A stretch of 64,000 bases of DNA from Propionicicella superfundia DSM 22317 (lineage in GTDB: Bacteria > Actinomycetota > Actinomycetes > Propionibacteriales > Propionibacteriaceae), in contig NZ_KE384020.1 in the NCBI RefSeq assembly GCF_000423465.1, positions 203,409-267,408 of the forward strand, given 5' to 3'. This document shows positions 1 through 64,000 of this stretch, piece by piece. Positions within the stretch are counted from its first letter, which is position 1, and every line of letters starts with the position of its first letter. The position numbers and the translations under genes were made by a program. The notes under the pieces are model-generated. The model made no database searches and was not told where the DNA came from. It saw nothing but the letters and a program-made list of their open reading frames with translations.

Positions 1-766
1 GGGCCTGATGGCCGGCACCGGTCAGGTCGGCGGACCCCCGACACGCGTCGGGGAGTCCTTGGGCGACCTGGTCGCGGGTCTCTTCGCCGGGTGGGCGATC
101 TGCGCGGCGCTGTTCGACCGTTCGCGGACGGGCCGGGGGCGTCACGTGGACATCTCCATGTTCGACTCGCTGCTCGCATTGCAGGTCACGGCGCTCAGCC
201 TCCGCACCGCGACCGGGTCCCTGCCGGGGCGCATCGGCAATCGTCATCCTGTGTCGGTGCCGTTCGACACGTTCGCGACCACCGACGGGATGGTGGCGAT
301 CGCGGTTGCGAACGACGCGATCTGGGCGCGGCTGTGCACGATGATCGGACGCCCCGAGCTGGGGGTCGACCCGCGGTACGTGGGGGATGCCCATCGGAGC
401 GGCAGGCTCGAGGAGATCACGGCGCTCGTGGGTGCGTGGACGAGCGGACTCGATGTCGACCAGGTGCTGGAAGCCACCGCCCAGGCCGGGGTGCCCGCGG
501 CGCCGATCTGGGACCTGAACCAGGCCCTGGGCAGCGAGCATGCGCGTCACCGTCACACCCTGGGCTCCTTCGCCCACCCCGTTCTCGGCGAGACTCCCTA
601 TCTGCGGCATCCCGTCGACTTCGACGACGAGCGGTCCGACGATCCGCCGACGTCGGCCCCCAGCCCCGCGCTCGGGGCGCACACCGCGGACGAGGTGCTC
701 GCTTCCTGGCGGGCCACGCCCGCCCATGCATTCGCCGGCACGACCGATGTGGAGGACTTGCGATGA
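1..766 (+). CDS. CaiB/BaiF family (class III) CoA-transferase, 5' end cut by window
   Basis: Only the C-terminal 250 or so residues are present; the reading frame is open to base 1 and the family is usually about 400 residues, so the N-terminal part with the catalytic Asp lies outside the window. The segment GPPTRVGESLGDLVAG followed by GRGRHVDISMFDSLLA is typical of CaiB/BaiF enzymes, which move CoA between acyl-CoA and a free carboxylate. Its stop overlaps the fixA start (ATGA), so it is co-translated with fixABCX. That linkage recalls the cai/fix pairing of enterobacterial carnitine metabolism, but the substrate here cannot be read from the sequence. Confidence 0.85.
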   Translation, partial: GLMAGTGQVGGPPTRVGESLGDLVAGLFAGWAICAALFDRSRTGRGRHVDISMFDSLLALQVTALSLRTATGSLPGRIGNRHPVSVPFDTFATTDGMVAIAVANDAIWARLCTMIGRPELGVDPRYVGDAHRSGRLEEITALVGAWTSGLDVDQVLEATAQAGVPAAPIWDLNQALGSEHARHRHTLGSFAHPVLGETPYLRHPVDFDDERSDDPPTSAPSPALGAHTADEVLASWRATPAHAFAGTTDVEDLR

Positions 767-1524
767 CGATCGTCGTTGCGTACAAATACGCCGCCAACTC
801 CCAGGACGCGTCCGTCGCTCCGGACGGTCACGTCGACTGGTCTCGTGCGAAGGAGGCGGTCAGCGAGTACGACTCGGTGGCGATCCAGTTCGCGCGCCAC
901 GCCGCCGCTGCCGCGGGAGGCGACGTGGTGGGTGTCACCGTCGGCGGCGCCGCCGCCGGAACGCCCAACGCCCGCAAGGGAGCCCTGGCACGCGGGCTCG
1001 ACCGGGCGCTCGTCCTCGCCGACGACGCCACGAGCGGATGGAACGCCACCGCGACGGGCTCCGCGCTGGCGCACCTGGTCGAGCGCATCGACGGCGTCGA
1101 CTGCGTCATGACGGGCGACGCCTCGGTGGACGAGGGCGCGCAGATGATCCCCGCGCTGATCGCCGGTCACCTCGGATGGCCCTGTTTCCTTGAGGTGAGG
1201 GCCATCGATCGCACCGCGGACGGGTGGCGTCTGGTGCAGGACCACCAGGGCGGCACGCGCACGGTGGACGTGGCGGGCCACGTCGTCATCTCCGTGGCGA
1301 CGGACGCCGTCGAAGCGAAGAGCCCCGGCATGAAGGACATCCTTGCGGCCGGCAAGAAGCCGAGCGAGGACGTCGCCCTGGCCGAGGTGCAGCCGGCCGA
1401 CGTGACGTGGGACGTCGTGGGCCGGGCGCCGGCGCCGACGCAGGCGCGCCGGCGGGAACTGTTCGACGGCGCGGACGCGCCCGCCGAGTTGGCGGCCGCG
1501 CTGAAGACCACCGGCGTGCTGTGA
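763..1524 (+). CDS. fixA: Electron transfer flavoprotein beta subunit, FixA
   Basis: 253 residues from an ATG that overlaps the preceding stop. The start MTIVVAYKYAANSQDASV and the later VDCVMTGDASVDEGAQMIPA segment match the ETF beta/FixA fold, the adenine-nucleotide-binding half of the flavoprotein. The AVEAKSPGMKDILAAGKKP segment near residue 185-205 is the recognition-loop region of the ETF beta family. FixA pairs with FixB to carry electrons to FixC. The FixCX partners encoded next to it mark this as the Fix-type (quinone-reducing, possibly bifurcating) system and not the general fatty-acid ETF. Confidence 0.9.
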   Translation: MTIVVAYKYAANSQDASVAPDGHVDWSRAKEAVSEYDSVAIQFARHAAAAAGGDVVGVTVGGAAAGTPNARKGALARGLDRALVLADDATSGWNATATGSALAHLVERIDGVDCVMTGDASVDEGAQMIPALIAGHLGWPCFLEVRAIDRTADGWRLVQDHQGGTRTVDVAGHVVISVATDAVEAKSPGMKDILAAGKKPSEDVALAEVQPADVTWDVVGRAPAPTQARRRELFDGADAPAELAAALKTTGVL

Positions 1525-1554
1525 TCCGCACCCAGGACCTGAAAGGGACGAACA

Positions 1555-2433
1555 ATGAGTAACACGTGGGTTGTCGCCACCCAGCCGGCGATCGGATCGC
1601 TGCTCGAACTCGGTCGTGCGCGAGGAGGAGACGTCATCGTCGTGGCGGTCGGCGACGCCGCGGCGAAGGCCGGCGGCGGCGACCGGGTCATTCGCGTCGA
1701 GGTCGCTGCGGGAACGCCGCTCGAAGCGGTCGCGCCCGTCGTCGCGGCGCACGTCGACCCTCAGCCGGGAGACGTCGTGCTGACCGGAAGCGGCAGCGCG
1801 GACCGGGCCATCGCCGGGGCCGTCGCCGCTCGCCACGGGCTGCCGGTCGCACGCGGCGTGAATCACGTGGCGACCGACGAGGTCCGTGTGCCCAGATACG
1901 GCGGGATCGCCGAGGAGACCGTCTCCTTGGAGAAGGCGATCCTGCTCGTCGTGGATGCGCACGGCGAGACGGAGGGGGAGGCCGCAGCCGGGGAGCCGGC
2001 CGAGGGCGACGGCTACGCCGCGACGATCTCCGGCATCGACCCCGGAACGTCCCAGCAGGCGAATCTGCCGGCGGCGCGCCGCATCGTCGCGTGCGGACGA
2101 GGCTTCAAGGCCGAGAGCGAACTCCAGCTCGCGTCCGACCTGGCGGTCTCGATCGGGGCCGAACTGGCCTGCTCGCGGCCGTTGGCCGAAGGAAGCGGAT
2201 GGTTTCCGCGGGATCGCTACATCGGGGTGTCGGGCAGCCGTGTCGCACCGGACATCTACCTGGCCGTCGGTATCTCGGGGCAGGTGCAGCACACGGTCGG
2301 CATGAAGGACTCCAGGGTGGTCGTCGCGATCAACAGCGATCCCCAGGCGCCCATCTTCACGCAGGCCGACTACGGCATCGTCGGCGACCTGCACGAGGTG
2401 CTCCCCGCGCTCACCGCTGCACTCGGACGATGA
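1555..2433 (+). CDS. fixB: Electron transfer flavoprotein alpha subunit, FixB
   Basis: 292 residues, ATG start preceded by AAAGGGAC. The N-terminal half is the ETF alpha domain I. The C-terminal FAD-binding domain shows the family signature between residues 180 and 270: ACGRGFKAESELQLAS, then WFPRDRYIGVSGSRVAP, IYLAVGISGQVQHTVGM and VVVAINSDPQAPIF. It holds the FAD that takes up electrons and passes them to FixC. The stop overlaps the fixC start, so the two are translationally coupled. Confidence 0.92.
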   Translation: MSNTWVVATQPAIGSLLELGRARGGDVIVVAVGDAAAKAGGGDRVIRVEVAAGTPLEAVAPVVAAHVDPQPGDVVLTGSGSADRAIAGAVAARHGLPVARGVNHVATDEVRVPRYGGIAEETVSLEKAILLVVDAHGETEGEAAAGEPAEGDGYAATISGIDPGTSQQANLPAARRIVACGRGFKAESELQLASDLAVSIGAELACSRPLAEGSGWFPRDRYIGVSGSRVAPDIYLAVGISGQVQHTVGMKDSRVVVAINSDPQAPIFTQADYGIVGDLHEVLPALTAALGR

Positions 2434-3740
2434 CCGCGGCAATGACCGACATCGAATACGACTTCGACGTCATCGTCATCGGCGGTGGCGTCGCGGGAGC
2501 GGTCTGTGCGCACCAGTTGGCCACGGCGGGCCGCGACGTCCTGCTCGTCGAGCGCGGCGCGGAGCCCGGCGGCAAGAACCTGTCCGGGGGCGTCTTCTAC
2601 TGCCGGATCATGCAGGAGCTCTTCCCGACCTTCCTCCAGGACGCGCCGGTCGAACGGCGCATCACGCGCAACTGCCTGAGCTTCCTCAACGCCGCGTCGC
2701 TGGTGAACATCGACTACTGGGACGCCCGCCTCGCGGAACCGGTCAACGCGGTGAGCGTCCTGCGAGCCAGACTCGACCCGTGGCTCGCCGCCCGGGCCGA
2801 AGACGCCGGCGTCACGGTCATGTCGGGTGTGAAGGTCGATGCCCTCCTGCGGGAAGGAGGCGCGATCACCGGGATCCGGGCCGGGGACGACGAGCTCCGG
2901 GCGCGTGTCGTCGTGGCGGCCGACGGAGTGAACTCCTTCATCGCGAGGGACGCCGGCCTGCGCGCACAGGAGCCGACGAAGCACCTGGCCGTCGGGGTCA
3001 AGTCCGTGATCCGGATCGGCGAGGACGAGGTGCGGCGCCGTTTCAACGTCGAGGGCGACCAGGGGGTGGCGTACGCCGTCGTGGGCGACTGCACCCAGGG
3101 GGTCGCCGGTGGGGGATTCCTCTACACCAACACCGATTCGATCTCGATCGGTGTGGTCCTGCGGCTCGACGACCTGGTCGCGAAGAAGCGGACCTCCTCA
3201 GAGGTCCACGACCACTTCCTCGCCCACCCGGCCGTGCGCGGGTTCCTCACGGGCGGCGAGTTGTTGGAGTACGGCTGCCATCTCGTGGCAGAAGGGGGCC
3301 GAGCGATGCAGCACGACCTCGTGCACGACGGGCTGGTGCTGATCGGAGACGCGGCGGGCTTCACGCTGAACACGGGGTTCACCATCCGGGGGATGGACCT
3401 TGCTGCGGGATCGGCCAAGGCGGCGGCAGAGGCGATCGACGAGGCGCTGTCGCGGGGGGACGTCTCGCGCGAGGGGCTCATGGGGTACCTGACCCGCTAC
3501 AAGGAGAGCTTCGTCGGGAAGGACATGGACACCTACGCCCGTGCGCCCGAGTTCCTTGAGACGCCCGAGATGTACAAGGAGGCGGGCGAACTGCTCGCCG
3601 ACGTCCTGTACAACGTGTACAACCTCGATCTCTCGCCGCGGCGACGCCTGACCGCCACCGCCGGGAACGCACTGAAGAGGTCACCGCTGACGATTCGGCG
3701 GCTGGCGACGATCGGATATCGGGCGATGAGGGCGTTGTGA
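2430..3740 (+). CDS. fixC: Flavoprotein FixC, ETF-quinone oxidoreductase-like
   Basis: 436 residues. N-terminal Rossmann FAD motif DVIVIGGGVAGAVCAHQLA, then ERGAEPGGKNLSGG, then VVVAADGVNSFIARDAG and, near residue 305, a second FAD-contact motif VLIGDAAGF. These are the features of the FixC/ETF-QO family, which takes electrons from FixAB. ATG at 2430 was chosen because it overlaps the fixB stop (ATGA); a second in-frame ATG lies at 2442. It is a partner of the FixX ferredoxin encoded directly downstream. There are no transmembrane segments; membrane association, if any, would be peripheral. Confidence 0.92.
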   Translation: MTAAMTDIEYDFDVIVIGGGVAGAVCAHQLATAGRDVLLVERGAEPGGKNLSGGVFYCRIMQELFPTFLQDAPVERRITRNCLSFLNAASLVNIDYWDARLAEPVNAVSVLRARLDPWLAARAEDAGVTVMSGVKVDALLREGGAITGIRAGDDELRARVVVAADGVNSFIARDAGLRAQEPTKHLAVGVKSVIRIGEDEVRRRFNVEGDQGVAYAVVGDCTQGVAGGGFLYTNTDSISIGVVLRLDDLVAKKRTSSEVHDHFLAHPAVRGFLTGGELLEYGCHLVAEGGRAMQHDLVHDGLVLIGDAAGFTLNTGFTIRGMDLAAGSAKAAAEAIDEALSRGDVSREGLMGYLTRYKESFVGKDMDTYARAPEFLETPEMYKEAGELLADVLYNVYNLDLSPRRRLTATAGNALKRSPLTIRRLATIGYRAMRAL

Positions 3741-4036
3741 TGACGGGGAACGATTGGGGCAGTGTCACCGAGCGGCTGGGGGGCAACTCCTACGAGGTCG
3801 ACGAGGGCAACTCGCACATCCTGGTCCACCAGGAGGAGGCGCGGCGAACCGGGACCGGGAAGCTCCTGGTCCGGGTCTGCCCGGCCCACGTGTACTCCGA
3901 GGAGGAGGACGGCACCATCGCCGTCGAGTACGCGGCCTGCCTCGAATGCGGAACATGCCGTGCCGTCGCGGCACCGGGCACGTTGGAGTGGCACTACCCC
4001 GAAGGGTCCATGGGCGTCTCCTTCCGCGAAGGCTGA
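3740..4036 (+). CDS. fixX: Ferredoxin-like protein FixX
   Basis: 98 residues. Cys67, Cys70 and Cys73 form CLECGTC and a further Cys47 sits in VRVCPAHVY, the arrangement that binds one 4Fe-4S cluster in FixX and in the C-terminal domain of ETF-QO. The final GTLEWHYPEGSMGVSFREG stretch is also conserved in the family. ATG 3740 overlaps the fixC stop (ATGA); a GTG at 3737 lies just before it in the same frame. It is the last gene of the fix operon. Confidence 0.92.
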   Translation: MTGNDWGSVTERLGGNSYEVDEGNSHILVHQEEARRTGTGKLLVRVCPAHVYSEEEDGTIAVEYAACLECGTCRAVAAPGTLEWHYPEGSMGVSFREG

Positions 4037-4045
4037 CCCCCTGCG

Positions 4046-4067
4046 GCTCGGCACCGTCGCGCCGAGC
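4046..4067 (+). terminator. Hairpin after fixX
   Basis: Perfect 7-bp inverted repeat GCTCGGC / GCCGAGC with an 8-nt loop, 9 nt after the fixX stop. There is no T-run after it, so it may be a weak terminator or an mRNA 3' stem separating the fix operon from gdh. Confidence 0.4.
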
Positions 4068-4106
4068 AGACCACGCCCACCCTTATGTATCCAAGGAGAG
4101 AGACCG

Positions 4107-7100
4107 ATGCCGGAACTGGACGAACGCCGTGCCTCCGTGTTTGCCGACGTTGCCCGGAGCGCCCATGCCGACCCGCTGGTGGATGCCGCGCTGATCGAGG
4201 CGTACTACGACCAGCTCCTGACCGAAGACCTTGCCGCGCGGGACGGCGAGGATCTCCGGGGGGCGATCCTGAGCCACATCGAACTCGGCCGGGAGCGGAG
4301 GAAGGGCGAGACCCTGGTGAGGGCCTGCACGCCGCGCGCCGAGACGCAGGGCTGGGCTCCGGGCAGCACGGTGATCCAGATCGTCGCGGAAGACACCCCG
4401 TTCCTCGTGGACTCGATCACGGCCGCCCTCGACCGGCTGGGGCAGGAGATCCGGTTTCTGACCCATCCGGTGCTCCACGTGGTCCGGGACGAGGGCGGCG
4501 TCGTGACCGGCTTCTCCGGCCACGGTGACAAGGAGTCCTGGATTCACGTCGAGGTTCCGCAGGCGCCGGACCGAGACGTCTTGTCGCGGCTTGAGAACGC
4601 CGTGCGCGAGGTCCTGGTCGACGTGGCCACCGTCGTGGGCGACTGGGCCGCGATGACGGACAAGGCCCGGGAGATCGCCGCATCGCTCGGGGAGGGATCG
4701 CCGTCGGTCGACGAGGACCAGCGGGCGAACACCGAGGAGTTCATGGAGTGGCTCACGCGGGACCACTTCGTGTTCCTGGGCTATCGCCGGTACGAGCTGT
4801 CGGAGGTCGAGGGCGGCACCGCGCTGATTCACAGCCCGGGCACGGGGCTCGGTCTCATGCGCGCCGCGACCGGCCAAGGGGTCCGGATCCTGAAGGGCAC
4901 GCGGCGGGAGAAGGCGCTCGCGGCCACCGTGCTCGTGATCACGAAGGCGAACTCGGTCTCCACCGTCCACCGGGCGGAGTATCTCGACTACATCGGTGTG
5001 AAGACCTTCGACGCCCAGGGAAGGCCCAACGGGGAGCATCGCTTCATCGGCCTGTTCACCTCGAACGTGTACCACTCCTCCGTGCACGAGATCCCGGTCG
5101 TCTCCGCGAAGGTGGCGCGTGTGCTCGCCGGCAGCGGCCACGACGCCGGGAGCCATGCGTGGAAGCGACTGGACAACTTCCTCGAACGGTATCCCCGGGA
5201 CGAGTTGTTCCAGGCGGACGTGAGCCATCTGGCGGAGGTGGCCACACGGGTCGTCGCCTCACGTTTCCACGGGAAGGCCCAGGTCTTCGTGCGTCCCGAT
5301 GTGTACGGGCGGTTCACGTCGTGCCTGGTGCTGATGCCTCGGGACCGATACACGCCCGAGGCGAGGGATCGGGTCCAGCGCATCCTGATGAGTGCGCTCC
5401 GGGGGAACAGTGCCCAGCACTCGGTCCAGGTGACGGGATCGGCCGTGGCCATGGTCCACTTCATCATCCGCTCGGACACGCCGTTCCCGCCGGCCCAGGT
5501 CGACATCCCTGCGATCCAGGAGCGGATCCGCGGCGCCTTGCGCACCTGGGCCGCCGACTGGTTCTCCGCGCTGGTGTCGGAATACGGCGAGGCGGAGGCC
5601 GCGAGGCTGGCGGCCCGGTGGCGGGGCGGCTTCGACGATGCCTACCGCGCGCTGTACTCGCCCCGGAGGGCGGCCATCGATGTCGGGCACCTCGAGCGCC
5701 TGGATCAGGGAGGGCTGCGGGCGAGTCTCTACCGGGATCCCGAGGGGCACCCCGGCGAGCGTCGATTCCGGGTCTACTCCGCGCGGTCGCTGGAGCTCAC
5801 CGAGGTCCTGCCGATCCTGCTCGACTTCGGGCTTCGCGTCATCGACGAGCGCACGCACACGGTCCAGGACGGCGAGGGCTCGCCTCGCTTCATCCTGGAG
5901 TTCGGGGTGGCGGCCGAGGAGGAGCACTGGAAGGACTCGGGCGGCGGCGAGGCGGGGTTCGTCGCGGGGTTCCTCGCCGTCTGGGACGGGACTGCCGAGA
6001 GCGACGGCCTCAACCGGCTCATCGGCACGGCCGGCCTCACGTGGGTCCAGATCGTCGCCCTGCGCATGCTGGCCACCTACCTGCGGCAGACGACCCCCTA
6101 TTCCCTGGGGTATCTGGAGCGTGCGCTCATCGAGAACCCGGCTGTGGCCCGGGAGCTCGTCGCGCTCTTCGAAGCCCGCTTCGGCCTCGGCCACGAGGAT
6201 CGGCGGGCACGTGAGGATGCCGTCCAGGAGGGTCTGCAGAGCCTCCTGGCCGCCGTGCCGAGTCTGGACCACGACCGGATGCTCGCCGCCTATGTCGATG
6301 TCATCCGATCCGGTCAGCGCACGAACTTCTACCAGTCCGCTCGCGAGGGATCCCCCCTGCCCGACGCCATCGCCTTCAAGCTCGACCCGAGACTCCTCCC
6401 GCATCTGCCCGCGCCCCGGCCGGAGATCGAGACGTGGGTGTACGGCCCGACTCTGGAGGGCGTCCATCTTCGCTTCGGCAAGGTTGCCCGCGGCGGGCTG
6501 AGGTGGTCCGACCGGCGCGACGACTTCAGGACGGAGATCCTGGGGCTGGTCAAGGCTCAGGCGGTGAAGAACGCCGTCATCGTCCCGGCCGGCGCAAAGG
6601 GCGGCTTCTACCCGAAGCGGCTGCCCGACCCGCAGCAGAGTCGCGCAGCATGGCTCAGCGCGGGGCGGGCCGCCTACACCCTGTTCGTCGGCAGCCTGCT
6701 CGCCGTGTCGGACACCATCGAGGACGGTGTCACGAAACACCCCGACCGGGTGGTCCGTCACGATGGCGATGATCCGTACCTGGTGGTGGCGGCCGACAAG
6801 GGGACCGCGACGTTCTCGGACCTCGCCAACGAGGTGTCCGAAGGCTGCGGCTTCTGGCTCGGGGACGCCTTCGCCTCAGGCGGTTCGAGCGGATACGACC
6901 ACAAGGCGATGGGGATCACCGCGCGCGGCGCGTGGGAATCGGTCAAGAGGCACTTCTACGAGCTGGACCTGGATCCCGAGGTGGACGACTTCACCGTGGT
7001 CGGCGTCGGCGACATGAGCGGAGACGTCTTCGGGAACGGCATGCTGCTGAGCCGCCATATCGAGCTCGTGGCCGCCTTCGACCACCGGAGCATCTTCGTC

Positions 7101-8891
7101 GATCCCACGCCCGACCCCGAGAGGTCGTTCGCCGAGCGCCGGCGACTGTTCGAGCTGCCTCACTCCTCGTGGACCGACTACGAGGAGGCGCTCATCAGCA
7201 GCGGCGGAGGCGTGTTCTCGCGCGCCGCGAAGTCGATCGACGTCACCGCGGAGATGCGTGCGGCACTGGGGATGCCCGATGTTCCCGCGGTGACGCCCGC
7301 CGAGCTGATCCGCGCGATCCTGACAGCTCCTGTCGACCTCCTGTGGAACGGGGGGATCGGGACCTACGTCAAGGCGCGGGCCGAGGCGAACTCCGACGTC
7401 GGCGACCGGACGAACGATGCGGTCCGGGTCGACGGCCGCGAACTGCGGTGCCGAGTCGTCGGCGAGGGAGGGAACCTGGGGGTCAGCCAGCGCGGACGGA
7501 TCGAGGCCGCCGAGTCCGGCGTCCGGATCAACACCGATGCCATCGACAACTCCGGTGGCGTCGATTCCTCCGACCAGGAGGTGAACATCAAGATCCTGCT
7601 CAATGCCGTCGTCAAGCAGGGACGGATGACGCGTGACCAGCGTGACGAACTGCTCTTCTCCATGACGGAGGCCGTGTCCCGGAGCGTTCTGCGAACCAAC
7701 TACGAGCAGAACGTGCTCCTGGCCAATGAGCGTTCCCTCGGGTCCGAGAGCCTGGGCGCCACGGAGCGTCTGATGACGTGGCTCGAGCAGCACGCGGGCC
7801 TGGATCGCGCCGTCGAGGCGCTTCCGCACGGCGACGAGCTGTCACGGCGGGCCAAGGATGGTCGCGGTCTGACGTCGCCGGAGCTGTCCATGCTGGTGGC
7901 GTACGCCAAGCTCGGGCTGAAGAAGGAGCTCCTGGAGTCCGACCTGCCCGAGGACCCGTGGTTCCTCCACGACCTGGAGGGCTACTTCGCGCCCCCGCTG
8001 CGACACTTCCGCGACGCCCTGCTGCGGCACCCGCTCAAACGCGAGATCATCGCGACCCGAGTCGCGAACGCGGTGGTCAACCGCGGAGGCGTCACCTTCG
8101 TCCAGAGGGCCATGGAGGACTCCGGCGCTGCTGTGAGCGACATCGTCAAGGCGTTCGTCGTCGCCTGCGAGGCTCTGGACAGCACGTCCTTCTTCGACGA
8201 GATCGAAACCCTGGACGGCGATGTCGCCAGCACGACCCAACGGGGCTTCTACCGGGAGTTCACCGGCGTGCTCGACCGCGCCGTGCGCTACCTGCTCGGA
8301 CGCACGCCGCCCGTGGGCACGGTGGACGCCGAGATCGACCGGTACGTGGGTCCCGTGCAGGCGCTCCGAGCGGGGATCGAGGACCTGCACGGGCCGCGCG
8401 CCCGGGGCGCCTACCTGAAGCGGGTCGACGCCTACCTCGACCTCGGCGCTCCCCGGTCGCTGGCGCACCAGGCGGCGAGCCTGCCCGATGGCGTGGGCCT
8501 TCTGAGCGTCGTGGACATGGCGGCCGGAGGAGCGGAGTCACTCACCGATGCGGCACGCGGGTACCTGCACCTGGTGGAAGAGCTGCAGCTCCCGGAGCTG
8601 ATGGACCTTCTGGCGGGCACCGCGGGTGAGAACCGCTGGGACGCCGCGACGAAGGACTCCTTGCGGCAGGACATGTACCGGCTGGTGCTGACCTTGACGG
8701 GCGACGCGCTGGACGGAGGGGATGCCGACCCCGCGGAACGGGTCCGCGGATGGGCGGAGGAGCATCGGGACACCCTCCGCGTGGTGCGCAGCCATGTGGA
8801 GAGGCGGCGACCGGACGACGAGAGCTACGGTCTCGCCCAGTTCCTGATCGTCCAACGCGAACTCGAGCGGCTCACGCGCCCGGCGAGCTGA
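4107..8891 (+). CDS. gdh: NAD-specific glutamate dehydrogenase, large (180-kDa) type
   Basis: 1594 residues, the normal size of the large NAD-dependent GDH class (about 1600). Strong AAGGAGAG ribosome-binding site before ATG 4107. The long N-terminal regulatory half (ACT-like repeats, for example GSTVIQIVAEDTPFLVDSI) is followed by the catalytic core. KVARGGLRWSDRRDDFRTEI and VKAQAVKNAVIVPAGAKGGF carry the family's substrate lysines; GDMSGDVFGNGM and LWNGGIGTYVKA also match. The enzyme deaminates glutamate to 2-oxoglutarate and ammonia with NAD+, normally catabolic. It lies alone between the fix operon and a convergent gene whose 3' end overlaps it by 20 bp. Confidence 0.95.
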   Translation: MPELDERRASVFADVARSAHADPLVDAALIEAYYDQLLTEDLAARDGEDLRGAILSHIELGRERRKGETLVRACTPRAETQGWAPGSTVIQIVAEDTPFLVDSITAALDRLGQEIRFLTHPVLHVVRDEGGVVTGFSGHGDKESWIHVEVPQAPDRDVLSRLENAVREVLVDVATVVGDWAAMTDKAREIAASLGEGSPSVDEDQRANTEEFMEWLTRDHFVFLGYRRYELSEVEGGTALIHSPGTGLGLMRAATGQGVRILKGTRREKALAATVLVITKANSVSTVHRAEYLDYIGVKTFDAQGRPNGEHRFIGLFTSNVYHSSVHEIPVVSAKVARVLAGSGHDAGSHAWKRLDNFLERYPRDELFQADVSHLAEVATRVVASRFHGKAQVFVRPDVYGRFTSCLVLMPRDRYTPEARDRVQRILMSALRGNSAQHSVQVTGSAVAMVHFIIRSDTPFPPAQVDIPAIQERIRGALRTWAADWFSALVSEYGEAEAARLAARWRGGFDDAYRALYSPRRAAIDVGHLERLDQGGLRASLYRDPEGHPGERRFRVYSARSLELTEVLPILLDFGLRVIDERTHTVQDGEGSPRFILEFGVAAEEEHWKDSGGGEAGFVAGFLAVWDGTAESDGLNRLIGTAGLTWVQIVALRMLATYLRQTTPYSLGYLERALIENPAVARELVALFEARFGLGHEDRRAREDAVQEGLQSLLAAVPSLDHDRMLAAYVDVIRSGQRTNFYQSAREGSPLPDAIAFKLDPRLLPHLPAPRPEIETWVYGPTLEGVHLRFGKVARGGLRWSDRRDDFRTEILGLVKAQAVKNAVIVPAGAKGGFYPKRLPDPQQSRAAWLSAGRAAYTLFVGSLLAVSDTIEDGVTKHPDRVVRHDGDDPYLVVAADKGTATFSDLANEVSEGCGFWLGDAFASGGSSGYDHKAMGITARGAWESVKRHFYELDLDPEVDDFTVVGVGDMSGDVFGNGMLLSRHIELVAAFDHRSIFVDPTPDPERSFAERRRLFELPHSSWTDYEEALISSGGGVFSRAAKSIDVTAEMRAALGMPDVPAVTPAELIRAILTAPVDLLWNGGIGTYVKARAEANSDVGDRTNDAVRVDGRELRCRVVGEGGNLGVSQRGRIEAAESGVRINTDAIDNSGGVDSSDQEVNIKILLNAVVKQGRMTRDQRDELLFSMTEAVSRSVLRTNYEQNVLLANERSLGSESLGATERLMTWLEQHAGLDRAVEALPHGDELSRRAKDGRGLTSPELSMLVAYAKLGLKKELLESDLPEDPWFLHDLEGYFAPPLRHFRDALLRHPLKREIIATRVANAVVNRGGVTFVQRAMEDSGAAVSDIVKAFVVACEALDSTSFFDEIETLDGDVASTTQRGFYREFTGVLDRAVRYLLGRTPPVGTVDAEIDRYVGPVQALRAGIEDLHGPRARGAYLKRVDAYLDLGAPRSLAHQAASLPDGVGLLSVVDMAAGGAESLTDAARGYLHLVEELQLPELMDLLAGTAGENRWDAATKDSLRQDMYRLVLTLTGDALDGGDADPAERVRGWAEEHRDTLRVVRSHVERRRPDDESYGLAQFLIVQRELERLTRPAS

Positions 8892-11067
8892 TCGGCTCGT
8901 CGCGGTCGGTCCTCCACAGCGACCTGGGCAGGATCCGCGCCCGCACGCGTTGCGTGCGGGTGGCCCCTGTCCGGGCCTGCACGATGATCGCGAGGGCTGC
9001 ACCGCCGACGTCCGCCGGAATCACCGGGTGCGCCGCGTAGCGGGCCTGCTCCACCGCCTGCGCGAGCAGGTGGACATCGGCGCCGGCCGACGGAAGGGAT
9101 TCCGCAAGCGAGGCCGCGGCCTGTCTCACGGACCCCTCCGGCCACGGACGCCCGAGGTCGGCGAAGGTGTCGCGGACCTCCGCCCAGGCCGCTTCGGCAC
9201 GCTCGGCCGGCGGCCGGCCGGCCACCGGGTCGAGTCGCCGGGAGCGGCGGCGCGACCGGATCATGCCCGGAGCGGCCAGCAGCGCGGCCAGCGCCGCGAT
9301 CCCGGCGACGATGCCGGCACCGGCGAGCCACGCACCGTCGGTGCGACGCTGGTCACCGGGCACGGGCGCGGCGGTGGTCGGCGCCGAGGTGCTGGTCGGC
9401 GTCGTCGGTGCGGTCTCGGCGGTGCCGGAGGTCGGCGTCGTCTCGGTCGGTGCGGTCGTCTGCGTGGACGTCGGCCGCGTGTAGGCGGGCGGGCTCGCGA
9501 CTCCGGGCGTCGGCTCGTAGGCGACCCACCCGAGACCCGCGTAGTACACCTCGGGCCATGCGTGCATCTGGCGGCCGGTCACCTCGTACATGTCGTCCAC
9601 GACCGTGCCGGGGGTGAACCCCACCACGACCCGGGTCGGCAGGCCGACGGCCCGGCCCAGCACCGCGAAGGCGGCCGCGAACTGCTCGCAGTACCCGGTG
9701 CGGTCGGTGAACAGGAAGCGGGTGAGGGCGTCGTAGCCCGAACCGGGCTGCGGGTCGGTGCTGTAGATGAAGCGGCTGGATCGCAGGAAGCCCTGCAGCG
9801 CGATCGCCCGGGCATGAGGGGTGTCGGCGCCGGCGGTGATCTCGGTGGCCAGTTCCCGGATCTCGTCGGGCAGGTCGCTCGGCAGCGCCGTGGTCTCGGC
9901 ACCCTCCTGCGGAGTGCCGGTGACAGCCGTCGCGAGCCGCTCGGCGGTGGGACGCACATCGAGCCACTCGACGTCGTAGCTGATGCCGGCGGTGACCGCG
10001 TCCTCGGTCACGGCGTCCAGCGACTCCACGGCGAACCCCCAGCGTCCCGTGCTCGTCGTCAGGGAGCGGGGCGCGTAGGGGACAGGGAGCCACTGGCTGT
10101 CGAACTGACCGACCTCGACGTGGGTCGTCTGTCGCCGCGCGCCGGACTGGGAATAGCCGGGGATGTCGGGAATCGGCCCGTACCGGATGGTCTGGGAGGC
10201 GGGCTTCCACCCCTCGGAGCTGAAGCTCGCGAGGGTGGCCATCCGCAGGTACGTGCCGCCGTCGGCATCGGTGCGATAGCGCAGCACGACCTGCGAGGAC
10301 TGCTCGGTGAGGTTGCGGCGCAGGTCGAGCGACGGGTCGCGCAGCAGCAGGGAGCTGCCGGAGCTCCCGGTCAGCGATCGGGGCGCCAGCGGCGGGATCA
10401 CCATGCCGGCTGCCAGCGTGACGGCGAGGGCCCCCGTCGCGGCGACGAGGGGCAGCCCCAGCCGGGCGGAGACGGCAGGAGGCCCGGAGTCCACGCCGAC
10501 GCCCGCGGCCCAGTCCCGGATCCGGCCGGCCTCCGCCGTGCCCAGCACCAGGCACCAGGCCGCCGCGACCGGGAGGAAGGTCCAGACGGCGACGTCGGCG
10601 GTCAGGGCCAGGGCCGGAACGAGGTACAGCGCCGTCAGCGGCAGCAGCGCCGCTCCGGGCGCGCGGCAGGTGATCGCGCACAGGTCGAACATCACGCCGA
10701 TGAGCCCGATGATCATGACGAGGAAGAAGCGGACGGAGACGTCGACGGCCATCGGCGCGACCTCCGTCTGGATGTGTTGCAGCGCGGCGGAGAACACGGT
10801 CGCGAGACGGTCCTCCCACGCCGCGCTCGGCGCGAGGCCGGTGAGACTGAACGCGCCGTACGCGAGCCAGCCTGCGCCGAGCAGGACGCCGACGAGAGGC
10901 TCGGGGAGGCGTAGCGCGCGCAGCGCGACGCCCAGGCCGAGCAGGGCCGCGACGACCAGCGCGGCCTGGGCGATCAGCGTCCTGTCCTCGGTCAGGGTCG
11001 TCAACGGCACAGCGCTCAGCAGGACGGCCGGAATGCCGGCCAGGGCCATCCGCCGCTCGTACCTCAT
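8872..11067 (-). CDS. Membrane-anchored transglutaminase-like protein
   Basis: 731 residues. The N-terminal 200 or so residues form several hydrophobic helices. An extracytoplasmic transglutaminase-core domain follows, with RTGYCEQFAAAFAVLGRAVG (catalytic Cys near residue 458), MHAWPEVYY (His near 501) and GLGWVAYEPTPG (acidic partner). A Thr/Pro-rich linker leads to one more membrane helix (GAGIVAGIAALAALLAAPG) and a cytoplasmic C-terminal domain. This is the DUF3488/DUF4129-type layout. ATG 11067 overlaps the DUF58 stop (ATGA). The moxR-DUF58-transglutaminase order is a widespread actinobacterial operon thought to act on envelope proteins; the substrate is unknown. Confidence 0.88.
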   Translation of the reverse strand: MRYERRMALAGIPAVLLSAVPLTTLTEDRTLIAQAALVVAALLGLGVALRALRLPEPLVGVLLGAGWLAYGAFSLTGLAPSAAWEDRLATVFSAALQHIQTEVAPMAVDVSVRFFLVMIIGLIGVMFDLCAITCRAPGAALLPLTALYLVPALALTADVAVWTFLPVAAAWCLVLGTAEAGRIRDWAAGVGVDSGPPAVSARLGLPLVAATGALAVTLAAGMVIPPLAPRSLTGSSGSSLLLRDPSLDLRRNLTEQSSQVVLRYRTDADGGTYLRMATLASFSSEGWKPASQTIRYGPIPDIPGYSQSGARRQTTHVEVGQFDSQWLPVPYAPRSLTTSTGRWGFAVESLDAVTEDAVTAGISYDVEWLDVRPTAERLATAVTGTPQEGAETTALPSDLPDEIRELATEITAGADTPHARAIALQGFLRSSRFIYSTDPQPGSGYDALTRFLFTDRTGYCEQFAAAFAVLGRAVGLPTRVVVGFTPGTVVDDMYEVTGRQMHAWPEVYYAGLGWVAYEPTPGVASPPAYTRPTSTQTTAPTETTPTSGTAETAPTTPTSTSAPTTAAPVPGDQRRTDGAWLAGAGIVAGIAALAALLAAPGMIRSRRRSRRLDPVAGRPPAERAEAAWAEVRDTFADLGRPWPEGSVRQAAASLAESLPSAGADVHLLAQAVEQARYAAHPVIPADVGGAALAIIVQARTGATRTQRVRARILPRSLWRTDRDEPISSPGA

Positions 11068-12266
11068 GCGTTGCCTCCCGCGCGGAGGAGGTGCAGCCAC
11101 GCACTGCCGACGTCGGTCGCGGGATCGGCCTCCACGACCGTCCAGCCGCCTTCCCGCAGCGCGGTCGCCGCCGCGACCGTGCCCTCGTCACGGTCCTGCG
11201 TGCACACGATCGCTGCTCCGGCCCGTGCACCGGCGGCATCGACCAGCGCTGCGGCGTCGGCGGGCGAGAGGCGTCCGGTGAGCGCGATCAGCAGGCCGCT
11301 GCCCGGCCCGGCGCCCGCATCTCGGCCGGGCGGGCCCGATGCCGGGCTCTCGGCCAGCTCGGCGTACGTGGTGAGGATGCTCGCACCGGTGAGCGGCCGG
11401 GAGTCGGCGCAGAGTCGGCCGTCGGCGGTGACCTGGGTCAGCGCGAACCCCTCGTCGACGCAGTGGAGCGCGATGGACGCCGCCGTCGCGACCGTCCATT
11501 CGAAGGTGCCCTCGGCCTCCGGCCCGGTGTGTGCGCGTGCCCGCGTGTCGACGAGCAGGGTGACCGACAGATCTCTGGCCTGTTCCTCGCGGCGCACCAT
11601 CAGTGCCTGCGCCCGGGCCGACGATCGCCAGTGGATGCGGCGCACGTCGTCGCCCGTGCGGTACTCGCGGACCATCACGTCGTCGCTGCCGACATGCCCC
11701 ATGCGCGACACGAGCCCGACCAGGCCGGCCGCGGTTCCCCGCGAGAGCTCGGTCAGGGGTGTGATCCGCGGCGGCACGAGCACCTCGGTCGTCCCCGGGA
11801 GGACGCGCCGGGAGCGGGCGAGGCCGAACGGATCCACGGCGTCGGCGACGAGGGGACCGAGGCGGAAGCGTCCGCGGCGCGCCGCGACGAGGTCGTAGCG
11901 GATCTGCCGTTGCCAGCGTCCGCGCAGATCCGTCACGGCGAAGCGGACGCGCCCGTCGAACGCGTCCGGGACGGTCTCCTCGACGAGGAGGTCGCACAGC
12001 ATGAAACCACCGGAGCGCGTCAGGTCGATGCGCGTCGTGAACCGCTGCCCCTGCGGAACCTGGACGGTCGTGACGGGTCGTGTCGCCGAGAGCCGCGGGC
12101 GGCCGGCCAGGACCGAGGCCAGGGCGAGCGCGGGCAGTGCGAGGAGAAGCACGGCCGCCAGAAGGAGGTCGCGCTGCCCGGACGCGATCGCGCCGACGCC
12201 GAGCACGGCAGCGGAGACCAGCAGGGCCTTCCCGCGGCCGCTCAGGAGGGTCCAGGGGTTGGCCAT
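11064..12266 (-). CDS. DUF58 domain protein (vWA-like), membrane-anchored
   Basis: 400 residues. Two N-terminal hydrophobic helices (LLVSAAVLGVGAIASG and LLLAAVLLLALPALALASVL) precede a soluble part with the DUF58 signature: VREYRTGDDVRRIHWRSSAR around residue 200 and LLVDTRARAH after it. DUF58 proteins are vWA-related partners of MoxR ATPases. ATG 12266 overlaps the moxR stop by one base (TGATG), and its own stop overlaps the next start, so all three genes are coupled. Confidence 0.88.
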   Translation of the reverse strand: MANPWTLLSGRGKALLVSAAVLGVGAIASGQRDLLLAAVLLLALPALALASVLAGRPRLSATRPVTTVQVPQGQRFTTRIDLTRSGGFMLCDLLVEETVPDAFDGRVRFAVTDLRGRWQRQIRYDLVAARRGRFRLGPLVADAVDPFGLARSRRVLPGTTEVLVPPRITPLTELSRGTAAGLVGLVSRMGHVGSDDVMVREYRTGDDVRRIHWRSSARAQALMVRREEQARDLSVTLLVDTRARAHTGPEAEGTFEWTVATAASIALHCVDEGFALTQVTADGRLCADSRPLTGASILTTYAELAESPASGPPGRDAGAGPGSGLLIALTGRLSPADAAALVDAAGARAGAAIVCTQDRDEGTVAAATALREGGWTVVEADPATDVGSAWLHLLRAGGNA

Positions 12267-13237
12267 CACCGTCCTGTCGGTATGCGGACCGTCTTGATGA
12301 TCGACGCGACGATGTCGCCCATGTCCCGTCGTGAGAGCCGTGCGTGGGCGGCGGGCAGCAGCCGGTGGCTGAGGACGGCCGGGGCGAGTCCGGCGACGTC
12401 GTCGGGAATGACGAAATCGCGTCCCGCGAGGGCGGCGGCGGCGCGGCTGGCGCGCAGCAGGTGGAGGGACGCACGGGGTGAGGCGCCGAGGCGGAGCTCG
12501 GCGGTGTGCCGGGTGGCCTCGACCACTCGGACGAGGTAGTCCTTCACGACGGGCGCCACGAACACCGTGGTGACCGCCTCGATGAGCGCGGTGACGGTCG
12601 CCGCGTCGGTGACCGGTGCCAGCGCGTCGAGCGGGTTGTGGGTCCCGTGGGAGTCCAGCATCGCCAGTTCGGAGGCGCGGGCCGGGTACCCGAGGTTGAT
12701 GCGGGCCATGAACCGGTCGCGCTGCGCCTCGGGCAGCGGAAACGTCCCCTCCATCTCGATCGGGTTCTGGGTGGCGACGACCATGAACGGCGTGGGGAGC
12801 CGGTACGTGGTGCCGTCGACGGACACCTGCCGTTCCTCCATCGACTCCAGCAGTGCGGACTGGGTCTTCGGCGAGGCGCGGTTGACCTCGTCCCCGACGA
12901 CGATCTGAGCGAAGATGCCGCCCGGCTTGAACTCGAAGTCCTGCGTGTGCTGGTTGAAGACGGATACGCCGGTGATGTCGGTCGGCAACAGGTCGGGCGT
13001 GAACTGGATGCGCTTGACCTCGGCCGAGATGGACCGGCCGAGCGATTTCGCGAGCATGGTCTTGCCGACGCCCGGGATGTCCTCCACGAGGAGGTGACCC
13101 TCGGCCAGGAGGACCGTGAGCGCCACGTCGATGGCCTCGGACTTGCCTTCGATGACGGTCTCGATGCCCGTGCGGACCCTGCCCATGACCTCGCGTACCT
13201 CGTCCAGCGTCGCCGCCGTCCTCGTCGCATGCGTCAC
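12266..13237 (-). CDS. MoxR family AAA+ ATPase
   Basis: 323 residues from GTG 13237 with a GGAGGAG ribosome-binding site. Walker A is DIPGVGKTMLAKS, Walker B is VVGDEVNRA, and the MoxR-specific segments QFTPDLLPTDITG, ATQNPIEMEGTFPLPEAQ and the LGASPRASL C-terminal motif are all present. MoxR ATPases act as chaperones that mature partner proteins, here presumably with the DUF58 and transglutaminase products of the same operon. First gene of the operon, divergent from mraZ. Confidence 0.93.
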   Translation of the reverse strand: MTHATRTAATLDEVREVMGRVRTGIETVIEGKSEAIDVALTVLLAEGHLLVEDIPGVGKTMLAKSLGRSISAEVKRIQFTPDLLPTDITGVSVFNQHTQDFEFKPGGIFAQIVVGDEVNRASPKTQSALLESMEERQVSVDGTTYRLPTPFMVVATQNPIEMEGTFPLPEAQRDRFMARINLGYPARASELAMLDSHGTHNPLDALAPVTDAATVTALIEAVTTVFVAPVVKDYLVRVVEATRHTAELRLGASPRASLHLLRASRAAAALAGRDFVIPDDVAGLAPAVLSHRLLPAAHARLSRRDMGDIVASIIKTVRIPTGR

Positions 13238-13266
13238 GTGGACTCCTCCGGATCGTGGTTGGCACC

Positions 13267-13272
13267 ACCTTA
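13267..13272 (-). promoter_or_regulatory. Putative -10 element for the moxR operon
   Basis: On the minus strand the hexamer TAAGGT (TANNNT type) lies 30 nt before the moxR GTG, leaving room for a short leader with the GGAGGAG site. No convincing -35 was seen. Confidence 0.4.
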
Positions 13273-13359
13273 CAAGCCGGTTCCAGGCAGGGATCCGGAA
13301 CCCGTCCTGGCCGGTCCGGACACGCCGACGCGCGGTTTTGCCCGCCCGAGGGGGTGTCA

Positions 13360-13395
13360 GTGGAGGGAAGTGGAGTAAAGTGGTGGCAAGTGGAG
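13360..13395 (+). promoter_or_regulatory. Array of four MraZ-binding boxes over the dcw promoter
   Basis: GTGGAG, GTGGAG, GTGGTG and GTGGAG start at 13360, 13370, 13380 and 13390, an exact 10-bp period (one helical turn) with 4-nt A/G-rich spacers. This is the known architecture of MraZ operators: direct GTGG/TGGG-type repeats with 10-bp spacing upstream of mraZ. A TANNNT -10 (TAAAGT, 13376-13381) lies inside the array between boxes 2 and 3, so bound MraZ would cover the promoter. Transcription would begin near 13388, about 45 nt before mraZ. Confidence 0.85.
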
Positions 13396-13432
13396 GGATT
13401 AGGCGTCGTGGAGCGAGGAGGTGGGTGCCGCG

Positions 13433-13858
13433 ATGTTCCTGGGCACATACACCCCGAAGCTCGACGAGAAGGGCCGGATCATCCTTCCGGCCAGGTTCCG
13501 CGAGGAGCTGACCGCCGGTCTGGTGCTCGCCCGCAACCAGGAGCGTTCGATCGTGATCTGGCCGCGAGCGGTGTTCGAGGCCGAGGCGCTGCGGGCCCTG
13601 GAGGGGCCCTCCACGCTGCAGAAGGTGCGCGACTACCAGCGGATGCTGGCGGCGGGCGCCACGGAGGAGACACCCGACAAGCAGGGGCGGATCACCATCC
13701 CGCCTCCGTTGCGGCAGTGGGCCGGCTTGGAGCGGGACGTGGTGGTCATCGGCGCGCTGAACCGCGTCGAGGTGTGGTCACCCGAGGGCTGGGAGGCGTA
13801 CTCCGCAGCTCAGGAGGAGGCCTTCGCGGGGATGAACGAGATCGTGTTCCCGCAATGA
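13433..13858 (+). CDS. mraZ: Transcriptional regulator MraZ
   Basis: 141 residues, standard length. Two SpoVT/AbrB-type domains are visible: FLGTYTPKLDEKGRIILPARFR at the N-terminus and ATEETPDKQGRITIPPPLR from about residue 75. ATG 13433 gives the family's usual MFLGTYTPKLDEKGR start with GAGGAGGTG ahead of it; a GTG at 13421 would add four residues. MraZ is a DNA-binding autoregulator of the dcw cluster, and its box array is directly upstream. Confidence 0.95.
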   Translation: MFLGTYTPKLDEKGRIILPARFREELTAGLVLARNQERSIVIWPRAVFEAEALRALEGPSTLQKVRDYQRMLAAGATEETPDKQGRITIPPPLRQWAGLERDVVVIGALNRVEVWSPEGWEAYSAAQEEAFAGMNEIVFPQ

Positions 13859-14001
13859 CCTGTGCGGGAGCGGCTCCCGCGGTGCGGCTTCGACCCGAGG
13901 GTCCGGCCCCCTGGCGCACCTTCCCTGGCGCCAGGTTGTCGGCCTCGGATCGAAACCGGACGGCGGGAGCCGACGAGACGACGAGCGAACGGGGGAGGAC
14001 C

Positions 14002-14952
14002 GTGGAGCACCGGCACGTGCCCGTCATGCTCGAGCAGGTCGTGGCTGCGCTGAGCCCCGCCCTGGACCATGCGGGAGCGATCTACGTCGACGGCACCCTC
14101 GGTCTGGCCGGGCACGCCGAGGCGATCCTCACCGCCTGCCCCGGGGCTCGCCTGATCGGCATCGACCGTGACCCCCACGCCCTGGCGCGCTCCCGTGAGC
14201 GGCTCGCCGGGTTCGGCGACCGGGTCGTCCTCGTCGAAGCGGTCTACGACGAACTGAGCGCGGTGCTCGAACGCCTCGGCACGCCGCCGGTCGCCGCCGT
14301 CCTGCTCGACCTGGGGCTCTCCTCGCTGCAGATCGACGACCTGGACCGGGGGTTCTCGTACTCCCAGGACGCGCCGCTGGACATGCGCATGTCGCCCGCC
14401 GACGACCTCACCGCGGCCGCTGTCGTCAACACGTACTCCGTCGGCGACCTGGCACGCATCCTGCGCCGGTACGGGGAGGAACGGTTCGCGGACCGGATCG
14501 CGGCCCGCATCGTCGCCGCGCGCGAGAGCACGGCGTTCACGCGGACCCGGCAGTTGGCCGACGTCGTGGCCGACGCCATCCCCATGGCGGCGAGGGGCAG
14601 CGGGGGCCACCCCGCCAAGCGGACCTTCCAGGCACTGCGGATCGAGGTCAACCGCGAGCTGGACGCGCTCTCCGGCGTCCTCGCGCAAGCGCTGGCCGCC
14701 GTCGGCGTCGGTGGCCGCGTCGCCGTCCTCGCCTACCACTCACTGGAGGACAGGGCGGTGAAGCGGGCGTTCCGCGATCGCGTCGAGGTGCGGCTGCCGC
14801 CGAACCTGCCCGTGGTCCCCGACCATCTCCGTCCGCGGTTCCGGCTCGTCACTCACGGCGCGCAGCGACCGACCGCCGCCGAGGTGGAGTCCAATCCTCG
14901 TGCCGCCTCCGCACGATTCCGAGTCGCCGAACGCATCAGGGAGGACGCATGA
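14002..14952 (+). CDS. rsmH: 16S rRNA (cytosine1402-N4)-methyltransferase RsmH
   Basis: 316 residues from GTG 14002, which has a GGGGGAGGA site 4 nt upstream and gives the family start VEHRHVPVMLEQVV. SAM-binding motif IYVDGTLGLAGHAEAIL, then LIGIDRDPHAL, and the family signature VLLDLGLSSLQIDDLDRGFSY. It methylates C1402 in the ribosomal P site. An in-frame ATG at 13855 overlaps the mraZ stop (ATGA) and would add 49 low-complexity residues; I prefer the GTG but the long form cannot be excluded. Confidence 0.93.
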   Translation: MEHRHVPVMLEQVVAALSPALDHAGAIYVDGTLGLAGHAEAILTACPGARLIGIDRDPHALARSRERLAGFGDRVVLVEAVYDELSAVLERLGTPPVAAVLLDLGLSSLQIDDLDRGFSYSQDAPLDMRMSPADDLTAAAVVNTYSVGDLARILRRYGEERFADRIAARIVAARESTAFTRTRQLADVVADAIPMAARGSGGHPAKRTFQALRIEVNRELDALSGVLAQALAAVGVGGRVAVLAYHSLEDRAVKRAFRDRVEVRLPPNLPVVPDHLRPRFRLVTHGAQRPTAAEVESNPRAASARFRVAERIREDA

Positions 14953-15455
14953 GCTCGCTCCGTGCCCCATCGCCCCGGCCGGCCTCACGGCCGACCGCGC
15001 CACGGCTGCAACCCGTCCCACGCCGGCGGCGGCAGATGCGGCAGACGCCCTTCATCCTCGTGTTCGTCACCATGCTGGCGCTCGGGATGGTGGGCCTGCT
15101 CGTCCTCACCACGAAGCTCCAGGACCAGGCCTTCGAGCTGCGGTCGCTGCAGCAGCAGGCGACGGAACTGAGCTATCGCGAGGCGTCCCTCGAGTCCGAC
15201 GTCGACAAGGCACGCTCCCCGCAGGCACTGGCCGCGCTGGCGTCCGCGCTGGGCATGCGCGCCAACACGCACGCGGTCTACATCGAACTGCCGTCCGGCA
15301 AGATCGTCGGCACCCCGACGAAGGTGAAGGAGTCGGACATGTCGTCGATCGTCGTGAAGACGGCCGAGGAGAGCGCCGCCGAGGCGGCGGCGCGCGCGGA
15401 GGCGACACAACAGGCCCAGGCGCGGGCGACGCAGACCCAGTCACAGCAGGGGTAG
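14949..15455 (+). CDS. FtsL-like septum protein
   Basis: 168 residues, ATG overlapping the rsmH stop. A basic, proline-rich cytoplasmic N-terminus is followed by a single membrane helix (FILVFVTMLALGMVGLLVLTT, about residues 35-55) and a coiled-coil stretch (KLQDQAFELRSLQQQATELSY). This is the FtsL/FtsB topology, and the gene lies in the ftsL position between rsmH and ftsI. The C-terminal 35 residues are Ala/Gln-rich. FtsL forms a complex with FtsQ and FtsB that activates FtsWI; sequence conservation is low, so the assignment rests on topology and place. Confidence 0.75.
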   Translation: MSSLRAPSPRPASRPTAPRLQPVPRRRRQMRQTPFILVFVTMLALGMVGLLVLTTKLQDQAFELRSLQQQATELSYREASLESDVDKARSPQALAALASALGMRANTHAVYIELPSGKIVGTPTKVKESDMSSIVVKTAEESAAEAAARAEATQQAQARATQTQSQQG

Positions 15456-15459
15456 CCAC

Positions 15460-17352
15460 ATGGCCCGTCGGAAGAGTTCTCAGCCGCTGCTCGAACGCAT
15501 CATCGACCGGGTGGAGTCCCGCCCGCGGCGACGTCGCCCGCGTCGCAACCGCAAACTGAAGGTCGGTTCGACCCCCCGACGCATCCAGGCGGCTCTCCTC
15601 GTGTGCGCCATCCTCGCGTCGGTCGCCGCCGGCCGAGCCATCACGATCCAGGTGTTCGACCCGAGCGCCTATGCCGAGGCGGCCGCACGCGAGATGACGG
15701 CCTCGCGCGTCCTGGCCGCGAACCGAGGCGAGATCACAGACCGCAACGGCACCCCCTTGGCCGTGTCGGTGCCCGCGGTGACCGTCGTCGCCGACCCCCT
15801 CCTGATCGCCACCAACGGAAAGCTCGACACGGCCGACATGACCGAGGAGGACAAGCAGCAGGCCGCGGCCGCGCCGGCCCTGATCGCGGCGGTCCTCGCC
15901 AAGCATCTCGGAGAGTCCGCCGACACCTACCTGTCCCAGCTCACCAAGCAGAACACCCGCTACTCGATCCTCGCGAAGAAGGTGATGGCCAGCACCTACC
16001 TGGACATCGCCAGCGATCTCAGCGCGCAGGACCTGATCGGCGTCTACCGGGAGCAGACGCCGGACCGGACCTATCCCAACGGGACGTTGGCGGCCAACAT
16101 CATCGGCTTCGTCAACTCCGAAGGCAGCGGTGCCGCCGGGCTCGAGTACTCGCTCGACTCGTCCCTCACCGGAACAGACGGACTCGAGGTGTACGAGACC
16201 TCCCCGAACGGCCGCATCCCGCTCGGCTCCAACGTCGTGACCGCCGCCGAGGACGGCACCAGCTACCAGTTGACCATCGACTCCGAGCTCCAGTGGACGC
16301 TCGAGGCGCGGCTGGCGGCACAGGTGAAGACGAGCGGTGCCACGTCCGGCACGGGCATCGTCATGAACGTGAAGACCGGCGAGATCCTCGCGATGGCGAA
16401 CACGAACACCTACGACCCGAACAACCCCGGCGACGCGGACGCCTCGGCGACCGGCAACGACGCGATCATGTCGACGTACGAGCCCGGGTCCGTGCAGAAG
16501 CTGGCCACGGTGGCGGCGCTGCTGGACACCGGCACCATCACGCCCGAGACGCGGGTCGTCGTCCCGAACACGATCCAGTCGGCCGACAAGCGCATCAAGG
16601 ACGCCTGGACGCACGGCACCATGTATCTCACCGCCCGCGGGGTCGTGGCGTACTCGTCCAACGTCGGGACGGTCAAGCTCGCACGCCAGATGGACAAGGC
16701 CACGCTGGCGGAGTACCTGTCCAAGCTGGGCTTCGGCTCGACGACCGGGCTTCCGCTGGCCGGGGAGGCGACGGGATCCATCCCGGGTGCCGACATGAGC
16801 GATCAGACCCGCGACCAGGTCGCGTTCGGCCAGGGGCTGTCCGTCACCGCCGTGCAGGAGGCGGCCGCGGTGGCGGCCCTCGTCAACGGCGGCGTGTACC
16901 ACCAGCCCACGATCATCACGTCGGCGACCGACGGCGACGGGAACGCCGTCCCGGTCGCCCAGCAGACCGCGAAGCGCGTCGTCAGCGAGACCACCTCGTC
17001 GCAGATCCGCGACATGATGGAGGCGATGGCGAAGATGTCGGCGCGACAGGGCAATCGCAGTGTGGCCCTGGACGACTTCCGCAGCGGCGCGAAGACGGGC
17101 ACGGCCCAGCGGTACGACTCGTCATGCGGCTGCTACCGGGGCTATGTCGTCTCCGTCATCGGCGCGGCGCCGATCGAGGATCCCCAGATCCTCACGTACA
17201 TCGTCATCGACCAGCCGGGCAAGGGGTACCAGAGCGGCAACCTCGCCGCGGGGCCGGTCTACAAGGACATCATGCAGTTGGCCCTCGTCCGGTACGGCGT
17301 CGCACAGTCCACGACGACGAGTCCGGACACGGCGGTCACCTACAACCCATGA
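15460..17352 (+). CDS. ftsI: Penicillin-binding protein 3 (septal transpeptidase FtsI/PbpB)
   Basis: 630 residues. A basic N-terminus and one membrane helix (IQAALLVCAILASVAAGRA) are followed by a dimerisation domain and a transpeptidase domain. The three active-site motifs are present: SVQK in YEPGSVQKLATV (serine near 344), SSN (near 398) in YSSNVGTVKL, and KTG (near 545) in GAKTGTAQ. It cross-links septal peptidoglycan with FtsW. It starts 4 nt after the ftsL-like gene. Confidence 0.95.
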   Translation: MARRKSSQPLLERIIDRVESRPRRRRPRRNRKLKVGSTPRRIQAALLVCAILASVAAGRAITIQVFDPSAYAEAAAREMTASRVLAANRGEITDRNGTPLAVSVPAVTVVADPLLIATNGKLDTADMTEEDKQQAAAAPALIAAVLAKHLGESADTYLSQLTKQNTRYSILAKKVMASTYLDIASDLSAQDLIGVYREQTPDRTYPNGTLAANIIGFVNSEGSGAAGLEYSLDSSLTGTDGLEVYETSPNGRIPLGSNVVTAAEDGTSYQLTIDSELQWTLEARLAAQVKTSGATSGTGIVMNVKTGEILAMANTNTYDPNNPGDADASATGNDAIMSTYEPGSVQKLATVAALLDTGTITPETRVVVPNTIQSADKRIKDAWTHGTMYLTARGVVAYSSNVGTVKLARQMDKATLAEYLSKLGFGSTTGLPLAGEATGSIPGADMSDQTRDQVAFGQGLSVTAVQEAAAVAALVNGGVYHQPTIITSATDGDGNAVPVAQQTAKRVVSETTSSQIRDMMEAMAKMSARQGNRSVALDDFRSGAKTGTAQRYDSSCGCYRGYVVSVIGAAPIEDPQILTYIVIDQPGKGYQSGNLAAGPVYKDIMQLALVRYGVAQSTTTSPDTAVTYNP

Positions 17353-17361
17353 CGACTTGGG

Positions 17362-17367
17362 TAGCGT
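17362..17367 (+). promoter_or_regulatory. Putative leaderless-type -10 before murE
   Basis: TAGCGT (TANNNT) ends 6 nt before the murE GTG at 17374, and murE has no good ribosome-binding site. This placement would make the GTG the first or nearly first base of a secondary transcript inside the dcw cluster. Confidence 0.5.
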
Positions 17368-17373
17368 GACCCT

Positions 17374-18900
17374 GTGAGCCCCGCGCACGTCCGACCCGCC
17401 GCCGTTCCGGGTATGGCCCTGTCCCTGTTGGGGGTGGACCATCCCGGTCGCGTCACCGGCGTGACCCTCGACTCGCGGGCGGTCGCACCCGGAGACCTCT
17501 ATGTCGCGCTCCCGGGGTCGCGGACGCACGGAGCCGGCTTCGCCGCGCAGGCCGTCGCGGCCGGGGCGGTCGCGATCCTCACCGATCCGGCGGGCGCGCC
17601 GGCAGGCACCGCGACGGGGGTCCCGGTCGTGGTCGTCGACGATCCGAGGGCGGTGATGGGACGCATCGCGGCCGACGTCTACGGACGTCCCGGCGACCGG
17701 CTCTTCCTGTACGGCGTGACCGGCACGAACGGGAAGACGAGCACCGCGATCCTCGTGCAGGCGGGGCTGGCGGCCGCGGACGTCCCCGCCGCCAGCATCG
17801 GGACGCTCGGGTTCCGTGTCCGGGGAGAGCAGTTGGAGACCGGGCGGACGACCATCACGACACCCGAGGCGCCCGATCTGCAGGCATTGCTGGCCCTGAT
17901 GGTCGAGCGGGGCGTGGCGGCGGTCGCGATGGAGGTGTCCTCGCATGCGCTCGCACAGGACAGAGTGGCGGAGCTGACCTTCGACGTCGCGGCGTTCACG
18001 ATGCTCGGCAGGGACCATCTCGAGTACCACCACACGATGGAGGCGTACTTCGCGGCCAAGGAACGGCTGTTCCTGGACGGGAGGTCGCGGGTGCAGGTCG
18101 TCAGCGTGGATGACCGGTGGGGCCGGCGTCTCGCCGACGCGGTGCGCGGTCAGGGTCGTCGGCCGGTGACCACGGGATTCTCGATCGACGCCGACTACCG
18201 GATCGTCGCCTGGGCGGCCGACGACGAGTCCGGCGGGACGCGGGCCCGCCTTGCGACCCCGAGGGGAACGCTCTCGCTGGCCCTCGCGCTCCCGGGCGAG
18301 TTCAACGTCCGCAACGCCGTGACCGCGATCGCGATGCTCGACGCGGGCGGTGTGGACATCGCAGCGGCGCTGCCCGGTGTCTCCACCGCGCAGATCCCCG
18401 GCCGGATGCAGCGGGTCGAGCTGCCCGGGGCGGCGCCGCGGGTCGTGGTCGACTTCGCGCACACGCCGGAGGCAGTGGATGCGGCTCTCCGCTCGCTGCC
18501 GGGCCGGATCGTCGCGGTCGTGGGCAGCGGTGGTGACCGCGACCCCGCGAAGCGTGCCCCGATCGGCGCCGCCGCGGCGCGGCACGCCGCCGTCGTGGTC
18601 GTGACCGACGACAATCCCCGCACCGAGGATCCAGCGCTGATCCGCGCGGCCGTCGCGGCCGGTGCTCGCGAGGAGGCCGCAGGACAGCCCCGCCACGTGG
18701 ACGTCGTCGAACAGGGCGGACGCAGGGACGCCATCGCCCTGGCCCTCGACCGCGCCCGGCCCGGCGACTGGGTCGCGATCCTCGGCAAGGGTCACGAGCA
18801 GGGACAGACGATCGGGACCGACGTGATCCCGTTCGACGATGTGACCGTCGTGCGGGCGGTCTGGGACGGGAGGGCGGATGGATCCGACCACGCTGAATGA
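17374..18900 (+). CDS. murE: UDP-MurNAc-L-Ala-D-Glu ligase MurE
   Basis: 508 residues from GTG 17374. N-terminal domain VTLDSRAVAPGDLYVALPG, ATP-binding P-loop [14 protein letters not shown], substrate loop TTITTPEAPDLQ and the C-terminal DNPRTEDP motif, which in DAP-adding enzymes (DNPR) selects meso-diaminopimelate. It adds the third amino acid to the muropeptide stem; the DNPR motif predicts meso-DAP, although some actinomycetes with LL-DAP keep it. Overlaps murF by 23 nt. Confidence 0.95.
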   Translation: MSPAHVRPAAVPGMALSLLGVDHPGRVTGVTLDSRAVAPGDLYVALPGSRTHGAGFAAQAVAAGAVAILTDPAGAPAGTATGVPVVVVDDPRAVMGRIAADVYGRPGDRLFLYGVTGTNGKTSTAILVQAGLAAADVPAASIGTLGFRVRGEQLETGRTTITTPEAPDLQALLALMVERGVAAVAMEVSSHALAQDRVAELTFDVAAFTMLGRDHLEYHHTMEAYFAAKERLFLDGRSRVQVVSVDDRWGRRLADAVRGQGRRPVTTGFSIDADYRIVAWAADDESGGTRARLATPRGTLSLALALPGEFNVRNAVTAIAMLDAGGVDIAAALPGVSTAQIPGRMQRVELPGAAPRVVVDFAHTPEAVDAALRSLPGRIVAVVGSGGDRDPAKRAPIGAAAARHAAVVVVTDDNPRTEDPALIRAAVAAGAREEAAGQPRHVDVVEQGGRRDAIALALDRARPGDWVAILGKGHEQGQTIGTDVIPFDDVTVVRAVWDGRADGSDHAE

Positions 18901-20341
18901 GCTGGCACGGGCGGTGGCCGGTGAGGTGATGCGAGGCGACCCCGCGACCGCGGTGGGCCCCGATGTCGTCATCGACTCCCGGCTGGCGACCCCCGGCGCC
19001 GTGTTCATCGCGTTCCCGGGCGAGCGGGTCGACGGGCACGAGTTCGTCGACGCGGCGCGCGCCGGCGGCGCAGCGGTCGCGATCGTGACCCGGCCGGTCG
19101 ACGCCGGCATCCCGCAGATCCGCTGCGGCGACGCCCAGGAGGCGTTGTCCGCGCTCGCCCGCGATGTCGTCGGGCGAGCACGGCAGGGTGGACTCCGGAC
19201 GGTCGCGCTCACCGGGTCGTCGGGCAAGACGAGCACCAAGGACCTGATCGCGCAGGTGCTGGAGGCCGCAGGTCCCACCGTGGCTCCGGTCGGCTCGTTC
19301 AACAACGAGATCGGCGTGCCCCTCACAGCGTGCCGTGTGACCGCTCGAACCCGGTACCTCGTGTCCGAGATGGGTGCTCGCGGTCACGGGCACATCGCGT
19401 GGCTGTGCGGGATCGTCCCGCCCGGCATCGCCGCCGTCCTGAACGTCGGAACCGCGCATCTGGGCGAGTTCGGCTCGATCGACGACATCGCGGCCGCGAA
19501 GGGGGAGATCGTCGAGGCGGTGCCGGCCGGCGGCTGGGCGGTGCTCAACGCCGCCGACCCGCGTGTCGCGGCGATGGCGTCCCGCACCCGGGCGCGGATC
19601 GCGTGGTTCTCGGCCGACGGGCGTCCCGGGCTGCCCGGCGACGTGCAGGTGTGGGCATCCGGCATCGAGGTGGACGCCCTCGCGAGGCCCCGGTTCACCC
19701 TCCACGTGGCCGACGGTGGCGCCGAGCGGGCCGCGCCCGTCGCGCTACGGGTCCTGGGACGGCACGCGGTGGCGAACGCCCTGGCCGCCGCGGCGGTCGG
19801 GATCGCAGCCGGGCTCGACCCGGCGGACATCGCCGGCACGTTGTCCTCCGCCGGGCCGAGGTCTCGATGGCGTCTGGAGCTGACGGAGCGCGCCGACGGC
19901 GTTGCGGTCCTCAACGACACCTACAACGCCAACCCGGATTCGATGCGAGCCGGGCTGGAGGCGCTGCGCGACCTCGGCGTCGCCCGCCGCCGTGCGCACC
20001 CGGGGGCGCGACTGGTGGCCGTCCTGGGGGAGATGCGCGAGCTCGGCCCGGGCGCGGCCGCTGCGCACGCCGCCGTGGGCAGGATGGCCGCCGAGGCCGG
20101 CGTCGACCGGCTCGTCTGCCTCGGGCCGTTCGCGACCGACCTCGCCGCGGGGGCCCGGAGCGCCGACCCGCCGGTGGCGACCGTCGATCAGGCGGAGGAC
20201 AAGTCCACGGTCGCCGCGCTGCTCGCTCCCTACCTGCGGACCGGCGACGCCGTCCTCGTGAAGGCCTCGCGCGGGGCGGAACTCGATACGGTGGCCGCGG
20301 ACCTGTTGAAAGGCGGAGGTGGCGAATGCTCGCAATCCTGA
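18878..20341 (+). CDS. murF: UDP-MurNAc-tripeptide-D-Ala-D-Ala ligase MurF
   Basis: 487 residues. N-terminal [20 protein letters not shown]-loop [14 protein letters not shown], then [11 protein letters not shown] and [12 protein letters not shown], all MurF signatures. It adds D-Ala-D-Ala to complete the pentapeptide precursor in the cytoplasm. Start and stop both overlap the neighbouring genes (murE by 23 nt, mraY by 16 nt), indicating coupled translation. Confidence 0.95.
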
Positions 20342-21396
20342 TCGCCGGGGGCGTGGCCATGCTGGCCACGCTTCTCGGGACGCGACTGGCGATCGGCGTG
20401 ATGGTGAAACACGGGTACGGCCAGTTCATCCGCGAGGACGGCCCCACCACGCACCAGTCCAAGCGCGGCACGCCCACCATGGGCGGGATCGTCATCGTCA
20501 TCGCCGTCTTCCTCGGGTACTTCGTCGCGCACCTCGCCTTGTGGACGCCCCCGACGGCCTCGTCACTCCTGGTCCTGTTCCTGTTCGGCGGCCTGGCGGT
20601 CGTGGGCTTCCTGGACGACTTCCTCAAGCTCTCCCGGGAGCAGTCGCTCGGACTCGGCGCGCGGGCGAAGCTGGCCGGCCAGATCGGCGTCGGCGTCCTC
20701 TTCGGCGTCGGCACGCTGCTGTTCCCCGACGAGCGCGGCGTCACCCCGGGAAGCTCGTTCGTCTCCGGGCTGCGTGACATCGGCTGGCTGGCTCTGCCGC
20801 CGGTGCTGGCCGTGATCTGGATGACGTTCCTGTCGACAGGGCTGTCCAACGCCGTCAACCTCACCGATGGCCTCGACGGCCTGGCGACCGGCACATCGGC
20901 GATGGTGTTCGGCGGGTACACGATCATCACGATCTGGCAGTACGGTCAGTCGTGCGGATCCCTGTCGACCGTGTCCGCCCGCTGCTACGAGGTACGCGAC
21001 CCCTACGACCTGGCCGTTGTCGCACTCGCTCTCGCCGGCGCCTGTTTCGGCTTCCTGTGGTGGAACGCGGCCCCAGCGAAGATCTTCATGGGCGACACCG
21101 GGTCGCTGGCCCTCGGCGGCGCTCTCGCCGGGCTGGCGGTCACGACCCGCACCGAGCTGCTGTCGCTGCTCATCGGCGGTCTGTTCGTGATCATCACGAT
21201 GTCGGTGATGCTGCAGGTCGGCTACTTCAAGCTCACCAAGGGGAAACGACTGTTCAAGATGGCACCTCTGCAGCACCACTTCGAACTTCTCGGCTGGAGC
21301 GAGATCACGATCGTCATCCGATTCTGGATCATCGCCGGGCTGTGCATGTCCATCGGGCTCGGCCTCTTCTATGCGGAATGGGTCGCGGGACTATGA
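20326..21396 (+). CDS. mraY: Phospho-MurNAc-pentapeptide translocase MraY
   Basis: 356 residues, about ten membrane helices. Family motifs: the cytoplasmic loop [23 protein letters not shown] with the catalytic Asp pair, [13 protein letters not shown] and the [13 protein letters not shown] histidine loop near the C-terminus. It transfers phospho-MurNAc-pentapeptide to undecaprenyl phosphate to give lipid I. ATG 20326 is preceded by GGCGGAGGT inside the end of murF. Confidence 0.96.
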
Positions 21397-22874
21397 GTGC
21401 CTCCGACTGGCTGGCGGGCGCGGATCGCACGTCGCCCTGGCGCGAGGCGCGCGTCGTCGTCGCCGGACTCGGAAGGTCCGGCTTCGCGTCCGCCGACGCC
21501 CTCCTCGAGCTCGGCGCGAGCGTCGAGGTCGTCGACGATGCCGACTCCGGTGCCACGGCCGACCGCGGGAAGCTGCTCGGCATCCTCGGCGGACGCCTCA
21601 CGCTCGGCCCCGGCTCGTCCGCCGTGCTTCCCCCTGCCGACCTCGTGATCGCCTCGCCCGGGTGGCGTCCGTCGTTCCCGCTGCTGGCTCAGGCGGCCGC
21701 GGCGGGCATCCCGATCTGGAGCGAGGTCGAACTGGCCTGGCGGCTTTCGCACCCCGACCGGGCGGTGCCGTGGCTGGGCGTGACCGGCACGAACGGCAAG
21801 ACGACGACCGTCAACATGGTGGAGTCGATGCTGTCGGCCGGCGGATACCGGGTCGCCGCGGTCGGCAACGTCGGCCGCCCTGTCATGGAGGCGGTGCTGG
21901 ACGACGCGCCCTACGACGTCTTCGCGGTCGAGCTCTCGAGCTTCCAGTTGCACTACACGCACACGCTGTCGCTGCACTCCGCCGTCGTCACCAACCTGCA
22001 TGCCGATCATCTGGAGTGGTACGCCGATCCGGACGCATGGCCGCGGCCGGACAGCTCTCCGTACGAGGCATACGGGGCTGACAAGGCCCGGATCTACGAA
22101 CGCACCCAGCAGGCGTGCGTGTACAACGTCGCCGACCTGGCCACCGAGCACATGGTCGAGGAGGCGGACGTGATCGAGGGCGCCAGGGCGATCGGCTTCA
22201 CGCTCGGGATTCCGCGCATCTCCATGCTCGGGGTCGTGGACGACCTCCTCGTCGACCGCGCGTTCATCGCGCAGCGGCGCGACTCGGCGGTCGAACTGGC
22301 CCGGCTGTCGGATGTCCACCCCTATGCCCCGCACAACGTCGAGAACGCTCTCGCCGCGGCCGCGCTGGCACGCTCGTTCGGCGTCCGCGAGGTGGACGTG
22401 GCGCAGGGCCTGCGTGCGCTGCGCATCGGCGACCACCGCATCCAGACCGTTGCCGAGGTGTCCGGTGTCACCTACGTGGATGACTCGAAGGCGACGAATC
22501 CGCATGCGGCCGGGGCGTCGCTGCGCGCGTTCGAATCCGTGGTGTGGATCGCGGGCGGGCAGGCGAAGGGAACCTCCTTCGACGACCTCGTCGCCACCAC
22601 GGCAGGCCGCCTTCGCGGCGCGGTCGTGCTGGGCGTCGACCGGGACGTCGTGGCCGACGCCCTCGCCCGACACGCACCCGATGTCCCGGTGATCGTCCTC
22701 GAGCGCATGGACACTGAGGTCATGGCCGAGGCCGTCGCCGCCGCCGCGGCGATGGCGCAGCCGGGTGATGTGGTTCTGCTGGCACCCGGGTGCGCCAGTC
22801 TCGACATCTTCACGGGGTACGCCGACAGGGGCGAGGCGTTCGCTCGCGCGGCACGAGGACTGACGGAGGGATGA
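21393..22874 (+). CDS. murD: UDP-MurNAc-L-Ala D-Glu ligase MurD
   Basis: 493 residues, ATG overlapping the mraY stop (ATGA). N-terminal nucleotide-binding [18 protein letters not shown]-loop [24 protein letters not shown] and the C-terminal [16 protein letters not shown] motif mark MurD. It adds D-glutamate to UDP-MurNAc-L-Ala. It is somewhat longer than the usual 450 residues, through an insert in the central domain around residues 210-240. Confidence 0.95.
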
Positions 22875-22883
22875 GAAGCGTCG

Positions 22884-24137
22884 ATGGCGTTGACCACGAC
22901 CTCGGGTAAGCCCGGCACACGGCTGTTCGGGCGGACCGGCGTGCTCGCGCAGGCGCTCGGCCAGCCGCTGACCAGCTACTACCTGGTGCTCGTCGCCGCG
23001 TCGCTGCTGGTGGCGATCGGGGTCATGATGGTCCAGTCGGCCTCCAGCGTGTACGCCCAGGTGCAGACCGGCGACCCGTACTTCTTCTTCAAGCGGCAGT
23101 TGCTCTTCCTCGGTGTGGGGGTCGTCGTGGCGACCGTTCTCAGCCGGCTGTCCCTGCGGATGCTGCGGATGCTGGGCTGGGCCGGCGTGCTGCTCGCCTA
23201 TGCGTTGCTGCTGTGCACGTTCATCCCCGGTCTGGGCCGTGAGGTGTCGGGCAACAGGAACTGGGTGCAGTTCGGCACGTCGATCCTGCGCTTCCAGCCG
23301 TCGGAGTTCGCGAAGCTCGCCATCGTCGTGTGGGGCGCCGATGTCCTCGCACGGAAGGCGAAGCTGCTCGACCAGCCGCGTCACCTGCTCATCCCGTTCG
23401 CCCCGATCAGCATGGGTCTCATCGGGATCGTGCTGCTGCAGCGCGATCTGGGCACCGCCATGGTGATGGGCGCGATGGTGATGGTCATCCTGTTCGTGGT
23501 CGGGGCGCCGTTCCGAGTCCTCGGCGGCATCGTGGGCGTCGCCGCCGTGGCGGTCGTGGGCCTCGTCGCGACGTCGGGGAACCGCCTGGAGCGCATCTTC
23601 GGCTTCCTCAATCCCGAGACCGACGCGCTGGGGATCAACCAGCAACCGATCCGAGGAGCGTTCGCCCTTGCCAGCGGCGGGTGGTGGGGGTTGGGCCTCG
23701 GTGCGAGCCGTCAGAAGTGGGGCATGCTCGCCGAGTCCCACACCGACTTCATCTTCGCCGTCATCGGGGAGGAGCTCGGCCTGATGGGCACCCTGGCCGT
23801 CATCGGGCTGTTCATCGTCCTGGGCTATGCCGGTTTCCGGGTCGCGCTTCGTTCCGACTCCCTGTTCACCAGGTACGCCGCCGCGGGCGTGACCGCCTGG
23901 TTCATGATCCAGTCCCTCGTCAACATCGCCGTCGTCCTGCGACTGCTGCCCGTCTTCGGCGTGCCGCTACCGTTCATCTCCTACGGTGGATCGGCGCTGC
24001 TGGCCAACCTGGCAGCGCTCGGCATCCTGCTCAATTGTGCGCGAAACGAGCCTGCCGCCCGGAAGCTGCTTGCGCAGCGCCGGGTGACGCGGTCGCGTGC
24101 CAAGGTGAGCACCGTGGTGCAGGGACGCGGAGCTTAG
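22884..24137 (+). CDS. ftsW: Septal peptidoglycan glycosyltransferase FtsW (SEDS family)
   Basis: 417 residues with about ten membrane helices. SEDS motifs: GNRNWVQFGTSILRFQPSE near residue 120 with FAKLAIVVWGA, LLQRDLGTAMVM, AESHTDFIFAVIGEELG and PFISYGGSALL at the C-terminus. It polymerises lipid II at the septum together with FtsI. The basic C-terminal tail is cytoplasmic. Confidence 0.95.
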   Translation: MALTTTSGKPGTRLFGRTGVLAQALGQPLTSYYLVLVAASLLVAIGVMMVQSASSVYAQVQTGDPYFFFKRQLLFLGVGVVVATVLSRLSLRMLRMLGWAGVLLAYALLLCTFIPGLGREVSGNRNWVQFGTSILRFQPSEFAKLAIVVWGADVLARKAKLLDQPRHLLIPFAPISMGLIGIVLLQRDLGTAMVMGAMVMVILFVVGAPFRVLGGIVGVAAVAVVGLVATSGNRLERIFGFLNPETDALGINQQPIRGAFALASGGWWGLGLGASRQKWGMLAESHTDFIFAVIGEELGLMGTLAVIGLFIVLGYAGFRVALRSDSLFTRYAAAGVTAWFMIQSLVNIAVVLRLLPVFGVPLPFISYGGSALLANLAALGILLNCARNEPAARKLLAQRRVTRSRAKVSTVVQGRGA

Positions 24138-24145
24138 GGGGAGTC

Positions 24146-25243
24146 ATGACGCAGGTGGTTCTGGCGGGCGGGGGCACGGCCGGCCATACGTCGCCGCTGA
24201 TCGCGACGGCGCAGCGGCTGCAGGAGGTGCAGCCTGACATCGACGTGACGGCCGTGGGCACGGCGAAGGGCCTTGAGTCCCGCGTGATCCCGGCGGCGGG
24301 GCTTCCCCTCGTCCTGATCCCTCCGGTTCCGCTGCCGCGTTCCCTGAGCCCTCGGTTGCTGACGGTGCCGTTCCGGCTCGGCAAGGCGGTGGTCGAGGCC
24401 CGGCGGGTGCTGCGGCGAGCGGGTGCCGATGTCGTGGTGGGGTTCGGCGGGTATGTCGCGCTGCCGGTGTATCTGGCGGCGGCGACGCTGCGGATCCCGG
24501 TCGTGGTGCACGAGCAGAATGCCGTTCCCGGCCTGGCGAACAAGGTGGCCGCGCGGTTCGCCCGCGCGGTGGTGACGTCGTTTCCGCACACCCCGCTGCC
24601 GAACGCCCGGGCGCTCGGGCTCCCTGTGCGTCGCGGGATCTCCGAGCTGGACCGCGACGCCGCCCGGCCCGCGGCCCGTGCGGCGCTCGGACTGGACGGA
24701 CATCGCCCGACACTGCTGGTGTCGGGCGGGTCGCAGGGCGCGCGGCGTCTCAACGTCGCGACGCGCGACGCGCTCCCACGGCTCCTCGCCGCCGGCGTGC
24801 AGGTGCTGCACGTGCTCGGTCCCCGGAACCTGACGGCCGACACGGTCCCCGTCTCCGACGCGGAGACCGGCGCCCGGTACCTGCCTGTCGCGTATGTCGA
24901 CCGGATGGAGGACGCGTACGCGGCGGCCGACTTCATGGTCGGGCGCGCCGGTGCCGGCACGGTTGCCGAGACGGCCGTGGTGGGCCTGCCCGCGCTGTTC
25001 GTCCCGCTGCCGCACGGAAACGGCGAGCAGGCGCGCAACGCCGAGCCGAGCGTGAGCGCGGGCGCATCGCTGCTGGTGGTCGACGAGGAACTCACGGCGG
25101 ACCGGCTGCTGGCCGAGGTGCTGCCCCTGATGTCCGACCACGAGACGCTCGCCGCCATGAGCGCGGCAGGCAGGGGGCTTGTGCCGGGGGACGCCGCGGG
25201 TGCGCTCGCGCACGTGGTCCTCGGCGCCGCGGAGGTGCAGTGA
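24146..25243 (+). CDS. murG: Lipid II synthase MurG (UDP-GlcNAc transferase)
   Basis: 365 residues, ATG preceded by TAGGGGGAG. GT28 fold: VVLAGGGTAGHTSPLIATA at the start, GFGGYVALPVYLAA, VVVHEQNAVPGLANK, SGGSQGARRLN and the C-terminal donor-site segment MVGRAGAGTVAE with PLPHGNGEQARNAE. It adds GlcNAc to lipid I on the inner face of the membrane, making lipid II. Confidence 0.95.
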   Translation: MTQVVLAGGGTAGHTSPLIATAQRLQEVQPDIDVTAVGTAKGLESRVIPAAGLPLVLIPPVPLPRSLSPRLLTVPFRLGKAVVEARRVLRRAGADVVVGFGGYVALPVYLAAATLRIPVVVHEQNAVPGLANKVAARFARAVVTSFPHTPLPNARALGLPVRRGISELDRDAARPAARAALGLDGHRPTLLVSGGSQGARRLNVATRDALPRLLAAGVQVLHVLGPRNLTADTVPVSDAETGARYLPVAYVDRMEDAYAAADFMVGRAGAGTVAETAVVGLPALFVPLPHGNGEQARNAEPSVSAGASLLVVDEELTADRLLAEVLPLMSDHETLAAMSAAGRGLVPGDAAGALAHVVLGAAEVQ

Positions 25244-26649
25244 TGCTCGTCGAACCCGTCAGCCTGCGGCCGGTCGCGCAACTCGGTGCGGTGCACTTCG
25301 TGGCGATCGGCGGGTCCGGGATGGCCCCGATCGCCCTGCTGTACCACGAGTCGGGCGTCGAGGTCAGCGGCAGTGATCGCAGCGACTCCGCGACGATGCG
25401 CCTGCTGCGGGACGCCGGCATCACCGTGTACGTGGGTCATGATGCGGCGCATCTGGGCAGCGCCCGCACGGTCGTCGTGTCGAGCGCGATCGGCGAGTCC
25501 AATCCCGAGGTGCAGGCGGCCCGCGAGCGGGATCTGCGGGTATGGCACCGCAGCGCAGCGCTCGGCGCCCTGCTGCTCGGCCGCCGGGGCGTCGCCGTCA
25601 CGGGCACGCACGGCAAGACGACGACGAGCGCCATGACGGCGATGGCCTTGGCCGCCGCCGGGGAGAGTCCGGGATACGTCGTGGGCGCGGTCCTCGCCGA
25701 TACCGGCAGGGCGTCGTGCCTCGGCAGCGGGACCGACTTCGTCGTCGAGGCCGACGAGAGCGACGGCAGTTTCCGCCAGTACCCCGTCGAGACCTTCGTC
25801 GTGACGAACATCGAGGCCGACCACCTCGACAACTGGGGCACGCCCGAGGCGTACTACGCGGGGTACGGCGAAGCCGTGCGCGGCGACGAGGTGCGCCAGG
25901 TCGTCGCCTGCATCGACGATCCCGGGGCTGCGCGCCTGGTCGCCGAGCTGCGGGCCGAGGATCGGCGCGTCGTGACCTACGGCACGGACGCGAGCGCCGA
26001 TCTGCGGATCGAGGCGCCGCGGTTCGAGGGGTCCGGTGCGCGCGCCGGCCTCGTCATCGAGGACGAGCACCATGATCTCGTGCTCGGCGTTCCCGGACTG
26101 CACAACCTGCGCAATGCCGCAGCCGCCGTGGCGGTCGGACTGCTGCGTTCCATCCCGGCCGCCGACTCGCTGGCGGCCCTGCGGGGGTTCCACGGGACGT
26201 CGCGGCGATTCGAGTTCGTCGGTCGTTGGCGCGGGGCAGCGGTCTACGACGACTATGCCCACCATCCGACCGAGGTCGCGGCCGCCCTCACGGCGGCACG
26301 TACGGTCGCGGGCGCAGGACGGGTGATCGCCTGCTTCCAGCCTCACCTGTTCACGCGGACGCGGACCTTCGCGGTCGAGTTCGCGGCCGCCCTCGCGCTC
26401 GCCGATGAGATCGTCGTCTGTCCGATCTACCCGGCGCGGGAGCAGCCGATTCCAGGCGTGACGTCCGCTCTCATCACCGACCGGCTGCGGGCCGACGAGC
26501 GTGCCGGAGTTCACGATGTCGCCTCGTTGGACGAGGCGGCGGACCTGCTTGCCGGGCTCGCGCGCCCGGGCGACCTCGTCCTCACCCTCGGCGCGGGCGA
26601 CGTCACCACGGTCGGGCCGCTTCTCCGGGAGCGGCGGGAACCGACGTGA
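25243..26649 (+). CDS. murC: UDP-MurNAc-L-alanine ligase MurC
   Basis: 468 residues. N-terminal VHFVAIGGSGMAPIALLY, P-loop AVTGTHGKTTTSAMTAM, EADESDGSF, and YDDYAHHPTEVAA followed by CFQPHLFTRT identify MurC. It adds the first L-Ala to UDP-MurNAc. ATG 25243 overlaps the murG stop by one base (TGATG) with GGAGGTG 5 nt before; a GTG at 25240 is also in frame. Confidence 0.95.
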   Translation: MLVEPVSLRPVAQLGAVHFVAIGGSGMAPIALLYHESGVEVSGSDRSDSATMRLLRDAGITVYVGHDAAHLGSARTVVVSSAIGESNPEVQAARERDLRVWHRSAALGALLLGRRGVAVTGTHGKTTTSAMTAMALAAAGESPGYVVGAVLADTGRASCLGSGTDFVVEADESDGSFRQYPVETFVVTNIEADHLDNWGTPEAYYAGYGEAVRGDEVRQVVACIDDPGAARLVAELRAEDRRVVTYGTDASADLRIEAPRFEGSGARAGLVIEDEHHDLVLGVPGLHNLRNAAAAVAVGLLRSIPAADSLAALRGFHGTSRRFEFVGRWRGAAVYDDYAHHPTEVAAALTAARTVAGAGRVIACFQPHLFTRTRTFAVEFAAALALADEIVVCPIYPAREQPIPGVTSALITDRLRADERAGVHDVASLDEAADLLAGLARPGDLVLTLGAGDVTTVGPLLRERREPT

Positions 26650-27386
26650 GCGCGCCCGCCCGCCCGCCGCGCGTCTCGGACGCCACCCAGCGGATCCGGT
26701 CGCGCCGGCGGCGGACCCGCCTGCGGCGGCTCCGGGGGATCGGCATCGCGGTCGTGGTCGTCGCTCTGGTCGTGGGGGCCGGGTGGCTGTTCGGGTTCTC
26801 CTCGGTGTTCGCGGTCCGCGATGTGTCGGTCACGGGCACGGCGGTGCTGAAACCGGAGGTGGTGGAGCAGCTCGCCCAGGTTCCCGTCGGCGCGCCGTTG
26901 GCCACGGTCGACCCGGAGCCGATCGCAGCGCGGGTGGCGAACGTGCCCGAGGTGAAGTCGGTCACGGTGTCGCGCGCCTGGCCCGACGGGATCAGGATCG
27001 AGGTGACCGAGCGAACCGCGGCGTATGCGGTGTCCTCGACGACGGCGGGCGAATACTGGCTCGTGGACGACACCGGGGTCGTGTTCCACACCGTGACCAC
27101 GGTGCCCAAGGGGCTGCTCGTGGCGACATCGTCGACGGTCGAGGTGCCGGTGCTGCAGGATGTGGCCACGGTGGTGGCGGCGCTTCCCGACGATCTGCGG
27201 AAGCGGGTGACGTCCCTGAAGGTGACGTCGGGCGACGACATCACGCTCGTGCTGACGAAGAACGCCCAGGTGGTGTGGGGGAGCGCGACCGACTCCGAGC
27301 TGAAGGGGCGTGTCGCCGCCGCGCTGCTGAAGGTGAGCGCGCGCGTCTACGACGTCTCGAGTCCGACATACCCGGTGACCCGCTGA
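26646..27386 (+). CDS. ftsQ: Cell division protein FtsQ
   Basis: 246 residues from GTG 26646, overlapping the murC stop. Arg-rich cytoplasmic N-terminus, one membrane helix (GIGIAVVVVALVVGAGWLF, about residues 32-50), then a POTRA domain (VFAVRDVSVTGTAVLKPEVV, VPEVKSVTVSRAWPDGIRIEVTE split by a loop) and the FtsQ beta domain. It is the scaffold of the FtsQLB divisome complex. Confidence 0.9.
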   Translation: MSAPARPPRVSDATQRIRSRRRRTRLRRLRGIGIAVVVVALVVGAGWLFGFSSVFAVRDVSVTGTAVLKPEVVEQLAQVPVGAPLATVDPEPIAARVANVPEVKSVTVSRAWPDGIRIEVTERTAAYAVSSTTAGEYWLVDDTGVVFHTVTTVPKGLLVATSSTVEVPVLQDVATVVAALPDDLRKRVTSLKVTSGDDITLVLTKNAQVVWGSATDSELKGRVAAALLKVSARVYDVSSPTYPVTR

Positions 27387-27575
27387 AGGCAAGCGCCGCG
27401 TCAGGGTCAAGTTGAGGTTGAGACCCGTGCGGTGCCCGGGGGTGTCGATGGACACTCTTCCGGCCGGTTGCATAGCCTGTGTCAAAGGTCCTGGTCCGCT
27501 GGTGGCTTCCCTTCGCACTTGCACCTTGAGACTTGGCTCTGACCATCACGAATGCTGAGGGAAAAGGTTACTCGG
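27387..27575 (+). promoter_or_regulatory. ftsQ-ftsZ intergenic region with putative ftsZ promoter
   Basis: 189 bp, the longest gap between ftsQ and divIVA. A TANNNT -10 (TAGCCT) lies at 27473-27478, predicting a leader of about 90 nt. The heptamer TTGAGAC occurs at 27418 and again at 27526, the first copy preceded by a tandem TTGAG. The ribosome-binding site is GAGGGAAAAGG (27557-27567). ftsZ having its own promoters here would fit other actinomycetes; exact start sites cannot be read. Confidence 0.5.
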
Positions 27576-28748
27576 GTGTCAACTGCGTCGCAGAACTACT
27601 TGGCGGTGATCAAGGTCGTCGGTGTCGGTGGCGGCGGGGTGAACGCCGTGAACCGCATGATCGAGGCCGGTCTCCGTGGCGTCGAGTTCATCGCCGTCAA
27701 CACGGACGCGCAGGCGCTCCTCATGAGCGACGCCGACGTGAAGCTCGACATCGGGCGCGAGCTGACCCGCGGTCTCGGTGCCGGAGCCGATCCCGAGAAG
27801 GGGCGCCAGGCCGCCGAGGATCATGTCGACGAGATCGAAGAGGTGCTGAAGGGTGCCGACATGGTCTTCGTCACAGCCGGCGAGGGCGGTGGCACCGGCA
27901 CGGGAGGCGCGCCGGTGGTCGCGCGTGTCGCCCGGTCTCTCGGAGCATTGACGATCGGCGTTGTGACAAGGCCTTTCTCCTTCGAGGGAAAGCGGCGTGG
28001 CACACAGGCCGAGTCGGGGATCGAGGCGCTGCGCGACGAGGTCGACACCCTCATCGTCATCCCCAACGACAAGCTGCTGGAGATGACCGACCACCAGGTC
28101 GCCATCATCGACGCGTTCAAGCAGGCCGATCAGGTGTTGATGCAGGGCGTCTCCGGCATCACCGACCTCATCACGACGCCCGGCCTGATCAACCTCGACT
28201 TCGCCGACGTGAAGGCCGTCATGTCGAATGCCGGTTCGGCGCTGATGGGCATCGGCTCGGCTCGTGGCGAGGACCGGGCCCGCGCCGCGGCCGAGATGGC
28301 CGTCTCGTCGCCGCTGCTGGAGGCGAGCATCGACGGTGCCCACGGCGTCCTGCTGTCCATCGCGGGCGGCTCCGATCTCGGCCTGTTCGAGGTCTCCGCC
28401 GCCGCAAATCTCGTGCAGTCGGCCGCGCACGAGGATGCCAACATCATCTTCGGCACCGTGATCAACGACGCTCTCGGCGACGAGGTCAAGGTGACGGTCA
28501 TCGCTGCCGGATTCGACGGGAACCAGTTGGGACGCCGCCAGCCCGCCGCCACACGCTTCCCCGAAGGCCGCGGGGCCGAGGTGCGCCAGCCGGCCTCACC
28601 GGGCCGGCCGGTCGTCGGCAACACCCCGGTGGGCGGCGCTCCGGCGCAGCCGCAGAGCTACCCGAACCCGGCTTCCGAGGCGCCGCGCACGCACCGCAAG
28701 CCGCCTGTCGACGACGACGAGCTCGACATCCCCGACTTCCTCAAGTAG
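27576..28748 (+). CDS. ftsZ: Cell division GTPase FtsZ
   Basis: 390 residues from GTG 27576, which gives [19 protein letters not shown], the usual actinobacterial start; an in-frame ATG at 27552 lies before the GAGGGAAAAGG site and is less likely. GTP-binding G-box [16 protein letters not shown]7 loop region [17 protein letters not shown]. The C-terminus is a Pro-rich linker ending in [11 protein letters not shown], the conserved peptide that binds SepF and FtsW-type partners. Confidence 0.96.
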
Positions 28749-29516
28749 GTGTACGGCTTCCGCAGCGACCCCGCCGCCACCGGGATCGGTGTGGCGTTCA
28801 CCCACCGGTGGGGTGGCGTCAGCGAGGGTCCCTTCGAGGCGCTCAATCTGGGCCGGACCGATCTCGACCACTCCGCGTCGGTCGTGGAGAACTTCGCGCG
28901 CCTGCGGGATTCGCTGGCGGTCGACAGCGTCCACGTCGTGCACCAGGTGCACGGCACGACCGTCCACGAGGTGACCACCGAGGAGGCGGCGGGGTGGTCG
29001 CCGACCAGTCCGCTCGGTGACGGCGCTCCCGGTCAGGATCCGCTGCCGGTGGCCGACGCCGTCGTGACGGGTGTTCCGGGTGCTGCGATCGCGATTCGCG
29101 TGGCCGACTGCCTGCCTGTGCTGCTCGCCGCGCCTCGCGAGCGTCTCGTGGCGGCGGTCCACGCAGGCCGGGTCGGCCTGCTGAGCGGCGTGGTCCAGGC
29201 GACGATCGAGGCGATGCGGCGGCGTGGCGCCGGGGAGATCTCGGCGTGGATCGGTCCGCATATCTGCGGCGACTGCTACGAGGTTCCCGCCACCATGGCT
29301 GCGCATGCGGCCGAGATCCTGCCCGCGACCGCCGCGCGCACGACCTGGGGGACGCCCGCCATCGACCTCGCCGCCGGTGCGGTGGCGGTCCTCGCCGAGG
29401 CGGGGATCGGGGTCGAGCACGTCGGTCCGTGCACGCGAACCGATCCCTCCTACTTCTCCCACCGCAGCGATCCGGCCGCGGGCCGGCAGGCCGGTGTGAT
29501 CTGGATCGCCCGCTGA
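28749..29516 (+). CDS. pgeF: Purine nucleoside phosphorylase PgeF / YfiH (laccase-fold)
   Basis: 255 residues, starting at the GTG directly after the ftsZ stop. Family signature: RWGGVSEGPFEALNLG, VHQVHGTTVHEV, RVADCLPVLLAA with the metal-site Cys, AAVHAGRVGLLSGVV and IGPHICGDCYEV. The family was once called polyphenol oxidase; characterised members act on purine nucleosides (adenosine deaminase/phosphorylase) or muropeptide-linked substrates. Its place between ftsZ and sepF is conserved in actinobacteria. Confidence 0.88.
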   Translation: MYGFRSDPAATGIGVAFTHRWGGVSEGPFEALNLGRTDLDHSASVVENFARLRDSLAVDSVHVVHQVHGTTVHEVTTEEAAGWSPTSPLGDGAPGQDPLPVADAVVTGVPGAAIAIRVADCLPVLLAAPRERLVAAVHAGRVGLLSGVVQATIEAMRRRGAGEISAWIGPHICGDCYEVPATMAAHAAEILPATAARTTWGTPAIDLAAGAVAVLAEAGIGVEHVGPCTRTDPSYFSHRSDPAAGRQAGVIWIAR

Positions 29517-29576
29517 CATGGGGCGACGCGTGGGCGTGTCGTCCGCGTCCTCACCGTCCCGCAGGGGGGCCCGCGG

Positions 29577-29582
29577 TAGTCT
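29577..29582 (+). promoter_or_regulatory. Putative -10 element before sepF
   Basis: TAGTCT (TANNNT), 29 nt before the sepF ATG, leaves a short leader that carries the GGAGGAC ribosome-binding site. No clear -35 was seen. Confidence 0.4.
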
Positions 29583-29611
29583 CGAAACACGCCTAGCTGT
29601 GGAGGACGAAC

Positions 29612-30130
29612 ATGGGCTTGATGCGGAGCACCGCGGTGTGGCTCGGCCTCGTGGAGGACCCGAACGACAAGGACGACGTCGATCTCGAACTGACCCAGGA
29701 CTACACGAAGTCCAGTGAGCCGGTCAGCTCCGCCGAGGGGTCGTCCGGCCGCTCGTCCTCGCCCCAGACGGGCACCGTCACCCGACTCGAGACGAAGTGG
29801 GAGAACTCGGCTGTGGCACCCTCCGAACCCGCCGACGAGCCGTCGGTCGCGGATCTGAGCCGGATCGTGACCGTGCACCCGCGCACCTTCAACGAGGCGC
29901 GCGTGATCGGTGAGCACTTCCGTGACCAGATTCCCGTCATCGTCAACCTGACCGACATGGACCACACCGACGCCAAGCGCCTCGTCGACTTCTCGGCGGG
30001 CCTCATCTTTGGGCTGCGTGGCACGATTGAGCGCATCACCAGCAACGTCTTCCTGCTCTCACCGCACAATGTGATGGTCGCGGCCGAGGACAAGGAACGG
30101 ATCGCTGGAGGTTTCTTCAACCAGTCCTAG
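29612..30130 (+). CDS. sepF: Cell division protein SepF
   Basis: 172 residues. The N-terminal amphipathic MGLMRSTAVWLGLVED membrane anchor, an acidic and serine-rich linker, and a C-terminal SepF domain (RIVTVHPRTFNEARVIGEHF, then PVIVNLTDMDHTDAKRLVDF and GLRGTIERITSNVFLLSP). SepF ties FtsZ filaments to the membrane and replaces FtsA/ZipA in actinobacteria. A YggS-type gene, often found just before sepF, is absent here. Confidence 0.95.
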   Translation: MGLMRSTAVWLGLVEDPNDKDDVDLELTQDYTKSSEPVSSAEGSSGRSSSPQTGTVTRLETKWENSAVAPSEPADEPSVADLSRIVTVHPRTFNEARVIGEHFRDQIPVIVNLTDMDHTDAKRLVDFSAGLIFGLRGTIERITSNVFLLSPHNVMVAAEDKERIAGGFFNQS

Positions 30131-30139
30131 GAGCCCGCG

Positions 30140-30430
30140 GTGCAGATGATCGCGTTGGTCGTCTACTACGCCCTGTTCGTCTTCACGCTGCTGCTGACCG
30201 CCCGCGCGATCCTGTCGTTCGTCCCGCTGCTGGTGCGCGGCTGGGAGCCGAAGGGTCTCGTCCTGGTCGTGGCCGAGACCGTTTACACGGTGACCGACGG
30301 TCCATTGCGGGTAGTCGGGAGGCTTGTTCCGCCGTTGCGGATCGGCGTGGTCGCGCTCGACATGGGCTTCCTGCTCCTCTTCTTCCTTGTCAGCTTCGCA
30401 ATGAGGCTGATCTCCGCATTCCTGATGTAA
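30140..30430 (+). CDS. yggT: YggT family membrane protein
   Basis: 96 residues from GTG 30140. Two hydrophobic helices, one near each end (IALVVYYALFVFTLLLTARA and MGFLLLFFLVSFAMRLISA), and the family motif FVPLLVRGWEP with VTDGPLRVVGRLVPP between them. Function is not established; the gene usually sits between sepF and divIVA as here. Confidence 0.9.
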   Translation: MQMIALVVYYALFVFTLLLTARAILSFVPLLVRGWEPKGLVLVVAETVYTVTDGPLRVVGRLVPPLRIGVVALDMGFLLLFFLVSFAMRLISAFLM

Positions 30431-30442
30431 CGGTTTAGACCG

Positions 30443-30472
30443 TTGGTATCCGCAAACGGGCTGGAGTAGCCT
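30443..30472 (+). promoter_or_regulatory. Putative divIVA promoter
   Basis: TTGGTA (30443-30448), 18-bp spacer, TAGCCT (30467-30472). This predicts a start near 30479 and a leader of about 75 nt to the divIVA ATG. A 5-bp inverted repeat AACGG/CCGTT (30429-30444) begins at the yggT stop and touches the -35. Confidence 0.5.
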
Positions 30473-30553
30473 GACCCCTGTCGGTCCGGTGGTAACAACG
30501 GGCTGCCGACGGATCGATCACGCCTGAAGAGGCATGAACCATTGAGGTGAACG

Positions 30554-31525
30554 ATGACCCTGACTCTGGACGAAGTGCGCCAGACCCGCTTCCATTTGGC
30601 CCGCCGCAATGGGTACGAGCCGGCTGATGTCGACACCTTCGTCGACAAGGTCGAGGTGACGATCTCGCAGCTCTACGAAGAGAACGAGACCCTCAAGAAG
30701 CAGGTCGACGCCCTCCGCAACAGCGAGCAAGAGCCGATCTTCGCGCCGCCTCAGGAGGGCGCGGACACCGGCGGTCTTCAAGCCGAGTTGGACGCTGCGA
30801 AGCAGGCCGCCGAGGAGGCGAACCAGCGCGTTGCCGAACTCGCCGCGCGCAACGAGGAGCTCGAGGAGCAGGTCTCCCGGCTCCAGGAGGAGGCTCAGGT
30901 CGCGCCGATCGAGACGCCGGCGGTCGTGCCCGCCGCCGCCGCGACCGAGGCGGCCTCCGTCATCGCCGAGCGGATCGTCGTGACGACGAGCGCCGAGGCG
31001 AGCCCCGCCGTCGTGCGGCTGGTCCAGCTCGCCACCGAGCAGGCCGAGCAGGTCGTGGGCGAGGCGCAGTCCGAGGCCACGCGCAAGGTCGAGGAGGCCA
31101 ACAAGAAGGCGAGCGAGACCCTCGCCGACGCCCGGGTGCGGGCCGACCGGATGGAGTCCGAGGCCCGCGTCAACGCCGAGCAGATCCGCGGCGACGCGAG
31201 GGCTGCGGCGGATCAGCTCACCGGCGAGGCCCAGGATCGCGCCGGCAAGCTCGACGGGGAGACCGCGCAGAAGCGCACCGAGCTGTTCGCCGCGCTGGAG
31301 AACGAGCGCGACGACCTGCTGGGCCGCGTGGATCACCTGCGATCGTTCGAGTCGACCTTCCGTGAGAATCTCACCGGCCTGCTGCAGAACCATCTCACGA
31401 GCCTCACCGACACGAAGGGCGAGCCGGACGACGTGCCGAGCCTGGTCACCGACCCGCGCCCGCGCAGCCAGTCCGCGACCCCGCGGCTCGACGCCCTGCT
31501 CGACTCCCAGGGCAACCAGGAGTAG
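30554..31525 (+). CDS. wag31: DivIVA / Wag31 polar-growth scaffold
   Basis: 323 residues with TGAGGTGA ahead of the ATG. The N-terminal DivIVA domain MTLTLDEVRQTRFHLARR, then GYEPADVDTFVDKVEVTIS, is followed by a long coiled coil (about residues 45-110 and 150-290) separated by an Ala/Pro-rich stretch. Wag31 binds curved membrane at the poles and septum and recruits cell-wall synthesis in actinobacteria. It ends the dcw cluster. Confidence 0.93.
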   Translation: MTLTLDEVRQTRFHLARRNGYEPADVDTFVDKVEVTISQLYEENETLKKQVDALRNSEQEPIFAPPQEGADTGGLQAELDAAKQAAEEANQRVAELAARNEELEEQVSRLQEEAQVAPIETPAVVPAAAATEAASVIAERIVVTTSAEASPAVVRLVQLATEQAEQVVGEAQSEATRKVEEANKKASETLADARVRADRMESEARVNAEQIRGDARAAADQLTGEAQDRAGKLDGETAQKRTELFAALENERDDLLGRVDHLRSFESTFRENLTGLLQNHLTSLTDTKGEPDDVPSLVTDPRPRSQSATPRLDALLDSQGNQE

Positions 31526-31561
31526 AGCATCCGGGGTGGCTGGACACCCCCGTGACGAGAG

Positions 31562-31595
31562 CATTCACCGCCGACCATGGGTTCGGCGGTGAATG
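31562..31595 (+). terminator. Strong hairpin after divIVA
   Basis: Perfect 13-bp stem CATTCACCGCCGA / TCGGCGGTGAATG with an 8-nt loop. No T-run follows. A smaller hairpin (CGGGGTG / CACCCCCG, 31532-31552) lies just before it. Together they probably end the dcw transcripts. Confidence 0.75.
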
Positions 31596-31609
31596 TGCGT
31601 CCGGGATGG

Positions 31610-31615
31610 TACTCT
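31610..31615 (+). promoter_or_regulatory. Putative -10 before the DksA-like gene
   Basis: TACTCT (TANNNT) lies 33 nt before ATG 31649, just after the divIVA hairpin. The leader holds a GGAGGAGGG site. Confidence 0.5.
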
Positions 31616-31648
31616 CAGCCGTCATGGGTCACGCACGGAGGAGGGCGG

Positions 31649-32089
31649 ATGGCGGCGCGGAAAGCGGCCGATGAAGCGGCGGCGACCAGCGCTGCCGAGT
31701 CTTTCCCGGTGGCCGAAGGGGAGGATCCCTGGACGCCTGAGGAGATCGCCGAGGTCAGAGCCGAGCTCATGGCGGAGCACGAGCGGATGAGCAACGCACT
31801 GCACGTGGCCGAGGCCGGTCTGCAGGATCTGCTGCTGGACGCCAGCGACGGCGCGGGGCGGGATCCCGCCGATGTCGGCTCGTCCAACTTCGAACGCGAC
31901 CAGGAGATGTCCCTCGCGGCCAATGCGCGCGAGATGCTCGACCAGGTCGAACTGGCGCTGCATCGCATCGACACCGGGCAGTACGGGCTCTGTGAGAGCT
32001 GCGGGAAGCCGATCGGCAAGGGGCGGCTGCAGGTGTTCCCGCGCGCGACGATGTGCGTCGCGTGCAAGCTGCGGGAGGAACGGCGATAG
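31649..32089 (+). CDS. DksA/TraR family C4 zinc-finger protein
   Basis: 146 residues. A helical coiled-coil part (about residues 30-110) is followed by a C4 zinc finger: Cys115 and Cys118 in CESCGK, Cys136 and Cys139 in CVACK. The FERDQEMSLAANAREMLDQV stretch is typical. Proteins of this type bind in the RNA polymerase secondary channel; actinobacterial members beside lspA are poorly studied. ATG 31649 was chosen for its GGAGGAGGG site. Confidence 0.88.
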   Translation: MAARKAADEAAATSAAESFPVAEGEDPWTPEEIAEVRAELMAEHERMSNALHVAEAGLQDLLLDASDGAGRDPADVGSSNFERDQEMSLAANAREMLDQVELALHRIDTGQYGLCESCGKPIGKGRLQVFPRATMCVACKLREERR

Positions 32090-32628
32090 ACGCCTCCACG
32101 AAGGATCTGCGTCGCGTCCGGCTGACTCTCCTGGCCGTCGCGCTGACCGCCTATGTGCTGGACCAGGTCACCAAGCAGCTCGCGGTGACGTTCCTCGACC
32201 CCGATCGCCCCGTCCGACTGATCGGCGATCTGCTCGTGCTGCGACTCGTCTTCAATCCCGGCGCGGCGTTCAGCCTGGGCGAGGACTTCACGGTCGTCAT
32301 CTCCGTCTTCGCCCTGGCTGCGCTGGTCTTCGTTCTCTTCTGGGTGGTTCCGCGAGTCGGGGACCTGCGCTGGGCGACCGCGATCGGCCTCATGCTGTGC
32401 GGCATCGCGGGGAACCTCACCGATCGGCTGCTGCGGCCGCCGGGACCCTTCCGAGGACATGTCGTGGACTTCCTCCAGTTGCCGTACTGGGCGATCTTCA
32501 ACGTCGCGGACATGTGCCTGGTGTTCGGGGCCGCTCTGCTGGCCTGGTTCACGATCGTCCGCCCGGTGCCGCTGGGAGGACGACTCGCCGTGGCCGATGA
32601 GCCGGCGAGCGCGCAGGACGACGCGTGA
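32053..32628 (+). CDS. lspA: Lipoprotein signal peptidase LspA
   Basis: Up to 191 residues. Four membrane helices with the family's catalytic aspartate boxes: [11 protein letters not shown] and [12 protein letters not shown], plus [12 protein letters not shown] in helix 1 and [12 protein letters not shown]. It cleaves lipoprotein signal peptides in the membrane. The start is uncertain: GTG 32053 (used here) and GTG 32062 lie inside the end of the upstream gene and lack a ribosome-binding site, whereas GGGAGGAA at 32072-32079 is spaced for an in-frame ATA at 32086. Confidence 0.92.
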
Positions 32629-33542
32629 GCTCGATCCAGATCGTTCCCGACGGCCTCGACGGCGAGCGGGTCGACACCGCGGCCGCCCGGATGACCGGTG
32701 TCAGCCGGAGCCGGATCGCCGACCTGGCCGATGCGGGGAAGGTGTGGCTGGACGGCGCCGCGGTCGGCAAGTCGGCCCGCGTACGCGCCGGGGCACTGCT
32801 GGAGGTCGCGCTCGCACCGCCGCGAACCGTCACCGTCGTCCCGCGTGAGGTCGAGGGCGTGGGCATCGTCCACGACGATGCCGACATCGTCGTCGTGGAC
32901 AAGCCGGCGGGCGTGGCCACGCACCCCAGCCTGGGCTGGGACGGCCCCTCGGTCACCGAACACCTCGCCGCCGCCGGGTTCGGCATCGCGACGTCGGGGG
33001 CGCCGGAGCGGCAGGGGGTCGTGCAGCGGCTCGACGTCGGCACGTCGGGGCTGCTGGTCCTCGCGAAGAGCGAGAGGGCCTACTCCGTCCTGAAGCAGGC
33101 ATTCCGCGACCGCACGGTGACGAAGGTGTACCACACCCTCGTGCAGGGACACCCGGATCCGTTCACCGGCACGATCGAGGCGCCGATCGCGCGTCACCCC
33201 GGCGCCGAGTGGCGGATGGCCGTCGTCGCCGGGGGCCGGCACAGCGTCACCCACTACGAGACTCTGGAGGCCTTCCGCGGCGCGACTCTGCTCGAGGTGC
33301 ACCTGGAGACGGGGCGCACCCATCAGATCCGCGTCCACATGCAGGCGATCGCCCATCCGTGCGTCGGCGATCCGTTGTACGGCGGCGACCCGGTGCTGGC
33401 GGCCCGGCTCGGCCTGGACCGGCAGTGGCTGCACGCCCACCGGCTCGGCTTCGTGCACCCGGGCTCGGGGGAGGCGGTGTCCTTCACGTCGCCGTATCCG
33501 CCCGATCTCGTGCACGCGCTGGAGATCGTCGGCCGGGAGTGA
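32625..33542 (+). CDS. Ribosomal large subunit pseudouridine synthase, RluD/RluA family
   Basis: 305 residues from GTG 32625, overlapping the lspA stop. An N-terminal S4 domain ([20 protein letters not shown]) precedes the synthase domain with [13 protein letters not shown], the catalytic-Asp motif [17 protein letters not shown], and [13 protein letters not shown]. It converts rRNA uridines to pseudouridine; which sites cannot be told from the sequence. The lspA-rluD pair is widely conserved. Confidence 0.92.
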
Positions 33543-33589
33543 GTCGCGGGGCCGCGCGGGCCGGAAACCCCGTGTTAACGATCAGCCGC

Positions 33590-33595
33590 TAGTCT
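33590..33595 (+). promoter_or_regulatory. Leaderless-type -10 before pyk
   Basis: TAGTCT (TANNNT) ends 8 nt before GTG 33604, the family-consistent pyk start, and no ribosome-binding site is present. The transcript is predicted to begin at or beside the start codon. Confidence 0.6.
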
Positions 33596-33603
33596 TGCGG
33601 GAC

Positions 33604-35007
33604 GTGAGAAGAGCAAAGATCGTGAGCACGCTCGGCCCCGTGACGGATTCGCTGGAACACGTCCGCGAACTGGTCGCTGCCGGCGTCGATGTTTTCCGAC
33701 TCAACATGAGCCACGGCGATCACAGCGATCACGCCCGCCGGCTCGGCTTCATCCGTCAGGCGGCCGAGGAGGCGGGCCGCACGATCGGGTGTTTCGCAGA
33801 TCTCCAGGGTCCGAAGATCCGCCTCGACGTGTTCGAGGACGGTCCCCATCACCTCGACGAGGGTGACACCTTCACCATCACCGTCCGGGACGTCCCGGGC
33901 AATCAGAACGTCTGCGGCACCACGCTGAAGACGCTGCCGCAGGATGTGCACGTCGGCGACACGATCCTGCTGGACGATGGCAAGGTCGCGCTTCAGGCGA
34001 TCCTCGTCACCGACGAGGACGTCGTCACGCGCGTGACCGTCGGGGGGTATGTCTCCGACCACAAGGGCATCAACCTCCCCGGCGTCGCCGTCAGCGTCCC
34101 CGCCCTGTCCCAGAAGGACCAGGCGGACCTGCGCTGGGCGCTCAACGCCGGAGTCGACATGGTGGCGCTCTCGTTCGTCCGGTCGGCCGACGACGTCGAC
34201 ACGGTTCACCGGATCATGACCGAGGAGGGCATCCGAGTGCCCGTCATCGCGAAGATCGAGAAACCGCAGGCCCTCGAGAACCTCGACGACATCATCGACG
34301 CGTTCGACGCCTTCATGGTCGCTCGCGGAGACCTCGGCGTCGAGTTGCCGCTGGAGATGGTTCCGATCGCCCAGAAGCGCATCATCTCGGCGGCCCGGAG
34401 GTGGGCGAAGCCCGTGATCGTCGCGACGCAGATGCTGGAGTCGATGATCGACAATCCGCGACCGACCCGAGCCGAGGCATCGGACGTCGCCAACGCGATC
34501 CTCGACGGTGCCGATGCGGTCATGCTGTCCGGCGAGACGGCGGTCGGGAAGCACCCGGTCGTCACGGTTCTCACCATGAGCCGGATCGTCGAGGCCACCG
34601 AGGAGGCGGGCGTCGAGCGGATCGAGCACATCCAGTGGAATCCGCACACGGCGGGCGGGGTGATCGCGAAGGCGGCCGCGGAGGTGGCCGAACGCGTGAA
34701 CGCGAAGTACCTCGTGGCGTTCACCCAGTCGGGCGACACCGGACGGAGACTGTCGCGGCTGCGGACGAGCATCCCGGTGCTCGCCTTCACCCCCGTCGAT
34801 CAGGTCAGCCGTCAACTGGCGCTGAGCTGGGGCGTCGAGAGCCATGTCATCGAGCCGTTCGACACGCGCGAGCAGATGGAGCGGTCCGTGGAGGAGCGCC
34901 TCACATCCCTCGACATGGTCGAGAAGGGCGACAGGATCGTCATCGTGTCCGGCCGCCCCGGCCCCCGATCAGGTCAGACGAACAACCTTCACGTGCTGCG
35001 CGTCTGA
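33604..35007 (+). CDS. pyk: Pyruvate kinase
   Basis: 467 residues from GTG 33604 (MRRAKIVSTLGP, the family start); a TTG at 33595 would add three residues. Motifs: VFRLNMSHGDHSDH, FADLQGPKIRLD, VPVIAKIEKPQALEN with the catalytic Lys, MVARGDLGVELP and the nucleotide loop QMLESMIDNPRPTRAEASD. It makes pyruvate and ATP from phosphoenolpyruvate and ADP. The C-terminal allosteric domain is complete. Confidence 0.95.
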   Translation: MRRAKIVSTLGPVTDSLEHVRELVAAGVDVFRLNMSHGDHSDHARRLGFIRQAAEEAGRTIGCFADLQGPKIRLDVFEDGPHHLDEGDTFTITVRDVPGNQNVCGTTLKTLPQDVHVGDTILLDDGKVALQAILVTDEDVVTRVTVGGYVSDHKGINLPGVAVSVPALSQKDQADLRWALNAGVDMVALSFVRSADDVDTVHRIMTEEGIRVPVIAKIEKPQALENLDDIIDAFDAFMVARGDLGVELPLEMVPIAQKRIISAARRWAKPVIVATQMLESMIDNPRPTRAEASDVANAILDGADAVMLSGETAVGKHPVVTVLTMSRIVEATEEAGVERIEHIQWNPHTAGGVIAKAAAEVAERVNAKYLVAFTQSGDTGRRLSRLRTSIPVLAFTPVDQVSRQLALSWGVESHVIEPFDTREQMERSVEERLTSLDMVEKGDRIVIVSGRPGPRSGQTNNLHVLRV

Positions 35008-35047
35008 CCGGCCCGGCCTGCCCGGCGGCGGGCCTCTCCCGGTCTTC

Positions 35048-35083
35048 TTGCCTGTACCGTCAAGATGCCATAACATCTTGACC
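35048..35083 (+). promoter_or_regulatory. Leaderless promoter with a palindromic operator
   Basis: TTGCCT (35048-35053), 17-bp spacer, TAACAT (35071-35076), then 7 nt to ATG 35084, which is a model leaderless promoter. A perfect 9-bp inverted repeat GTCAAGATG-N6-CATCTTGAC (35059-35082) covers the -10 and the predicted start, as a repressor site would. The likely binder is the TetR-family protein encoded two genes downstream, or the ArsR-type protein, whose own promoter has the same half-site. Confidence 0.7.
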
Positions 35084-35254
35084 ATGGAGTCAAATACTGT
35101 CGACCGGTTGGATCGGCCGACGGCGGAACCCGTCGTCGGCCGTGCCGTCGTGCCCGCACCTGAGGCCGCGGCGGGTGGTGGCGCGCCCCTGTTGGCCTTC
35201 GTGACCGCTGAGGATTCCCTCGGGGTGTGCGACCTGGACGGAGGCTGCCGCTGA
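35084..35254 (+). CDS. Small protein of unknown function with two C-terminal cysteines
   Basis: 56 residues, not recognised. It begins 7 nt after a good -10 element and its stop overlaps the next start by one base (TGATG), so it is very probably translated and coupled to the DsbA-like gene. The first 35 residues are polar to Ala/Pro/Gly-rich with no signal peptide or membrane helix; a short hydrophobic LLAFV follows, then an acidic end with Cys49 and Cys55 in CDLDGGC and a final Arg. It might be a substrate or partner of the downstream thiol oxidoreductase, a leader peptide sensing cysteinyl-tRNA, or a precursor of a modified peptide; the sequence does not decide. Confidence 0.6.
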   Translation: MESNTVDRLDRPTAEPVVGRAVVPAPEAAAGGGAPLLAFVTAEDSLGVCDLDGGCR

Positions 35255-35949
35255 TGACCGGCGGTGGGTTCGGACCGTCCGCCGACGGGCGGATCAGGAT
35301 CGACGTGTGGAGCGATGTGATGTGCCCGTTCTGCTACATGGGCGACGCCCTGCTGGAGCGTGCCCTGACGCAGTTCGAGCACCGTGACACGGTGGATGTG
35401 GAATACCACAGCTTCCTGCTGATGCCCGACCTGCCCGTGGGCTCGGCGGTCGACCTGGGCGAACTCCTGGCGTCCCGGCGCGGGATCCCCCGCGAGCAGG
35501 CGGAGGCGATGAACGCGCAGGTCGCCGAGCGTGGCAGGGAGATCGGCCTGGACTACCGCTTCGATCGCGCGGTCGCGACCAATACGCGCCGGGCGCACGA
35601 GCTGTCGCACTTCGCCGAACGCCAGGGGCGGCAGCACGAGATGATCCAGCGGCTCTTCCGCGCCTACTTCACCGAAGGTGCGAACGTCGGCGACCGTGAG
35701 GTGCTCACCGGACTGGCCGCGGAGGTCGGGCTGGACCCGGATGCCGCCGCGGCGGCCCTGGCGTCGGGCGAGTTCGCCGACGCGGTCGACGCCGACATCC
35801 GGCAGGCGCAGCAGCTCGGCATCACCGGGGTGCCGTTCTTCGTGTTCGAAGCCACCTATGCGATCTCCGGGGCCCAGCCGGTCGAGGTCTTCGCCCAGGC
35901 CCTCCAGCGGGTTCGGGACGACAAGACCTCGACGCCCGTTGCCCGATGA
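35254..35949 (+). CDS. DsbA-family oxidoreductase, FrnE type
   Basis: 231 residues. Thioredoxin-fold start RIDVWSDVMCPFCYMGD with the redox pair Cys24/Cys27 (CPFC), a helical insert, and the cis-Pro loop GITGVPFFVFEATYAISGAQ near the C-terminus. There is no signal peptide, so it acts in the cytoplasm, as FrnE-type (2-hydroxychromene-2-carboxylate isomerase/DsbA-like) proteins do. It is coupled to the small gene before it (TGATG) and to tetR after it (ATGA). A role in thiol or disulfide stress is plausible. Confidence 0.88.
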   Translation: MTGGGFGPSADGRIRIDVWSDVMCPFCYMGDALLERALTQFEHRDTVDVEYHSFLLMPDLPVGSAVDLGELLASRRGIPREQAEAMNAQVAERGREIGLDYRFDRAVATNTRRAHELSHFAERQGRQHEMIQRLFRAYFTEGANVGDREVLTGLAAEVGLDPDAAAAALASGEFADAVDADIRQAQQLGITGVPFFVFEATYAISGAQPVEVFAQALQRVRDDKTSTPVAR

Positions 35950-36533
35950 ACCCCGCGGACGAGACCGCGCCGCGGATGCGCTCCGATGCTCGCCGGAACA
36001 TGGAGCTGATCCGTGACGCCGCCTTGCAGGTCTTCGGCGAGGGAGGGCTGACCAGCCCCCTCGACGAGGTGGCCCGGGTCGCGGGCGTGAGCAAGGGCAC
36101 CATCTACAACCGCTACGGGGGTCGCGAGGGCCTCATCGACGCCGTCGTGGAGGATCTGGTCGCCGAGCGGATCGCAGGGCTCATGGCCGCAGCCGCGGCG
36201 CTCGACGATCCGGTCGAGCGGTTCGAGAGCTACCTGCGGCGGCTGTGGCTGCTGCAGTACGACGAGCCGGCCGCCAACGACGTGCTGCTGCGCACCGCGC
36301 CCGGCTCGCGGCGGCTGAGCGGGCTGTGCGAGAAGACCAGCACGCTGGCCGCAGAGCTTCTCGCCGGCGCGCAGGCGGCCGGAGGCGTCCGGAGCGACCT
36401 GACCATCGAGGACATCGCCTCGCTCATCTGGGAGCGCGGCATCATCGCCCGTGCCTGCGTCGAGCGACCCCGCGAGGCATACGAGCGGTCGCTCACCTTC
36501 ATCCTCGACGGTCTGCGCGCGCGGGCCGCGTGA
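35946..36533 (+). CDS. TetR family transcriptional regulator
   Basis: 195 residues, ATG overlapping the previous stop. The N-terminal helix-turn-helix (IRDAALQVFGEGG, then LDEVARVAGVSKGTIYNRY) is followed by a helical ligand-binding domain with one Cys-containing helix (LSGLCEKTSTLAAELL). Last gene of the three-gene operon; the natural candidate to bind the 35059-35082 palindrome and repress its own operon. Confidence 0.9.
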   Translation: MNPADETAPRMRSDARRNMELIRDAALQVFGEGGLTSPLDEVARVAGVSKGTIYNRYGGREGLIDAVVEDLVAERIAGLMAAAAALDDPVERFESYLRRLWLLQYDEPAANDVLLRTAPGSRRLSGLCEKTSTLAAELLAGAQAAGGVRSDLTIEDIASLIWERGIIARACVERPREAYERSLTFILDGLRARAA

Positions 36534-36566
36534 GGAAGGACCCGGCCGGTCGACAGGAACGACCGC

Positions 36567-37235
36567 TCACGCCGCGACGTGCGGAGCAAGGGCCCGGACG
36601 CGGCGGGCGATGTCGTCGAATGCCGCCTCGTAGGCCTCGGGGGTGCCGATCGCGCCCGGGTTCGGGATCGACCAGTGCGTGCAGCGGGATGCGCCGAGTT
36701 CCTCGCGGGCGCGGTCGCAGACCGTGATGATGGCGGTGCCGTCGGTCAGCGTTCGCCCGACCGGCCTGGGGGTGTGTCCGGTGAGGTCCAGCCCGTGGCG
36801 CTCGGCGGCGGCGATCGCGGCCGGTGAGGTCCGTGCGGCCGGGTGGGTTCCGGCCGAGGTCGCCGGGATGGAACTGGTCACCGCCCAGAGTGCGGCGGCC
36901 AGCGGCGACCGGGCGGAGTTCCCCGTGCAGACGAACACGATCCGCCGCGCGGAGAGCCTCGGCTCGGGTACCAGGCCGGCGAGGGCGCCCGGGACGAGGC
37001 GAACGTAGCTGCGGCGGCGATCGCCCTCCGAGCGCGTGCGTGCGATCAGTCCCTCCGCCTCCAGGACGCCGAGATGGTGGGCGAGCAGGTTGGAGGCGAT
37101 GCCGAGCTGGGTCCGCAGTTCGCCGGGCGAACGGTCGCCGAGGGCCAGGAGTTCCACGACCCGCAGCCGTGCGGGGTCTCCCAGCGCCGCGTGACGTGCC
37201 GCGCGTCGCTCCAGGTCCGTTCGCTCATCGTTCAT
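36567..37235 (-). CDS. ArsR-type regulator fused to ArsC-type arsenate reductase / LMW phosphatase domain
   Basis: 222 residues from ATG 37235. Residues 5-85 are a winged-helix ArsR domain (ALGDPARLRVVELLALGD, LGIASNLLAHHLGVLEAEG). Residues 97-222 are an ArsC/LMW-PTP fold with the CX5R loop at Cys103 (FVCTGNSARSP) and ArsC-like Cys173 (ITVCDRAREE) and Cys185 before THWSIPNPG. The three cysteines fit a redox arsenate reductase, although the spacing of the last two (12 residues) is wider than in classical ArsC. One protein thus holds both sensor/repressor and enzyme. It is divergent from chrA and reads from a shared promoter region. Confidence 0.88.
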   Translation of the reverse strand: MNDERTDLERRAARHAALGDPARLRVVELLALGDRSPGELRTQLGIASNLLAHHLGVLEAEGLIARTRSEGDRRRSYVRLVPGALAGLVPEPRLSARRIVFVCTGNSARSPLAAALWAVTSSIPATSAGTHPAARTSPAAIAAAERHGLDLTGHTPRPVGRTLTDGTAIITVCDRAREELGASRCTHWSIPNPGAIGTPEAYEAAFDDIARRVRALAPHVAA

Positions 37236-37274
37236 TGTCTCAATCTTGACTGAGGCAATCGCAACGGTCAAGAT
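37234..37274. promoter_or_regulatory. Superimposed bidirectional promoter and ArsR-type operator
   Basis: Plus strand: TTGACT (37246-37251), 17 bp, CAAGAT (37269-37274), 7 nt, chrA ATG 37282. Minus strand: TTGACC (37271-37266), 17 bp, CAAGAT (37248-37243), 7 nt, arsR-arsC ATG 37235. Each -10 overlaps the -35 of the other direction, because ATCTTGAC and GTCAAGAT are inverted copies. A second inverted repeat, ATTGTCTCA-N8-TGAGGCAAT (37234-37259, one mismatch), overlaps the arsR-arsC start and the chrA -35 and is the likely ArsR operator. Both transcripts would be leaderless. Confidence 0.75.
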
Positions 37275-37281
37275 GCTGCTG

Positions 37282-38502
37282 ATGACCAGGTCCGCACAGC
37301 TCTCCGCTCCGCGCCACCATCCCGGCACGGTGCGCGATGTCTTCGTGGTGTTCCTGCGGCTCGGCGTGACCTCGTTCGGCGGTCCGGTCGCGCACCTGGG
37401 CTATTTCCGCGAGGCGTTCGTCGAGCGCCGCAGGTGGCTGAGCGATCGGGCCTACGCCGACCTCGTGGCGCTGTGCCAGTTCCTGCCCGGCCCGGCGTCG
37501 AGCCAGGTCGGGATGGCGATCGGCCTGCAGCGTGCCGGCCTCGGCGGGCTGCTGGCGGCATGGGCGGGGTTCACCCTTCCGTCGGCGATCCTGCTGGTCG
37601 CCCTCGCCTCCGGGGTGACAGCTCTCGGCGACCTGTCCGCCGCGGGGTGGATCCAGGGGCTGAAGGCGGCCGCGGTCGCGGTCGTCGCCCATGCCGTCGC
37701 AGGGATGGCGAGGACTCTGGCCCCGGATGCCCGACGAGCGACGATCGCCGTCGCCGGGATGGTCCTCGTGCTCCTCGTCCCCACCGCGCTCGCCCAGCTC
37801 GCCGTCCTGGCCGCGGCCGGGCTCGTCGGCGTGCTGTGGCTGCGCGCAGCGCCCGTCCCGGAGCCGGAGGCGGCGCCGTTCACCGTCCGGGTGCCGCGCT
37901 GGATCGCGGTCGCCGCGCTCGCCGCGTTCGCGGGGCTCCTGTTCGGCCTGCCGGCCCTCGCAGCGGTCACCGGCGGCCGCGCCGTGGGGCTGTTCGACAT
38001 CTTCTACCGGGCCGGGGCGCTGGTCTTCGGCGGAGGGCACGTCGTGCTGCCGCTGCTTCAAGCCGAGACCGTGGCCACCGGCCTGATCGGCCACGATGCC
38101 TTCCTCGCGGGCTACGGCGCCGCCCAGGCCGTCCCCGGCCCGCTGTTCGCGTTCGCCGCGTACCTCGGCGCCATCACGACGGGCTCGCCCTCCGGGCTGC
38201 TCGGGGCGGGCATCGCGCTGGTCGGGATCTTCCTGCCGGCAGGTCTGCTCGTGGTCGGGGCGCTGCCGTTCTGGGACCGGCTGCGGCACGCCCCGCTCAC
38301 CCGGCGGGCGCTCATGGGCGTCAACGCCGGGGTCGTGGGCATCCTCGCCGGTGCCCTCTACACGCCCGTGTTCACCGAGGGCATCACCTCCGTCCCCGCG
38401 CTCGCGATCGCCGCCGGTGCCTTCGTGGCCCTCACCTCTTGGAAGGCCCCGGCGTGGGCTGTCGTGATCGCCTCCGGGCTGATCGGCTGGGTCGTCCTGT
38501 GA
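37282..38502 (+). CDS. chrA: Chromate transporter ChrA, two-domain form
   Basis: 406 residues, about ten membrane helices in two homologous halves (long-chain CHR family). The N-terminal half has FLRLGVTSFGGPVAHLGYFR, then LCQFLPGPASSQVGMAIG; the C-terminal half has FYRAGALVFGGGHVVLPLLQ and AVPGPLFAFAAYLG. It exports chromate. ATG 37282 is used because it lies 7 nt after the predicted -10; ATG 37273 is an alternative. Its control by an ArsR-ArsC fusion protein is unusual for chrA. Confidence 0.92.
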   Translation: MTRSAQLSAPRHHPGTVRDVFVVFLRLGVTSFGGPVAHLGYFREAFVERRRWLSDRAYADLVALCQFLPGPASSQVGMAIGLQRAGLGGLLAAWAGFTLPSAILLVALASGVTALGDLSAAGWIQGLKAAAVAVVAHAVAGMARTLAPDARRATIAVAGMVLVLLVPTALAQLAVLAAAGLVGVLWLRAAPVPEPEAAPFTVRVPRWIAVAALAAFAGLLFGLPALAAVTGGRAVGLFDIFYRAGALVFGGGHVVLPLLQAETVATGLIGHDAFLAGYGAAQAVPGPLFAFAAYLGAITTGSPSGLLGAGIALVGIFLPAGLLVVGALPFWDRLRHAPLTRRALMGVNAGVVGILAGALYTPVFTEGITSVPALAIAAGAFVALTSWKAPAWAVVIASGLIGWVVL

Positions 38503-38536
38503 TCGTCGTCCCCGAGCTCTCACGAAAGGCAGCCTC

Positions 38537-39898
38537 ATGACCGATCTCGTTGTCGTCGGCGGCTCCGACGCCGGCATCTCCGCTGCGCTGCGCGCCCGGG
38601 AGCTCGATCCGGGCACCGAGGTCACGGTGGTCGTGGCGGACGCGTACCCGAACTTCTCCATCTGCGGCATCCCGTACTTCTTCACCGGCGAGGTGCGTCC
38701 ATGGCAGTCCCTCGCCCACCGCACCGCCGCAGACCTCGAGGCCGCCGGCCTGAACCTGCGACTGGACACCCTGGCCACGAGGATCGACGTGGCGGGACGA
38801 AGACTCGCCGTTCGCGCGGCCGACGGCACGGAGACGTCTCTGGGCTACGACGAACTGATCGTCGCCACCGGGGCCCTCCCGTCCCACGCCGGCATCGCCG
38901 GTGTCGGAGCCCTCACGCCGGAGGACGGCGTGCATGTCCTCCACTCGATGGCCGACACCTTCGCTCTCGACCGCGACCTGGCCGCGCGGCGGCCCGAGAG
39001 CGCGATCATCGTCGGCGCCGGATACGTCGGCCTGGAGATGGCGGAGGCCTTCGTCGCCCGCGGGATGCGGGTCACACAGGTGCAGCGAGGCCCCGAGGTG
39101 CTTTCGACCCTCGATCCCCAGCTCGGAGCCCTCGTCCGCGCCGAGGCGGAAGCGCACGGCGTCGATGTCGTCGTGAACACGACCGTGACGGGCGTCGAGA
39201 GGGCCGCGGCGGGTCTGGTCGTCACAGGGACCCACGCCGGCGGGTCCTTCCGGCAGGCCGCGGACCTCGTGCTCGTCGTCGTCGGCGTGCGGCCCAACAC
39301 CGGCCTTCTCGTGCGCGCCGGCGCTGCTGTCGGCGCAGGTCGTGCCGTGGTGGTCGACGAGTGGATGCGAACCGGGCTGCCGCACGTCCGAGCGGCCGGC
39401 GACGGCGTCGTCACCCGCCACCGTCTTCTCGGAACCACCTACCTGCCGCTGGGCACCACCTCGCACAAGCAGGGGCGGGTCGCGGGGGAGAACGCGATCG
39501 GCGGCGACCGGGCCTTCGCCGGCATCGTCGGCACGCAGGTCGTGAAGGTCTTCGATCTCGTGGCCGCGCGCACAGGGCTCCTCGACCGCGAGGCACGACC
39601 CGCGGGGTATGCACCGCGCACGACCACGACGACGGCGGACGATCACAAGCGGTACTACCCAGGTGCCCGTCACATCCACGTCAGGGTCACCGGCGACACC
39701 CGCGATGGGCGCCTTCTCGGCGCCCAGCTCGTCGGCCGGCGCGGAAGCGAGGTCGCCAAGCGCATCGACATCTTCGCCACCGCCTTGTACGCCGGCCTCT
39801 CGGTCGAGCGTCTCAGTGAACTCGACCTCTCCTACACGCCGCCCCTGGGCTCCCCGTGGGATGCCGTGCAGCTCGCCGCACAGGCATGGTCGTCCTGA
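38537..39898 (+). CDS. FAD/NAD(P)-dependent CoA-disulfide reductase-like oxidoreductase
   Basis: 453 residues, 34 nt after chrA and probably co-transcribed. FAD Rossmann motif VVVGGSDAGISAALRARE, the redox Cys43 in NFSICGIPYF (the single active Cys of CoA-disulfide reductase/NADH oxidase enzymes), NAD site AIIVGAGYVGLEMAEAF, and a C-terminal dimerisation domain. It may reduce a low-molecular-weight disulfide, a persulfide, or chromate itself. The substrate is not shown by the sequence; the chrA/arsC context points to metal or oxidative stress. Confidence 0.85.
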   Translation: MTDLVVVGGSDAGISAALRARELDPGTEVTVVVADAYPNFSICGIPYFFTGEVRPWQSLAHRTAADLEAAGLNLRLDTLATRIDVAGRRLAVRAADGTETSLGYDELIVATGALPSHAGIAGVGALTPEDGVHVLHSMADTFALDRDLAARRPESAIIVGAGYVGLEMAEAFVARGMRVTQVQRGPEVLSTLDPQLGALVRAEAEAHGVDVVVNTTVTGVERAAAGLVVTGTHAGGSFRQAADLVLVVVGVRPNTGLLVRAGAAVGAGRAVVVDEWMRTGLPHVRAAGDGVVTRHRLLGTTYLPLGTTSHKQGRVAGENAIGGDRAFAGIVGTQVVKVFDLVAARTGLLDREARPAGYAPRTTTTTADDHKRYYPGARHIHVRVTGDTRDGRLLGAQLVGRRGSEVAKRIDIFATALYAGLSVERLSELDLSYTPPLGSPWDAVQLAAQAWSS

Positions 39899-39915
39899 CG
39901 GCGCCCGATCCCGGC

Positions 39916-39938
39916 GGGGCACCTGCGTCTGGTGCGCC
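39916..39938 (+). terminator. Hairpin after the flavoprotein gene
   Basis: GGGGCACC / GGTGCGCC, 8 bp with one mismatch and a 7-nt loop, 17 nt past the stop. No T-run follows. Probable end of the chrA operon. Confidence 0.45.
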
Positions 39939-40067
39939 GCCCACGCCGGACCAGCCTCCCAATATGTACCTACATGGAAGTGCGCTGGAGAGGTGGGTCG
40001 GCCGCGAGGCCGCACGCACCCACGCGTCCGCGTGACAGAAAGGACCCGCTGCGGGGCCGCTGCGTGC

Positions 40068-40106
40068 TAAAGTGGTACCTGCAACCAGAAAATGCTGGTA
40101 CATATG
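40068..40106 (+). promoter_or_regulatory. deoC-like promoter with putative GntR/HutC operator
   Basis: A TANNNT -10 (TAAAGT, 40068-40073) is followed at once by TGGTACC, the inverted repeat ACCAG-N6-CTGGT (40084-40099) and GGTACATATG. Related pieces (CTGGTTG and TACCAACAT in the opposite orientation) occur at the GntR gene's own promoter. The site is placed to block transcription starting near 40080. Confidence 0.55.
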
Positions 40107-40219
40107 GGATTTCGAGGCCGATCATCGCTGATTCGGCCGTTCGCGCGGTCGGTGGGACGGGCGTCCGCCGGCACCGACCCGCCACGTTCCCGTGGAACCG
40201 AGAAGAAGGTGTGTGAGTC

Positions 40220-40936
40220 ATGAGATTCGATGCGACGATCGCGACGGCCGAGACCGTCGGTGAGTACCTGGAGCTGTTCACTCCGGATCTGAAGTCCGCG
40301 GCCGAATGCAGTCAGTGGGCGGACATCGCCAAGAAGTACCGGCTTCGCTCGGACATCGTGTTCGCGCAGTGGCTGCCGCAGGTCGCCGAGGAACTCGCCG
40401 GCACCGACGTACGGGTCGGGACGGGGATCAACTTCCCGATGGGCGTCGACGCGCCCGCGGCGAAGGCGAAGGCCGTCGAGGAGTCGCTGCGCCTGGGCGC
40501 GAACACGATCGATTTCACGATGAACCACCGGGCGTTGAACTCCGATCGCGTCGACATCGTGGAGGAGGAGCTGCGGCTCTTCGCGGACATCGCGAGCGAT
40601 GTCGAGCGCAAGGTGATCATCGAGGTGTGCTACCTCTCCGACGACGGCATCCGGCAGGCGTGCGACCTGATCGCCGGACTGGGGATCGAGTGGGTGAAGA
40701 CGTCGACGGGCCAGTACCAGGGGCCCAACATGGAGCAGGTCACGGTCATTCTGGACCGGCTGAAGGGAACGCCGACCCGGTGCAAGGTGTCGGGCGTGAA
40801 GTTCCCGCGGGCGCAGAACGCGTACGCGTTCTTGATGGCCGGCGTGGAGATCATCGGCTCGCAGGGTGTGGTCGAGATCATCGAGGGGCTCGACAAACTG
40901 CGTGCTCTGGGTGTCCTGCCTGCCTACAAGGGCTGA
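40220..40936 (+). CDS. DeoC/LacD-family class I aldolase
   Basis: 238 residues. TIM-barrel aldolase related to deoxyribose-phosphate aldolase: VRVGTGINFPMG, NTIDFTMNHRAL, RKVIIEVCYLSDD, and the Schiff-base motif GIEWVKTSTGQYQ with the lysine near residue 159, then KVSGVKFPRAQNAYAFLMAG. Ribosome-binding site GAAGAAGGTG. True DeoC enzymes have a different N-terminus, so another short-chain aldol substrate is possible. The adjacent GntR/HutC regulator gene fits a catabolic gene induced by a sugar phosphate or amino sugar. Confidence 0.82.
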   Translation: MRFDATIATAETVGEYLELFTPDLKSAAECSQWADIAKKYRLRSDIVFAQWLPQVAEELAGTDVRVGTGINFPMGVDAPAAKAKAVEESLRLGANTIDFTMNHRALNSDRVDIVEEELRLFADIASDVERKVIIEVCYLSDDGIRQACDLIAGLGIEWVKTSTGQYQGPNMEQVTVILDRLKGTPTRCKVSGVKFPRAQNAYAFLMAGVEIIGSQGVVEIIEGLDKLRALGVLPAYKG

Positions 40937-40954
40937 GGCCTGACCGAGTCGCGC

Positions 40955-40990
40955 CCGGACGGCCGCGAGGCGAACCTGCCCGCCGTCCGG
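40955..40990. terminator. Hairpin between convergent aldolase and gntR genes
   Basis: Perfect 9-bp stem CCGGACGGC / GCCGTCCGG with an 18-nt loop, in the 97-bp gap where the two genes converge. It could serve both directions. Confidence 0.5.
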
Positions 40991-41033
40991 CGCAGGCTCG
41001 GCGTGTCGGCGGCGGCGGGACGGCCCGGGCGCA

Positions 41034-41846
41034 TCACGCGTCGGCGTCGGAGGCGTCGTCGGGGGCCGTGCGCGACGGCTGCGATGTGTGGACGGTCGGT
41101 GCGTTGTAGTGCTCGAACCGCAGTTGCATGATGGCGGGGGGAAAGGTGAATCGGCCCAGGGTGTGGAGGCGCTCGTTCTCGTCGTAGCGTTGCTCCTCGA
41201 TCCACACCAGGGGGGCTCCGAGCGGCACGCCGAGCTCGCGGGCCTCGATCTTGCTGGCGCCGACGGCGGCGATGGACTCGCGCACGTGGATCGTCTCGAC
41301 GCCGCACTTGTCCCGCAGTTGGTTGGCGATGCGTCCGAAGACGAGTTCGCGGGAGCTGATGTGCGCGCCGAGTTCCGGCAGCACCCACGTGTACTGGTAC
41401 ATGACCGGGGTCGAGTCCTCGACCAGCCGGTACCGGGCGCGTTCGACGTAGTACAGGGTCTCGCCGGCCTCCAGTCCGAAGGCCTCCGCCACCGAGCTGG
41501 GCGGGACGCCGTACTCCTCGCGGACGACGCGCGCGATGGGTGCCTGCTGGTCGTGGTGGATGGTCTCGCGGATGCGTGCGATGCCCAGCGACACCGACGG
41601 ACTGGGAGCGGTGACGTATGTGCCCTTGCCGCGCACACGGGCGAGCAGATCGTCGCTGACCAGCCGCTGGATGGCGACGCGGACCGTGTTCCGGCTGACC
41701 TGTGCCTGGTCGGCGATGTCCAGTTCGTTGGGGATGAACTCGTTCTCCTTCCAGACGCCGTTGCGGATGTGCGCGCGCAGGAGGGTTTCCAGGCGGGTGG
41801 TCAGATTCGGTCCCTCGACCTGGCTGATGTCCAGAATCTCGTCCAT
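41034..41846 (-). CDS. GntR family regulator, HutC subfamily (UTRA domain)
   Basis: 270 residues. Winged helix at about 15-80 (FIPNELDIADQAQVSRNTVR, GKGTYVTAP), then a UTRA ligand-binding domain at about 100-245 (LEAGETLYYVERARYRLVED, YTWVLPELGAHI, WIEEQRYDENERLHTLGRFT split by loops). HutC-type proteins sense sugar phosphates or small organic acids and release DNA when bound. Convergent with the aldolase gene, which it probably controls. Confidence 0.9.
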   Translation of the reverse strand: MDEILDISQVEGPNLTTRLETLLRAHIRNGVWKENEFIPNELDIADQAQVSRNTVRVAIQRLVSDDLLARVRGKGTYVTAPSPSVSLGIARIRETIHHDQQAPIARVVREEYGVPPSSVAEAFGLEAGETLYYVERARYRLVEDSTPVMYQYTWVLPELGAHISSRELVFGRIANQLRDKCGVETIHVRESIAAVGASKIEARELGVPLGAPLVWIEEQRYDENERLHTLGRFTFPPAIMQLRFEHYNAPTVHTSQPSRTAPDDASDADA

Positions 41847-41858
41847 GGTGGTGGGTTC

Positions 41859-41888
41859 CTATGTTGGTATCTGGTTGTTCACAGGCTA
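41859..41888 (-). promoter_or_regulatory. Putative gntR promoter and autoregulatory site
   Basis: On the minus strand TAGCCT (41888-41883) is a TANNNT -10; directly after it come AACAACCAG and ATACCAACAT, which resemble the elements at the aldolase promoter. This suggests the regulator binds both places. The exact operator was not resolved. Confidence 0.45.
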
Positions 41889-42009
41889 GTCCATCGCCGG
41901 TCCGATCCGGCCGGGATGCCGTATCGGTCGCGAGTGTCTTCGTCCGCCGCCGTCCGGAACCGGCGGCTGCCAGGACGACGGGCCGGCCAGACGACCCGTC
42001 GGGTGAAGG

Positions 42010-42092
42010 TGCCGGAGAGGGGATTCGAACCCCTACGCCCTTGCGGGCAGACGGGTTTGAGCCGTCCGCGTATACCGTTCCGCCACCCCGGC
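42010..42092 (-). tRNA. tRNA-Leu, anticodon CAA
   Basis: 83 nt folding as a class II tRNA. Acceptor stem GCCGGGG / CTCCGGC (one G-U), anticodon stem GACGG / CCGTC with loop CTCAAAC giving anticodon CAA, a variable arm with stem TGCCC / GGGCG-like pairing, T arm AGGGG-TTCGAAT-CCCCT and discriminator A. The 3' CCA is not encoded. It reads UUG codons, which are rare in this GC-rich sequence. Confidence 0.95.
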
Positions 42093-42117
42093 CTGGAGCG
42101 GTTCGATTGTGCCATAC

Positions 42118-42147
42118 TTGGTTGCCCACCCGCTCACCGCGTAATCT
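42118..42147 (+). promoter_or_regulatory. Putative promoter of the antiterminator response regulator
   Basis: TTGGTT (42118-42123), 18-bp spacer, TAATCT (42142-42147). Start predicted near 42154, leader about 57 nt. Confidence 0.5.
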
Positions 42148-42210
42148 GCTGACCGAGCCGTTCCACCGCCGGTTCCGCCGAGTGCCCAAGAGACAAGAGA
42201 AGTGAGACCG

Positions 42211-42843
42211 ATGACTGACGGAGAGTTGACTCCGAGCGCACGGGTCCTCGTCGCGGAGGACGAAGCCCTGATCAGACTGGATCTCGTGGAACTCCTCAAA
42301 GAGGCGGGCTACGAGGTCGTGGGCGAGGCCGGAGACGGCGAGCAGGCCATCAAGCTGGCGCGAGAGCTTCAGCCCGATCTGGTGGTCATGGACGTCAAGA
42401 TGCCGGTCATGGACGGCATCACGGCGGCGGAGACGATCGCGGGGGAGCGCATCGCTCCCATCGTGATGCTGACCGCGTTCAGCCAGCGCGAGCTCGTCGA
42501 GCGCGCGCGCGAGGCGGGAGCCATGGCGTACGTCGTGAAGCCGTTCGACGCCTCCGACGTGATCCCGGCGATCGAGATCGCCATCGGGCGCTTCGCGGAG
42601 ATCAAGGCCGTGGAGGCCGAGGTCGCCGATCTGCACGAGAGCCTTGCGACACGCAAGGCCGTCGACCAGGCGAAGGGCCTGCTGCAGGAAAGCCTGGGCA
42701 TGAGCGAGCCCGAGGCGTTCCGGTGGGTCCAGAAGACGGCCATGGACCTGCGCAAGTCGATGCGCGAGGTGGCCGAGGGCGTCATCAAGCACTCCAAGGA
42801 GTCGGGGGCCAAGAAGGCGCCGAAGAAGAAGCCGCGTCCCTGA
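42211..42843 (+). CDS. pdtaR: PdtaR-type response regulator with ANTAR RNA-binding domain
   Basis: 210 residues. Receiver domain 10-125 with acidic pocket VAEDE, phosphoacceptor Asp61 (LVVMDVKMPVMDG), IVMLTAFSQ and VVKPFD. The ANTAR domain at about 135-190 contains RKAVDQAKGLLQ and SEPEAFRWVQKTAMDLRKSM, which bind paired hairpins in nascent RNA to prevent termination. The Lys-rich tail ends the protein. Its place near polA and rpsA matches the mycobacterial pdtaR locus. The cognate kinase (PdtaS) is not in the window. ATG 42211 is preferred over GTG 42202. Confidence 0.93.
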   Translation: MTDGELTPSARVLVAEDEALIRLDLVELLKEAGYEVVGEAGDGEQAIKLARELQPDLVVMDVKMPVMDGITAAETIAGERIAPIVMLTAFSQRELVERAREAGAMAYVVKPFDASDVIPAIEIAIGRFAEIKAVEAEVADLHESLATRKAVDQAKGLLQESLGMSEPEAFRWVQKTAMDLRKSMREVAEGVIKHSKESGAKKAPKKKPRP

Positions 42844-42860
42844 TCCCTCCCGGCACGCTG

Positions 42861-42892
42861 ATCGGGGGGACCCGCTGACGGACCCCCCCGAT
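42861..42892 (+). terminator. Hairpin after pdtaR
   Basis: ATCGGGGGG / CCCCCCGAT, a perfect 9-bp stem with a 14-nt loop, 17 nt past the stop. No T-run follows. Confidence 0.6.
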
Positions 42893-42924
42893 GAAGCCGT
42901 CGACTCCCCCCGGGGCCGGCGGAC

Positions 42925-42943
42925 GCCCACAGTGTACGTGGGC
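42925..42943 (-). terminator. Small hairpin downstream of the HD-domain gene
   Basis: GCCCAC-N7-GTGGGC, perfect 6 bp. It lies about 80 nt past the end of the minus-strand HD gene and could end that operon. Confidence 0.35.
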
Positions 42944-43022
42944 ACGGGGTCAGGGCCGACGCTCGGGCCGGGCGATCTCAAGGACGTAAGGGCTTGCGGA
43001 AGCCGTGCCGACCCGATTCGTG

Positions 43023-43661
43023 CTACGTCGGCGATGCTCGGCGACGGACCGCCGTCCCGCTCGCCGCGGCGAGCTCACGGCGCATGTTCGCGACCGCGTC
43101 GGAGGCGAAGGCGCTCCGCCCGGCGACCGTGAAATACACGTCCGCGGCGAGACGGGCGCGCAGCAGCGGCTCCCGCCACGTCCGCCACGCAAGGCCCAGG
43201 TGCGTGCGTTCCCGCCGTAGATCGCGGACGGACTCGTCGTAGCGGTCGGGGTGCCCGGCGAGGATCGCGAGATCGGCATCGGAGACCGCCGCCCCCGAGG
43301 CGTCGCCGGCCGCGGGCCGATGGTGCCGCGTCACCAGGATGAGGCGGCAGACCTCCTCGACATCGGCACCGCCCACGCCGGCGGCGGCCAGGCGGGACGT
43401 GGCCAGGTCGGCCGACCTCTGCTCGTCGTCCGCGGCGCCGGTGAGGACGGCGTCGTGGAACCACACGGCGAGGCGGGTCACGCGGGGATCGCCGGCGTCG
43501 CCGCCCACCACGGCGAGGGCGACCAGCGTCTCCGCGAGGTGCCGGGGGTCGTGGTAGCGGCGGTGCGGCTCGGTCCATCGTCGCCACAGCTCCTCGCCGA
43601 GGCCCGGCCTGCCGGGAAGGGTCTCCTCCCACGCGAGCCGGAGGTCGTCCTGCAGGCTCAC
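43023..43661 (-). CDS. HD-domain superfamily hydrolase
   Basis: 212 residues from GTG 43661, which overlaps the stop of the gene before it (GTGA). Metal-ligand pattern His37 and His41 in YHDPRHL and His69-Asp70 in AVWFHDAV, as in the predicted metal-dependent HD phosphohydrolases of about 200 residues. The substrate is unknown. Third gene of a minus-strand group with a SatD-like protein and a membrane protein. Confidence 0.78.
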   Translation of the reverse strand: MSLQDDLRLAWEETLPGRPGLGEELWRRWTEPHRRYHDPRHLAETLVALAVVGGDAGDPRVTRLAVWFHDAVLTGAADDEQRSADLATSRLAAAGVGGADVEEVCRLILVTRHHRPAAGDASGAAVSDADLAILAGHPDRYDESVRDLRRERTHLGLAWRTWREPLLRARLAADVYFTVAGRSAFASDAVANMRRELAAASGTAVRRRASPT

Positions 43662-44083
43662 AGCAGTCCCGTCGCCCAGGTGGCGACGCCGGCGCACCCG
43701 GCCGCGATGAGGACGCTGAAGAAGGTTCCCATGATGAACGCCTGGGCCTTGCCCGCATCCGGGCTCTGGAGTTCCGGATACCGTGCCAGGCCCTTGATGC
43801 CGAGGACGATCGCGATCCCCTCCGGGAAGCCGCCCAACAGGCAGGCGAAGACGGCGAGCCGCTCCAGCATGCCGATCCAGGCGCCGCCGCCGAGCCGACG
43901 CGCTCCGGCCGTGACCGTCGTGTCGGACGAGTCCGGGGCGTCGCCGTCGTTCCCGCGCTCGTGCGCCTGCGAGCGGTCGACGAGGCGCAGCAGGGCGCGC
44001 ACGAGCGGCACGCCTGCGACGACGGCCACCGCCGCGCAGAGAAGCACGATGGCGGCGCGGGCGACGGCCGACGGGTCGATCAT
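43658..44083 (-). CDS. Small membrane protein of unknown function
   Basis: 141 residues, ATG 44083 overlapping the stop of the upstream gene. Hydrophobic helices at about 8-25 (AAIVLLCAAVAVVAGVPLV), 75-105 (ERLAVFACLLGGFPEGIAIV) and 120-140 (AFIMGTFFSVLIAAGCAGVA), with a charged, acidic loop between the first two. SatD genes are often followed by a membrane gene, which this resembles in size and place. Function not known. Confidence 0.75.
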   Translation of the reverse strand: MIDPSAVARAAIVLLCAAVAVVAGVPLVRALLRLVDRSQAHERGNDGDAPDSSDTTVTAGARRLGGGAWIGMLERLAVFACLLGGFPEGIAIVLGIKGLARYPELQSPDAGKAQAFIMGTFFSVLIAAGCAGVATWATGLL

Positions 44084-44724
44084 CGGCCTGCTCCGAGGTC
44101 TTCGAGGAGACCGGCGGCCAGGGCCTCCCCGGCGGTGGCGACGGCGACGCCGGCCGCTCCGGCGCGCTGGCTGGCGGCCGAGGGGGAGATCCCCAGGTGC
44201 GCGGCGGCGCGCTGGTTGGTCATCCCCGTCGCGAGGAGATCGGCCACGTCCCATCCTTCCTGCGTGCGCCGTGAGAGCACGCTGCGCAACAGCCACAGAG
44301 CCGTCTCGGCGCGTTGCGCCGTGCCGTTGGCGTCACTGTACGGGCCGGCTGCGACAGAATCGCGATCGGCCTCGAGGGCAAGGCCGGTCGGCGTCGAGCG
44401 CGTTCGCTCGACGGCCGTTCGCGCGGCCACGTACGCGGGGCCCCGGGCCTGTCGCGTCGAGGCGGGCAGGGGCGATTCGACCGGCCCCACGCCGATCCCG
44501 ACCCGCCAGGACCGCAGTCGTGTCAGCTCGCGCACGATCGCGACGACGGCGTCCGGACGCGCGGTCAGGCCCTGGATCTCGTCCCCTGCCGTCCGCTCGA
44601 ACGCGAGGCGCAGGCCGGGAATCCGGGACAGGCGGTCGAGAGCGGCAGGGACGGCGTCCGCGCTACGCCTGCTGCGACGCTGATCGGCGGTCACGACGAA
44701 CCAGATTGAGGGTTCACCCTTCAT
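44080..44724 (-). CDS. SatD family protein
   Basis: 214 residues from ATG 44724. Start IWFVVTADQRRSRRSADAVP, central FERTAGDEIQGL and WRVGIGVGPVESPLP, and a C-terminal helix-turn-helix-like part (LATGMTNQRAAAHLGISPSAASQR). This is the SatD layout, a nucleotide-cyclase-like fold with a DNA-binding-like tail. It may be a regulator; a palindrome overlapping its start and -10 supports autoregulation. The membrane and HD genes follow with overlapping stop/start codons. Confidence 0.75.
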   Translation of the reverse strand: MKGEPSIWFVVTADQRRSRRSADAVPAALDRLSRIPGLRLAFERTAGDEIQGLTARPDAVVAIVRELTRLRSWRVGIGVGPVESPLPASTRQARGPAYVAARTAVERTRSTPTGLALEADRDSVAAGPYSDANGTAQRAETALWLLRSVLSRRTQEGWDVADLLATGMTNQRAAAHLGISPSAASQRAGAAGVAVATAGEALAAGLLEDLGAGR

Positions 44725-44743
44725 GAGCCAAGGATAAGGCTCA
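44724..44743 (-). promoter_or_regulatory. Palindrome over the satD-like leaderless promoter
   Basis: Perfect inverted repeat TGAGCC-N8-GGCTCA. On the minus strand its centre holds TATCCT (44736-44731, TANNNT), 6 nt before ATG 44724. The palindrome also touches the thioesterase stop. A bound protein would cover the -10 and the start codon. Confidence 0.6.
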
Positions 44744-45196
44744 AGACTGAATGTGGCGAGGCGATGGTGCAGGCTCGCGAGAGGTCCCGGAGGCGTGCGT
44801 GCCGGGCCGGCGCAGGGTGCAGGTGAGCCGGCCGGTGCACACGCGCTGCCCGTCGTCGTCGGTGAGGACGACCTCATAGGTCGCCGTCCGGCCACCGATG
44901 TAGATGGCGGTCGCCTCGCCGTGGACCCACCCGGAGGTGACGGCGCGATGGTGCGTGGCATTGATGTCGACGCCGAACGCCCGGCCTCCGGGCCCGACCT
45001 CGGCCACGGCCGCGACGGACGCCAGCCCCTCGATGAGGACGCACGATGCGCCTCCGTGCAGCATGCCGAAGACCTGGGTGTTCCCGTCCACGGGCATCCG
45101 CCCTCGCGTCCGTTCCGGGGTGACCTCCTCCAGGACGATGCCCATCCTGTTGTCGAGGTGGCTGACGGCGTCGGCGATGAAGTCAGGGATGCTCAC
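44741..45196 (-). CDS. PaaI-type hotdog-fold thioesterase
   Basis: 151 residues from GTG 45196. Hotdog signature NTQVFGMLHGGASCVLIEGL and FGVDINATHHRAVTSGWVHG. It hydrolyses acyl-CoA thioesters of unknown kind. Divergent from polA, as the pdtaR-thioesterase-polA order is in mycobacteria. The 17-nt gap to the satD-like gene could allow read-through. Confidence 0.88.
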   Translation of the reverse strand: MSIPDFIADAVSHLDNRMGIVLEEVTPERTRGRMPVDGNTQVFGMLHGGASCVLIEGLASVAAVAEVGPGGRAFGVDINATHHRAVTSGWVHGEATAIYIGGRTATYEVVLTDDDGQRVCTGRLTCTLRRPGTHASGTSREPAPSPRHIQS

Positions 45197-45249
45197 GCGG
45201 GAAACTGTGCCATGGCCGACGCCGGGTGGGAACTGTCGTATCCCGCCGT

Positions 45250-45255
45250 TAGAGT
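45250..45255 (+). promoter_or_regulatory. Leaderless-type -10 before polA
   Basis: TAGAGT (TANNNT) ends 7 nt before GTG 45263; no ribosome-binding site is present. Confidence 0.6.
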
Positions 45256-45262
45256 CGGGTCC

Positions 45263-47947
45263 GTGGATGACGACGTGCCGGGCAGAGTGCTGCTCATCGA
45301 CGGGCATTCGGTGGCCTACCGGGCGTTCTTCGCGCTCCCCGTCGAGAACTTCTCGACGACGACAGGGCAGCACACGAACGCCGTGTACGGGTTCACCTCC
45401 ATGCTCATCAACCTGCTGCGCGACGAGCAGCCGACGCATGTCGGCGTGGCGTTCGACCGCTCCCGGACGACGTTCCGGACCGCGCTGTACGACGCCTACA
45501 AGGCCAACAGGTCCGCCTCGCCCGAGGAGTTCAAGGGGCAGGTCGAGCTCATCAAGGAGGTGCTGGATGCGCTGCGGATCGTCCACATCGACATGGACGG
45601 CTTCGAAGCCGACGACATCCTCGGCACCTGGGCGTTGCAGGCGGCCGGCGCCGGTTCCGAGGTCCTCGTCTGCACCGGCGACCGGGACGCGCTGCAACTC
45701 GTGACCGACCGGATCACCGTGCTGTACCCCCGCAAGGGCGTTTCCGATCTCGCGCGGCTCACGCCGGCGGCCGTGGAGGAGAAGTACCTCGTGCCGCCCG
45801 CCCGCTACCGGGAGCTGGCGGCCCTCGTCGGGGAGACCAGCGACAATCTCCCCGGCGTCCCCGGCGTCGGGCCGAAGACCGCGGCGAAGTGGCTCGCTGC
45901 CTACGACGGGCTCGACAACGTCCTTCGTCACGCCGGAGACATCGCAGGCAAGGTGGGGGAGAGCCTGCGGGCGCACCTGGCCGACGTGCAGCGCAACGCC
46001 GACCTCAACCATCTCGTCACCGACCTCGACCTTCCGGTCGAGGCCGGCGAGCTCGTCCGGCAGCCGTGGGACCGGGAGGCGACGCACACTCTGTTCGACG
46101 GCCTGGAGTTCCGCGTGCTCCGCGACAGGCTGCTGGAGACCCTGCCGCCCGAGGACACCGAGCCGGAGGGCGGATTCGAGGTGGCGGGACAGGTCCTGGC
46201 CCCGGGAGAACTGAGCGGCTGGCTGGCCGCACACGGGGCGGGCCTGACCGGCATGGACGTCCAGGGCCGCTGGGCGGCCGGAGACGGCGATGTGACCGGG
46301 ATCGCCCTCGCCGCCGCCGACGGTGCCGCGTGCTGGTTCGACACGGCCGATCTCACACCCGCCGACGATGCCACGCTCGCCACCTGGCTCGCCGACGAGT
46401 CGCAGGCGAAGGCGATCCACGACGGCAAGGGCCCCCTGCTGGCCCTGTGGGCCCGCGGATGGGACCTGCACGGCGTGCGGAGCGACACCCAGCTCGCGGC
46501 GTACCTGCTGCGTCCCGATCAGCGGGTGTTCGATCTCGGCGATCTGGCCGTCCGGCACCTGAAGCGCGAACTGCGGATCGAGACCGCCGCGGGAACCGGC
46601 GATCCCGACCAGCTCGCCTTCGACTTCGGAGGCGCCGAGGCGGCGGAGGCGGCGATGGTGCGGGCGCGCGCCGTGATCGACCTGGCCGAGGCCATGGAGG
46701 CCGAGCTGTCCACGCGTGGCGAGGTGTCGCTGCTGCAGGATGTGGAGCTTCCGCTGCAGCGCACGCTGGCACGGATGGAGCGCACGGGCATCGCCGTCGA
46801 GGCGGGCTGCCTGGAGGGACTGCGGGACGAGTTCGACGCCGGCGTGCAGGACGCCGAATCCGACGCCTACGCCGTCTTGGGCAAGGCGATCAACCTCGGA
46901 TCCCCCAAGCAGTTGCAGGCCGTTCTGTTCGACGAGTTGCAGATGCCGAAGACGCGCCGGACCCGCACCGGCTACACGACCGACGCCGAGGCACTGGAAC
47001 AGCTCTTCGCGAAGACCGAGCACCCGTTCCTCGCCCATCTGCTCCGCCACCGCGACGCGATCCGGCTGCGGCAGACCGTCGACGGCCTCCTGAAGTCCAT
47101 CGCCGCCGACGGGCGCATCCACACGACCTACGTCCAGACCATCGCGGCGACGGGCCGCCTGTCCAGCACCGATCCGAACCTGCAGAACATCCCGATCCGC
47201 ACCGACGAGGGGCGGCGGATCCGCGAGGCGTTCGTCGCCGGCGCGGGGTACGAGTCGCTGCTGACCGCCGACTACTCGCAGATCGAGATGCGCATCATGG
47301 CCCATGCGAGCGGCGACGAGGGGTTGATCGAGGCGTTCCGCAGCGGGGCGGACTTCCACACCGTCATGGCGTCGCGCGTCTTCGGCGTCGGCCCGTCGGA
47401 GGTGACGGTCGCACAGCGGGCGAAGATCAAGGCGATGAACTACGGGTTGGCCTACGGGCTGTCTGCCTACGGACTCAGTCAGCAACTGCACATCGAGGTG
47501 TCCGAGGCGAGGGGCCTGATGGACGAGTACTTCGAGCGGTTCGGCGGCGTCCGCGACTACCTGCGGTCGGTCGTCGCCGCCGCACGACGGACCGAGTACA
47601 CCGAGACCGTCCTCGGCCGACGGCGCTACCTGCCCGATCTGATGAGCTCCAACCGGCAGCGTCGGGAGATGGCCGAGCGGATGGCGCTCAACGCACCGAT
47701 CCAGGGATCGGCGGCCGACATCATCAAGGTGGCGATGCTCGACGTCGAGACCGCGCTCGACACGGCCGGGCTGGCCAGCCGGATGCTGCTGCAGGTCCAC
47801 GACGAACTGGTTCTCGAGATCGCACCCGGAGAGGTCGGTGCGGTCACCGCGCTCGTCACCGAGAAGATGGGTCACGCGGTCGAGTTGTCGGTGCCCCTCG
47901 ACGTGTCCGTCGGCACGGGTCGCACCTGGCACGAGGCCGCTCACTGA
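45263..47947 (+). CDS. polA: DNA polymerase I
   Basis: 894 residues from GTG 45263. 5'-3' exonuclease domain 1-290 (LLIDGHSVAYRAFFALP, DDILGTWALQ, the helical clamp VPGVGPKTAAKWL). The 3'-5' exonuclease-like region at about 310-490 lacks the DxE motif (it reads GMDVQGR), so proofreading is probably absent. The polymerase domain has motif A LLTADYSQIEMRI, the O-helix RAKIKAMNYGLAYG and motif C LQVHDELVLE. It fills gaps in repair and removes primers. Confidence 0.96.
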   Translation: MDDDVPGRVLLIDGHSVAYRAFFALPVENFSTTTGQHTNAVYGFTSMLINLLRDEQPTHVGVAFDRSRTTFRTALYDAYKANRSASPEEFKGQVELIKEVLDALRIVHIDMDGFEADDILGTWALQAAGAGSEVLVCTGDRDALQLVTDRITVLYPRKGVSDLARLTPAAVEEKYLVPPARYRELAALVGETSDNLPGVPGVGPKTAAKWLAAYDGLDNVLRHAGDIAGKVGESLRAHLADVQRNADLNHLVTDLDLPVEAGELVRQPWDREATHTLFDGLEFRVLRDRLLETLPPEDTEPEGGFEVAGQVLAPGELSGWLAAHGAGLTGMDVQGRWAAGDGDVTGIALAAADGAACWFDTADLTPADDATLATWLADESQAKAIHDGKGPLLALWARGWDLHGVRSDTQLAAYLLRPDQRVFDLGDLAVRHLKRELRIETAAGTGDPDQLAFDFGGAEAAEAAMVRARAVIDLAEAMEAELSTRGEVSLLQDVELPLQRTLARMERTGIAVEAGCLEGLRDEFDAGVQDAESDAYAVLGKAINLGSPKQLQAVLFDELQMPKTRRTRTGYTTDAEALEQLFAKTEHPFLAHLLRHRDAIRLRQTVDGLLKSIAADGRIHTTYVQTIAATGRLSSTDPNLQNIPIRTDEGRRIREAFVAGAGYESLLTADYSQIEMRIMAHASGDEGLIEAFRSGADFHTVMASRVFGVGPSEVTVAQRAKIKAMNYGLAYGLSAYGLSQQLHIEVSEARGLMDEYFERFGGVRDYLRSVVAAARRTEYTETVLGRRRYLPDLMSSNRQRREMAERMALNAPIQGSAADIIKVAMLDVETALDTAGLASRMLLQVHDELVLEIAPGEVGAVTALVTEKMGHAVELSVPLDVSVGTGRTWHEAAH

Positions 47948-47997
47948 CACCGGCGCGCACCCGCTGATAACGATCGGGTCTCCGGTTACCCGTCAGG

Positions 47998-48027
47998 TTG
48001 GCGGAGGCGCGCGATGATGGATAGGCT
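47998..48027 (+). promoter_or_regulatory. Putative rpsA promoter
   Basis: TTGGCG (47998-48003), 18-bp spacer, TAGGCT (48022-48027). Start predicted near 48034, leader about 86 nt with GGAG 10 nt before the ATG. Confidence 0.55.
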
Positions 48028-48119
48028 GGTCCGGTGGCATCCGGGTGCCCTCGGACCGAGTGGGGCACGGTAGTCCGGATCTGCCTCACAGACGACAAAT
48101 CCATCGGAGCCCTAACTCA

Positions 48120-49574
48120 ATGACCTCCCTCTCTGAGGCCTCATCTCACGTCGCAGTCGACGATTTCGGATCGCCCGAAGCCTTCATGGCGGCGGTGGAC
48201 GCGACCATCAAGTACTTCAACGACGGCGACATCGTCACCGGCACCGTCGTCAAGGTCGACCGTGACGAGGTTCTCCTCGACATCGGTTACAAGACCGAAG
48301 GCGTCATTCCTTCCAAGGAACTCTCCATCAAGCACGATGTCGACCCGTTCGACGTGGTGTCGGTCGGCGACGAGATCGAAGCTCTCGTGCAGCAGAAGGA
48401 GGACAAGGAAGGCCGTCTCATCCTGTCCAAGAAGCGCGCACAGTACGAGCGCGCCTGGGGCACGATCGAGAAGATCAAGGAGGCCGACGGCGTCGTCACC
48501 GGGCGCGTCATCGAGGTCGTCAAGGGCGGCCTGATCGTCGACATCGGTCTGCGTGGCTTCCTGCCCGCGTCCCTCGTCGAGATGCGCCGCGTTCGCGATC
48601 TGCAGCCGTACGTCGGCATGGAGCTCGAGGCGAAGATCATCGAGTTGGACAAGAACCGGAACAACGTGGTCCTGTCCCGCCGTGCATGGCTGGAGCAGAC
48701 GCAGTCCGAGGTCCGGCACACCTTCCTCTCCCAGCTCCAGAAGGGGCAGATCCGCAAGGGCGTCGTGTCGTCCATCGTCAACTTCGGCGCGTTCGTCGAC
48801 CTGGGCGGCGTGGACGGCCTCGTGCACGTCTCCGAGCTGTCGTGGAAGCACATCGACCACGCGTCCGAGGTCGTCGAGGTCGGCCAGGAGGTCACCGTCG
48901 AGGTCCTCTCGGTCGAGATGGACCGCGAACGCGTCTCGCTGTCGCTGAAGGCGACGCAGGAGGATCCCTGGCAGACCTTCGCGCGCACTCACCAGATCGG
49001 CCAGATCGTGCCCGGCAAGGTCACCAAGCTCGTTCCCTTCGGTGCGTTCGTCCGCGTCGAGGAGGGCATCGAGGGACTCGTGCACGTCTCCGAACTGGCC
49101 GAGCGTCACGTCGAGATCCCCGAGCAGGTCGTCCAGGTCGACGACGAGGTCATGGTGAAGATCATCGACATCGACCTCGAACGGCGCCGCATCTCGCTGT
49201 CCCTCAAGCAGGCCAACGAGGGCTTGGACGTGGCCGCCGACGACTTCGACCCGGCGCTGTACGGCATGACCGCGTCCTACGACGAGCAGGGCAACTACAT
49301 CTACCCCGAGGGTTTCGATCCCGAGACCAACGAGTGGAAGCCCGGCTACGAGGAGCAGCAGCGGGCGTGGGAGCAGCAGTACGCCGAAGCGCAGGCCCGG
49401 TGGGAGGCGCACAAGCGTCAGATCGCCGAGTCCGAGGCCGCCGAGCAGGCAGCCGCGGCCAACGCGGGCAAGGCTGCGACCTACTCGTCGGCACCCGAGG
49501 CGGCGCCGGCGGGTTCGCTGGCGTCCGATGAGGCGCTGCAGGCTCTGCGGGAGAAGCTGACCGGCGGCAGGTGA
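48120..49574 (+). CDS. rpsA: 30S ribosomal protein S1
   Basis: 484 residues with four S1 domains of about 70 residues, the actinobacterial form. They start near residues 35 (GDIVTGTVVKVDRDEVLLDI), 120, 208 (KGVVSSIVNFGAFVDLGGVD) and 293 (PGKVTKLVPFGAFVRVEEGI). An acidic, Gln/Ala-rich C-terminal tail follows. It binds mRNA on the ribosome; leaderless mRNAs, of which there seem to be many here, do not depend on it. Confidence 0.96.
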   Translation: MTSLSEASSHVAVDDFGSPEAFMAAVDATIKYFNDGDIVTGTVVKVDRDEVLLDIGYKTEGVIPSKELSIKHDVDPFDVVSVGDEIEALVQQKEDKEGRLILSKKRAQYERAWGTIEKIKEADGVVTGRVIEVVKGGLIVDIGLRGFLPASLVEMRRVRDLQPYVGMELEAKIIELDKNRNNVVLSRRAWLEQTQSEVRHTFLSQLQKGQIRKGVVSSIVNFGAFVDLGGVDGLVHVSELSWKHIDHASEVVEVGQEVTVEVLSVEMDRERVSLSLKATQEDPWQTFARTHQIGQIVPGKVTKLVPFGAFVRVEEGIEGLVHVSELAERHVEIPEQVVQVDDEVMVKIIDIDLERRRISLSLKQANEGLDVAADDFDPALYGMTASYDEQGNYIYPEGFDPETNEWKPGYEEQQRAWEQQYAEAQARWEAHKRQIAESEAAEQAAAANAGKAATYSSAPEAAPAGSLASDEALQALREKLTGGR

Positions 49575-49591
49575 GCCGCACACAGGCAGGA

Positions 49592-49621
49592 GCGTGCCCC
49601 AGCCCTCGGGCTGGGGCACGC
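49592..49621 (+). terminator. Perfect 14-bp hairpin after rpsA
   Basis: GCGTGCCCCAGCCC / GGGCTGGGGCACGC separated by two bases (effective 4-nt loop with a 13-bp stem), followed by GTGTCTT. The strongest hairpin in the window. It ends the rpsA transcript 17 nt past the stop and lies just before the coaE ribosome-binding site. Confidence 0.85.
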
Positions 49622-49641
49622 GTGTCTTCGACGGAGGTGCG

Positions 49642-50250
49642 ATGCGAGTCGGGCTGACCGGCGGGATCGCCAGCGGCAAGTCGGCGGTGGCCGACCTGCT
49701 CACCCGGTTCGGGGCCTTCGTCATCGACTCCGACGTCCTCGCGCGAGAGGTCGTCGCGCCCGGCACTCCCGGATGGGAGGCGGTGCGTCGGCGCTTCGGC
49801 GATGAGGTGATGTCGCCGGCCGGGGGTGAGCTGGACCGAGCCGCGCTGGGCGCGATCGTGTTCGCCGACGCCGCCGCGCGGGGCGATCTCGAGGCGATCG
49901 TCCACCCGGCCGTGCGGCGACGGGCGCGTGAGATCGAGGCCGAGGCCGGGGGAGGCATCGTCGTCCACGTCATCCCGCTGCTCGTCGAGACGGGGCAGGC
50001 CGACACGTTCGATCACGTCGTCGTGGTCGACGTCCCCGAAGCGGTGCAGCGGCAACGCCTCATGGCCCGCAGCGGCCTGACCGCGGACGAGGCCGACGCG
50101 CGCATCGCGGCGCAGGCATCGCGGCGGGAGCGGCTGGCCGTCGCAGGGCACGTCCTCGACAACTCGGGCACTCCTGCGGAGCTGGAGGACCAGGTCCGGA
50201 CGCTCTGGGACGCGCTGCGCCGGTTCGAGGGGCTGCCCGGCGCCGGGTGA
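49642..50250 (+). CDS. coaE: Dephospho-CoA kinase
   Basis: 202 residues, ATG preceded by ACGGAGGTG. P-loop VGLTGGIASGKSAVADLL, IDSDVLAREVV, then HPAVRRRAREIE and VIPLLVET. It phosphorylates dephospho-CoA, the last step of CoA synthesis. Actinobacterial CoaE proteins often carry a C-terminal GrpB/UPF0157 domain; this one does not. Confidence 0.95.
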   Translation: MRVGLTGGIASGKSAVADLLTRFGAFVIDSDVLAREVVAPGTPGWEAVRRRFGDEVMSPAGGELDRAALGAIVFADAAARGDLEAIVHPAVRRRAREIEAEAGGGIVVHVIPLLVETGQADTFDHVVVVDVPEAVQRQRLMARSGLTADEADARIAAQASRRERLAVAGHVLDNSGTPAELEDQVRTLWDALRRFEGLPGAG

Positions 50251-50353
50251 GCGCCGGACCGGGCTCTGCCGCAGACCGGACGGGACAGCGCGATCCGGGC
50301 GGTCGATGATTCCGTGCGGAGGACCTCTGCCGCGTTCTGTCGGAGGGCGCGCG

Positions 50354-50359
50354 TACTCT
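50354..50359 (+). promoter_or_regulatory. Leaderless-type -10 before uvrB
   Basis: TACTCT (TANNNT) ends 7 nt before ATG 50367; no ribosome-binding site is present. Confidence 0.65.
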
Positions 50360-50366
50360 CGGTCGC

Positions 50367-52451
50367 ATGCGTCCTGTCGATGTCATCACCCGGCGTGTCG
50401 CGCCGTTCACGATGGAGGCCGATTTCTCCCCGGCCGGAGACCAGCCTGCGGCCATCGCCGAGGTCACCGAGCGCATCAGAGCGGGTGAGAACGACGTGGT
50501 CGTGCTGGGTGCCACCGGCACCGGCAAGACCGCCACCGTGGCCTGGGTCGCCGAACAGCTCCAGCGCCCCATGCTCGTGCTCCAGCCGAACAAGACCCTC
50601 GCCGCGCAGTTCGCGACCGAGCTGCGCACTTTCTTCCCCGGCAACGCGGTCGAGTACTTCGTGTCGTACTACGACTACTACCAGCCCGAGGCGTACATCC
50701 CGCAGACGGACACCTACATCGAGAAGGACTCCTCCCTGAACGAAGAGGTCGAGCGGCTCCGCCACTCGGCGACGAACTCGCTGCTGACGCGCCGCGACGT
50801 CATCGTCGTGGCGACGGTGTCGGCGATCTACGGCCTCGGCACACCCGAGGAGTACGTCGAGCGGATGATCCCGCTGCGGGTCGGGGAGCAGATGGACAGG
50901 GAGGATCTGCTCCGCCGGCTCGTGACGATCCAGTATGTGCGCAACGACCTCGCCGGCACGCGCGGCACGTTCCGGGTGCGGGGGGACACGCTGGAGGTGT
51001 TCCCGGTGTACGAGGAGCACGCCGTCCGCATCGAGTTCTTCGGCGACGAGATCGAGGCGATCTCGACCATGCACCCCCTCACCGGGGAGATCGTCACCGA
51101 GGACGACGAGATGTACATCTTCCCGGCGTCCCACTACGTTGCCGGCCCGGAGCGGATGGAGCGGGCGATCGGCGGGATCGAGGCCGAGCTGGAGGACCGG
51201 CTGGCCGAGCTGGAGGGGCAGAACAAGCTGCTGGAGGCGCAGCGGCTGCGGATGCGAACGACCTACGACATCGAGATGATGCGGCAGATCGGCTCGTGCG
51301 CGGGGATCGAGAACTACTCACGGCACATCGACGGCCGAGGGCCCGGGACTCCGCCGCACTGCCTGCTGGACTACTTCCCCGAGGACTTCGTCCTCGTGAT
51401 CGACGAGTCCCACGTGACCGTTCCTCAGATCGGAGGCATGTACGAAGGCGACATGTCGCGCAAGCGCACCCTCGTCGAGCACGGCTTCCGGCTGCCGAGC
51501 GCGACCGACAACCGGCCACTCCGGTTCGAGGAGTTCACCGAGCGGATCGGTCAGACCGTGTACCTGTCGGCGACCCCCGGCAAGTACGAGATCGCGCGCT
51601 CGGGGCCGCCGGTGGAGCTCATCATCCGTCCGACCGGTCTCGTCGACCCCGAGATCGTGGTGAAACCCACCACGGGGCAGATCGACGACCTGATGGGGGA
51701 GATCCGGCGTCGCACCGAGCAGGACGAGCGCGTCCTCGTGACGACGCTGACGAAGAAGATGGCCGAGGACCTCACCGACTACCTGTTGGAGAACGGGGTC
51801 CGCACGCGGTACCTGCACTCCGAGGTGGACACGCTGAAGCGAGTGGAGTTGCTGCGCGATCTGCGCCTCGGCCTGTTCGATGTCCTCGTCGGCATCAACC
51901 TGTTGCGCGAGGGCCTCGACCTGCCCGAGGTGTCGCTCGTGTCGATCCTCGACGCGGACAAGGAGGGGTTCCTGCGCAGCGACCGCTCGCTGATCCAGAC
52001 GATCGGTCGTGCGGCGCGCAACGTGTCGGGGCAGGTGCACATGTACGCCGACAAGATCACTCCGTCGATGGCGACCGCCATCGACGAGACCAACCGCCGG
52101 CGCGCGAAGCAGGTCGCGTACAACCTCGCCAACGGCATCGATCCTCAGCCGTTGCGGAAGAAGATCTCCGACATCACCGAACTGCTGGCCCGCGAGGACG
52201 CCGACACGACCGAGCTCCTGTCCGGCCGGCGTGGGCGCGGGGCGTCACCCGTCCCGGCCGCGCTCGATCCCGGGGAGCGGCGCCCGACCGAGAACATGCC
52301 CGCGGCCGAACTGACGGCACTGATCGAGCAGCTCACCGATCAGATGCACGCGGCCGCAGCCGAGTTGCAGTTCGAACTGGCCGCGCGGTTGCGCGACGAG
52401 ATCGCCGATCTCAAGAAGCAGGTGCGGCAGTTCCTCGCCGCCACGACGTGA
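50367..52451 (+). CDS. uvrB: Excinuclease ABC subunit B
   Basis: 694 residues. Walker [15 protein letters not shown], the damage-probing beta-hairpin region [17 protein letters not shown], helicase motif VIDESH, motif [11 protein letters not shown] and a C-terminal UVR motif ([20 protein letters not shown]) that contacts UvrC. It verifies DNA damage in nucleotide excision repair. Confidence 0.96.
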
Positions 52452-52464
52452 CGCTCCGGGCGGG

Positions 52465-53127
52465 CTACCAGCCGCGAGCGCGCCATTCCGCCAGGTGCGG
52501 TCGTTCGGCGCCGAGCGTGGTGTCGTCCCCGTGCCCGGGATGCACCCGGGTCTCGTCGGGGAAGGCGCCGAAGATCTTGGTCTCCAGGTCGCCCATGAGG
52601 CTGGCGAAGTCGCGGGGCGAACGGGTCCGGCCCGGTCCGCCCGGGAACAGGGAGTCGCCGGTGAACAGGTGCGTCTCGTCCCCGCGGTACAGGAGGGCCA
52701 CCGACCCCGGCGTGTGACCGACGAGGCCGACGACCTCCACCTGCGTGTCCCCGAACCCGATCACGTCGCCGTCCCAGACGCCGGTGAGTTCGCCCGTCGT
52801 GGCGTCATTGCGGATCGCGGACGCGTCAGGGGCGCCGGCGTACAGCCGGGCTCCCGTCGCGACCGCGAGGTCGGCGAGAGCGCCGATGTGGTCGTGGTGC
52901 CGGTGGGTCGTGACGATGGCGTCGACGTGCCTGCCCTCGACGAGGCGTCGCAGGATCTGCGGCCGGGCGGCCGCGTCGATCAGCAGGCTGCCCGACGACG
53001 CGACCAGCAGGTACGCGTTGTTGTCCATCGTGCCCACCGACTGCTTGTACAACGTCACGGTCGGCGACACAGCCTCGGCGTACGGTTCGCCGTCAGGCTC
53101 GACGTGGGCGAGTCCGGTAGCACCCAT
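52465..53127 (-). CDS. Metallo-beta-lactamase-fold hydrolase
   Basis: 220 residues, ATG preceded by AAGGGGAA. Metal-site motif THRHHDHIGAL, GHTPGSVALLY, FTGDSLFPGG and the final HPGHGDDTT are as in glyoxalase II-type enzymes. The position between uvrB and uvrA is kept in mycobacteria. It may hydrolyse a thioester or mycothiol adduct; the substrate is unknown. Second gene of a two-gene minus-strand unit. Confidence 0.85.
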   Translation of the reverse strand: MGATGLAHVEPDGEPYAEAVSPTVTLYKQSVGTMDNNAYLLVASSGSLLIDAAARPQILRRLVEGRHVDAIVTTHRHHDHIGALADLAVATGARLYAGAPDASAIRNDATTGELTGVWDGDVIGFGDTQVEVVGLVGHTPGSVALLYRGDETHLFTGDSLFPGGPGRTRSPRDFASLMGDLETKIFGAFPDETRVHPGHGDDTTLGAERPHLAEWRARGW

Positions 53128-53143
53128 CTCGTTCCCCTTCTGC

Positions 53144-53866
53144 TCAGATGATCGGTCGCGGGCCGAGAGCGCCCGTCGACGTGACGGCATCCGCCGATGT
53201 CCTCCCCGACAACCAGCCGACGAGCCCGGCGACCGAACCGGACACGGTCGGCGCGGCCGGGTCGGGAGGGCCGATGACGGCGGCGTCCCCGTCAGGAGTC
53301 TCTATGCGGCACGGGCATTCGCCCGGGACGTCGCGCAGTCGGCGGATGCACCAGCGCAACAGCCACAGGGCCGTCTCCTCCTCGACGTCGGCGAGGTCGA
53401 AGCCGCAGTCCAGATCCACGTGGTGGAGGACGACCTCGCTCAGCCTGCTGAGGACGATGAAGGCGACCGGGTAGAGCTGGTGGTCGAAGCGTACGGGCTC
53501 GTCCCACTGCTCGGGTCGCAGCCTGTCGAACGCCCCCGCGAGGCGGGAGGCGCTCGTGTCGAGATCGATCTGCAGCTCCAGCGGTGTCTGCTCCGAACCT
53601 CGCTCGATGGCCCAGGCGCGGCTCTCGTCGCCGGGGTACATCGCGACGGTCGTACCGTCGACGACGCCTTCGACGATGCCGCGATAGGCGTCGGCGTTGC
53701 GGGCCAGGTGCGCCGCGACGTGGGCGCGCGTCCACCCCGGGAGGTGCGAAGAGCCCTCCCAGTCCTCGTCGGAGATCTGGATGGTGTCGCCCAGCAGTCG
53801 CTGGGTCGCCTCCAGCTTGAGCTGACGCAAGTCCGCCATCGGAAGGTGGTGGGCCGTCAAGTCCAT
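53144..53866 (-). CDS. DinB/maleylpyruvate isomerase-like (mycothiol-dependent family) protein
   Basis: 240 residues. N-terminal helical DinB-type domain with the metal histidine in SHLPGWTRAHVAAHLARNAD, a second in LSEVVLHHVDLDCGF, and a C-terminal SCP2-like part. These match the maleylpyruvate isomerase family, which uses mycothiol. Next to a metallo-beta-lactamase-fold gene it suggests a thiol-linked detoxification pair. Confidence 0.8.
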   Translation of the reverse strand: MDLTAHHLPMADLRQLKLEATQRLLGDTIQISDEDWEGSSHLPGWTRAHVAAHLARNADAYRGIVEGVVDGTTVAMYPGDESRAWAIERGSEQTPLELQIDLDTSASRLAGAFDRLRPEQWDEPVRFDHQLYPVAFIVLSRLSEVVLHHVDLDCGFDLADVEEETALWLLRWCIRRLRDVPGECPCRIETPDGDAAVIGPPDPAAPTVSGSVAGLVGWLSGRTSADAVTSTGALGPRPII

Positions 53867-53872
53867 GACCCC

Positions 53873-53924
53873 ACGGTACTGCCCCGGACGCCCCGGCCGC
53901 AGTGTCGGTCGGGGCACCTAGCAT
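53873..53924. promoter_or_regulatory. Divergent leaderless promoters between the DinB-like gene and uvrA
   Basis: In the 65-bp gap, the minus strand has TACCGT (53878-53873) 6 nt before ATG 53866, and the plus strand has TAGCAT (53919-53924) 7 nt before GTG 53932. Both are TANNNT elements and neither gene has a ribosome-binding site. Confidence 0.6.
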
Positions 53925-53931
53925 GTTCGTC

Positions 53932-56856
<2,925 letters not shown>

Positions 56857-56858
56857 CC

Positions 56859-58775
56859 ATGGCCGGAACGGTGAGTTGGCGGCCGCGCAACATCCCGGCC
56901 GAACCGGGCGTGTACCGGTTCAGCGACGAGCGTGGGCAGGTCATCTACGTCGGCAAGGCGAAGTCGCTGCGCAGCCGTCTCGGCAGCTACTTCGCCGCCC
57001 CCCGGACGCTGCTGCCCCGCACGGCGACGATGGTCGCGACGGCGCGCGACGTCGAATGGACCGTGGTGCGCAACGAGTTGGAGGCGCTGCAGCTCGAATA
57101 CACCTGGATCAAGCAGTACGAGCCGCGGTTCAACATCAAGTACCGCGACGACAAGTCCTACCCGTGGCTCGCGATCACCTGGGACGACGAGTACCCGCGC
57201 GTGTTCGTCGGGCGCGGGGCGAAACGGAAGGGCACCCGCTACTTCGGCCCGTTCAGCCTCGCCTGGGCCGTCCGTGAGACGGTGAACACACTGCTGAGCG
57301 CCTTCCCGATGCGGTCGTGCAGCAACGGGGTCTTCCGCAACGCCGTCTCCAGCGGCAGGCCGTGCCTGCTGGGTCACATCGGCAAGTGCGCCGCACCGTG
57401 CGTCGCCCGTGTGACCGCCGAGGAGCACCGCGAGATCGTCGGTGATTTCATCGGGTTCTGGACCGGGCACGGACGAGAGCTCGAGCGCAAGCTGACAGCC
57501 GACATGGAGCGTGCCTCCGCGTCGACCCAGTACGAGCTGGCCGCGGCCAGGCGCGACCAGCTCCGGGCCCTGCGGGCGGCGACCGAGCGCAACGCCATCG
57601 TCCTGCCCGACGGCACCGACGTCGACGTGGTCGCGATGGTGCTGGACCCGCTGGAGGTGGCCGTCCAGGTGTTCCAGGTGCGCGACGGCCGCGTGCGGGC
57701 CGAGCGGGGCCAGGTGGCCGATCGCACCGACGACGCCGACGTGGCCGAGCTCCTCCCGCAGTTCCTCGTCGGGCTGTACGCCGACGTCGAGGAGGCCGGC
57801 ATCCCGCGGGAGATCCTCGTGCAGGAGCCACCGGACGACGCGGAGGTGCTGGCCGAGCTGCTGACCGAGATCCGCGGCGCGAAGGTGAGGGTGCGGGTGC
57901 CGCAGCGCGGGCCGAAGCGCGACCTTCTCGACACGGTCACCCGGAACGCGACCGAGACGCTCGCCCAGCACAAGACGAAGCGGGCCGCAGACCTGACGAC
58001 GCGCAGCAGGGCCCTCGACGAGCTGCAGGCGGCGCTCGGCCTGGACACGCCGCCGCTACGGATCGAGTGCTTCGACATCTCCCACCTGCAGGGCACCGAG
58101 CCGGTGGCGTCCATGGTCGTCTTCGAGGACGGGTTGCCGCAGAAGGCCGAGTATCGCCGGTTCCTCATCCGGTCCACCGACGGGAACGACGACGTCGGCG
58201 CGATGCACGAGGTGATCACCCGGCGGCTGCGGCGGCTGCTGGACGACCGCGAGGCGTTGCGGACGGCGACCGAGAAGCATCGGTTCCACTACGAGCCGTC
58301 GCTGCTGGTGGTCGACGGGGGAGCGCCGCAGGTGGCCGCCGCCGAGCAGGCACGCGCCGAGCTCGGGGTCGAGGCGATCTCCGTCGTGGGGCTCGCCAAG
58401 CGGCTGGAGGAGGTGTGGGTTCCGGGTGAGGAGTACCCGGTCATCCTGCCGCGCACGAGCGAGGGGCTGTACCTGCTGCAGCGGGTCCGCGACGAGGCGC
58501 ACCGGTTCGCGATCACGCACCACCGGGCCCGGCGGAGCCGCTCCATGGTCGAATCGGTCCTCGACGACGTTCCCGGTCTCGGCGAGGTGCGGCGCAAGGC
58601 GTTGCTGAGCCGGTTCGGGAGCCTGCGGAAGCTGCGCGCGGCCAGCGAGGACGAACTGGCGTCGGTTCCGGGCATCGGAGGCGTCACGGCGGCAGCCATC
58701 ACGCAGACGCTGGCGGCGCGTGCCCCCACCGAGGGGGTGAACGTGACCACCGGCGAGGTTGTCGAGAGCCCATAA
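56859..58775 (+). CDS. uvrC: Excinuclease ABC subunit C
   Basis: 638 residues. N-terminal GIY-YIG nuclease ([20 protein letters not shown]), a cysteine cluster CSNGV...[13 protein letters not shown], a UVR motif at about 215-245, an RNase H-like nuclease ([19 protein letters not shown]) and tandem helix-hairpin-helix motifs ([29 protein letters not shown]). It makes both incisions. It starts 2 nt after uvrA. Confidence 0.96.
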
Positions 58776-58776
58776 T
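58771..58776 (+). promoter_or_regulatory. Putative leaderless-type -10 before rapZ
   Basis: CATAAT overlaps the uvrC stop and ends 6 nt before GTG 58783. A GGAGGG lies between but is only 1-2 nt from the GTG, too close for normal ribosome binding. Confidence 0.5.
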
Positions 58777-58782
58777 GGAGGG

Positions 58783-59655
58783 GTGTCGAGCACTCTCGTC
58801 CCAGCCGATCCGCGCGTCGTCGTGATCACCGGCTTGTCCGGTGCCGGTCGCCGGACTGCATCGCACGCCCTGGAGGACCACGGTTGGTACGTGGTCGACA
58901 ATCTCCCGCCGGCGATGCTTCCCGACCTCCTCGCGACGGTCTCCAAATACAAGATCAACCGCGTGGCGGTCGTGCTGGACGTCCGCACGCGGGCCCTGTT
59001 CGACCAGATCCCGGCCGCCTTCGACCAGTTGGCGGACATGGGAGTGCGGCCGGAGATCCTGTTCCTGGAGGCGTCGGATCCGGTGATCGTGGCCCGGCAG
59101 GAGTCGGTGCGGCGACCGCATCCGCTGCAGGGCGACGGGCCGCTGCTGTCCGGGATCTCCCGTGAGCGCCGGATGCTGGCCGCGTTGCGGGCGGCGGCGG
59201 ACCTGGTCATCGACACGTCGGACCAGAACGTCCATCAACTGGCGGCGCGCGTCGTGCACACCTACGGCGGGCCGAGCAGCGAACTGCGGTGGGTCATCGA
59301 GTCGTTCGGTTTCAAGAACGGCATCCCGCTGGACGCGGACATCGTGATGGACGTCCGGTTCCTGCCGAACCCGCACTGGGTCCCCGATCTCCGCCCTCAG
59401 ACAGGCCTGTCGCGAGCGGTGAGCGACTACGTGCTCGGGCAGCCCGGCGCGGCGGCGTTCCTGGACCAACTGGAGTCGCTGCTGGTCATCATGACCGAGG
59501 GGTTCGTCCGCGAGGGGAAGCGCTTCGGCCTCCTCGCCATCGGCTGCACCGGAGGCAAGCACCGCAGCACCGCCATCAGCGAGGAGATGGGTCGCCGGCT
59601 GCGGGAACGGGGTGTCGCCACGCAGGTGATCCACCGCGACCTCGGCCTGGAGTGA
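58783..59655 (+). CDS. rapZ: RapZ/YvcJ family nucleotide-binding protein
   Basis: 290 residues from GTG 58783. P-loop GLSGAGRRTAS (residues 17-27) has Arg in place of the usual Lys-Ser, as in several actinobacterial relatives. WYVVDNLPPAMLP, FGFKNGIPLDAD and the C-terminal GCTGGKHRSTAI are family motifs. In E. coli RapZ binds small RNAs and controls GlmS; in Gram-positives the yvcJ-yvcK-whiA trio links to cell-envelope metabolism and sporulation or division. Confidence 0.94.
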   Translation: MSSTLVPADPRVVVITGLSGAGRRTASHALEDHGWYVVDNLPPAMLPDLLATVSKYKINRVAVVLDVRTRALFDQIPAAFDQLADMGVRPEILFLEASDPVIVARQESVRRPHPLQGDGPLLSGISRERRMLAALRAAADLVIDTSDQNVHQLAARVVHTYGGPSSELRWVIESFGFKNGIPLDADIVMDVRFLPNPHWVPDLRPQTGLSRAVSDYVLGQPGAAAFLDQLESLLVIMTEGFVREGKRFGLLAIGCTGGKHRSTAISEEMGRRLRERGVATQVIHRDLGLE

Positions 59656-60596
59656 TGGTGTCGCACCCGCCCTCGGCGGCGGCGCTCGGAGGGGGGCACG
59701 GGCTGTCCGCGTCCCTCTCGGCGCTGCGCCGCATCACCGACCGGCTGACGGCGATCGTGACGGTCGCCGACGACGGCGGCTCCTCGGGCCGGCTGCGGGA
59801 GGAGTTCGACATCCTCCCGCCGGGAGACCTGCGGATGGCGCTGGCTGCGCTGTGCGGCGACGACCGGATCGGGCGGAGCTGGGCCGACATCCTGCAGTCG
59901 CGGTTCCGCGGCGACGGACCGCTCGGCGGGCACGCGATCGGGAACCTCCTCATCGCGGGGCTGTGGCAGCGATTCGACCCGGTCACCGGGCTCGACATGG
60001 TCGCGGAACTGCTGCACTCCCTCGGGCGGGTGCTGCCGATGTCGCTGGTCCCCCTGGCGATCGAGGCGGACGTCCTCGGGGTCTCCCACGAGACGCCCGA
60101 CGAGGTCACGGTGGTGCGCGGCCAGGCGACCGTGGCGAAGACGCGAGGGGCCGTGCAGCGGGTGCGACTCCTGCCCGCCGATCCGCCCGCGGCCCCGGCC
60201 GCCGTCGCGGCGGTGCGCGAGGCCGACTTCGTGATCCTGGGCCCCGGGTCGTGGTTCACCTCGGTCATCCCGCACCTGTTGGTCCCCGACCTCGCCGACG
60301 CGATCGTGAACACCCGCGCGCACCGCATCCTCACCCTCAACATCGAGGCGGCGGCCGAGACGGCGGGCCTGACCGCCGGGCGGCACATCGAGGTGCTCGC
60401 CGAGCATGCCCCCACACTGCGGCTGGACACGGTCCTCGCCGATGTGCGGCTGTCCAGGTCCGACCGTCATATCCAGCGTTTCGTGGAGTCTCTTGGAGGA
60501 CGGCTGATGATCGCCGACGTGGCGATGAGAGACGGCACTGCGCGCCACGACCCGAACAGGCTCGCCGCCGCGTACGCCGAAATCATGGGCCTGTAG
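59655..60596 (+). CDS. yvcK: YvcK/CofD-like gluconeogenesis factor
   Basis: 313 residues, ATG overlapping the rapZ stop by one base (TGATG). CofD-like fold: ALGGGHGLSASLSALR, VTVADDGGSSGRLREE, PPGDLRMALAAL, GHAIGNLLIAGL and VILGPGSWFTSVIPHL. It binds UDP-sugars and is needed for cell shape on gluconeogenic carbon sources. Middle gene of the rapZ-yvcK-whiA unit. Confidence 0.94.
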   Translation: MVSHPPSAAALGGGHGLSASLSALRRITDRLTAIVTVADDGGSSGRLREEFDILPPGDLRMALAALCGDDRIGRSWADILQSRFRGDGPLGGHAIGNLLIAGLWQRFDPVTGLDMVAELLHSLGRVLPMSLVPLAIEADVLGVSHETPDEVTVVRGQATVAKTRGAVQRVRLLPADPPAAPAAVAAVREADFVILGPGSWFTSVIPHLLVPDLADAIVNTRAHRILTLNIEAAAETAGLTAGRHIEVLAEHAPTLRLDTVLADVRLSRSDRHIQRFVESLGGRLMIADVAMRDGTARHDPNRLAAAYAEIMGL

Positions 60597-60616
60597 GGCT
60601 CGCCGCGACGGAATGA

Positions 60617-60622
60617 GATGAT
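60617..60622 (+). promoter_or_regulatory. Possible -10 before whiA
   Basis: GATGAT ends 6 nt before ATG 60629. It deviates from TANNNT in the first base, so this is a weak call; whiA also lacks a ribosome-binding site. Confidence 0.3.
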
Positions 60623-60628
60623 GCGCAG

Positions 60629-61615
60629 ATGGCAATGACCGATCAGGTGAAGTCCGAACTCGCCGCCGTCCCTGTGACCAAGCCGTGCTGCCGGAAGGCA
60701 GAGCTCGTGGCGATGCTGCGGTTCGCCGGGGGGCTCCACATCGCCGGGGGCCGTCTCGTCGTCGAGGCGGAGTTCGACACGGGCGCGGCGGCGCGGCGGC
60801 TGCGGGCGTTCGTGCTCGACCTGTACGGCTTCGGGAGCGAGCTCATCGTCGTCAGCGGCTCCCAGCTCAAGCGCGGCGCCAGGTACGTCGTCCGCCTCAT
60901 CCACGACGGTGAGTCGCTGGCCCGTCAGACGGGACTGATCGACGGTCACGGACGACCTGTCCGCGGGCTGCCGTCCTCGGTCGTCGGGGGCGGTATCTGC
61001 GACGGCGTCGCCGCGTGGCGCGGTGCGTTCCTCGCCCACGGCTCGCTCACCGAGCCCGGCCGCTCGATGTCGCTGGAGATCAGCGCACCGGGTTCGGAGT
61101 CCGCGCTCGCCCTGGTCGGGATCGCGCGTCGGCTGGGAGTGCCGGCGAAGGCGCGGGAGGTACGCGGCATCGACCGTGTCGTCGTGCGGGACGGCGACGC
61201 GATCGCCGCCATGCTGACCAGGCTCGGCGCACACGAGTCCGTCCTGGCGTGGGAGGAGCGGCGGCTGCGCCGCGAGGTGCGTGCCTCGGCGAATCGGCTG
61301 GCCAACTTCGACGATGCCAACCTGCGGCGTTCGGCCAGGGCGGCGGTCGCCGCCGGCGTGCGTGTCCGTCGAGCGCTGGAGATCCTCGGCGACGACGTCC
61401 CCGAGCACCTGCTCGTCGCGGGCCGGCTGCGGCTGGAGCATCAGCAGGCCAGCCTCGAAGAACTCGGGCAGCACCACAATCCACCGCTGACCAAGGACGC
61501 GGTGGCGGGCCGTATCCGTCGCCTTCTCGCCACCGCCGACAAACGCGCCGCCGACCTCGGAATCCCGACCACCGAGGACGCTCTGACGCCCGAGATGCGC
61601 GACGGTGAGGATTGA
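60629..61615 (+). CDS. whiA: Sporulation/division regulator WhiA
   Basis: 328 residues. N-terminal LAGLIDADG-like domain ([36 protein letters not shown]) and C-terminal helix-turn-helix ([32 protein letters not shown]). WhiA works with WhiB-type proteins to turn on division genes such as ftsZ in actinomycetes. A second in-frame ATG is at 60635. Confidence 0.95.
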
Positions 61616-61694
61616 TCACATCGCCGGTTGGCGTCGGTCTCGTGCCGGTATCCGGTCAGGTTTCCCGGCGGCGTGATCACCTCGGAATATTCGT

Positions 61695-62771
<1,077 letters not shown>

Positions 62772-62784
62772 GTCGGGGCCCTGG

Positions 62785-63978
62785 GTGAAGTCGATCGAAG
62801 AACTCGGCGATCTCACCGGGAAGCGAGTGCTGATCCGGTGCGATTTCAATGTCCCGCTCGATGGCGACCGCATCACCGATGACGGTCGCATCAGGGCAGC
62901 CCTCCCGACCCTCACGAAGCTGCGTGAGGCCGGGGCTCGAGTCATCGTCATGGCTCACCTGGGGCGCCCGAAGGGCACCGTCAACCCCGCGTTCTCGCTC
63001 GCCCCGGCCGCTGCGCGGCTGGGGGAGCTGCTGGGGATCGACGTGGCGCTGGCCGCCGACGTCGTCGGGCCGTCTGCGCAGGCCACCGTCGCTGCGCTCG
63101 GAGACGGCGACGTCGCGCTGCTGGAGAACGTCCGGTACGAACCGGGCGAGGAGTCCAAGGACGAGGCCGAGCGCGTGGCGCTGGCCGAGAAGTACGCGGC
63201 CCTGGCCGACGTGTTCGTGTCCGACGGCTTCGGCGTGGTCCACCGCAAGCAGGCGTCCGTCTACGACGTCGCGAAGCTGCTGCCGAGCGCGGCCGGCCTC
63301 CTGGTCGCCAAGGAGGTCTCCGTCCTCGAGAAGCTCGTCAACGACCCGGAGCGTCCCTCCGTCGTCGTGCTCGGCGGGGCGAAGGTGGCCGACAAACTGG
63401 CGGTGATCGAGAATCTCCTGAAGACGGCCGACACGCTGATCGTGGGTGGCGGCATGGCGTACACCTTCTTGAAGTCGCGGGGGCTCGAGGTCGGTACCTC
63501 CATCCTGGACGCCGAGAAGGTGGACACGGTGAAGGGCTACCTCGCGACGGCCGCCGCCACCGGGAAGAAGCTCCTGCTGCCGGTGGACATCGTCGTGGCC
63601 CCGGAGTTCTCCAACGATGCTCCCGCCACGGTCGTCCCCGTCGAGGCGATCCCCGCCGACCAGATGGGGCTCGACATCGGCCCGGCGACCGCGCAGGCGT
63701 TCGCCGCGGCGATCTCCGAGGCGAAGACGGTCTTCTGGAACGGGCCGATGGGCGTGTTCGAGATGCCGACGTTCTCCAAGGGCACGAAGGCCATTGCGAC
63801 AGCGCTGGCCGAGACGGAGGCGTTCACCGTGATCGGCGGCGGCGACTCCGCAGCGGCGGTCCGCCAGTTGGGGTTCTCCGACGACCAGTTCGGTCACATC
63901 TCCACCGGCGGCGGTGCGTCGCTGGAGTACCTGGAAGGCAAGGAATTGCCCGGTCTGGCCGTCCTTGAGGAGGACTGA
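62785..63978 (+). CDS. pgk: Phosphoglycerate kinase
   Basis: 397 residues from GTG 62785. [42 protein letters not shown], then [20 protein letters not shown] and [13 protein letters not shown]. It makes ATP from 1,3-bisphosphoglycerate. 13 nt after gap, 2 nt before tpiA. Confidence 0.97.
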
Positions 63979-63980
63979 CG

Positions 63981-64000
63981 ATGAGTCGCAAACCGCTCAT
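63981..64000 (+). CDS. tpiA: Triosephosphate isomerase, first codons only
   Basis: Only 20 bases lie in the window, encoding MSRKPL. The strong GAGGAGG site, the family-typical MSRKPL start and the gap-pgk-tpiA order support the call; the rest is outside the window. Confidence 0.8.

Follow-up and report, generated by a model that had tools for sequence, protein, structure and literature searches.

Background

The closest described relative of the enzyme considered here is FrnE of Deinococcus radiodurans (drFrnE, DR_0659; PDB 5CNW, 5CO3, 5COH, 5XWH, 5CP1), whose CXXC active site is regenerated by the C-terminal CX4C tail of another molecule (PMC8945050). Every drFrnE structure shows a contact between the tail of one chain and the active site of a second, Cys244 pairs with Cys22 in a disulfide (reviewed in PMC8945050), and full turnover with thioredoxin reductase depends on the tail cysteines (PMC8945050). 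A Cys tail also ends Streptomyces coelicolor SCO1869 (PDB 3GL5), another member of the FrnE family, while FrnE of S. roseofulvus and of D. maricopensis have no C-terminal CXXXXC and have been suggested to rely on a different regeneration mechanism (PMC8945050).

In mycobacteria, leaderless upstream ORFs (uORFs) with a C-terminal cluster of Cys codons precede cysA2, and attenuation by such uORFs has been proposed, speculatively (PMC4633059). In Pseudomonas, allicin-resistance islands carry a tetR gene beside a frnE-like dsbA, which contributes to resistance against allicin, a disulfide stress (PMC7119367).

The window analysed here, a stretch of 64,000 nt taken as a whole, contains a 56-codon gene directly ahead of a frnE gene. 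The locus shares with drFrnE the core fold, the CPxC active site and a hydrophobic stretch followed by CX4-5C. In drFrnE, however, the tail is covalent, C-terminal and of the CX4C type, whereas the putative tail of the window is an upstream gene with CX5C, a TetR and a predicted leaderless promoter. The tail is also fused in SCO1869 and in actinobacterial FrnE ending in ...CGPDGC, unlike in the window, where FrnE resembles the S. roseofulvus and D. maricopensis proteins in having no CXXXXC at its C-terminus. The mycobacterial cysA2 uORFs are alike in that they too are leaderless small first genes, carry C-terminal Cys and are tied to the gene behind them, but they have clustered Cys codons and belong to cysteine-metabolism genes, whereas the peptide of the window carries a motif shared with FrnE tails. 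The Pseudomonas islands are similar in their pairing of tetR and frnE-like dsbA, and differ in being larger redox islands of a proteobacterium.

From comparative sequence analysis we consider it probable that FrnE is split at this locus, the small peptide being its redox tail, encoded as a separate leaderless gene and working in trans. A literature search of open papers turned up no description of a FrnE tail encoded by a gene of its own; FrnE enzymes with a regenerating Cys tail are already known, and it is the putative detached, leaderless, TetR-controlled tail gene that is new.

Organisation of the operon

The small gene (35084-35254, plus strand) encodes a putative trans-encoded FrnE redox tail peptide of 56 aa (P0001), with the translation MESNTVDRLDRPTAEPVVGRAVVPAPEAAAGGGAPLLAFVTAEDSLGVCDLDGGCR followed by a stop codon. 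Its two cysteines, Cys49 (35228-35230) and Cys55 (35246-35248), form a CX5C motif (35228-35248, plus) and were invariant in 17 peptides. The ending CDLDGGCR and the one-base overlap of the peptide stop TGA (35252-35254) with the frnE ATG (35254) are both present as the earlier note had described them. A GGAGG within the Asp-Gly-Gly codons (35240-35244, plus) is the likely Shine-Dalgarno sequence of frnE.

The promoter previously proposed, TTGCCT-17-TAACAT-7-ATG, was also found: a -35 hexamer TTGCCT (35048-35053), which is part of an upstream dyad, is followed after 17 nt by a -10 hexamer TAACAT (35071-35076, plus), 7 nt before the ATG at 35084, giving a predicted leaderless promoter. A TAnnnT element 7-8 nt ahead of the ATG was kept across orthologous operons, which, as far as promoter geometry goes, supports leaderless transcription.

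Downstream, frnE (P0002; 35254-35949, plus) encodes a DsbA-family protein with CPFC at 35323-35334 and no C-terminal Cys tail, and overlaps by four bases (ATGA) with tetR (35946-36533, plus), which encodes TetR_N and SbtR-like C-terminal domains and is the probable autorepressor of the operon. The suggestion that these genes form a compact operon with tetR is supported by conservation. Since the C-terminal GVCxxDGxC, the TGATG overlap and TAnnnT-7/8-ATG all recur in orthologous operons across Actinomycetota, the layout is not a matter of chance. The operator-like dyads, the GGAGG within the motif codons and the occurrence of the motif fused to other FrnE C-termini had escaped earlier attention.

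Inside the peptide gene, a 13-nt inverted repeat (35114-35142, 92%, 3-nt loop) could form an mRNA hairpin. Beyond tetR, an ORF on the minus strand (36567-37328) encodes an ArsR/SmtB-type HTH fused to a low-molecular-weight phosphatase/arsenate-reductase-like domain; it is divergent from a membrane-transporter-like ORF (37246-38502, plus; ChrA-like by eye) and overlaps its 5' end.

The FrnE enzyme and its fused tails

P0002 was assigned to DsbA/FrnE by PF01323 (E = 3.7e-45) and by FrnE sequences in PDB (5cnw/5co3, E = 6.7e-55, 45% identity over 219 aligned positions), and shared 38% identity with SCO1869 in a fold comparison. Its structure model (pLDDT 93.5) superimposed on drFrnE with an rmsd of about 1.8 A, and the top Foldseek hits were FrnE (TM about 0.90). 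The chain stops after helix 210-226 (...RVRDDKTSTPVAR) without a C-terminal Cys, so that the CX4-5C tail, an optional feature found in many members of the family and not one that defines it, is absent.

Tails with the same motif were fused to the C-terminus of FrnE in Bacteroidota, Bacillota and many Actinomycetota, for instance in Corynebacterium gallinarum (...SPFEVIEGQTCSVDGTCN), Weeksellaceae (...GASCDVDGNCN), Mucilaginibacter (...GQVCGPDGNC) and actinobacteria (...CGPDGC), and FrnE often carried the fused motif where a separate ORF was absent. FrnE proteins accompanied by a peptide ended about 15-25 residues sooner, with no cysteine in that region. The drFrnE tail (...LTMLGQDAPAEGCEDGQCAVP) could be aligned with a fused homologue and resembled the separate peptides of Kineosporia (LTMLESADESAVCGIDGVC), Nonomuraea (LVVLGSDTAPVCTDGVC) and the window (LLAFVTAEDSLGVCDLDGGC). 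A short tail query against PDB sequences gave no match, and in a fused-tail model (L121) the tail itself was predicted with only moderate confidence (pLDDT about 72).

Relatives of the small peptide

Used as the sole query, P0001 retrieved no relative in 85,000 genomes nor in 58 relatives, and a four-row peptide profile run over 395 genomes reliably recovered the window alone. Because the peptide is too short and variable, relatives had to be sought via frnE, and were gathered by FrnE protein searches, one of them a large scan across about 85,000 species genomes. Three FrnE orthologues from the same family (L024, L025 and L026; 56-65% identity) were preceded by an ORF ending in GVC-x5-C-x-stop with the same TGATG overlap. 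The large scan added Promicromonospora, Diaminobutyricibacter, Streptomyces himastatinicus, Corynebacterium, Actinoplanes/Paractinoplanes, Catenuloplanes, Kineosporia, Leucobacter and Nonomuraea. Homologues beside FrnE genes of other actinomycetes, which the earlier note had recommended looking for, thus exist: peptide ORFs lie upstream of frnE at about 25 loci.

The N-terminal parts of these peptides consist of unrelated Pro/Ala/Glu-rich sequence, and their C-termini follow the consensus P-[FL]-x-x-[LV]-...-G-V-C-x-x-D-G-x-C-x. The peptide shows the pattern of a redox tail, a hydrophobic stretch with CX4-5C about 8-11 residues further on, near the C-terminus. The substitution ratio, likewise put forward as a check, fell below 1, but not strongly: pN/pS was 0.70-0.81 over the last 18 codons and about 0.4-0.55 over the core 9 codons.

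Two single loci departed from the common layout. In Leucobacter chinensis (L067 3900-4000), GVCSTDGVCTV ends a 226-codon histidine-phosphatase-like ORF directly before a tail-less frnE. In Actinoplanes palleronii (L069 2493-4001), the tail gene and operator lie about 1.4 kb upstream of frnE-tetR and the TGATG overlap is lost; an insertion apparently parts the tail gene from frnE, and a TnpB-like ORF is nearby. A plasmid search recovered distant FrnE only (<60% identity, all predicted non-mobilizable), with no sign that the operon has spread by plasmid.

The peptide could be functionless if its gene were a cysteine-responsive attenuator, a leaderless uORF whose C-terminal Cys codons would respond to Cys-tRNA charging and thereby adjust translation of frnE. 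The precedent upstream of cysA2 (PMC4633059) speaks for this reading, offered in the earlier note as an alternative, as do the promoter geometry and the overlap with the next gene. However, the two Cys codons are isolated and six positions apart, not clustered or consecutive; conservation is not limited to Cys but takes in Gly, Val, Asp/Glu-Gly and the hydrophobic stretch, features common to fused tails; and the motif also occurs fused to FrnE or downstream of frnE, where attenuation of frnE is impossible, and at the end of the Leucobacter phosphatase-like ORF. We regard an attenuator as very unlikely.

A RiPP-like precursor or dedicated substrate, which FrnE would mature into a disulfide-looped product acting elsewhere, is rated marginally lower still. 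A variable N-terminus and a conserved Cys-bearing C-terminus do have the look of leader and core, next to a thiol-disulfide enzyme. Against this, Pfam and NCBIfam scans of 17 peptides gave no match (one chance hit, E = 0.076) and none to a RiPP family; the neighbourhoods share no gene family apart from FrnE and TetR, and in particular no recurring transporter, protease or modification enzyme; and in other lineages the supposed core belongs to the FrnE chain itself. Of the roles first imagined for the peptide, that of precursor found neither a matching family nor matching neighbours; that of partner of the enzyme is right in kind, most probably in the form of the missing C-terminal redox tail.

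Comparison of separate peptides with fused tails

A profile HMM was trained solely on 48 fused tails. As the peptides had been chosen by Cys pattern, Cys-matched controls were used, namely 1488 CX4-5C-bearing segments from the same DNA. The fused-tail HMM separated both upstream peptides (AUC 0.988, p = 1e-16) and downstream ORFs (AUC 0.986, p = 2e-12) from the controls, and the reciprocal test gave an AUC of 0.968 (p = 5e-29). Without the Cys-matched restriction, 23 of the 31 best of about 15,900 ORFs were separate tail peptides; an apparent background match (L069, plus strand, 2493) turned out to be the Actinoplanes palleronii peptide. Single comparisons were not significant (best E = 0.002), as expected of a shared motif that spans about 20 residues.

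Separate tail ORFs and fused tails were close to mutually exclusive: a separate tail ORF adjoined just 1 of 48 tailed FrnE genes vs 42 of 62 tail-less ones (Fisher p = 7e-14). Among 29 loci retrieved later, once the rule had been fixed, a tail ORF was found at 0 of 17 tailed and 3 of 12 tail-less genes (p = 0.06), all three positives being of the downstream type with a 4-base overlap. A further fetch yielded more downstream cases (L174, L176, L178, L180) and no upstream ones; since these later fetches gave downstream cases only, the upstream type is the rarer. Against the split reading, about 20 of the 62 tail-less FrnE genes had no tail ORF within the 500 nt searched, so that some lineages can dispense with the tail.

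The Gly codon of the motif was GGA or GGG in 23 of 23 upstream peptides, vs GGC or GGT in 16 of 17 fused actinobacterial tails (p = 3e-10). This codon usage indicates that the Gly is retained for the peptide and that its wobble base serves the predicted Shine-Dalgarno sequence of frnE. Conservation of DGG merely for the Shine-Dalgarno sequence was considered and rejected: fused tails without an overlapping gene behind them keep D/E-G, with another wobble base.

The strongest competing explanation is that a generic dithiol peptide arose by convergence. The small protein would then be a separate redox or metal-binding cofactor or a regulator, e.g. of TetR or FrnE, with a convergent CX5C that does not act at the FrnE tail site. 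The shortness of the motif, the unrelated N-terminal parts and the non-significant single comparisons are compatible with this, CX5C could bind metal, and a tetR gene is part of the operon. Mutual exclusivity with the fused tail argues against it, as does the sharing of the hydrophobic stretch and CX4-5C beyond the Cys pattern, and 7 genomes have peptide and frnE but no tetR. Convergence is accordingly judged unlikely, if less so than an attenuator or a precursor. We favour identity of the peptide with the FrnE tail because the match to fused tails is at the level of homology, the tail is absent from FrnE of the window, and separate and fused tails exclude each other.

Gene arrangement and phylogeny of FrnE

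Separate tail ORFs lay either upstream of frnE, as in the window, or downstream, starting inside the frnE stop codon (ATGA/GTGA overlap). The downstream arrangement was seen in Agromyces, Cellulomonas, Actinotalea, several genomes of the window's family and at L053. The latter locus (G000:C11:12234-12902, minus) is the second FrnE of the window genome, with its tail on a downstream ORF with a 4-base overlap (...GPFAGLMPFGPAADAPVCGPAGCDP... / ...GPFAGLMPFGPAADAPVCGPAGCDPDPRPPTQR), so that one genome carries both split arrangements.

A quick, unrooted tree of the FrnE core, with the tail columns left out, recovered a strongly supported group of 26 rows, 24 of them upstream-type with peptide; L126 (Nonomuraea) stood apart. 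Downstream types fell into other groups of the tree, and once within the upstream group (L064). This scatter of arrangements implies that the tail changed place several times. L064 is from the alphaproteobacterium Neomegalonema perideroedes, whose FrnE lies within the actinobacterial upstream-type clade and has a tail-like ORF downstream (KIGGDSPEAGLCVDGFCALPPQ), which suggests horizontal transfer together with a changed gene order.

Operator-like sequences and TetR

A perfect 9-bp inverted repeat, GTCAAGATG-CCATAA-CATCTTGAC, covers the -10 region (35059-35082); it is the sole zero-mismatch copy in the genome, with one other place at 3 mismatches. This repeat is part of a pair of operator-like dyads, TTGCC-N6-GTCAA (35048-35063), which holds the -35 hexamer and has a like copy (TTGNC-N6-GTCAA) at about -36 to -38 in many tetR-bearing orthologous loci, and TTGAC-N6-GTCAA (35078-35093), a predicted operator at position -6 that spans the start codon. 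As this dyad covers the start codon, the M-x-S start common to the peptides can be read as imposed by the DNA.

A tetR orthologue followed frnE in 18 peptide-bearing loci. TTGAC-N6-GTCAA stood exactly at -6 in 16 of these 18, vs 0 of the 7 tetR-less loci (p = 7e-5). In the window genome the dyad had one further match (a reversed control pattern matched 7 places), and so few genome-wide matches point to regulation that is probably local. With tetR inside the operon and a dyad over its promoter, both sequence features of TetR autoregulation are present, and the operon is probably autorepressed by its own TetR.

Conserved TetR cysteines were considered as a redox sensor and kept as no more than a lead: a Cys near the C-terminus (RAC) is present in most orthologues and replaced by S in L054, and the other Cys is not conserved. 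By analogy with the Pseudomonas allicin case (PMC7119367), disulfide stress is suggested as the inducer class of this TetR.

Discussion

If the peptide is the detached FrnE tail, as we think probable, the drFrnE precedent provides a route by which it may work: a tail that acts between molecules can also act as a separate peptide. By comparison with Deinococcus FrnE, the peptide would dock with its C-terminal segment on the FrnE surface, where Cys55, backed by Cys49, would attack Cys24 of the CPFC disulfide and leave the enzyme reduced again. Electrons would come from a cellular thiol system, e.g. thioredoxin reductase or mycothiol, and the variable Pro/Ala/Glu-rich N-terminal part would be a disordered carrier. 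Translation of frnE is presumably coupled to that of the peptide via the TGATG overlap and the Shine-Dalgarno sequence internal to the motif codons, so that both parts would be made together. TetR would repress from the two dyads (TTGNC-N6-GTCAA), one lying over transcription start and start codon, and would let go of the operon under thiol or disulfide stress.

A bolder and much more tentative extension, which we would not yet expect to hold, is that FrnE is a modular two-part enzyme with a portable tail (fused, behind or in front), the free peptide being a diffusible, separately dosed redox carrier for several enzyme molecules or other partners, a dithiol shuttle under its own TetR. The occurrence of the Leucobacter tail on a phosphatase-like ORF is the reason for supposing such a range of partners.

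Under the split reading, a class of conserved but unannotated small genes in actinobacteria, with no counterpart in Pfam or NCBIfam, acquires a function and a mechanism that can be tested. The same reading accounts for the possible regeneration of many seemingly tail-less FrnE, which PMC8945050 did not settle. With peptide and enzyme as two naturally separate components, each could be altered independently and the role of the tail measured. The split FrnE would also be a compact case in which a catalytic appendage has repeatedly become detached from its enzyme, on either side of the gene, while translational coupling still ties the two parts to each other.
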